Below, in pieces: positions 1-32,428 of a stretch of 32,428 bases of DNA. Origin of the DNA: Chloroflexota bacterium. GTDB taxonomy: Bacteria > Chloroflexota > Anaerolineae > Anaerolineales > UBA4823. How positions within the stretch are numbered: position 1 is the stretch's first letter; every line of letters starts with the position of its first letter. The position numbers and the translations under genes were made by a program. The stretch is from positions 1 to 32,428 of the forward strand of contig JAAZNS010000259.1 of assembly GCA_012798185.1 (NCBI GenBank), read 5' to 3'. The notes beneath the pieces were generated by a model. It ran no database searches, was not told the DNA's origin, and saw nothing but the letters and a program-made list of their open reading frames with translations.

Positions 1-1059
1 CACCTCAGGTTTTTGATCCATTACATCGAAAACGCGTTCGACGCCAGCCAGGGCTGCTAATATATTATTTAGCTGGTTGGTCATCATCGCTATCGGCTGC
101 CCAACCTGGCGGGAATATTGTAAATAGGCAGCTAATGAACCGATATCAAATCTGCCCATCACCGAAAGGATTCCCCCAAACATCGCTGTTGCAGCGAAAG
201 ATATATTGTTTAGATTACCCAATACAGGCATAACCAAACCAGCAAAAAAGTTGGCATTAGTGGCTGCAGTCCGGTATTGTTCATTTAGACTCTTAAATTT
301 TTCGATAGCTTTCGCCTCATAATTAAAGACTTTTACCACTTTAAGCCCTTCTACCATCTCTTCGATATATCCGTTTACATTCCCCAGGTTTTTTTGTTGC
401 TCTTTAAAATATTGACTGCTTTTTTTAGTTATTCTCTGAGATATAAAAATCATTAGTGTTAGAACTAATGCCGTAATAATAAATAAAATCGGGCTTAAAA
501 TGATCATCATAATCACTGCGCCGATAAACGATAAAACACTCGATGTCAATTGCACAATGCTTTGTTCAAGTGCTACCTGAATATTGTCGACATCATTGGT
601 GAACCGGCTCATTAATTCGCCATGGGTATGGCTATCGAAATATTTTAAGGGCAAACCCTGCAGATGATCGAATAACGCCTGCCTGATGGTATTTGTTGTC
701 CGTTGGGCAATCTTAACCATTAAACGCATCTGACCAAAATTCGCAACCACCCCTAATAAATAGATAACACCCAGCCCAAGTAAAGCATTTGCCAAACCGC
801 GAAAATTTCCCGGCAAAATATAGTTATTTATCATTGGCTTTAGGAAATAACTGCCAAAGAGCATTGAGCCGGTATTAACCAACATTAAAAGGATTACTAC
901 AAATAAACCCCATTTATAACGGTTAAGATATTGCAATAGCCGAACGATGGCTTTCTTTACATTTTTGGGTTTCTCAAAACTTTGCGGTCCCGGTCCGCCA
1001 GGTCCATGCATTCTTCTGGGCTGGCTTGGTGTCATGGTCATTGGTCTTCGGTCACTCAT
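1..1059 (-). CDS. ABC transporter, permease (TMD) part of a heterodimeric exporter; runs off the left edge so the C-terminal NBD is missing
   Basis: Reverse-strand translation from ATG at 1059 gives MSDRRPMTMTPSQPRRMHGPGGPGPQSFEKPKNVKKAIVRLLQYLNRYKWG... and an ABC_membrane-type exporter core (TRFTNDVDNIQ-like motif). It overlaps the stop of the upstream ABC gene (ATGA arrangement). It is absent from the ORF track because it is open at the window edge. Confidence 0.88.
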   Translation of the reverse strand, partial: MSDRRPMTMTPSQPRRMHGPGGPGPQSFEKPKNVKKAIVRLLQYLNRYKWGLFVVILLMLVNTGSMLFGSYFLKPMINNYILPGNFRGLANALLGLGVIYLLGVVANFGQMRLMVKIAQRTTNTIRQALFDHLQGLPLKYFDSHTHGELMSRFTNDVDNIQVALEQSIVQLTSSVLSFIGAVIMMIILSPILFIITALVLTLMIFISQRITKKSSQYFKEQQKNLGNVNGYIEEMVEGLKVVKVFNYEAKAIEKFKSLNEQYRTAATNANFFAGLVMPVLGNLNNISFAATAMFGGILSVMGRFDIGSLAAYLQYSRQVGQPIAMMTNQLNNILAALAGVERVFDVMDQKPEV

Positions 1060-2854
1060 GATCCGCCGCTCCTTCTAGCTGAGATGCATTGATTTCTTGA
1101 TAAACTGCATTGGATTTGAGCAATTCTTGGTGAGTACCTATGCCAACTACCCTGCCGTCATCTAGAACGATAATTTTATCGGCATCACGAATCGAGCTGA
1201 TCCTTTGAGCAATGATAAAAACCGTTGTTTGGGCAAGGTTATTGTAGAACGACTCACGGATTTTAGCTTCAGTAGCCGAATCGACCGCACTGGTGCTGTC
1301 ATCCAAAATTAATATCTTCGGCTGCTTAAGCATCGCCCGGGCGATACATAAGCGTTGTTTTTGCCCGCCCGATAAATTTACGCCTCCCTGTCCTAATAAC
1401 GTGTTATACCCTTCCGGGAAAGACATGATGAATTCATGCGCCTGAGCATCTTTACAGGCAGCCTCTACTTGTTCATGTGTCGCTGTTTCATTACCCCATA
1501 ACAGGTTTTCGTAAATGGTTCCGGAAAACAAGGTGTTCTTTTGTAATACCACCCCAATTCCATTACGGAGGTCTTGGAGCTGGTAATCTCGAACATCGAT
1601 ATCATCAATTAAAACTGATCCTTCGGTGACATCATATAACCGAGGAATCAAATTAACCAGGGTAGATTTACCCGTTCCTGTTCCTCCAACAATGGCAATG
1701 ATTTCTCCTGGATGCGCAGTGAAATTGATATCACAAATTACATTTTCACCACTTTCGGAGCTATTATACTTAAATGATACATGACGAAATTCCACTTTTC
1801 CTTTACCAATCGAGGGGGAACGAGCACTATGGTCATTTGCATGCAATGTATCTTGTTGACTGAGGCCATTAGGATCAGAAATTTGCTTAAGAGATAGATC
1901 ACCAATATCCACCCGAGTCTCAATCACTTCAAGAATACGTTCCGCGCTGGCTTGAGCTCTAGCGGCCATCAGGATAATCATCGAAATCATCATCACGCTG
2001 AATAATATTTGGAAAACGTAACTCAGGAAACTAATTAATTGACCTGCGCCTAGAGTATTATTAAAAACCATATGCCCGCCCGACCAAATAATCGCCAGTG
2101 TCGCTCCATTCATCACCAATATCATGATGGGAAAGTTTAGAACTGCAACATTGGCAGCCCGCACGGCTGCCTCAGTCAAGGCATCGTTCACCTTTTTAAA
2201 TTTACTTTTTTCGAAATCGGCACGTACAAAGGATTTAACAATACGTACGCCGATTAAGTTCTCCTGGATTGTATTATTAATGGCATCTATCTTCTGCTGA
2301 ACGATTGTATACAATTTGACTGCAGTCCTCATAATCAGCCAAATGCTGACCGATAAAACCACAATTGCTCCAGCAATGAAAGTAGATAACCTGGCGTTAA
2401 TACTAAATGCCAAGATAAATGCGATGATCAACATCATTGGCGCCCTTAATACGATTCGCAGCATCATTAATACGGTCATTTGCATATTGTTCACATCATT
2501 GGTCAAGCGGGTGACCAGAGAAGCAGTGCTGAAATGATCGATATTTTGGAAAGAAAAAGTTTGAACTTTCTCGAATAATGCATTGCGTAAATTTGCGCCA
2601 TATCCATGGCTGCAATACGAAGAATATCTCATGATCAGATAACCAAAACTCATCGCTAAACAGGCTAACCCCGCCATAAGCCCGCCGATTTTCGCAATAT
2701 AAGAAATATCTGAATTTGGAATTCCGACATCGATAATTTTTGCCATTAAAACCGGCATATATAATTCGCTTAATGCCTCACAAAAAACAAATATCGGTAC
2801 CAAAACAGCAAATTTTTTATATTCCCCTATGAAAACGGCTAATTTTTTAATCAA
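1052..2854 (-). CDS. ABC transporter ATP-binding/permease protein (exporter half-transporter)
   Basis: 600 aa. N-terminal six-TM region, Walker A GGTGTGKST, signature LSGGQKQR, Walker B LILDDSTSAVD. Confidence 0.95.
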   Translation of the reverse strand: MIKKLAVFIGEYKKFAVLVPIFVFCEALSELYMPVLMAKIIDVGIPNSDISYIAKIGGLMAGLACLAMSFGYLIMRYSSYCSHGYGANLRNALFEKVQTFSFQNIDHFSTASLVTRLTNDVNNMQMTVLMMLRIVLRAPMMLIIAFILAFSINARLSTFIAGAIVVLSVSIWLIMRTAVKLYTIVQQKIDAINNTIQENLIGVRIVKSFVRADFEKSKFKKVNDALTEAAVRAANVAVLNFPIMILVMNGATLAIIWSGGHMVFNNTLGAGQLISFLSYVFQILFSVMMISMIILMAARAQASAERILEVIETRVDIGDLSLKQISDPNGLSQQDTLHANDHSARSPSIGKGKVEFRHVSFKYNSSESGENVICDINFTAHPGEIIAIVGGTGTGKSTLVNLIPRLYDVTEGSVLIDDIDVRDYQLQDLRNGIGVVLQKNTLFSGTIYENLLWGNETATHEQVEAACKDAQAHEFIMSFPEGYNTLLGQGGVNLSGGQKQRLCIARAMLKQPKILILDDSTSAVDSATEAKIRESFYNNLAQTTVFIIAQRISSIRDADKIIVLDDGRVVGIGTHQELLKSNAVYQEINASQLEGAADHE

Positions 2855-2906
2855 ATTGATATCTCCAAAATATTGGATTTTTCAACATCCCCAACAACGA
2901 TGTTGT

Positions 2907-2931
2907 TAACCATTTTATTATTAACTGGTTA
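2907..2931. promoter_or_regulatory. Putative MarR operator upstream of the ABC exporter genes
   Basis: TAACCA...TGGTTA imperfect dyad containing ATTAACTGGTT (2920-2930), the same 11-mer found at 3631-3641 upstream of the marR gene. Confidence 0.45.
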
Positions 2932-3169
2932 TGAATTATGATTCAACTACATCAAATTGTCAATAGACTATAGTCATGTTCTTACAATTCTCTTATCAAA
3001 ATATTAAATAGCACTGCCCCGGTTATAGTGGAAAGCCTCATACTTGGGATATATTTAGAAACTCACCCGGGCAGGTCGACCAGCTACTCTATAATTTTTT
3101 ATGCGTTATTTCAAGCAATTCGATTTCGCATTTTGAAATCCCCCAAATTTTGAGTTGCAGAGATTAATC

Positions 3170-3613
3170 TTAAAAATTGAAGTTGATTTTTTCTAAATTA
3201 TTTCTAATCAGCATTAATAATGCATGGAATCGGTTTAAATCATCCTGGGTAAATCCTTCGAACATAGCTTGATGCAGTTGTTGAAATGATTGATCAATCT
3301 GATTAATGAGGGCAATGCCAGCCTCTTGAATATACACCCTTGATAAACGCTCGTCTTTTGGATCAGGCTGACGTAATATATATTTATTATGCTCCATCCT
3401 CTTAATAACTTTTGTTGCTGCCGCAGGAGAGATTTCCATGATTTCTGCAATTTCAGAATGGGTTAAACCATCACGGTCGGATAATATTTTCAACAAAAAT
3501 GCCTGACCCCGATAGATCCCAAGCTGATCGAAACAATGGTTGGCTTTGGTGCCATGGATGCGGCACACATTTGCCAGCAATCTTCCAATCATTTCTTTTT
3601 CATTCTCGAGCAT
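3170..3613 (-). CDS. MarR family transcriptional regulator
   Basis: 147 aa, winged-helix pattern (LTHSEIAEIMEISPAAATKVIKRMEHNKYILRQPDPKDERLSRVYI). Confidence 0.92.
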   Translation of the reverse strand: MLENEKEMIGRLLANVCRIHGTKANHCFDQLGIYRGQAFLLKILSDRDGLTHSEIAEIMEISPAAATKVIKRMEHNKYILRQPDPKDERLSRVYIQEAGIALINQIDQSFQQLHQAMFEGFTQDDLNRFHALLMLIRNNLEKINFNF

Positions 3614-3630
3614 AGGTTTATCCGTTTAAT

Positions 3631-3664
3631 ATTAACTGGTTTATTATATTATAGTACAGTTAAT
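3631..3664. promoter_or_regulatory. Inverted repeat upstream of marR (putative autoregulatory operator)
   Basis: ATTAACTG (3631-3638) and CAGTTAAT (3657-3664): perfect 8-bp arms, 18-bp AT-rich spacer, about 18 bp upstream of the marR start. Confidence 0.5.
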
Positions 3665-3936
3665 TTCAATCGTGTCGTGAGAAACAGATTTAATTTATTA
3701 ATTGACAAGTATAAATACTCTTCCATCAATCTTATCATTTGAAGTATAATCACTTCCTTCAATAATAACTTTTAAAAATGGGGATTGTCTAAAAAGCAGG
3801 TTGTTACCCTGAGGCTTACGTCGAGTAAATCGAAGGGAATTGAAAGCAGATAAACATCGATTGATAGGATGTTTTTTTGTTTGCGCGTATAAGCAAAACA
3901 GCCAGCTTTTAACCATCCCAATAGTAATGGATTGTT

Positions 3937-5808
3937 ATGATTACCGAACGAACTGACCTACGCAATATCGCTATCATCGCCCATGTCGACCATGGTAAAA
4001 CTACTCTTGTTGACGCACTGCTCAAGCAGGCGCGCGTCTTCCGAGAAAACCAGACTGTAGCGGAACGCATTCTAGATTCAAACGCCTTGGAAAGGGAACG
4101 AGGTATCACCATCCTCTCCAAGAACACTGCAATTCAAATCTTCGATCCCGAGAGCAGCCAAATGGTAAAAATCAACATTGTGGATACGCCGGGTCATGCC
4201 GATTTTGGCGGTGAAGTCGAACGGGTAATGAATATGGTCGATGGGGTTCTTTTATTGGTAGATGCTGCCGAAGGTCCTATGCCCCAAACCCGTTTTGTCC
4301 TCAAAAAAGCGTTGGAGCGTGGTCACCGTGCCATTGTCGTTATCAACAAAATTGACCGCAAAGACGCTGACCCTTTGGATGCACTGAACAACACTTTCGA
4401 TTTATTCATTGAATTGGGCGCCAGTGAAGAGCAAGCCAACTTCCCTGTGGTCTATGCTAATGCGGTCACCGGGCAAGCTGGCATGACGCCCCAACTGGGT
4501 CCCGATTTACAGCCTCTTTTCCAGACAATATTGAGGCACATACCTGCCCCAAAAGTGGATATCAATGCCCCGCTTCAAATGCTCATTACCACCCTCGGTT
4601 ATGACGAATACCGCGGTGTTTCTGCTGTGGGACGAATATTCGCCGGCAAGCTGCAGGTCAACATGCCGGTCACTCGAATGACTTTAAATGGTGAGATTCT
4701 CCCCGAATGGGTACGCTACCTTTATGTACATCAAGGCTTAGACCGAGTAGAAATCGAGCAGGCTGAAGCCGGTGAAATTGTCACCATTGCCGGGTTGGAA
4801 GGCATTGCGATTGGCGAGACTCTGGCAGACCCCGAAAACCCGGTGGCATTAGAACCGATTAAGGTCGAAGAGCCGATTGTACGCATGGCTTTTGGAGTAA
4901 ATACCTCTCCTTTGGCTGGCAGAGAAGGCAGGTGGGGCACATCCAGAAAATTACGCGAACGCCTGTATGATGAGCTGCGTCAGAATGTTGCCTTGCGGGT
5001 TGCCGAAACTGACAGCGCCGACACGTTCCTCGTTTCTGGACGCGGCGAATTGCATCTGGCAATTTTGATCGAAACCATGCGGCGCGAAGGGTATGAATTT
5101 CAGGTTTCCCGTCCTGAAGTGATTTTTAAACATGGCGAAAATGGCGAAATCTTGGAACCCTTCGAAGAAGTTTACATTGATACCAGCCCGGAAACAGTAG
5201 GGGTTGTGGTGGAGATGCTAGGTGTTCGCCATGGTCAGATGATCGATATGCAGGATACCGGTGACGGCAGTGTGCACATGACCTACTTGCTGCCCACACG
5301 CGGTATGCTGGGATTTCGTTATCAATTCCTCACTGCCACCCACGGCATGGGAATAATACAAACGATATTTCATGGCTATCTGCCCATGACCGGCACTATG
5401 ACCACCCGGGCTACCGGCTCGATTGTTGCCTGGGAATCAGGCATAACCACAAACTATGGGCTTAAAAATGCCGAAGAACGCGGCGAGCTATTTTATGGAC
5501 CAGGTGTCGAAGTGTATGAGGGAATGGTCGTCGGGGAATATCACCGCCCGGGGGATCTGGCAGTGAATGTATGCAAGAAAAAGCACCTGACCAATATGCG
5601 TTCTTCTAACAAAGACATCGAGATACGTTTGAATCCGCCTCGTCAAATGAGCCTGGATGAAGCGATTGAGTATTTGGGTGAAGATGAATTACTCGAAGTA
5701 ACCCCCGTAAATTTTCGCATTCGCAAACGTATTTTGAATACCGAAGAACGCGGCAAGATGGCGAAAAGGGCTTTGGAACAAACGCAAAATGTGGCAGTTG
5801 AGGTTTAA
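3937..5808 (+). CDS. typA: Ribosome-associated GTPase TypA/BipA
   Basis: 623 aa. G1 [11 protein letters not shown]3 [20 protein letters not shown]-terminal [14 protein letters not shown] motif typical of TypA/BipA. Confidence 0.97.
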
Positions 5809-5845
5809 TACGCCACACAAATTGAATAATATTTCAATAATTTTT

Positions 5846-5879
5846 CACATCCGGTGCAAATACCCGGATGTGTTTTTTT
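5846..5879 (+). terminator. Rho-independent terminator of typA
   Basis: CACATCCGG / CCGGATGTG 9-bp perfect stem followed by TTTTTTT. Confidence 0.85.
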
Positions 5880-5921
5880 ATGGATAAGTTTTGGCGAGAT
5901 ATTCGATTACCGCAGTTTACT

Positions 5922-6653
5922 CTATTGAGCTGACGGATTTCTCACCAAAAGATAGGCGATCAATGCTACCAAATTGCCCGCCAGTACAAATAGAGCCCAT
6001 ACCGGCGCACGTTCCCTGCGCTCTTTAGCATCCAGGTATGTCCATAAGGGCAGTCCCACCCAATAAATAACCAGGCATAATAATAAACCAACCATTGAAA
6101 CGATCTGCCAAATATTTGGTCTTGCACTGATCCCTTCGTTCACGTCATAGGTAATACCAACATATCCAATTACCTTATTCTCAAGGGTTGTCAGAGGGCG
6201 AACCATATAACGAAACACATCATTATGCTCACCCTCAGCCTGAATAGCTGAGCCAACCAGAAGCAGCATTTGCTGTTCCTGGGTCAGTTCACCTACAGGT
6301 AAGGCTGCCAGGGCACCTTTTACCTGGCGCGTGGCTAATTGTGTTGCCGATTCTGCATCTAATGGCGCACCTTTCGAATATATAATTTTTCCGTCCGGAG
6401 CAAATAACCAAACCTGAGCAATATAGGGCATTTCATCTGCCTGTTTGAGAACATTCATAAACGCAGTATCATCCAGAGTTTGTGGTTTATTTGCTGTGAT
6501 CTGGTTTAACGTTTCTTCAGCAGCTGCTCTGGTTTCTGGGCTTTCCACCAACAGAGAAACACGGTTAGCAGAGCAAAAAAATAAAATCAAGGCAGCTATT
6601 AAAATCGCGGCAAAACTTGCCCAGGGAATTATTTTTTTTATTTTGTTATACAT
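5922..6653 (-). CDS. Membrane protein with an extracytoplasmic sensor-like region (Cache/PAS-like by eye) and C-terminal TM segments
   Basis: N-terminal TM, then an extracytoplasmic region (AQVWLFAPDGKIIYSKGAPL ... VRPLTTLENKVIGYVGITYD), then three C-terminal hydrophobic segments. The ORF track start is 6671; the internal ATG at 6653 (MYNKIKK) is preferred. Confidence 0.6.
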   Translation of the reverse strand: MYNKIKKIIPWASFAAILIAALILFFCSANRVSLLVESPETRAAAEETLNQITANKPQTLDDTAFMNVLKQADEMPYIAQVWLFAPDGKIIYSKGAPLDAESATQLATRQVKGALAALPVGELTQEQQMLLLVGSAIQAEGEHNDVFRYMVRPLTTLENKVIGYVGITYDVNEGISARPNIWQIVSMVGLLLCLVIYWVGLPLWTYLDAKERRERAPVWALFVLAGNLVALIAYLLVRNPSAQ

Positions 6654-6975
6654 GACGCCTCCTGCTGACAATTAAAATGCTTCCTATAGGTATACAAAGT
6701 AAGTTGGCTACAAGCAAAATCGCAATAATAAAAGCTTCCCAAAATCGCGCATTACCCGATTGACCAAACCACCATAACACTAATGACCATAGAACTCCCA
6801 TGATTAATCCAAGCGCTGCTACAGGAAATTCCGCAATAGATGGTTCAGGTATTTCACTTTTTAAACGATTAAGCATTTCGCCGTATAATGACCTATCCAA
6901 TCGAGCTTGCCCGCCCATACCAGCCCGAATCATTAGATGGATGTTCTCTTCCTCAAATCGATTCTGATCATTCAT
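6646..6975 (-). CDS. Small membrane protein downstream of the ECF sigma factor; possible anti-sigma/partner protein
   Basis: MNDQNRFEEENIHLMIRAGMGG... with two hydrophobic segments. The start at 6975 lies 5 bp from the sigma-factor stop. Confidence 0.55.
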   Translation of the reverse strand: MNDQNRFEEENIHLMIRAGMGGQARLDRSLYGEMLNRLKSEIPEPSIAEFPVAALGLIMGVLWSLVLWWFGQSGNARFWEAFIIAILLVANLLCIPIGSILIVSRRRHV

Positions 6976-6979
6976 GGTA

Positions 6980-7552
6980 CTAATCTCCATCGGCTTCAAT
7001 AAAGGCATTTTTAAATGCATATCGCGCCCGTGAAAGTAAAGATTCTGTTGCTTTATAAGATTTTCCCAGTTTCCTGGATATTTCAGCTACACTTTCTTCA
7101 TGAGCATATCGTGCAGTAAGAACATAGCGGTATTCATCGGGGAGCATTTGCAAAGTGGTCACAACACGAATTTTGGTCGTTTTATTCTGGATCCAATCTT
7201 CCGGCAGCGGCGCCTGATCGACTAATTTAAATAGATCATCCTGCTGATCCTTAGTATTTACCGCAACCTGACTTCCCAATTTTCGGTAATAATCGGCGAT
7301 TTTCCTACGGGCGATTGCGCACAGCCAGGTAAACAGCCGGCTTTGACTGTGGAAAGCACCCAACCCTCGTATCGCCGCCAATAGTGTCTCTTGCCAAATA
7401 TCCTCGGCATCTTCCTTGATGCAACTGCTGGCGTGATAGATATAAGCATATAGAGCATCAGCATACCTTTCGTAGAAATGTTCCAACGCCCATGTTTCTC
7501 CGGCAAGGATGCATTGAATTAACTTAGACTCTGCAATTGGGTCATATTCCAT
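6980..7552 (-). CDS. RNA polymerase ECF-type sigma factor
   Basis: 190 aa. Region 2 (DAEDIWQETLLAAIRGLGAF...FTWLCAIARRKIADYYRK) and region 4 (LPDEYRYVLTARYAHEESVAEISRKLGKSYKATESLLSRARYAFK). Confidence 0.92.
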   Translation of the reverse strand: MEYDPIAESKLIQCILAGETWALEHFYERYADALYAYIYHASSCIKEDAEDIWQETLLAAIRGLGAFHSQSRLFTWLCAIARRKIADYYRKLGSQVAVNTKDQQDDLFKLVDQAPLPEDWIQNKTTKIRVVTTLQMLPDEYRYVLTARYAHEESVAEISRKLGKSYKATESLLSRARYAFKNAFIEADGD

Positions 7553-7698
7553 CGATTGTGTCCATTGTGTTCAGGAATGCCTGTTTCTAGATGATTAGTC
7601 GTATATTGTCAGGAATTCCTTCGCTGCATTCCCCCCGAAATGATACCCGATTTACTATATAATAAAATTAAGATAGCTTTGTGAAGAAAAACAAGGAT

Positions 7699-7746
7699 TA
7701 AAAAAACGGGCAATAGGAATCGCATAATAAGTGTTCCAATTGCCCG
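7699..7746 (-). terminator. Rho-independent terminator for the 7763..8857 gene cluster
   Basis: Reverse-strand stem CGGGCAAT / ATTGCCCG (arms 7739-7746 and 7707-7714) with additional GGAA/TTCC pairing, followed on the minus strand by a T run (complement of AAAAAAAA at 7699-7706). Confidence 0.75.
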
Positions 7747-7762
7747 CAGGTAAGATCAATTT

Positions 7763-8857
7763 TTATATTGAAGTGGGTATTTCTTCGTTTTCACCTGTCT
7801 TCCCACTCTCTGTAAAAGGAGGCAGTGTGTTTTGAACCAGTTCGAAGCCATTAAGCTCTCGAAAAACCAAAGTCCAAACAGAAGAGATATATGTTTGCAG
7901 CAGCCCATTCAGAAAGATCATGGGGAGACTAAAGATAATCAAGAACAACGAGCCACCCACGACCCCTGCCGTAATCCAACTCGCAACAGTGCTCATAGTG
8001 TTGACCAAAAAGTAAATTAGAACCCCTGTTCCTCCTCCTACCAACAACGCGATGAACATCAGCATAAGGGCAACAGGAATGCAGATGAGGAAAAAACCCA
8101 GTTGTATGCCGATCAATATCAGCCACATCAAAAAGATATCTTTTAAATTTCGAAAAACCTTTTTCCATCCATCTCGAATGGCGTTGATGACACCTTTCCC
8201 TTTGAGGACGCATTCACGGTAGATGATTTCCATTACCAGCGATAAAACGACTTTGACGATCACAAGTATGAAAACAATCAGAAAGAACATTCCAACGGTT
8301 GCTATGATACCCGTCACCGAAGGTTCGTTATTGTTCACTAAACTCAACAGAACAGGCACGAAAGCACAACCCATGAATATCACCGCTATTAAAAAGAGCG
8401 GTAAAAATATTACCAGATTGATTAGGAACAACTGCCATGCCTGACGTGACCAACCCAGGCGGAATCCTTGCCTCCAGTTTACCTTTTCACCACTGGTCTC
8501 ATAAGTGTCCACCATCTTGATCAAAGCCGTCCGGCTGACATAATGGAGTATGGCAAATAGGATAGCTAATAGAATAAAAAACACGATAATCGCTATTCCA
8601 ATTCCAATAAAAGTTGGCAAGTTTTCAGGCGAAAATACACGATTGAAATATTGGGATAAGGTATCAAATGCGTCTTGTATCTCCGAAGGAATTTCAAAGC
8701 CATAATTTTGCGAACTTGTACCACTATGGGAACTCCCCCGGGCTCCTCCGTTGAATCCAGAATTGGTCGTTAGAGCGAGTAAAAACCCGAAAATCCATAA
8801 CGCCTTGTAATTCCACAAAATATCCCAAGCGCGTTTTAATATTTTTGCGTAATTCAT
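7763..8857 (-). CDS. Multi-TM integral membrane protein (DUF-type, glycerophosphoryl-diester-phosphodiesterase-membrane-domain-like)
   Basis: 364 aa with several TM helices, ILKRAWDILWNYKALWIFGFLLAL start and a YRECVLKGKGVINAIRDGWKKVFRNLKDIFLMW motif. Confidence 0.7.
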   Translation of the reverse strand: MNYAKILKRAWDILWNYKALWIFGFLLALTTNSGFNGGARGSSHSGTSSQNYGFEIPSEIQDAFDTLSQYFNRVFSPENLPTFIGIGIAIIVFFILLAILFAILHYVSRTALIKMVDTYETSGEKVNWRQGFRLGWSRQAWQLFLINLVIFLPLFLIAVIFMGCAFVPVLLSLVNNNEPSVTGIIATVGMFFLIVFILVIVKVVLSLVMEIIYRECVLKGKGVINAIRDGWKKVFRNLKDIFLMWLILIGIQLGFFLICIPVALMLMFIALLVGGGTGVLIYFLVNTMSTVASWITAGVVGGSLFLIIFSLPMIFLNGLLQTYISSVWTLVFRELNGFELVQNTLPPFTESGKTGENEEIPTSI

Positions 8858-8869
8858 TTTTTCTCCTTA

Positions 8870-9448
8870 TTAAACCATTCTATACTCGTTGGCGGTATTG
8901 TATTGATACCACCAAACAATTAACCAAGATAAATAAATCAAGCTGATTATCATAAATGCTGCAATCCCACTAATCCAACTCCAATGTGATAATTGAAAAG
9001 GTCCGAATAACCAAAGGATAAAACTGAGCGGATCCATCCTAGAAAAATCAAACCCAATTGTAGTGAATTTTCCTAAAATCATTTCATACATTCCGGGGAT
9101 GCTCCCGAAAATCAAGCTGATTATAGAGACTGAGTATATAAAGGCAGCTAATACTAATAATCCGACAGGAATCATCTGCCAACTAATATTTAAGATCGAT
9201 TTTGGCTGCCAGCTATTCGACGATCTAACCGTTAACTGGGAATTGACCTTGCGAATAAACTGGGCTTCAGGTTCAACAATTTTCATTGGCGGCACTTCGC
9301 ATAATAATTCGATGAGGTGCCGTCGTTTTTTAAGTTCTGCCTGACAATGCAGGCAGGTTTCGAGGTGCTGTTCCACAAGATGAACTTTGGATGGAGGCAG
9401 CTCTTTATCCAGATATGCATCCAGGAGCAAGGTAAAATAGTCGATCAT
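8870..9448 (-). CDS. Anti-sigma factor with an N-terminal zinc-finger motif and TM segments
   Basis: VEQHLETCLHCQAELKKRR (HxxxCxxC), then two hydrophobic segments. Overlaps the sigma gene stop by 4 bp. Confidence 0.85.
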   Translation of the reverse strand: MIDYFTLLLDAYLDKELPPSKVHLVEQHLETCLHCQAELKKRRHLIELLCEVPPMKIVEPEAQFIRKVNSQLTVRSSNSWQPKSILNISWQMIPVGLLVLAAFIYSVSIISLIFGSIPGMYEMILGKFTTIGFDFSRMDPLSFILWLFGPFQLSHWSWISGIAAFMIISLIYLSWLIVWWYQYNTANEYRMV

Positions 9449-10011
9449 GTTTCCTCCAGATAATCTGCCAACATACCAGCCAGTTTTGTTCGAGCGTAAT
9501 TCAACCGTGACATAACCGTTCCTATGGAAATATCCAGCGTATCAGCAATTTCCCGGTACGATAATCCGTGGTATTCACGTAGCACAATAACTGCCCGGCT
9601 TGCTTCAGGCAAAGCCAGGACAGCTTTTTGAATTACTCTAATGCGTTCCTTTTTATTCATAATCATATCGGCATTGTCTTCTAGGGAGCCTATCTGCACA
9701 TCATCGATGTTCTCTATGGGTTTTTCTTTGCGGAGGATATCTAAAGCACTGTTCACCGCAATACGGTATAGCCAATTCCGAAAATTCGAATGAAATTGAT
9801 ATTCTGGCAAATGCTTCCAGGCTTTAATAAATGCTATTTGCGCTGCTTCATCCGCCAGGTATGCATCACCGCTTATTCGATAAACTACATCGATCACCTG
9901 ATGATGATACAGATGCACCAATTCGCCAAATGCTTGTTGATCACCTTTTTGTGCTTTCAGGATCATCTCGGTGGTTTCATCTTTTGCTGATAAATTCACC
10001 GACATATCCAA
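9445..10011 (-). CDS. RNA polymerase ECF-type sigma factor (SigE/RpoE-like)
   Basis: 188 aa. DEAAQIAFIKAWKHLPEYQFHSNFRNWLYRIAVNSALDILRK and ASRAVIVLREYHGLSYREIADTLDISIGTVMSRLNYARTKL. Confidence 0.95.
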   Translation of the reverse strand: MDMSVNLSAKDETTEMILKAQKGDQQAFGELVHLYHHQVIDVVYRISGDAYLADEAAQIAFIKAWKHLPEYQFHSNFRNWLYRIAVNSALDILRKEKPIENIDDVQIGSLEDNADMIMNKKERIRVIQKAVLALPEASRAVIVLREYHGLSYREIADTLDISIGTVMSRLNYARTKLAGMLADYLEET

Positions 10012-10073
10012 TCCTTTTGGTGCATATGCTTCTCTCTCAAAGTATTAACGCTACAAATCAAGTTTTTATTCGG

Positions 10074-10691
10074 TCAATCTTCTTTATTGGTTAATAAACT
10101 GCTTTCTGGTAAAGGATCCGATGGCTTTTTTATTCGCCAATATACTCCTTGGCTTCGTTCCATCAATCCAAAATCGATCAATCCCCGCCGTAAAGATGCC
10201 ACATCCTCATAGAAATCTACCAGGATATGGTTTACTTCCTTTTCCGAATATTTCCGGTTAAATTCGAAAGCATTGGCGATCTCTTCCAGAATGATCTGTT
10301 GTTTCTTTCTTTGAGCCGGAATAGCTAACAAGATATTATTATGAAAGAATGTTCTTAATACTTTTTTCTTGTACGCATCTTCCTTCACGCTATCCATCAT
10401 TTGAGCGGAGGGTATATAAATCATTTCATCCAGGGTTTTCGCTAGATTTTCTTTTACCAAAGAAAATATCTGGTAATACTGATCCTTTGTCGAAACAACC
10501 ATGCCTGCGTTTGATAATGCAGCCAAATGGTGGGAAACAGTAGCCGGATTGAGAGAAAGAATCGCTGCTAATTCTTGCCCATGACGAGGTTTTTCTCTGA
10601 TTAAATTCAATAAAATCAACCGCATCGGATGACCGAGCGCTCGAAACACTTTTGCCCTCTCCGCTAAATTTTTATCGACTTGTTCGCTCAT
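10074..10691 (-). CDS. ArsR-family HTH regulator with C-terminal DUF2087 domain
   Basis: HTH: VFRALGHPMRLILLNLIREKPRHGQELAAILSLNPATVSHHLAALSNAGMV. C-terminal: IANAFEFNRKYSEKEVNHILVDFYEDVASLRRGLIDFGLMERSQGVYWR. Confidence 0.88.
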   Translation of the reverse strand: MSEQVDKNLAERAKVFRALGHPMRLILLNLIREKPRHGQELAAILSLNPATVSHHLAALSNAGMVVSTKDQYYQIFSLVKENLAKTLDEMIYIPSAQMMDSVKEDAYKKKVLRTFFHNNILLAIPAQRKKQQIILEEIANAFEFNRKYSEKEVNHILVDFYEDVASLRRGLIDFGLMERSQGVYWRIKKPSDPLPESSLLTNKED

Positions 10692-10852
10692 TGTTTCCCT
10701 TTCTCAATAATATGATCGATATATCAAAAATAGATTATCCATACAGTTTTCCCCCATATTAGGAAAATCATTTGTGGGTTTTTCAGGTAACTCCTCAACC
10801 AGCTAAGGCGATTTTTTGTCGTTGAAATGTAAATAAAAGGGTTCTCTACTAT

Positions 10853-10866
10853 TAACTGATCAGTTA
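10853..10866. promoter_or_regulatory. Perfect 14-bp palindrome TAACTGATCAGTTA
   Basis: Self-complementary TAACTGATCAGTTA in the AT-rich divergent intergenic region between the ArsR gene and the LysM lipoprotein gene. Confidence 0.45.
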
Positions 10867-11220
10867 CAAATTGGATTACTTATGGCATGATTATTGCACA
10901 TATTTTTAATAATGATTTAGTAAATATCGAAAGTTCGGACTAGGAAAAAAATATTTATTTTCAATTTCATCAAATTATATTCTATCATATAATATTAATA
11001 ATATAGTATTACTTTATTCATAAGTATTTATATAAATTTCACAATTGGTGAATTGATTAGATATAACCAACCTAACGATAATAAAAGCCTTCATTTGTCC
11101 AAGCCGCTTGACGCTTTACATGGTCTGTGCTAGTATTATTGCAAAATTCGCAGAAAAAATGGCAGTTTGGTCCCATTTGGCGGTGAGGATAAAAGCGGGT
11201 TATTTAGTAAGGAGTCTAAC

Positions 11221-11898
11221 ATGCACATAAAACGCGTTCTGATGATCTTTATAGTATTGGTAATAATCGCTGGATCATCCGGGTGTGTGAAATCTGCTTC
11301 CAAAACAACAGATGCAACTCCTACCACCCCGAAAGAAAACCTACCCGTCCAAGAAACCCCGGGTGATATCATGAGCCAATTGGAAAGTTTTGCCACGCAA
11401 ACTGCAGTTGCCATGGAGGGTCCAAGCTTGATTATGGAGACGCCTGAGCCTTCTTCAGAATTACCCTCAGAAGAAGAAACTCCTGAGGCTGTTCCTTCCA
11501 CAGAAGCAGAAGCAACTGCTGCTCCAACAGAGACTTTATCACCAATACCCACCACGAAACACGAAGTACCAAGCACGTACACAGTTCACCGGGGAGAATT
11601 TCCATATTGCCTGGCTCGACGGTTCGATGTTAATCCGGTTGCTTTATTGAATGCGAACGGATTAAGCGAAGGCTCATTTCTCCATGAAGGGATGACTTTG
11701 AAAATCCCGAAAAACAGCAATTTCCCGGGAAAACGAGCTTTAAAAAATCACCCTACAACTTACACAGTCTCTGCCGGAGATACCATTTATACGATTGCTT
11801 GCGAATTTGGCGATGTCGACCCCTTATCAATCGCCGAAGTGAATGGGTTAACATCGCCCTATAAATTGACTTCGGGACAGAAATTGACCATCCCATAA
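11221..11898 (+). CDS. Lipoprotein with two LysM domains
   Basis: Lipobox IIAGSSGC, Thr/Pro/Glu-rich linker, then LysM repeats (YTVHRGEFPYCLARRFDVNPVALLNANGLS...; YTVSAGDTIYTIACEFGDVDPLSIAEVNGL...). ATG at 11221 preferred over 11167. Confidence 0.92.
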   Translation: MHIKRVLMIFIVLVIIAGSSGCVKSASKTTDATPTTPKENLPVQETPGDIMSQLESFATQTAVAMEGPSLIMETPEPSSELPSEEETPEAVPSTEAEATAAPTETLSPIPTTKHEVPSTYTVHRGEFPYCLARRFDVNPVALLNANGLSEGSFLHEGMTLKIPKNSNFPGKRALKNHPTTYTVSAGDTIYTIACEFGDVDPLSIAEVNGLTSPYKLTSGQKLTIP

Positions 11899-11923
11899 AT
11901 TGTCACTTGAATATAAAATAATT

Positions 11924-11966
11924 GGGAGTAGCAGAAATAACCGCTAGCTACTCCCTTGTTTTTTTA
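11924..11966 (+). terminator. Rho-independent terminator after the LysM lipoprotein
   Basis: GGGAGTAGC / GCTACTCCC perfect stem followed by TTGTTTTTTT. Confidence 0.85.
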
Positions 11967-11982
11967 TTGGAGAGGATTATCC

Positions 11983-12516
11983 ATGAATTTTAATACACTC
12001 GAATCGAAAAAAATATATTCCGGAAAAGCGTTTCAAGTTCAAGTTGATTCCGTACAAGCACCAAACGGTTTGATGATGCAAGTAGAAATTATTAAACACC
12101 CATCTGCAGTAACGATTCTGCCAATAGATGAGCAAAATATATGGTTCGTACGCCAATACCGCCATGCCGCTGGGTTAGAAATCCTGGAACTGCCTGCGGG
12201 GACGCTTGAACCGGGTGAGGAGCCAATCCTCTGCGCCCATCGTGAAATTCGTGAAGAAATTGGTATGTCTGCAAAAATTATGAAAGAGATTGGCGGCTTT
12301 TACCTGGCTCCCGGATATTCCTCCGAGTATTTATATGCTTTTCTGGCAAGCGGACTGGAACCGGCACCCCTTCCGGGTGATACTGATGAATTCATCCAGG
12401 TAGAAACAATACCAATACAAACAGTATTTGAAATGGCAGAAGGCGGTCAAATTTTCGATGGTAAAACTCTGGCAACATTATTACTTGCCCGAAAATTACT
12501 CGATATCCGCCCATGA
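11983..12516 (+). CDS. NUDIX hydrolase (ADP-ribose pyrophosphatase-like)
   Basis: Nudix box GTLEPGEEPILCAHREIREEIGM. ATG at 11983 (MNFNTLESKKIYSGKAFQV) is typical for this family. Confidence 0.93.
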   Translation: MNFNTLESKKIYSGKAFQVQVDSVQAPNGLMMQVEIIKHPSAVTILPIDEQNIWFVRQYRHAAGLEILELPAGTLEPGEEPILCAHREIREEIGMSAKIMKEIGGFYLAPGYSSEYLYAFLASGLEPAPLPGDTDEFIQVETIPIQTVFEMAEGGQIFDGKTLATLLLARKLLDIRP

Positions 12517-12517
12517 A

Positions 12518-12814
12518 TTATGCCGTTTTCGAAGAAGAAGGCCGGTCCATTTGCGGAGAAATTGGTTTTTTTCGCTTTCCGCAGCGCCTCCCAGTTTCAG
12601 GATTAAGCATTGTATTAAGCCAGGTTACCGCCTGTGTATCATAATCCCGCCTGCCGCACAGATCACATATCCAGGCTGGGAAATTCGGAACCGTGATCAA
12701 CTCACTATTAAGCCAGGTAAAATACGTGATATATTGTAAACGCATAATCCCAGACTGGCATTCGGGGCAAGACATCATGTATTCTGATTGATCGAGCGAA
12801 ATGTCATCTGTCAT
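12518..12814 (-). CDS. YgiT-type zinc-finger-like small protein
   Basis: CPECQSGIM...VPNFPAWICDLCGRRDYD: two CxxC motifs in YgiT/MqsA N-terminal arrangement; no clear C-terminal HTH. Confidence 0.65.
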   Translation of the reverse strand: MTDDISLDQSEYMMSCPECQSGIMRLQYITYFTWLNSELITVPNFPAWICDLCGRRDYDTQAVTWLNTMLNPETGRRCGKRKKPISPQMDRPSSSKTA

Positions 12815-12826
12815 GAGAATGCCTTT

Positions 12827-13573
12827 CTACGAAACTGCTTCCTGAACAATTTTTACTCCAGCACTCGCTCCAATTCTGGATGCACCCGCATAAATCATCG
12901 ATTTGGCATCCGAATAGGTTTTGATACCTCCAGCAGCCTTTATCTTCATTTTTCGCCCAACAATTCGGTTCATCAATTCGACATCTTCCACCGTCGCGCC
13001 GCCCGAGCTGAAACCCGTTGATGTCTTTACGAAATCAGCCCCCGCTTCCTGACAAAGCAAACATGCCATGATTTTTTCGAATGGATTGAGTAATGCCATC
13101 TCAAGGATAACTTTAACGATTGCTTTTTGATGATGCGCATTCTCTACCACTGTATGAATATCATTATATACCAAGCCATAATCTCCGCTTTTTAATGCTC
13201 CGATATTGATGACCATATCAATTTCTGAAGCGCCTGCCTGGATACAAGATAATGTTTGGAAGGCTTTCATTGTAGGAAAGTCTGCTCCCAGGGGAAAACT
13301 AATCACCGAACATATTCGGACATCGGTATTCTTCAACAGGCTGTATGCCAAAGGCACATTTACCGGGTTTACACAGACGCTGGCAAAATGATATTGCGCT
13401 GCTTCTTCACAAAGGTTGCTGATTTGTTGAGCAGTCGCTTCGGGTTTAAGCAAGGTGTGGTCGATAAAACTAGCAATTTTATTCCCCGAAGGAAACAGAG
13501 ATGGAGGCGGCGGTTCGGGTAAACTTTGCTGGTATGTTTTTGCTAAATCTACAATACGGTCGATATCAGTCAT
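12827..13573 (-). CDS. deoC: Deoxyribose-phosphate aldolase
   Basis: [73 protein letters not shown]. Confidence 0.97.
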
Positions 13574-13589
13574 ACTTTTCCTCTATGGG

Positions 13590-14183
13590 TTATGGGGCAG
13601 CCACCGCAGATTGATTTTGGTTTATTACCCCCCAACTTTGGGGAGGCCAATAAATCACCACAGCTTTTCCAATGATGTTCTCCAGCGGTACTGTTCCCCA
13701 TGCATGTGAATCGTTCGAATTATTCCGATTATCTCCCAACACAAATACCCCATTGGAGTCGACAACAATATCTAATTCATAATTGGGAGCTGCTTTAATG
13801 TAGGGTTCTTCTAAAACCTGATCGTTGACGATAACTTTTCCATCTTTAATCACTACATGATCCCCCGGCAATCCAATAATTCGTTTGATATATTCTTCGG
13901 TGGGACTATTGGGTGGGTGAAAAACAATCACATCTCCGATATTCATTGAGCTAAACTTATAAGCCATTTTATTAACAATAAGTAATTCACCAGTATACAA
14001 TGTGGGTTCCATACTATGTCCATCCACCCGAATACGGGCAGAAACAGTATCGATCCCGGCAAATAATACCACAGCAATCAGCAATGTTTCCAGAATTTCC
14101 AATATATTTTTCAGCCATGATGCACCCTGATATAGAGGAGCCTGCGGATCTGGAATAATTTCAGACTGGAAATTTTCCAACAC
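13590..14183 (-). CDS. lepB: Signal peptidase I
   Basis: GHSMEPTLYTGELLIVNK, EYIKRIIGLPGDHVVIKDGKVIVND, VLGDNRNNSNDSHAWG. Confidence 0.96.
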   Translation of the reverse strand: MLENFQSEIIPDPQAPLYQGASWLKNILEILETLLIAVVLFAGIDTVSARIRVDGHSMEPTLYTGELLIVNKMAYKFSSMNIGDVIVFHPPNSPTEEYIKRIIGLPGDHVVIKDGKVIVNDQVLEEPYIKAAPNYELDIVVDSNGVFVLGDNRNNSNDSHAWGTVPLENIIGKAVVIYWPPQSWGVINQNQSAVAAP

Positions 14184-14351
14184 ATCCTCCGAGATGATTA
14201 AAAAGATTATAAGCCTTGTTTATTGATGGGACAAGGAATAGACTGAAACACTAATCTTCTTTGTAAGGTGAGAAGATAAATTAAAATAGGAGTAAAGTAT
14301 TAATTAAGTATTTTAATTAATTTAGAGAATGAATTGTCCACTCACCATTAA

Positions 14352-14797
14352 TTGATTTTTGGAAATAGTATGGATATGGAGGGAATTGAGAATGAAAGTG
14401 TTCATCTCATGATCACATCTCCGCCGTATTTTAATGCACCTTTCGATTATAAAGTGCTCTATGAAACATATGATGATTATATGGGAGTATTACAAGCAGT
14501 TGCAAAAGAGACTTATCGAGTTTTAAAAAATGGACGGATCGCCGTATTAAATATAGATGACATACTCGTTCATGGTGAAAAATATCCAATTGTTGCTGAT
14601 GCGACTAGGATTTTTATAGACGCAGGATTTCGATATAGAGATCGAATAATAATGTTGAATATACCCCGGTACCCATTTTAAAATTGTCTTCTGATTATAA
14701 AAATCAGGGTAAAAAATTATTAAAGAAACACAATGATATATTAAATCAATTAAACCAAGAGGGAAAACATAATGGCTTCCAAGTGAAATATTTTTGA
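14352..14797 (+). pseudogene. Decayed adenine-specific DNA methyltransferase (restriction-modification type) remnant
   Basis: 109-aa ORF (14352-14681, TTG start) with GNSMDMEGIENESVHLMITSPPYFN (motif IV SPPY) and RVLKNGRIAVLNIDDI. It stops early, and a different frame then reads KLSSDYKNQGKKLLKKHNDILNQLNQEGKHNGFQVKYF* to 14797. AT-richer than the flanks. Confidence 0.7.
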
Positions 14798-14798
14798 T

Positions 14799-16172
14799 TT
14801 ACCTCCTCGCCTTCATCACAATCCTTATCGGAGTGCCGATATAACCATAATCCCGTCGGATACAGTTTTCTATATAACGCAAATACGAAAAATGCCCTAA
14901 TTTCGGGTCGTTTACATACAATAAAAATGTAGGCGGGTCGCTGCGCACCTGGGTGCCGTAATATATTTTAAGTTGTTTTCCGGCATGTGATGGCGCCGGA
15001 TGCTGATGCTGCGCATTTTGCATTATTTGATTGATCTGTGATGTGGAAAGCCGTACCAGGCGTTCTTCCTGAACCCGCAATGCCATCGGCAGCACCTGCT
15101 CCACCCTTTGCCCTGTCTTGGCAGAGATGAACAGTATTGGTGTGTAATCCATAAAATTCAATGTCTGACGGACATGCTGCGTATAAAGATCCATCGTATT
15201 TGTGTCCTTTTCGATGGCATCCCACTTATTCACCACAACCAATGCGCTTTTCCATGCATCCAAGATAAAACCAGCTATATGTGCATCCTGAGCGGTTAAG
15301 CCGCTGACGGCGTCGGTAACTAAAATTCCTACATCTGCCCGTTCTATCGCCCGCAAGGAACGCAGCACACTACATTTTTCCACACCCGGCTCAATCTTGC
15401 CTCTGCGGCGGATGCCGGCGGTGTCGATTAGCGTTATAGGAATATCTTCAAAAACGATATGCGTATCAATGGCATCTCTCGTTGTTCCGGGTATGGGGCT
15501 GACAATAGCGCGCTCTTCTCCCACCAGTTTATTAAGTAAACTGGATTTACCCACATTCGGCTTGCCCACGATAGCAATTTTTACCGATTCATCTTCTTCC
15601 TCTTCACCTTTGGTTTTAAAAGTTGCTACCAGGGCGTCTAATAAATCCCCCGTTCCTGTGCCATGCAACGCGGATATGGGATAAGGGTCTCCTAAACCCA
15701 ATTCATAAAATTGAACAGCCTGCAGGCGACGCGCTTCGCTATCCGATTTATTCACCACCAAAAGGATTGGCGGAAAAGCTTGTCCATCCCGTTTCTGCTG
15801 GTTCCGCCTTAATATTTCTGCCACCTCCCGATCCGCCGGGGTGACGCCGCTTTCTGCATCGGTAATAAATAACACCGCATCGGCTTCGCGGATAGCAATT
15901 TCTGCCTGGGTACGGATTTCATCAACAAACTCAGTCGAACCAATGGATAACGGTTCTTTGCCAGATCCTGACGCTGTTTGCGTCGGATCTATTCCCCCGG
16001 TATCGACAATGTCAAAGATATGCCCTGCCCATTCTGCCTCGGCTACCAAACGGTCACGGGTAGTGCCGGGAATCTCATCTACCACCGCCAGTCTTTCACC
16101 TGCCAGGCGGTTAAACAATGTACTTTTACCCACGTTAGGGCGTCCAACTAAAGCAATAACAGGTTTTGGCAT
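14799..16172 (-). CDS. der: Ribosome biogenesis GTPase Der (EngA), two G domains
   Basis: GRPNVGKSTLFNRL and GKPNVGKSSLLNKL; DTGG, DTAG, NKSD and NKWD motifs; C-terminal KH-like region. Confidence 0.97.
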   Translation of the reverse strand: MPKPVIALVGRPNVGKSTLFNRLAGERLAVVDEIPGTTRDRLVAEAEWAGHIFDIVDTGGIDPTQTASGSGKEPLSIGSTEFVDEIRTQAEIAIREADAVLFITDAESGVTPADREVAEILRRNQQKRDGQAFPPILLVVNKSDSEARRLQAVQFYELGLGDPYPISALHGTGTGDLLDALVATFKTKGEEEEDESVKIAIVGKPNVGKSSLLNKLVGEERAIVSPIPGTTRDAIDTHIVFEDIPITLIDTAGIRRRGKIEPGVEKCSVLRSLRAIERADVGILVTDAVSGLTAQDAHIAGFILDAWKSALVVVNKWDAIEKDTNTMDLYTQHVRQTLNFMDYTPILFISAKTGQRVEQVLPMALRVQEERLVRLSTSQINQIMQNAQHQHPAPSHAGKQLKIYYGTQVRSDPPTFLLYVNDPKLGHFSYLRYIENCIRRDYGYIGTPIRIVMKARR

Positions 16173-16173
16173 C

Positions 16174-17502
16174 TTATGGTTCAGTATTTGGTTTAGTGTT
16201 TTCAGGTGTTACCGTAGATGTGGGAAGTATCGGGGTAAGCGTAACGGTGGGGTTAATCCGATGCGTAGGGGTTGTAGCAACCGTGACGGTCACTTCCAAA
16301 TTTTGCGGATTAATAGAAGCAACTTTGAGCTGGCTTGGCAGCAAATCGACTTTTGGAACTACCTGATAAGTACCCGGTTCCATTCCAGTCAAATCAACTG
16401 ATACACGAATGCCGCCCGATGTTAGGCTGTTGATTAATGGCAAAGGTCCGCTTATTAATACTTCAACTGATTCTGGGGAAATTTGTGCAGAATATTCTGG
16501 TGATAATCCAATTGCCTGAACCGGCAGCGAAATCGGCAGACTTCCCTCCAAAGCAGCAATACTTAGCCGGATTAACACGCTTTCTTCTCCAGCCAGGGTA
16601 ACATCCGGGGGTAAATTTAATGTGGCGCGGATATCGATATCATCGCTTAACCCAGTAAGATCCACCGGTTTTGTTTCAACATAACCTGGAATTTCATCCA
16701 CCAATTGAGGATCCGCAGAAAAAACAGTCACATTCGGTGGGGAGACCGAAATATTGGTAAGCCAATATCCACTAGCAACTTCGCCAGTGGTCACCACTTT
16801 TACCACAACATTGCGGTAACCTCCCAACAAAGAAATTTGTTGGTTTACCTGAACAGTGCTGGGAGAAACCTCAACATCGGGGACGACATCACCATTTGTG
16901 TCCACCGCTGCGACCATAATATTTTTCTTAATCGATTCACTAGCGCCGCTTATATCAAGTTGTGCAATGACGTTATTCACTTTTTGCACCTTAGATTCAG
17001 GTCCCGAAACATTGATAAACTTCGGGGAGATATTATTTATACCTTGACGATAACCAAGGGAGGGTTCACCGCTTACCATCAACTCAACTGGATATAATTT
17101 ATTGATCAACTTTTCCAAAGTCAGGTTGATCTCATCAGGTTCAACTTTAATGACCTGATTTGGATTAACTGCAATTTGGACCTTTACAGGAATAGCATGA
17201 TTTCCCTCGTTAACTCCTGCAAGGTCGATCCATGCTTTTACCAACTCTGGATTGGAATTTAATTTTGACCAAATTGAGCGCGGTGCTCGTATGGTAATCC
17301 GAGCCTGATGGGGAGTGTTATCCACGATAACGAGCTGAGAATCTAATCCGACTATCGAAATATTCACCAGGCGCGGATATACCTGCACTTCATTAGGGTC
17401 TGCAGCAAGAATTGCCGAAACCCATACAATAAAAGCAAATATAAAAGCCAGCAGCAGCGAGCTTATATTTTTCCCAAACCAGCGAATAATCCTCATTACC
17501 AT
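16174..17502 (-). CDS. cdaR: YbbR-like domain protein, CdaA regulator CdaR
   Basis: N-terminal TM (ISSLLLAFIFAFIVWVSAILAADPNE), repeated YbbR-like modules, adjacent to cdaA. Confidence 0.88.
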   Translation of the reverse strand: MVMRIIRWFGKNISSLLLAFIFAFIVWVSAILAADPNEVQVYPRLVNISIVGLDSQLVIVDNTPHQARITIRAPRSIWSKLNSNPELVKAWIDLAGVNEGNHAIPVKVQIAVNPNQVIKVEPDEINLTLEKLINKLYPVELMVSGEPSLGYRQGINNISPKFINVSGPESKVQKVNNVIAQLDISGASESIKKNIMVAAVDTNGDVVPDVEVSPSTVQVNQQISLLGGYRNVVVKVVTTGEVASGYWLTNISVSPPNVTVFSADPQLVDEIPGYVETKPVDLTGLSDDIDIRATLNLPPDVTLAGEESVLIRLSIAALEGSLPISLPVQAIGLSPEYSAQISPESVEVLISGPLPLINSLTSGGIRVSVDLTGMEPGTYQVVPKVDLLPSQLKVASINPQNLEVTVTVATTPTHRINPTVTLTPILPTSTVTPENTKPNTEP

Positions 17503-17504
17503 GG

Positions 17505-18377
17505 TTAAACGTCCAATTTATTTTTTGAGCTTATCGAGAATATACGGTCGACCCAGTAAGCGAAACACTTCTTTTCTTCTTGTGAACTAAAAATCACGCG
17601 CAATATATTCTCAAGCCGCTCTAAATCCAACCGACGGATCATCCTGCCCCCCTGAACCACAGTGATATTGCCAGTTTCTTCAGATACAACAACAGCAACA
17701 GCATCGGATACTTCTGAAATACCTAAAGATGCCCGGTGCCGAAGCCCCATTTTCCGGTCGGGGGAAGGCGCTAATACACCACTGGATGAAAGTGGCATCA
17801 CGCAAGCCGCGGCAATTATTTTTGAACCCGAAATAATCACAGCGCCATCGTGCAAAGGTGTATTAGGGTAAAACACTTGAAGGAGTAATTCGGGGCTTAC
17901 GGTTGCATTCAATATCACCCCAGTGCTCACATACTCATCCAAGTTATCAAGGCGTTGGATCACAATCAAAGCACCATGTCTTCGTTCAGAGAGCTGCCCA
18001 ACTGCTGCTACAACAGCTGGAATAGTCTTGGGAATATTCGAGGAAGACAACCCGGAGGGTATAATCGAACCAGCTCTGCCTAATCGTTCTAATGTCCTGC
18101 GGATTTCAGGAGCAAAAATAACCGGAACAGCTAATAATAACGCTGGCAATGTATTGCTTACCAGCCATGAAAACGCGGGCAGTACATCCAAACTGGTTAG
18201 CAGACTGAACAGCACGATTATAACCAATGCCCCCCGCAACAAGACCATTGCTTGGGTATCTCGGATTAATTGCAATAAAATAAAAAAAACTAGCGTAACC
18301 AGGAATAAGTCGACCAGGTTAAACCAATTGAGTCTTTCAAATATAAAAACGATATCATTAACCAGATTGGTTATCAC
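17505..18377 (-). CDS. cdaA: Diadenylate cyclase CdaA (DisA_N domain)
   Basis: Three N-terminal TMs, NTPLHDGAVIISGSKIIAAACVMPLS and GLRHRASLGISEVSDAVAVVVSEETG. Confidence 0.97.
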   Translation of the reverse strand: MITNLVNDIVFIFERLNWFNLVDLFLVTLVFFILLQLIRDTQAMVLLRGALVIIVLFSLLTSLDVLPAFSWLVSNTLPALLLAVPVIFAPEIRRTLERLGRAGSIIPSGLSSSNIPKTIPAVVAAVGQLSERRHGALIVIQRLDNLDEYVSTGVILNATVSPELLLQVFYPNTPLHDGAVIISGSKIIAAACVMPLSSSGVLAPSPDRKMGLRHRASLGISEVSDAVAVVVSEETGNITVVQGGRMIRRLDLERLENILRVIFSSQEEKKCFAYWVDRIFSISSKNKLDV

Positions 18378-18390
18378 GGCAAATTTGCTT

Positions 18391-19524
18391 TCAAACCGGC
18401 CTCAAAACGCGGTCTTTACGTAACTCTTTATAGAACAAGATGCTACCCATCGGCATTGATTCCTTTGCTGCTTCTTGCCAAGCACGAGTGCTCAAGCTGT
18501 TTATGTTCCCCTCTTTATAGCCTAAAGAAGTCCAAAGCGCACTCTGCGTTGCCAGATGAGGAGGAATAAATAATAACGCGATCTCGCACTGTAAATTCCG
18601 TGATGCAATTTCCATTTCCTCTAATAAAGCACGAATAACTTCCGAAAAAGGTATTTCGGGATCCCAATAAATATCATCCACGCGGGCAATTAAATTTTCG
18701 ACCTGCCACCCGATAATGCCAATCAATTTTTCCTGACGCCTCAGCAAGAGGAACGCTTTTTCACTCAGCCACGCAATAATGTCATCCGATTTTATTGTCC
18801 GTTGGTTATCAGCAATCCGGTTGATAAAATCTGCCATTTCCATAGCTTGTTTCGGACGTGCCCTTTGCACCGTCATTTGATCCGTTAGAGTTTTTACTTG
18901 TTCGATCAACCCGGCTTCACTTTGGGGAACAGTTCTCTGCCAGGCGGTAAAAACCTGCTGCCATGTATCATCGAAAGATTTATCATTGCGAATGATAATA
19001 TCCGCTAAATCAACTTTCCCTTGCTGAGGCGGCTGCGCTGCCATACGCTGACGGGCAGCGGCTTCATTCATCCCGCGTTTTTGAACCAGCCGTGTAACCT
19101 GAATTTCTTCCGAAGCATATACGACCCAAAGTGTGTCACAACGAGAGCGTAAACCCGATTCGATTAATTTAATTGCCTCGATGACGATAACCATTTGCTG
19201 GGAATGTTTAACCAGCAAATCTACCGCCTGATGAACCAGGGGATGAACAATCGCTTCGAGCTGCGACATGGCTTGACGATCTGAAAACACAATCATCCCT
19301 AATTTATTGCGGTCAATCTGTCCATCAGGGGTTAATATCCATTTTCCGAAATGATCGACAACCGCCTGATACCCTGGGGCGCCTCTAGCAATTGCGCGAT
19401 GCCCTAAAGCATCCGCATCGATGCCATACGCCCCCATATGCTCAAGCATTTTCCTTACGACGCTTTTTCCGGTCGCAATATTCCCTGTTAATCCAATTAC
19501 GTATTTTCCTTGCCAGGCGCTCAT
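18391..19524 (-). CDS. coaE: Dephospho-CoA kinase with C-terminal GNAT-like extension
   Basis: N-terminal CoaE (IGLTGNIATGKSVVRKMLEHMGAYGIDADALGH; HPLVHQAV; VWVVYASEEIQVTRLVQKRGMNEAAARQRMAAQ). C-terminal extension of about 165 aa with acetyltransferase-like layout (VQRARPKQAMEMADFINR...). ATG at 19524 preferred. Confidence 0.9.
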   Translation of the reverse strand: MSAWQGKYVIGLTGNIATGKSVVRKMLEHMGAYGIDADALGHRAIARGAPGYQAVVDHFGKWILTPDGQIDRNKLGMIVFSDRQAMSQLEAIVHPLVHQAVDLLVKHSQQMVIVIEAIKLIESGLRSRCDTLWVVYASEEIQVTRLVQKRGMNEAAARQRMAAQPPQQGKVDLADIIIRNDKSFDDTWQQVFTAWQRTVPQSEAGLIEQVKTLTDQMTVQRARPKQAMEMADFINRIADNQRTIKSDDIIAWLSEKAFLLLRRQEKLIGIIGWQVENLIARVDDIYWDPEIPFSEVIRALLEEMEIASRNLQCEIALLFIPPHLATQSALWTSLGYKEGNINSLSTRAWQEAAKESMPMGSILFYKELRKDRVLRPV

Positions 19525-19543
19525 GTCACTTCCCTTAATATAA

Positions 19544-19586
19544 GACATTCTTCACCCCCATTTTAGCCGGGGGAGCGAAGAATGTC
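19544..19586. other. Strong hairpin between oppF and coaE
   Basis: GACATTCTTC...GAAGAATGTC perfect 10-bp arms with inner CCCC/GGGG pairing; no clear U tract. Confidence 0.5.
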
Positions 19587-19615
19587 AAAGGATGAACGAT
19601 ATACAATTCTGTTGT

Positions 19616-20635
19616 TTACAAAAACTTCTCTGCGTAATGACAGGCAACCCAATGCCCAGGGCGCAATGCGCGTAATTCGGGTTCGTCTTTTGAGCATATT
19701 TCCTGCGCAACAGGGCACCGTGGATGAAATCGGCAGCCAGAAGGCGGATTAATCGGATTAGGAATTTCCCCTGCAGGCATAACCTGTGTCCTTCGTTCGT
19801 GAGGATTAGGTACCGGCACAGCCGCCATTAACGCTTGTGTATAAGGATGTAATGCATGACCGTATACTTCTCTCAAATCCCCCATTTCAGCCAGCCTGCC
19901 TAAATAGAGAATTCCGATCCGGTCACAAATGTATTTAGCTGTTGCCAGGTCATGGGTGATGAAAAGATACGTTAGATTGAGCTCATTTTTTAATTGCACC
20001 ATCAAGTCCAGCAATAACGCTCTTACACTGACATCCGCCATCGCGATCGGTTCATCCGCCAGGATTAAATCCGGATTGGTTATCAACGCCCTGGCAATTA
20101 CCACCCTTTGCCGCTGTCCACCGGATATTTGATGTGGATACTTAGTAAAAAAGAAATGCGGCGGCGTTAAGCCAACTTTTTCCATAATACTCAATGTAAT
20201 ATCACGGTGTTCGGCGATTTTTTCGGGGTAATGGATCTTTAAACCGTGGGCAATCGAATCACCTAAACACATCCGCGGATTTAGCGATGCCATAGGGTCT
20301 TGAAAAATCACCTGCATCCGCCGGCGGAGTTTGCGTAATTCTTCGCTTTCGAGGGAAGACAGATCGATACCGTCAAACATCACCTTTCCAGCGGTGGGTT
20401 TTTCCAGCCCAATAGCCAGCCTTCCTATGGTTGTTTTTCCGCTCCCGCTTTCTCCAGCCAATCCGAATGCTTCACCTCGTTTTATAGTAAATGAAACATC
20501 ATCGACAGCTCGAACAAAGTCGACATGACCTGCTAATATTTGATCGAGAAAATTCTGTTGAACCGGAAACCATTTTTTTAAATGCGTGATTTCCACTAAA
20601 TTTTCATTTTTATTAATCGATATTTGTTCGCTCAT
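19616..20635 (-). CDS. oppF: Oligopeptide ABC transporter ATP-binding protein (OppF-like)
   Basis: GESGSGKTTIGRL, SGGQRQRVVIARAL, oligo_HPY C-terminal CRFHPRCPVAQEICSKDEPELR. ATG at 20635 overlaps the oppD stop. Confidence 0.94.
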   Translation of the reverse strand: MSEQISINKNENLVEITHLKKWFPVQQNFLDQILAGHVDFVRAVDDVSFTIKRGEAFGLAGESGSGKTTIGRLAIGLEKPTAGKVMFDGIDLSSLESEELRKLRRRMQVIFQDPMASLNPRMCLGDSIAHGLKIHYPEKIAEHRDITLSIMEKVGLTPPHFFFTKYPHQISGGQRQRVVIARALITNPDLILADEPIAMADVSVRALLLDLMVQLKNELNLTYLFITHDLATAKYICDRIGILYLGRLAEMGDLREVYGHALHPYTQALMAAVPVPNPHERRTQVMPAGEIPNPINPPSGCRFHPRCPVAQEICSKDEPELRALRPGHWVACHYAEKFL

Positions 20636-21648
20636 GCTTTTACCTTTATGGTCGAGCGTTCCTTTTGAGGATGATCCTGGTATAACCAGCAATGCACCCA
20701 TCTGCCAGGCACAACCTCCTCCATATTCGGACAAAATCGAGAGCACAGGGGCATTGCCTCAGGGCATCGCGGGTGGAATCGGCACCCCGATGGAGGGTGT
20801 GTCAGGTTAGGCGGTTCGCCGCTCATTTTGTATAATTCTTCATGATCATCGAGCTTTATGCTTGGCACAGAGCTTAATAATCCTATTGTATAAGGATGCA
20901 AAGGATTATCAAAGATATTAGTGATATCTCCTAACTCTACGATCTGACCTGCATACATTACCGCAATGCGGTCAGCTATTTCAGCAACCAGGGCAATGTT
21001 ATGGGTAATTACCAGAATTGCCAAACCAAATTCTTCTCGGATTTCGCGCAATTGATCGACCAGCTTGGCTTCGACAATCACATCGAGAGACGTGGTTGCT
21101 TCATCAGCAATAATCAAATCGGCATTTAGGATCAATCCCAAACCAATCATCACCCGTTGGCGCATTCCACCTGAAAGCTGATGGGGGTAATCGCGCAACC
21201 GGCGCTCTTGAATTCCCAGCCTTCCAATAAGTGTACGAACTCTCTCCTGGGCATTTTCCAATACCGTTTTGGGTTCGTGAACCTGAATAGCTTCGATAAG
21301 ATGTTCATCGACGCGCTGCACCGGATTCAACGAGGTCATCGGGTCTTGGAATATCATGCTTATTCGTCTGCCGCGAAAATCGCGCAGGCGTTTTTGGTCA
21401 AATTTCATCACATCTTCGCCGTCGAAAATGATTGCACCACTGCTAATTTTAGCCGGCGGCATGATCATGCGCATGAGCGCTTTTCCCAGAGTACTTTTAC
21501 CACACCCGCTTTCACCCACCAAGCCTAATATTTCACCGCGATAAATGTCGAAAGAAACATCATTAACAGCGCTTACTGGACCAAGCCGTGTATGGTAATT
21601 AACACTTAAATTTCGCACTTGAACAAGAACTTTATCGTTTGACATCAT
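20632..21648 (-). CDS. oppD: Oligopeptide ABC transporter ATP-binding protein (OppD-like)
   Basis: GESGCGKSTLGKAL, LSGGMRQRVMIGLGL, DEATTSLDV, C-terminal CRFHPRCPEAMPLCSRF. Confidence 0.95.
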   Translation of the reverse strand: MMSNDKVLVQVRNLSVNYHTRLGPVSAVNDVSFDIYRGEILGLVGESGCGKSTLGKALMRMIMPPAKISSGAIIFDGEDVMKFDQKRLRDFRGRRISMIFQDPMTSLNPVQRVDEHLIEAIQVHEPKTVLENAQERVRTLIGRLGIQERRLRDYPHQLSGGMRQRVMIGLGLILNADLIIADEATTSLDVIVEAKLVDQLREIREEFGLAILVITHNIALVAEIADRIAVMYAGQIVELGDITNIFDNPLHPYTIGLLSSVPSIKLDDHEELYKMSGEPPNLTHPPSGCRFHPRCPEAMPLCSRFCPNMEEVVPGRWVHCWLYQDHPQKERSTIKVKA

Positions 21649-21649
21649 T

Positions 21650-22921
21650 TTACAGCTCCGCCAGACGAGGGTTCAAAATTTCGGATAAACTCTCGCCCAA
21701 CATGCTAAAAGCCAGGGTGACCATACTTACCATTAACCCGGGAAAGGTGATCAGCCACCAGGCTCGGCGCAGGTAATCCTGTCCGCGCGCCAGGTCAATC
21801 CCCCAATCAGGTGTATCAGGTGGCAGCCCCAAACCTAAAAAGCTTAAGCCTGCTTCAGTTAATATCGCATCGGCAACATTTACAGAGAAGATAATTACAA
21901 TGGAAGGGATCACATTGGGAAAGATATATTTCCATAATATTGTGCTTGGTTTTGCACCTAAACTGCGTGCTGCCTCAACGTATAATTCTTGCTTTACAGA
22001 AAGGGTCTGGCCGCGCACAATACGAAAATAAGTGGGCACATAAAGCACAGCAATCGCGACAATCACATTACCAATCCCAGCCCCCAGTACTGCCGCAATG
22101 GAAATTGCCAGAATCAATCCCGGGAAAGAATATAAACTGTCCATCAGCAGGGTTAATATCCGATCGAAAGGTCCGCTGATAAACCCGCTGATTAAACCCA
22201 GCGGCACGCCGACTAGAATCGAAACAATGGCTGAGGAAAGTCCTACAATCAAAGCGATGCGAGTGCCCCAGATAATGCGGCTGAATATATCCTGCCCAAT
22301 TTGGTTGGTACCAAAAATAAACCCTTTAGCAGTTTCTTCGCGTAACGCTCCGCAGATTTCAAGCTGGGGATATTTTTCGATAATACCCTCCAGCTCAGCA
22401 GGCGCTGCAATGAACCCGTTCACTTCTCCTGCAGCGGTTGCCTCCAAACCTTCTTCCAGAGTCTCGAATCGGATTGGGCGCGGATTATATGTCGCAGGCT
22501 CACCAGCTGCCTTAGCTTCATCATTCAACGCTGTGACAGCCTCCCGTAATGCCTGGCTTGAAGGGCTGGCAACGACTATTCCCACCTTGTTTTTCGAGGA
22601 AGCTATCTCTTTAAATTCCTTGATGTCAGAATCTATATTTGCGACCAGCACAAATGACGAGGGAGCTTCTCCGGGAGCGAGCAAGGATGAACTAACTTCT
22701 GCTTTTGGATCGTAGGGGGCAAACCATTGAGGAAATATTCCAATTATGATAATAAACAACAGCAAAAAAGCGCTGAGTACTACAAACCACCAATCACCGC
22801 CATACCATTTACGCGCTAGAAAAATCTTGCGGACAAATCCAACCCGGTCTAAATCCAATTGCCATTGCGGCACGACATATTCTTGGTCAATATCATTGTC
22901 ATGAGTATTTTTTTCATTCAT
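21650..22921 (-). CDS. oppC: Oligopeptide ABC transporter permease (OppC-like) with a large periplasmic insertion
   Basis: Canonical OppC ends (FAPYDPKAE...; FGTNQIGQDIFSRIIWGTRIALIVGLSSAIVSILVGVPLGLISG; YVPTYFRIVRGQTLSVKQELYVEAARSLGA) with about 113 extra residues (89-201) between them. ATG at 22921 preferred over the ORF-track start 23146. Confidence 0.92.
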   Translation of the reverse strand: MNEKNTHDNDIDQEYVVPQWQLDLDRVGFVRKIFLARKWYGGDWWFVVLSAFLLLFIIIIGIFPQWFAPYDPKAEVSSSLLAPGEAPSSFVLVANIDSDIKEFKEIASSKNKVGIVVASPSSQALREAVTALNDEAKAAGEPATYNPRPIRFETLEEGLEATAAGEVNGFIAAPAELEGIIEKYPQLEICGALREETAKGFIFGTNQIGQDIFSRIIWGTRIALIVGLSSAIVSILVGVPLGLISGFISGPFDRILTLLMDSLYSFPGLILAISIAAVLGAGIGNVIVAIAVLYVPTYFRIVRGQTLSVKQELYVEAARSLGAKPSTILWKYIFPNVIPSIVIIFSVNVADAILTEAGLSFLGLGLPPDTPDWGIDLARGQDYLRRAWWLITFPGLMVSMVTLAFSMLGESLSEILNPRLAEL

Positions 22922-22931
22922 AATCAGCGCC

Positions 22932-23954
22932 TTAATAACGAATTCTCGGGTCAATAAATGCGTATAAGAAATCCATTGCCAGGCTGATGATTGCCACAAA
23001 AAAAGCAAAAACACCAATGGTAGCTTGAACAGCCGTATAATCACGCAATTCGATCCGATCGACCAGATAACGCCCCATTCCAGGCCAGGAGAATGTTGTC
23101 TCGGTAAGCACTGCACCAGCCAATAGAATAGCAAATTGTAAACCAATCAATGTGAGAATTGGAATGAATGTGTTCCTTAAGGCATGTTTGTAAACCAGGC
23201 GCCTTTCGGGCAATCCCCGCGCTCTGCCTGCGGTTATAAAATCTGCCTGGAGCATTTCGATCATATTAACTCGGGTTAGGCGGATGAAAACGCCGGTTAA
23301 CGCCAACCCAAGGGTGAGCGAAGGTAAAATCAAATGGGATATACATGACCGGAAAGCAGCCCAATTTCCTTGTAATATCGAATCAAGCACATAAAAATGG
23401 GTTATTGGTCGGAAATTAGTCATCATTAAAGTATCCATTCTGCCTGCCAGCGGCAAAATGGGAATTCGCACGGAAAAAATGATCTGGAAAACCAACCCCA
23501 TAAAAAAGATAGGGATTGAATACACTGCGATGCTGAACAAACGAATACCGTAATCGATGGTCTTCTTGCGCTTTTCAGCAGCATAGGCACCGCTGACTAT
23601 CCCAAAGATTGCTGTAAAAATCATGGCAGGGACAGTCAATTCAATCGTTGCCGGTAATTTTTCACCCAGTTCATCGATAATCGGACGTTCACCCTGGGTA
23701 AGTGCCGTGCCAAAATCAAGAGTTACCATTTTCCAAAGGAAATCGAAATACTGCACGTAAAGCGGACGGTTCAAGCCGAGCCGTTCTCTTAGTGCCATGG
23801 CTTGCTCTTCGCTTACCTTTGGTCCAAGCTGAGATCGAATTGGATCACCAGGAAGTATCCGCATAACGATAAAAACCATGGTGATTAAAATCCAAATCAT
23901 CGGGATGGTTAAAAAAATTCGAGTGATTAAAAAATTCCTGAGGGAGGATGACAT
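22932..23954 (-). CDS. oppB: Oligopeptide ABC transporter permease (OppB-like)
   Basis: FLITRIFLTIPMIWILITMVFIVMRILPGDPI...; EAA-loop ITAGRARGLPERRLVYKHALRNTFIPILT; C-terminal AFFVAIISLAMDFLYAFIDPRIRY. Confidence 0.95.
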   Translation of the reverse strand: MSSSLRNFLITRIFLTIPMIWILITMVFIVMRILPGDPIRSQLGPKVSEEQAMALRERLGLNRPLYVQYFDFLWKMVTLDFGTALTQGERPIIDELGEKLPATIELTVPAMIFTAIFGIVSGAYAAEKRKKTIDYGIRLFSIAVYSIPIFFMGLVFQIIFSVRIPILPLAGRMDTLMMTNFRPITHFYVLDSILQGNWAAFRSCISHLILPSLTLGLALTGVFIRLTRVNMIEMLQADFITAGRARGLPERRLVYKHALRNTFIPILTLIGLQFAILLAGAVLTETTFSWPGMGRYLVDRIELRDYTAVQATIGVFAFFVAIISLAMDFLYAFIDPRIRY

Positions 23955-23980
23955 GCAAAACACTCCGTAAAAAATTCAAG

Positions 23981-24008
23981 CAAGGGGCGAGGTAAGGCTC
24001 GCCCCTTG
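23981..24008 (-). other. Intergenic hairpin between the substrate-binding protein gene and oppB
   Basis: CAAGGGGCGAG / CTCGCCCCTTG perfect 11-bp stem, 6-nt loop, inside the opp operon. Confidence 0.7.
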
Positions 24009-24054
24009 GTTCGATCGAGAATATATAATCGTAATTCCCCCCTTGATCACCAGT

Positions 24055-25758
24055 CTACTCACCGCCAGTCATGTAAGTGCAGTTGAATACAAGATACCGC
24101 AGGGTGGGGGCATCGATCTTGGTGACGGTCAATCCTTCGACGCTTTGCAGCCGTGTCGCTTCAACAGCGCCAAGAATTCGCCAGGCGATATCGATTTCGC
24201 CTTTTTCAACTGCCTGACTCATAGTGGTCGGGTCGGCGAAGTAGCGGATAATCACTTTGGGGATGATTGGTTTATCATCACCAAAATAATTCGGATTGGC
24301 TTCCAAAACCATTTGCTCACCTGCAACATAGGAAACCATGCGGTAAGGACCAACACCGTCCAAAGCAGTTGGGAATTGGACAATTTTATCTGCCGGGAAT
24401 TGATTAGGATTCACCGGTACAAATGGAGCAGTAGCAGCAATGGCAGGGAAGAAACCGAATGAATCTTTAAGGTGGTAAACCACGGTCAGATCATCGGGAG
24501 CTTCCACGCTTTCCACATAGATCTGCACCAAACCTGAAACCTGCCCTTCCAATGTGTTGATCCGATCCCAGGCATAAACATAATCTTTTGCCGTAAGCGG
24601 CGTGCCATCGGCAAATTTAACACCTTCGCGCAGTTTGAAGGTATAGGTCTTGCCATCTTCGCTAACAGTGGGTAATTCTGCTGCCACGCCGGGAATCAAA
24701 TCCGCAGTTCCGGGGGCGTATGTCAACAGAGGCACCCCGGTGTTCTTCAAGATTTCCCAGTCGTGCGTGGCATAGGCATCGTTTGCATCGAGGCTGTTTA
24801 CTTCATCGGTAGTGCCAATGATCAGCGTGTCGGTGCTGCCCGAAGCTGGAACAGCATCAGCCGCAAAGCTGACGATGTTGTAGTTGAATTCAAAGGGTGG
24901 GCCAATCTTAACCCCTTCGATGCCTTTTCGGGTTGTTACGAATTCCGGTTCCCAAAACATGGGGATGGTGGGAACTTCTTCTGCATACAATTCGCCAATT
25001 TCCTTATAAGTCGCTTCACGTACTGCCGGATCAGAGGATGATGCTGCTTTTTGCAGCAAAGCATCCATCTTCTCATTGCAGTAATTCACCCCATTATCTG
25101 GTGATTGCAGGCAGGAAGCAAAAGGCGTCAGCCAGGTATCAGGATCAGCAAAATCGGGGAACCAGCCCAGCATAAACATGGGCAGTTTTCCAGCCACAAA
25201 GCTGTCAACATATTCAGCCCAGTTTTGACTTTTAAGTTCGACCTTCATCAAGCCAGTCTCTTCCAATTGTTCCTTGATCACCTGCATCACATCAGCGGTC
25301 GTAGTGCCATAATGCTCAGGTGGATACCATAGCTCGAAGGTAAATGGATTGTCTTCGGTGTAACCCAAACTGGTGAGAATTTGTTTAGAAAGTTCCAGAT
25401 CGCGGGTACCATATTTATCTAGAAACGCTTCGGTAGCATAAGGATATCCCGGTGGAACCATATGGTAAGCAGGTGCATTTCGGCCTTCGAAGACACGGTC
25501 AACAATGACCTCGCGATCAATAGCGGCTGCAATAGCCGAGCGGAGTTCTTTGCTCCATAAAAGATGTGGTTCTTCCGTAGGTTCTTCAGTTGCAACCGGT
25601 TCTTCGGTGGCAACCGGCGCTTCAGTAACTACAGGCGCCTCTGTGGCAGCAGCCTCTTCAGTTGCTACAGGAGCTGCTGTTGGCGTCGTGCAAGCGCCCA
25701 GCGCCATACTAAGCAACACTAATAAAACGCCTAATTTGTAAAGTATTTTTTTATTCAT
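24055..25758 (-). CDS. Peptide ABC transporter substrate-binding lipoprotein (SBP_bac_5 family), apparently circularly permuted
   Basis: Signal peptide/lipobox MNKKILYKLGVLLVLLSMALGAC, TEEP-rich linker. SBP_bac_5 C-terminal half (residues ~65-298: ELRSAIAAAIDREVIV...NYNIVSF) precedes the N-terminal half (~309-560: TDTLIIGTTDEVNSLDANDAYATHD...LRYLVFNC). Confidence 0.92.
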   Translation of the reverse strand: MNKKILYKLGVLLVLLSMALGACTTPTAAPVATEEAAATEAPVVTEAPVATEEPVATEEPTEEPHLLWSKELRSAIAAAIDREVIVDRVFEGRNAPAYHMVPPGYPYATEAFLDKYGTRDLELSKQILTSLGYTEDNPFTFELWYPPEHYGTTTADVMQVIKEQLEETGLMKVELKSQNWAEYVDSFVAGKLPMFMLGWFPDFADPDTWLTPFASCLQSPDNGVNYCNEKMDALLQKAASSSDPAVREATYKEIGELYAEEVPTIPMFWEPEFVTTRKGIEGVKIGPPFEFNYNIVSFAADAVPASGSTDTLIIGTTDEVNSLDANDAYATHDWEILKNTGVPLLTYAPGTADLIPGVAAELPTVSEDGKTYTFKLREGVKFADGTPLTAKDYVYAWDRINTLEGQVSGLVQIYVESVEAPDDLTVVYHLKDSFGFFPAIAATAPFVPVNPNQFPADKIVQFPTALDGVGPYRMVSYVAGEQMVLEANPNYFGDDKPIIPKVIIRYFADPTTMSQAVEKGEIDIAWRILGAVEATRLQSVEGLTVTKIDAPTLRYLVFNCTYMTGGE

Positions 25759-26114
25759 AATCTTCTCCTCATACGCATAAAAATCTTGTTGTTCTTGATC
25801 GACTAAAATAGATATTTTCCTTTATCCACCTCCATTTGGCATATATTATTGATTTATTGTATCGATTATACGCTATGATAATCAGATGTCAACCAATCTC
25901 CATCGAGAGTACAATAAAAGCAAAATCGCATAGATAATTATTGAATACGCTGTAAGTTGTACGATTTTCTGCAGGTTTTTATTCAACCTCTTTCAATGCT
26001 ATAATACTGACGCAATTTATCCTATATAACCGATGATAGCTGACACTGGTAAAATTTTATCAATAAAATATACTCAAAATTAGTCAAATTGGCAATGTGC
26101 GGAGAAAATGAAAA

Positions 26115-26336
26115 ATGGCAAAAAAAACCTGGGAAATTATTAAGATCAGCTACTGCCAGCACGCCGGTAATGACGTACGCCTCGAAGCAGAATTAATCTA
26201 CCCTGCTGAATGGCTGCCCGAACAAAATCCTCGGGTAGTCGCCCATCGATGTTCGAACGGAATGGCTTGTAACATGATTGGACAGGTAAATTGCTTATGG
26301 GCAGGCACCAATCCTGTTGTAGACCCTTTTATATAA
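26115..26336 (+). CDS. Small Cys/His-containing protein of unknown function
   Basis: 73 aa, preceded by a purine-rich RBS (GCGGAGAAAATGAAAA). Contains CQH, HRC and further Cys residues. Confidence 0.6.
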   Translation: MAKKTWEIIKISYCQHAGNDVRLEAELIYPAEWLPEQNPRVVAHRCSNGMACNMIGQVNCLWAGTNPVVDPFI

Positions 26337-26411
26337 CCATTATCGGTTACATTAAATTGCATTACCTTCTTATAAACATAATACAAATAATTCTTCCACG
26401 GGTTCAATTAT

Positions 26412-27596
26412 TTAATTTATCACGCCCAACTTTTTGCCAACCAAATTAAATACAGCTAATCCCTGCTCAAGATCGGATTTTGCGTGAGCGGCTGAGATCA
26501 TAACCCGGATACGGGCTTTTCCGCGTGGTACAGTGGGAAAACCGATCGCCATTGCGAATACACCATTTTCGAATAACTCCCGGCTGAATTGCTGGGCAAC
26601 CGGGGCTTCGCCAAGCATAATTGGCGTAATCGGAGTAACACTTTGGCCGGTGTTGAAACCTAAGCGCTGTAATTCCGCCTTGAAAAATTTGGTGTTTTCC
26701 CATAATTTATCAACCAGCTCTGTGGATGCTTCCAGAATATCCAGGGCAGCCAGACAGGCAGCTGTATCTGGCGCAGTCATAGCAGAAGAGAACAGGAAAG
26801 GACGTCCGCGCTGTCGCAACCATTCCACTACCAGGGGATTGCCAGCGACCACTCCACCTACCACCCCAAACGCTTTCGAAAGTGTGCCAATTTCAACATC
26901 AACCTTACCATGTAATCCAAAATGATCAACAATACCGCGCCCGCCCTTTCCTAAAACACCTTCACCATGAGCATCATCCACCATGAGAATGGCATCGTGC
27001 TTTTTGGAAACTTCATATATTTTATCCAGCGGGGCAACATCGCCATCCATGCTGAAAACGCCATCGGTAACCACCAGTGCTCTGCCATATTTTCCTCTTT
27101 CATCATGGAATGCCCGCTCCAGATCTTGGGGATCGCAATGGGCATAGCGGACAATGCGTGCGCCTGCCAGCCGGCATCCATCAATGATACTGGCATGGTT
27201 TAATTCATCCGAAAAAATGGCATCGTCTTTTCCCACCAGCGCCGGGATCGCGGCAATATTTGCGTTGAATCCCGATTGAAACGTAATGGCAGCTTCCACA
27301 CCCTTGAATTTTGCCAGCCTTGATTCCAGCTGCATATGAAGATCCGTGGTCCCAGCTATAGTTCGTACGGCTGCTGGGCCTACCCCAAAAGTCTCCACCG
27401 CCTTAGCTGCGGCAGCAACCACTTGGGGATGATTGGCTAATCCTAAATAATTATTGGAGCAAAAATTCAGCACTTTTTTCCCATCCACAACTAACCAGGC
27501 GCCTTGCGGGGAACTGATTGTGCGGATTCGATTATACAAACCCGAATTTTGCAAATTATGTAATTCATCTTGAATCCATTTCAATTTATTGGACAT
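26412..27596 (-). CDS. kbl: Glycine C-acetyltransferase (2-amino-3-ketobutyrate CoA ligase), AOS family PLP enzyme
   Basis: [58 protein letters not shown]. Confidence 0.95.
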
Positions 27597-27614
27597 AGTT
27601 CACCTCACTTTGAT

Positions 27615-28607
27615 TTAAAGTTGTTTCTTCGGACGTTTCAAACCAAACCCAATGAATCGACCTAAAGCCTCTCCAACGGTTGGTGCTTTAATTCCCGAAA
27701 TCATTCTTTCGTCTGCCCATTGAAATCCTTCACGCTCCTGCCGCCACAACGTTTCATCCTTTTTTGCCATAGTGAACGCGCTAATTAAAGAAGTCTGATC
27801 AGCGGCAAGAATATCCTGCTTCAATTTTATCAACCCATTCACTAAAGAATCAATCAAACGGATGGAATTGGGTTGGTTAGATTTCGCCATCAGAGCTAAT
27901 GCTTCTGGAGTATCCAATCCGGCCCCTTCTGCAACAAGCGCATAGGGGTGACCTGCTAATTTCCGCGCATCTTTCCAGCCCGGCTTGTTTGCTGTAATAT
28001 TCACGAAAGAGACAGCCAGCCATTGCGGCAGTAAATGAACAGCGGTCATTAACCCATCCATTTCAACCGGGTCACTAAAATATGGGGTGGCTTTTAAAAG
28101 GTTTACCAAATCAAAGCCTAATTTAACAGCTTCTCCGGGCGTGTTTTGAGAGGCAACAATGCCCAATACGGCATTATGGAAAAGGTCGCTCTGCGCATGA
28201 GCAAAACCGCTGCCGCTCTCATAAAGATATTTGGGATTAAGGACAGGCGTCAAGCCGACGTAATGCCTACCCTGAGGGAGCAATTCATTTACCCAATCTA
28301 ATATTGGTTGTTTTAACGGAGCTGTATCCATCACCACCACCCCTTCTTTCAAGCAAGGGGCAATGATCTCAAGCGTCTCGCGAATTTGATCAAAAGGCAG
28401 CGCCAAAATGACCAGGTCGGCATTGACAACCGAATTGGGTAGATTGATTTCATAACGATCGATGGCGCCGGCTTTCATCGCCGCTCTCGAAGCATCGACC
28501 GAGCGGTTGTGCCCTAGGCGGGTTAATAATTGCCCGTGTTCAGCCAGCGCCAGTCCGATCGAACCGCCTATCTTTCCTAAACCAATGATAGTTATATTGA
28601 CCGTCAT
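27615..28607 (-). CDS. Prephenate dehydrogenase
   Basis: Rossmann ITIIGLGKIGGSIGLAL, then VMDTAPLKQPILDWV and VGLTPVLNPKYLYESGSGFAHA. Confidence 0.88.
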   Translation of the reverse strand: MTVNITIIGLGKIGGSIGLALAEHGQLLTRLGHNRSVDASRAAMKAGAIDRYEINLPNSVVNADLVILALPFDQIRETLEIIAPCLKEGVVVMDTAPLKQPILDWVNELLPQGRHYVGLTPVLNPKYLYESGSGFAHAQSDLFHNAVLGIVASQNTPGEAVKLGFDLVNLLKATPYFSDPVEMDGLMTAVHLLPQWLAVSFVNITANKPGWKDARKLAGHPYALVAEGAGLDTPEALALMAKSNQPNSIRLIDSLVNGLIKLKQDILAADQTSLISAFTMAKKDETLWRQEREGFQWADERMISGIKAPTVGEALGRFIGFGLKRPKKQL

Positions 28608-28614
28608 TTTGCCC

Positions 28615-29151
28615 TCAACTCAAGTTGTCTGCTTCCTGCAGATAATATAAAAATTGATCTTCAGTAGTTTGATTTTTGGGATAATTCTTTTCATGATGGC
28701 GGCGGATCAAGTTCACACATAAAGGAGTTGACCCGGTTTCTTCTGCCAATTTTGCTCCCCAAAGCGGATGCTGATTATGTATGAAAAACACCCGCTGGTA
28801 AAAATTGGGTTTTCTGTTACCAAAATCGACATTACGAAGCCAGCGAGACACCACCTTAGGGAAAAATGTGTTCCCGATCACCAGCCACACCCTCTCCCAC
28901 AATTTCAAAAGATGATTGATCTTTCCAATATCATGCAATAAAGCGGCGATAATCAAGTCGGGATATTGGCAATTGTGCTTTATCAGATAACGAGCCACCT
29001 TGATACTATGCGCTTGTTCACTTGGCTGCATTTGATTGAATAGGCGGTATTGTTCATCTGTGAGCATGGCGTGAACGAATTCCAATTCATCCGCCGATGG
29101 TGACGCTGACAATGCCTGCCAAAATTGCCAGGAGCGATATACGATTCCCAA
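28615..29151 (-). CDS. HD-domain phosphohydrolase-like protein
   Basis: HSIKVARYLIKHNCQYPDLIIAALLHDIGKI with downstream His (HNQHPLWGAKLAEETG; RRHHEK). Confidence 0.88.
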   Translation of the reverse strand: MGIVYRSWQFWQALSASPSADELEFVHAMLTDEQYRLFNQMQPSEQAHSIKVARYLIKHNCQYPDLIIAALLHDIGKINHLLKLWERVWLVIGNTFFPKVVSRWLRNVDFGNRKPNFYQRVFFIHNQHPLWGAKLAEETGSTPLCVNLIRRHHEKNYPKNQTTEDQFLYYLQEADNLS

Positions 29152-29154
29152 TTA

Positions 29155-29799
29155 TTACCCTACCAGTAAATTCATCAATAAAAACAATGGTGGATTGATG
29201 ATTTTTCCCAAAATCCCCAGGAAAACAATTGCCATTAATATCATCGGACCATAAGGCTGGATGGTCTCTAAAAAACGCGACCAGGATGGCGGGAAAAAGT
29301 AGCTGGCAATTTTTTCGCCATCTAAAGGCATGATGGGTATCAGATTGAACAGCATTAATAGTAAATTGATATATATAAACAAATATAGAATTTGGGGAAG
29401 GGTTGGAAAAAAATTACTGCTTGCATTGATCATAGCCAGTCTGGCGTCATTGATTGAGACCAATCCTAAACGAAATGGAATTGCAGCAAGAATTGCCATT
29501 AAAAAATTAGATGCCGGACCAGCTAAAGAAACCCACATCATTGCAGAAGGAGATTTTCTTTGCAGGGCATAGGGGTTAATAGGCACCGGTTTTGCCCAGC
29601 CAAACCAGGCAACCAACAACAAAAGCGATCCAATGGGATCTAAATGGGCTAATGGGTTCAGCGTGAGACGACCATTCATGCGCGGGGTATCATCACCAAA
29701 ATAGTCGGCTGTCCAGGCGTGTGCCAATTCATGGACTGGAAATGCGATCAATAAAACAATCAAACGGGCAAAAAGTGAAGAGGGGTCTAAATTAAACAT
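29155..29799 (-). CDS. Site-2 protease family (M50) membrane metalloprotease
   Basis: VHELAHAWTADYFGDDTPRMNGRLTLNPLAHLDPIG (HExxH) and NLIPIMPLDGEKI. Confidence 0.93.
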   Translation of the reverse strand: MFNLDPSSLFARLIVLLIAFPVHELAHAWTADYFGDDTPRMNGRLTLNPLAHLDPIGSLLLLVAWFGWAKPVPINPYALQRKSPSAMMWVSLAGPASNFLMAILAAIPFRLGLVSINDARLAMINASSNFFPTLPQILYLFIYINLLLMLFNLIPIMPLDGEKIASYFFPPSWSRFLETIQPYGPMILMAIVFLGILGKIINPPLFLLMNLLVG

Positions 29800-29870
29800 G
29801 CATATTCTCCAAAAAGATTATACCATCGGCATCCCATGCTTCAGCATTTCGCCCATGTTATAATGCCCTC

Positions 29871-30077
29871 GTGTTACCCGAAATTAAACTGGACGACCAT
29901 GTTCGATTACGGAAACCTCACCCCTGTGGAAGTTACGATTGGAAAATCGTACGTCTCGGTGCAGATATTGGGCTAGAATGCCTGCAATGCGGAAGACGGG
30001 TGTTACTGACCAGACGAACACTTGCCAAGCGGTTGAAGACCGTGTTACCTCCTCTGACCGATGAAAAACCAGAATAA
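29871..30077 (+). CDS. DUF951 domain-containing protein
   Basis: 68 aa, IKLDDHVRLRKPHPCGSYDWKIVRLGADIGLECLQCGRRVLLTRRTLAKRLK; GTG start. Confidence 0.9.
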   Translation: MLPEIKLDDHVRLRKPHPCGSYDWKIVRLGADIGLECLQCGRRVLLTRRTLAKRLKTVLPPLTDEKPE

Positions 30078-31242
30078 TTATCCTCGTATTCTTTTTCTTT
30101 TTTCCGACACAGGGGGAGGCCACCGCAGTGCAGCAGAGGCAATCATCGAAGCCATCCACTTGCAGTATGGAAATCAATTCGATATTCAAATGGTGGATAT
30201 ATTCAAAGATTATGCCCCCCTGCAGTTGAAATACATGCCAGAGCTGTATCCCAAGATGGTAAAGGTGCCCCATGCTTGGGGGCTTGGCTATAAGGTGACC
30301 AACAGCCACCGCAGCGCCAGGATAATCACTGCCAGTGCGTACCCGTATGTACGCCGCTCGGTGCGCAGCCTGGTCCGTCAAAACCCTTGTGATGTGATTG
30401 TTTCCGTTCATCCCCTCGCAGCTGCCCCAATTTTGCGAGTTTTAGGTAAAAACCGTCCACCATTCATCACAGTTGTCACTGATTTGGTTAGTACCCATGC
30501 ACTTTGGTATCACCACCAAGCCGATTTATGCCTGGTGCCAACCGAAACAGCCTGGCAGCGAGCCATCAATTTCGGTATGGATGCCAATAAGGTAAAGGTT
30601 GTCGGTTTACCAGTATCGGACCGCTTCTGCATTCCCCCCGGAAACGCAGCCCAGATAAAACAAAAACTGGGATGGCCAGAGCATTTGCCGGTAATTCTCC
30701 TAGTAGGAGGAGGGGAAGGAATGGGTCCATTAGAAAAAACCGCGGCTGCAATTGCCGAAGCGCGGCTGCCTGCTGCCCTGGTAATTATTGCCGGCCGCAA
30801 TCGAAAACTAAAAGAGCGGCTTCAAGAGAAAATTTGGAAAATACCAACATTCATATATGGATTTGTTAAAGAAATGCCCGAGTTTATGCGCGGCGCCGAT
30901 ATCCTGGTGACAAAAGCTGGACCGGGCACGATCAGCGAAGCCTTGAATGCTGGTTTACCCATGATCTTATACAGCCGTCTTCCAGGACAGGAAGAAGGGA
31001 ATGTATCTTTTGTAGTCGATGAAGGCGCTGGATTATGGGCGCCAGAACCAGAGAGCATTGTTCAAGCCATTTCAAGCTGGCTGAGTAACCCTGAAATGCG
31101 GCAGAAAGCAGCCGCAGCCAGTCTTAGGTTAGCCCGACCTCAGGCAGCCCGGCAAATTGCACAAATAATTATTGAACAAATTCACCAACCAATAATTCAA
31201 CTTTCGGATCATCATCCATTGAAAAGCAAAACGCCAACATAA
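30061..31242 (+). CDS. Glycosyltransferase, MGDG synthase-like (GT28 type)
   Basis: ILFLFSDTGGGHRSAAEAIIEAI, FVKEMPEFMRGADILVTKAGPGTISEALNAGLPMILYSRLPGQEEGN. Confidence 0.93.
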   Translation: MKNQNNYPRILFLFSDTGGGHRSAAEAIIEAIHLQYGNQFDIQMVDIFKDYAPLQLKYMPELYPKMVKVPHAWGLGYKVTNSHRSARIITASAYPYVRRSVRSLVRQNPCDVIVSVHPLAAAPILRVLGKNRPPFITVVTDLVSTHALWYHHQADLCLVPTETAWQRAINFGMDANKVKVVGLPVSDRFCIPPGNAAQIKQKLGWPEHLPVILLVGGGEGMGPLEKTAAAIAEARLPAALVIIAGRNRKLKERLQEKIWKIPTFIYGFVKEMPEFMRGADILVTKAGPGTISEALNAGLPMILYSRLPGQEEGNVSFVVDEGAGLWAPEPESIVQAISSWLSNPEMRQKAAAASLRLARPQAARQIAQIIIEQIHQPIIQLSDHHPLKSKTPT

Positions 31243-31271
31243 CATACGAACTGCTTTAATTTATTCTTTTT

Positions 31272-32129
31272 ATGGGAACACTTTTTCTGGTTGCCACACC
31301 CATCGGGAATCTCGAAGATATCAGCCAGCGGGCTATTAAAACTTTGAAACAGGTGCGATTGATTGCCTGCGAAGATACGCGCCATTCCCGTAAATTGCTT
31401 ACCCATTATCATATTACCACACCGGTTACCAGCTATTTTGAGCATAACAAATACTCAAAGCTACAGCTTGTTTTGGATGAGCTAACCCGGGGCGATGTCG
31501 CGTTGATCTCTGACGCCGGAACACCTGCGTTGAACGATCCTGGGTACGAACTGGTCATTTCTGCCCTGAATAACGGTCATCATGTCTCTCCCATCCCGGG
31601 TGCCTGCGCACCAATTGCAGCCTTAACAGCTTCCGGCTTACCTTCCGATTCTTTTCTATACCTGGGATATCTCCCCAGGAAAACTAGTGAGCGCCGACAA
31701 CGCCTCGCCCAGGTTTCTAATTATCCTTTTACCCTGATTCTTTTGGAGGCTCCTCACCGCTTATTGGGTTGTTTGAAAGATTTGGCAGAAACCATGGGCA
31801 GCCGCAATATCGCGGTAGCCAGAGAATTGACCAAAATCCACGAAGAAATTTTTCGCGACAATATCGATTCAGCCATACAATACTTTTCTGAACATGAACC
31901 CCGAGGGGAATTTACTTTAGTTTTGGAAGGGAAATATTCTCAAAAAACGATTTGGACAAAGAATGAACTTTTAAACTGGATAAAAATTCAATTGGAAGCT
32001 GGTCATTCTGCAAGCAAGATTGCTGCCTCAGCCGCGCAAGTTTCGGGGTGGCAGCGCCGCAATATTTATGCGTTAATTAACGAATTCCATAAAAATCAGA
32101 AATCGGAGAGTACCTGTGATACTGGATGA
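31272..32129 (+). CDS. rsmI: 16S rRNA (cytidine(1402)-2'-O)-methyltransferase
   Basis: GTLFLVATPIGNLEDISQRAIKTLKQV, CEDTRHSRKLL, LISDAGTPALNDPGYELV, PIPGACAPIAALTASGLPSDSFLYLGYLPRK. Confidence 0.97.
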   Translation: MGTLFLVATPIGNLEDISQRAIKTLKQVRLIACEDTRHSRKLLTHYHITTPVTSYFEHNKYSKLQLVLDELTRGDVALISDAGTPALNDPGYELVISALNNGHHVSPIPGACAPIAALTASGLPSDSFLYLGYLPRKTSERRQRLAQVSNYPFTLILLEAPHRLLGCLKDLAETMGSRNIAVARELTKIHEEIFRDNIDSAIQYFSEHEPRGEFTLVLEGKYSQKTIWTKNELLNWIKIQLEAGHSASKIAASAAQVSGWQRRNIYALINEFHKNQKSESTCDTG

Positions 32130-32428
32130 TTATAATCAATTCCCCAAATACGATCCCGAAAATATGCTCGAGAGGATCGATACTTTACCCGATCAACTGC
32201 ATGAAGCTTGGCAAATTGGCAGCCAGCATCCACTACCGCAGATATCCGGAATCGGTAAGGTATTGATAGCTGGTATGGGAGGTTCTGCGATAGGCGCTGA
32301 CTTATTGGTGAGTTATATTGCTGGACAGTGCCCGCTGCCTGTTTTCGTCCACCGGGATTATGGCTTGCCTGCCTGGGCAAATGGAGCAGACACCTTGGTG
32401 ATAGTCTCTTCTCATTCCGGCAACACCG
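32116..32428 (+). CDS. Bifunctional phosphoglucose/phosphomannose isomerase, N-terminal part (runs off the right edge)
   Basis: GTG start, MILDDYNQFPKYDPENMLERIDTLPDQLHEAW...VLIAGMGGSAIGADLL...VFVHRDYGLPAWANGADTLVIVSSHSGNT. Missing from the ORF track because it is open at the edge. Confidence 0.85.
   Translation, partial: MILDDYNQFPKYDPENMLERIDTLPDQLHEAWQIGSQHPLPQISGIGKVLIAGMGGSAIGADLLVSYIAGQCPLPVFVHRDYGLPAWANGADTLVIVSSHSGNT

Follow-up and report, generated by a model that had tools for sequence, protein, structure and literature searches.

The OppC-type permease of a peptide importer from a Chloroflexota bacterium carries, in the outer loop between its first two transmembrane helices (TM1 and TM2), an insert that is near certainly a single lobe 2 of a type-2, family-3-like substrate-binding protein (SBP). 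The insert is confirmed as real and inherited. By analogy with other importers, its most likely role would be that of a built-in docking lobe, on the OppC side, for the lipid-tethered peptide SBP. The window referred to below is the whole stretch of DNA that was analysed, 32,428 nucleotides in length.

Operon and position of the insert

Five genes on the minus strand of the window form one operon, in the order SBP (25758–24055), OppB, OppC, OppD and OppF. The SBP (24055–25758) is a family-5 lipoprotein that is circularly permuted, its C-terminal part coming first, so that SBP_bac_5 matches it in two stretches of swapped order. The permease OppB (22932–23963) matches BPD_transp_1 and BPD_transp_1_N in Pfam. 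Both ATPases, OppD (20632–21648), with the C-terminal cysteine motif of peptide importers, and OppF (19616–20635; the ATG start at 20635 is a judgement from sequence), match ABC_tran and oligo_HPY. Homologous loci place OppC in the same company as the window does: wherever the contig was long enough, an insert-bearing OppC was always found in an SBP-OppB-OppC-OppD-OppF operon.

OppC itself (21650–22921, minus strand; 423 amino acids, ATG start at 22921) is a permease of the OppC/DppC type. Its core matches BPD_transp_1 (PF00528) over residues 238–421 with an E value of 9.6e-28, its EAA-loop region EAARSLGAKPSTILWKYIFPN is intact, and an OppC_N match at residues 48–77 scores 18.7 bits, under the cut-off of 23.9. 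TM1 is predicted at residues 43–62 (22736–22795, minus strand), where the AlphaFold2 model has a helix preceded by K/R-rich residues. The full-length model superposes on E. coli DppC (8z1x_B) with a TMt of 0.86. Between TM1 and TM2, on the outer side, the protein reads APYDP...LLAPGEAPS, then 113 amino acids, and then IFGTNQIGQDIFSR. The original prediction had placed about these residues, 89–201, as extra sequence between the two flanks, and the coordinates proved exact (22657–22319, minus strand). E. coli DppC aligns to OppC in two pieces, 51–84 and 197–421, and skips the insert. The nearest insert-free relatives, from Desulfobacterota and Chloroflexota metagenome-assembled genomes (MAGs) with a core identity of 58–64%, have only a few residues at the site. 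Routine variation in OppC length was ruled out, since the alignment shows direct joining in the insert-free relatives; loop lengths counted by regular expression, some of them inflated, were left out of this judgement.

Two further features of the window were recorded. The dephospho-CoA kinase CoaE (18391–19548, minus strand; kinase domain at residues 16–193) is extended at its C-terminus by about 190 residues, also present at two other loci (L039 and L041), for which no Pfam match was found at E ≤ 0.01. On the plus strand, a frame of 109 amino acids (14352–14681), lying between signal-peptidase-like and der-like genes, matches only the start of N6_N4_Mtase (profile positions 1–79 of 221) and is an apparent methylase fragment.

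Distribution and selection

A search of 61 related genomes yielded five other full-length insert homologues and a partial match in genome G048 (L015/L044), which is a shorter form; most of the remaining homologues came from a scan of genome contigs, bringing the aligned total to 39. The insert lies within one open frame in each of the 39, the shorter form at L044 among them. Its carriers are largely Anaerolineae and include the isolates Ornatilinea apprima, Anaerolinea thermolimosa, Longilinea arvoryzae and Pelolinea submarina, while two homologues sit in MAGs labelled Actinomycetota, possibly through a binning error. Matches at E ≤ 1e-6 were found in 23 of 201 genomes drawn from the order, some of them with a shorter insert; this short form measures 88–92 amino acids (seven sequences). 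An assembly artefact was ruled out by the 39 homologues in other genomes, each in one open frame and isolates included.

The insert is under purifying selection. Its dN/dS was 0.09 and 0.12 in the two full-length pairs for which dS could be measured, compared with about 0.02 for the OppC core; two rows from L062, in which the insert was mis-cut, were left out. Residues R126, P147, R148 and R151 are invariant or near-invariant among inserts and are not typical of free lobes. At two loci a frame of the operon is broken, either by real decay or by MAG error: one TAG splits the OppC frame just after the insert in G470 (L217, 3252–4565), and the SBP of G048 spans two overlapping frames (L044, 8497–10136).

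Identity of the inserted domain

That the insert resembles lobe 2 of a type-3 SBP had been suggested from the sequence, and profile-profile comparison with controls, a profile search of the PDB, and AlphaFold with Foldseek now agree on it. When the insert profile was compared by hhalign with an SBP_bac_3 profile built from 26 SBP domains of family 3, almost all of them taken from this and related genomes, the probability was 97.3% over the lobe-2 columns; a reversed profile gave 0.2% and five column shuffles gave 0.0–0.2%. The short form reached 98.4% against the family-3 profile and 99.0% against the long form. Searching the PDB with the profile of 40 inserts put type-2 binding proteins on top, namely the ancestral AncQR (residues 98–181, E 8.6e-5) and AncCDT-1; domain 2 of Thermotoga maritima ArgBP, which had been crystallised on its own, followed at a lower rank. 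Individual sequences were less informative. The best match of a single member was that of the L042 insert to Phosphonate-bd (positions 86–181 of 242, E 1.7e-5), which at 24.8 bits stays below the cut-off of 27, and no SBP family exceeded its Pfam gathering score for the insert. Single-sequence searches of Pfam and the PDB with the insert returned a sub-threshold Shikimate_dh_N match and armadillo-repeat matches, each stretch of which was insignificant.

The structural models point the same way. The AlphaFold model of the insert has a mean pLDDT of 79, about 85–92 in the folded part and about 87 in its core, with the strand and helix order E-H-E-H-E-H-E-H-E, and the domain is retained between TM1 and TM2 in the model of the whole OppC. 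The best 50 Foldseek matches in the PDB all had the type-2 periplasmic binding protein (PBP) fold; the isolated ArgBP domain 2 (6gpm) aligned with a TMt of 0.72. Neither a disordered model nor a commonplace length difference, either of which would have spoken against the original prediction, was found: the model is folded, and insert-free relatives join directly across the site. The insert shares with lobe 2 of family-3 SBPs (SBP_bac_3; ArgBP, AncQR) the fold, the strand and helix order, the sequence profile and the motif Y-x-T-x-E-E-x-L-x-A-L-x-x-G-x-I/V-D. It differs from them in being one lobe only, within a permease loop, in having lost the ligand aspartate, and in having an extra conserved RYQPR segment ahead of the central strand.

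Weak Pfam matches to ABC2_membrane_3 in 16 of the 40 members (best 8.2e-4) raised the alternative that the insert is not an SBP lobe but the kind of extracellular domain seen in ABC-2 exporters (PF12698). Profile-profile comparison ruled this out, with hhalign giving 1.5% against 97.3% for SBP_bac_3, and 0.1% for the short form; the 50 best Foldseek matches, being uniformly of the type-2 PBP fold, also oppose it, and we regard it as extremely improbable.

A segment matching the insert profile (E 1.8e-5) was also seen in the first outside loop of a PMT_2 family membrane protein (PF13231; L129, 1126–3144). This segment, RVQRYDTLEDGVQALTSGQISGLIVS, is possibly another captured lobe piece.

Ligand site of the lobe

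The aspartate that follows the fourth lobe-2 strand, which anchors the ligand amino group in HisJ and GlnBP, is present in 25 of 26 free family-3 SBPs and in none of the 40 aligned inserts, where the position holds S (22), A (9) or other residues and never D. Three short-form members retain D at the site, as VDE, VDQ and IDE (L212, L213 and L217). The G-S/T that starts the ligand-side helix is mostly kept (G in 36/40, S or T in 37/40). The two-lobe cleft of a functional SBP is absent, the insert being one contiguous lobe only. With the aspartate lost and the second lobe missing, conventional amino-acid binding by the long form is unlikely, and the insert is probably not a ligand-binding half.

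Evolutionary history of the insert and the permuted SBP

In trees of the OppC core, from which the insert columns had been removed, all long-insert rows fell in one clade, with support of 97/97 (42 rows) or 94/96 (39 rows). Once the short form is added the tree needs two changes, which fits one gain with losses or two gains. Except for how many early events there were and which way they went, homology and the tree show a capture in an ancestor of the Anaerolineae-type transporters, in which the TM1-TM2 loop of OppC took up lobe 2 of a family-3 amino-acid-binding protein.

The partner SBP, which had been described as rearranged, is genuinely circularly permuted, and the permutation has a single origin. 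SBP_bac_5 matched in two swapped stretches both in the window and in the SBPs of four isolates; besides the window, the permutation was noted at L047, L054, L061 and L076. In about 30 genomes the permuted protein aligns collinearly from end to end, and in others the order is canonical. In the permuted protein the lipobox and a Pro/Thr/Glu-rich linker now run into the C-terminal part. A natural circular permutation also occurs in the Treponema pallidum SBP TpMglB-2 (Tp0684), as stated in the cited part of PMC4990184; unlike the window SBP, TpMglB-2 belongs to cluster B and binds sugar, and that part of the paper reports no permease insert.

The original prediction had implied a link between the insert and the rearranged SBP, but none is needed. 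Canonical SBPs accompany long inserts in seven operons (L043, L073, L074, L077, L081, L219 and L220), as they do in those short-insert operons whose SBP was available for comparison, and the permutation is one change on the OppC tree, within the insert clade. The canonical-SBP operons and the order on the tree rule out that the insert depends on a permuted partner; it is therefore older than the permutation and independent of it.

Possible role of the lobe

The reading that we favour, at somewhat less than an even chance, is that the insert is a docking lobe. It would stand next to the pore at the outer surface, on the OppC side and opposite the OppB scoop motif. There it would hold the lipid-tethered peptide SBP above the pore and, while the peptide is handed over, help to seal the cavity that faces outward. 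This role is proposed by analogy with two known elements. In E. coli, the DppB scoop motif, which lies between TM1 and TM2, reaches into the DppA cleft and seals the outward cavity (PMC12136057). In the maltose importer, the binding protein is contacted by P2, a large outside region of MalF (PMC3150292). The insert occupies the OppC loop that corresponds to the scoop-motif loop of DppB, and, like MalF P2, it forms a folded domain in an outer loop of a permease (AlphaFold2 models). A weak hint of docking also came from divergence: corrected for the OppC core, the partial correlation with the insert was slightly closer for the SBP (r = 0.45) than for the other subunits (OppB/OppD/OppF; 0.41, 0.30 and 0.27). 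Two observations count against docking. The mean distance was 0.55 for the insert, 0.19 for the OppC core and 0.25 for the SBP, and a divergence about three times that of the core and twice that of the SBP is unlike a tight, conserved interface. In addition, insert-free sister transporters have an identical operon layout. As the difference in correlation is small and the insert diverges some threefold faster than the core, our confidence in docking stays below one half.

The chief alternative is that the lobe is passive or stabilising, an outside domain that serves as a spacer or contacts the membrane or cell envelope, with no SBP docking, in a TM1-TM2 loop that tolerates domains; we judge this less probable than docking, though a serious contender. 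The fast divergence of the insert would suit such a domain, and the site does tolerate insertions, as is seen from other permeases. The OppB of L094 (3128–4597) and of L097 (5592–7100) has a bacterial SH3 domain in its TM1-TM2 loop (PF08239, E 1.5e-5 in L097), the OppC of both these sister operons lacking the insert, and another OppC of the source genome (L133, 61–1365) has an unrelated, longer loop between TM1 and TM2, about 85 residues in length (GKPQKIHLFDDEGKF...), so that long loops here are not unique to insert-bearing OppC. What a passive role explains less well is the maintenance of one folded domain throughout the long-insert clade, with R126, P147, R148 and R151 near-invariant and a dN/dS of the insert of about 0.1.

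A role in which the lobe, by itself or jointly with an SBP lobe, detects a small ligand and gates the permease is unlikely. Its lobe-2 ancestry, the largely kept G-S/T and the D of the three short forms would be in keeping with a sensor, but the contrast in the aspartate between inserts and free family-3 SBPs, the missing other half of the pocket and the nature of the partner SBP, a complete family-5 protein, speak against it. The suggestion of sensing made in the original prediction accordingly meets counter-evidence where an amino-acid ligand is concerned, the aspartate being lost in 40 of 40 aligned inserts. An extension of the docking idea appears similarly doubtful, namely that the lobe is a permanent third SBP contact which later allowed the SBP to be permuted and re-tethered via its other lobe; if true, the transporter would work with two and a half binding-protein lobes.

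Comparison with known importers and significance

Binding-protein domains are covalently part of the permease polypeptide in the GlnPQ and OpuA importers. These are complete two-lobe ligand-binding domains located, singly or in tandem, at one end of the polypeptide, whereas the insert is a lone lobe in a loop, and the window transporter, unlike GlnPQ/OpuA, retains a separate, complete SBP. MalF P2 is another large folded domain that a type I importer permease carries in an outside loop. Its fold, which is Ig-like, and its loop differ from those of the insert, and the sequences are unrelated. Contact with the SBP is established for P2 (PMC3150292) and only inferred for the insert. The DppB scoop motif (PMC12136057) belongs to the other permease subunit, where it lies between TM1 and TM2 in a position pseudo-symmetric to that of the insert, and consists of about 30 residues with two short helices and no folded lobe; the OppB of the window keeps its own matching region, SEEQAMALRERLGLN. 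With E. coli DppC/OppC (8z1v–8z1z, 8z21) the window OppC shares the permease fold of a six-TM type I importer subunit, and the E. coli peptide importers also share the operon make-up and the two ATPases with a C-terminal cysteine motif; the difference lies in the TM1-TM2 loop, which is short in DppC and holds a folded domain of 113 amino acids in the window. Among open-licence papers, we found no earlier description of a permease with an inserted SBP lobe.

Permeases and their binding proteins are usually viewed either as separate parts or as fusions in which a whole binding domain sits at one end. Here an SBP lobe, normally one of a pair, is now a fixed single piece of the channel. A single lobe in a permease loop shows how a domain with adjacent ends can move between hosts, and nature here provides a test of what portion of an SBP is required for interaction with its permease. 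The transporters form a natural series, from no insert through a short and a long insert to a long insert with a permuted SBP, in which each step can be compared via orthologous operons.

Follow-up and report, generated by a model that had tools for sequence, protein, structure and literature searches.

The window analyzed here, a 32,428-nucleotide stretch of a Chloroflexota metagenome-assembled genome (MAG), encodes a predicted peptide-binding lipoprotein of the SBP_bac_5 family in which the two canonical halves of the sequence occur in reversed order. The data support the identity of this protein as a natural circular permutant of a single SBP_bac_5 gene. It is very probably a working extracytoplasmic binding protein of the OppA/DppA type, permuted by nature, in which the tether has passed from lobe 1 to lobe 2. 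The gene, its parts, and the transporter genes encoded alongside are listed in Table 1.

Table 1. Coordinates in the window of the permuted binding protein gene, its segments, and the neighboring opp genes.
Feature	Position	Strand	Basis or remark
Permuted SBP_bac_5 protein, predicted peptide-binding lipoprotein (P0001)	24055..25758	-	567 aa, open over 567 codons
Signal peptide and putative lipobox, residues 1-23 (...MALGAC)	25690..25758	-	read from the translation by eye
Low-complexity E/P/T/A linker, residues 24-64	25567..25689	-	pLDDT mostly <50
Canonical C-terminal half, residues 65-298	24865..25566	-	PF00496 and PDB matches
Join of former termini, residues 299-308 (AADAVPASGS)	24835..24864	-	alignment of A-type members
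Canonical N-terminal half, residues 309-562	24073..24834	-	PF00496 and PDB matches
oppB-type permease	22932..23963	-	BPD_transp_1; orthologs in all long A-type loci
oppC-type permease	21650..23146	-	BPD_transp_1 at ORF residues 313-496; true start probably further downstream, as the ORF overlaps oppB
oppD-type ATPase	20632..21648	-	ABC_tran, oligo_HPY
oppF-type ATPase	19616..20746	-	ABC_tran, oligo_HPY; true start probably near 20620, as the ORF overlaps oppD

The Pfam profile PF00496 matches the window protein with a score of 270.9 bits, against a gathering cut-off of 32.4, in two stretches of reversed order: residues 69-218 correspond to profile positions 215-365, and residues 354-561 to positions 2-209. 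The two halves are complementary on the profile, with little overlap. The same reversal is apparent in matches to the PDB structures of MppA, OppA, and DppA, obtained with the window protein and with a 17-member profile as the query, and in the NCBIfam models. Searched separately, each half matches the family (E = 9e-29 and 1e-50), which excludes chance. As a control, the canonical homolog L064 furnished a single collinear Pfam match (residues 95-459 to PF00496 positions 2-366), and was collinear in its best NCBIfam families as well. Reversal of the window protein across models, together with collinearity of L064, demonstrates that the swap is real and no property of the models. Swapped SBP_bac_5 halves had been proposed in a sequence-only reading of this DNA, the half boundaries of which proved right to within a few residues; that reading had named a profile alignment in canonical order, a misassembly, and matches to two different binding proteins as outcomes that would speak against it, and none of these appeared.

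By alignment to the PDB structures, residues 65-298 comprise most of lobe 2, the hinge strand, and the last strand of lobe 1; this half carries Asp202 of the GWFPD motif, aligned with MppA Asp439. Residues 309-562 comprise lobe 1, with its subdomains 1a and 1b, and the strand RYLVF, which is the first of lobe 2. We refer to proteins cut after this first strand of lobe 2 as type A. The putative LGAC lipobox of the window protein was seen by eye in the translation, and a regular expression detected a lipobox in 18 of 24 type A ORFs, some of the other six being cut at contig ends. One type A member lacks an evident lipobox (L051:5692-7494(+)) and has an N-terminal stretch that resembles LysM by eye, for which a Pfam search at 1e-3 gave no confirmation; this protein may possibly have swapped its lipid anchor for wall binding.

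The permuted order is conserved. It recurs in ~20 genomes, with collinear orthologs that are about 70-87% identical; full-length matches are present in the relatives G001 (87%) and G013 (75%). In a scan of genome contigs, 18 of 19 loci were permuted, counting one partial locus, L060, the contig of which begins inside the gene, and one locus, L064, was canonical. Among 396 genomes of the class, querying with the junction retrieved type A from 13, a divergent sequence in genome G345 included, and querying across the old breakpoint retrieved canonical members of the same subfamily from 27 other genomes; at one match per genome, none possessed both forms. Relative to G001, dN is 0.085 and dS is 2.45, for a dN/dS of about 0.035; as dS is saturated, only the direction, strong purifying selection in general, is safe to read from this ratio. 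This leads us to reject a pseudogene, in keeping with the sequence-only reading.

That two SBP fragments were joined in the wrong order during assembly or binning is a concern for any single contig of a 517-contig MAG, which the window is. The likelihood of such an artefact is negligible here, as the identical order and join, with the operon intact, recur in the ~20 independently assembled genomes, and the carriers include a MAG submitted as one chromosome (CP070764) and two cultured isolates, Longilinea arvoryzae KOME-1 and Anaerolinea thermolimosa IMO-1; the isolate genomes refute an assembly error. Under another explanation, the two segments come from two different SBPs and were fused, instead of being complementary halves of a single gene; the genome does offer many SBP_bac_5 paralogs (20 places). 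The phylogeny speaks to this point. After permuted members were rotated to canonical order, the main type A group was recovered as sister to L064, the nearest canonical-order homolog (58% and 60% identical for the two halves), which derives from an Anaerolineae MAG (JAFGNU010000039.1); this node was weaker (88/59) in a more careful tree. Trees built from the N-terminal and C-terminal halves each placed type A as sister to L064 (SH-aLRT 98 and 96), with the remainder broadly congruent. The agreement between the half trees indicates that both halves derive from one gene lineage, and we reject a fusion of two different SBPs, very improbable also in light of the complementarity of the halves. Descent by circular permutation of one gene, as originally proposed, is thus borne out by the reversed order on the profile, by the collinear orthologs, by the agreeing half trees, and by an unpermuted sister in the same operon.

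In type A loci with sufficient flanking sequence, the gene is the first of an oppA-B-C-D-F operon, and the placement of the window gene at the head of a complete opp operon had been recognized from the outset. The long type A loci possess identical gene order, with orthologous partners that are 66-94% identical. The canonical genes of L064, L065, and L066 likewise come first in this operon; their partners are about 52-63% identical. The presence of orthologous OppBCDF beside both forms suggests that permuted and canonical proteins serve the same importer, and this sharing points to conversion of a canonical gene in place; the lack of any sampled genome with both forms looks like conversion in place as well. 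In genome G004, two tandem copies of canonical-order binding proteins of this subfamily precede one oppBCDF set (L065:7047-10642(-)). In other canonical members of the type A subfamily, L095, L096, and L097 among them, an amino-acid-type SBP (SBP_bac_3-like by eye) is fused ahead of SBP_bac_5 in the same ORF, furnishing double binding proteins within the opp operon. Downstream of the opp operon, the window encodes CoaE, diadenylate cyclase (DAC), YbbR, and EngA/Der consecutively (14799-19548(-)), an ordinary arrangement.

With MppA numbering anchored on Trp436 and Asp439 in the alignment, the type A cut maps near MppA residues 300-303, inside domain 2 (288-506) and past the hinge residues 286-287. 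By this alignment, the chain retains its two passages through the hinge and the new termini lie on lobe 2; loss of one hinge crossing through the cut is rejected. In structural terms, the cut would fall in the loop that follows the opening β-strand of lobe 2, some dozen residues beyond the first hinge crossing. A short loop would connect the old termini, both in lobe 1a, and the fold should remain bilobed, with its two hinge crossings. AlphaFold2 modeling with 17 sequences reached moderate confidence (pLDDT 73.8, pTM 0.68); a single-sequence model was useless (pLDDT 37.6). The best Foldseek hits were all SBP_bac_5 family members, with only about 215-260 columns aligned of targets 480-550 residues in length, as expected if a sequential aligner follows one half only; half-length alignments alone are no proof of a permuted fold. 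In MppA, Asp439 binds the amino group of the peptide (PMC6022919). The GWxxD motif is present in all type A members, and its Asp, aligned with MppA Asp439, is invariant in the A1 group. As the simplest reading of its role, the window protein would capture a peptide between its lobes, where Asp202 would bind the amino group of the peptide, and pass it on to the OppBCDF importer encoded alongside. The lipid anchor and linker would enter lobe 2, as opposed to lobe 1 (1a) in canonical members.

Recurrence of the permutation in other subfamilies, with other cut points, went beyond what the sequence-only reading had seen. For the classification of all fetched ORFs, we used a profile of canonical members drawn from this genome and from its relatives. 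Type B proteins start and end in lobe 1b; they constitute a separate, widespread SBP_bac_5 group (L101, L038, L039, and L104-L133) of at least 34 distinct sequences. Of 301 genomes from the phylum, about 36 contain the type B junction at full length. Type C proteins (L023, L026, L138, and L139) are about 700 aa in length and are cut as in type A, while belonging to another subfamily; type D proteins (L144 and L147) belong to the subfamily of type C and are cut between 1b and 1a. One type A sequence containing Ns and one truncated type B sequence were left out of the type C and D counts. In types B and D, the tether would have moved to 1b and to the 1b/1a border, respectively. Every permuted type examined with enough flank directly adjoins oppB and oppC; in G076, the C2 contig stops within the gene. 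On plasmids, we found no match to the type A junction and no convincing full match to the type B junction.

A tree of 108 rotated sequences requires six changes of order. AU tests, for groups that arose from the trees and searches of this analysis so that the p-values are not strictly those of pre-named hypotheses, rejected a single origin of the C types in a careful tree of the C/D subfamily (p = 1.8e-6) and a single origin of C plus D (p = 8e-82); a single origin of type A and the G345 sequence (type A'), which comes from one fragmented MAG, was rejected only moderately (p = 0.013). Two C-type permutants and one D-type permutant thus arose separately in the ~700-aa subfamily. Phylogenetically, the data support at least five independent permutations of SBP_bac_5 in Chloroflexota, or six if G345 is counted.

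Several ORFs extend type B proteins with further domains. A Ser/Thr protein kinase domain (PF00069) is fused ahead of a type B SBP in L102:4289-7114(+), and also in L037, followed by a second type B gene and oppBC; a peptide-sensing kinase is a possible reading of this fusion. A MalE-type SBP (by eye) precedes the type B SBP in the same ORF at L195:2662-5550(-), and at L105 a branched-chain amino-acid-type SBP (by eye) does so.

The textbook explanation for circular permutation is tandem duplication with trimming (PMC3320104), and the permutations of this family probably arose in this manner, as the sequence-only reading had supposed for the window gene; that proposal retains its plausibility, since tandem canonical copies, as could precede a permutation, exist in G004, while the intermediates and remnants that it might have left did not turn up. 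Specifically, no duplication intermediate was present among very long SBP ORFs, which are fusions to other domains, and no remnant of a second copy was found beside the window gene. The join had likewise been read as the leftover of an ancestral linker. This was not borne out: nearly the whole of the main A clade retains (P)ASG, which makes it a conserved feature rather than an obvious relic. The want of a tandem-fused intermediate or gene remnant gives some room to fission and refusion, or to cut-and-paste, as the origin. We consider such a route unlikely, as we encountered no split-gene homologs, G004 does possess canonical copies in tandem, and the lipoprotein signal stays in front in every permuted type, as trimming of a duplicate would give. 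Among the very long ORFs, a canonical SBP_bac_5 lies beside a papain-like protease, by eye, in L188:2414-6301(-) (1296 aa), and is embedded beside repeat- and protease-like regions, by eye, in L189 (1852 aa).

Whether the permutations have been of benefit is a separate question. The odds are about even that they are functionally neutral, arising as a side effect when oppA genes duplicate in tandem, as they would do frequently; the new order would be tolerated since the fold closes on itself, and the moved tether would have no role. Both forms, canonical and permuted, depend on orthologous transporters in equal operon order, and the cut points vary by type with no common new feature evident, as neutrality would have it. 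Set against this, five or more permutations have become stably fixed in a single phylum and type B has long been retained across Chloroflexota, which suggests, without proof, more than neutrality. A bolder and rather doubtful proposal is that Chloroflexota repeatedly and adaptively re-thread OppA-type proteins, whereby the anchor comes to sit on lobe 2, on 1b, or at the 1b/1a border and fold, site, and transporter are unchanged.

OppA, DppA, and MppA belong to structural SBP cluster C. With these PF00496 proteins the window protein shares homology over both halves, a putative lipoprotein nature (judged here from the by-eye lipobox), the position as first gene of oppABCDF, and the GWxxD motif with the Asp for the peptide amine; it differs in its reversed halves, in termini that lie in lobe 2 beside the first hinge, and in a tether on lobe 2. 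L064 shares the operon and differs in its canonical order. The one precedent that we found for natural permutation of a solute-binding protein is Tp0684/MglB-2 of Treponema pallidum, designated 'Type Ic / Cluster Bc', for which a link to tethering was proposed (PMC4990184). MglB-2 is likewise a naturally permuted, tethered ABC-transporter binding protein common to several species, but is a cluster B sugar-binding protein of another fold class (PMC4990184). Its permutation adds a fourth hinge crossing (PMC4990184), whereas the window protein should keep two. The listed sequence and fold hits of the window protein are all to the SBP_bac_5 family, with none to the cluster B sugar-binding fold. 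No report of permuted SBP_bac_5/OppA proteins was found in a full-text literature search, the coverage of which excludes subscription journals and most preprints; a permutation in the OppA class appears unreported in the searchable literature.

Natural permutations of binding proteins are rare in that literature, and here several independent ones, with different cut points, occur in one family. Since unpermuted sisters head the same operon, the effect of tether and termini on folding, on opening and closing, and on importer docking is directly testable. The finding also bears on annotation: procedures that are blind to domain order label permuted genes as ordinary, and alignments or structure searches that depend on order catch only half of the permuted proteins. 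The natural cut points could guide the engineering of permuted biosensors. Should the re-threading of OppA-type proteins in Chloroflexota indeed be adaptive, recurrent circular permutation would be an evolutionary way of re-orienting a tethered binding protein.
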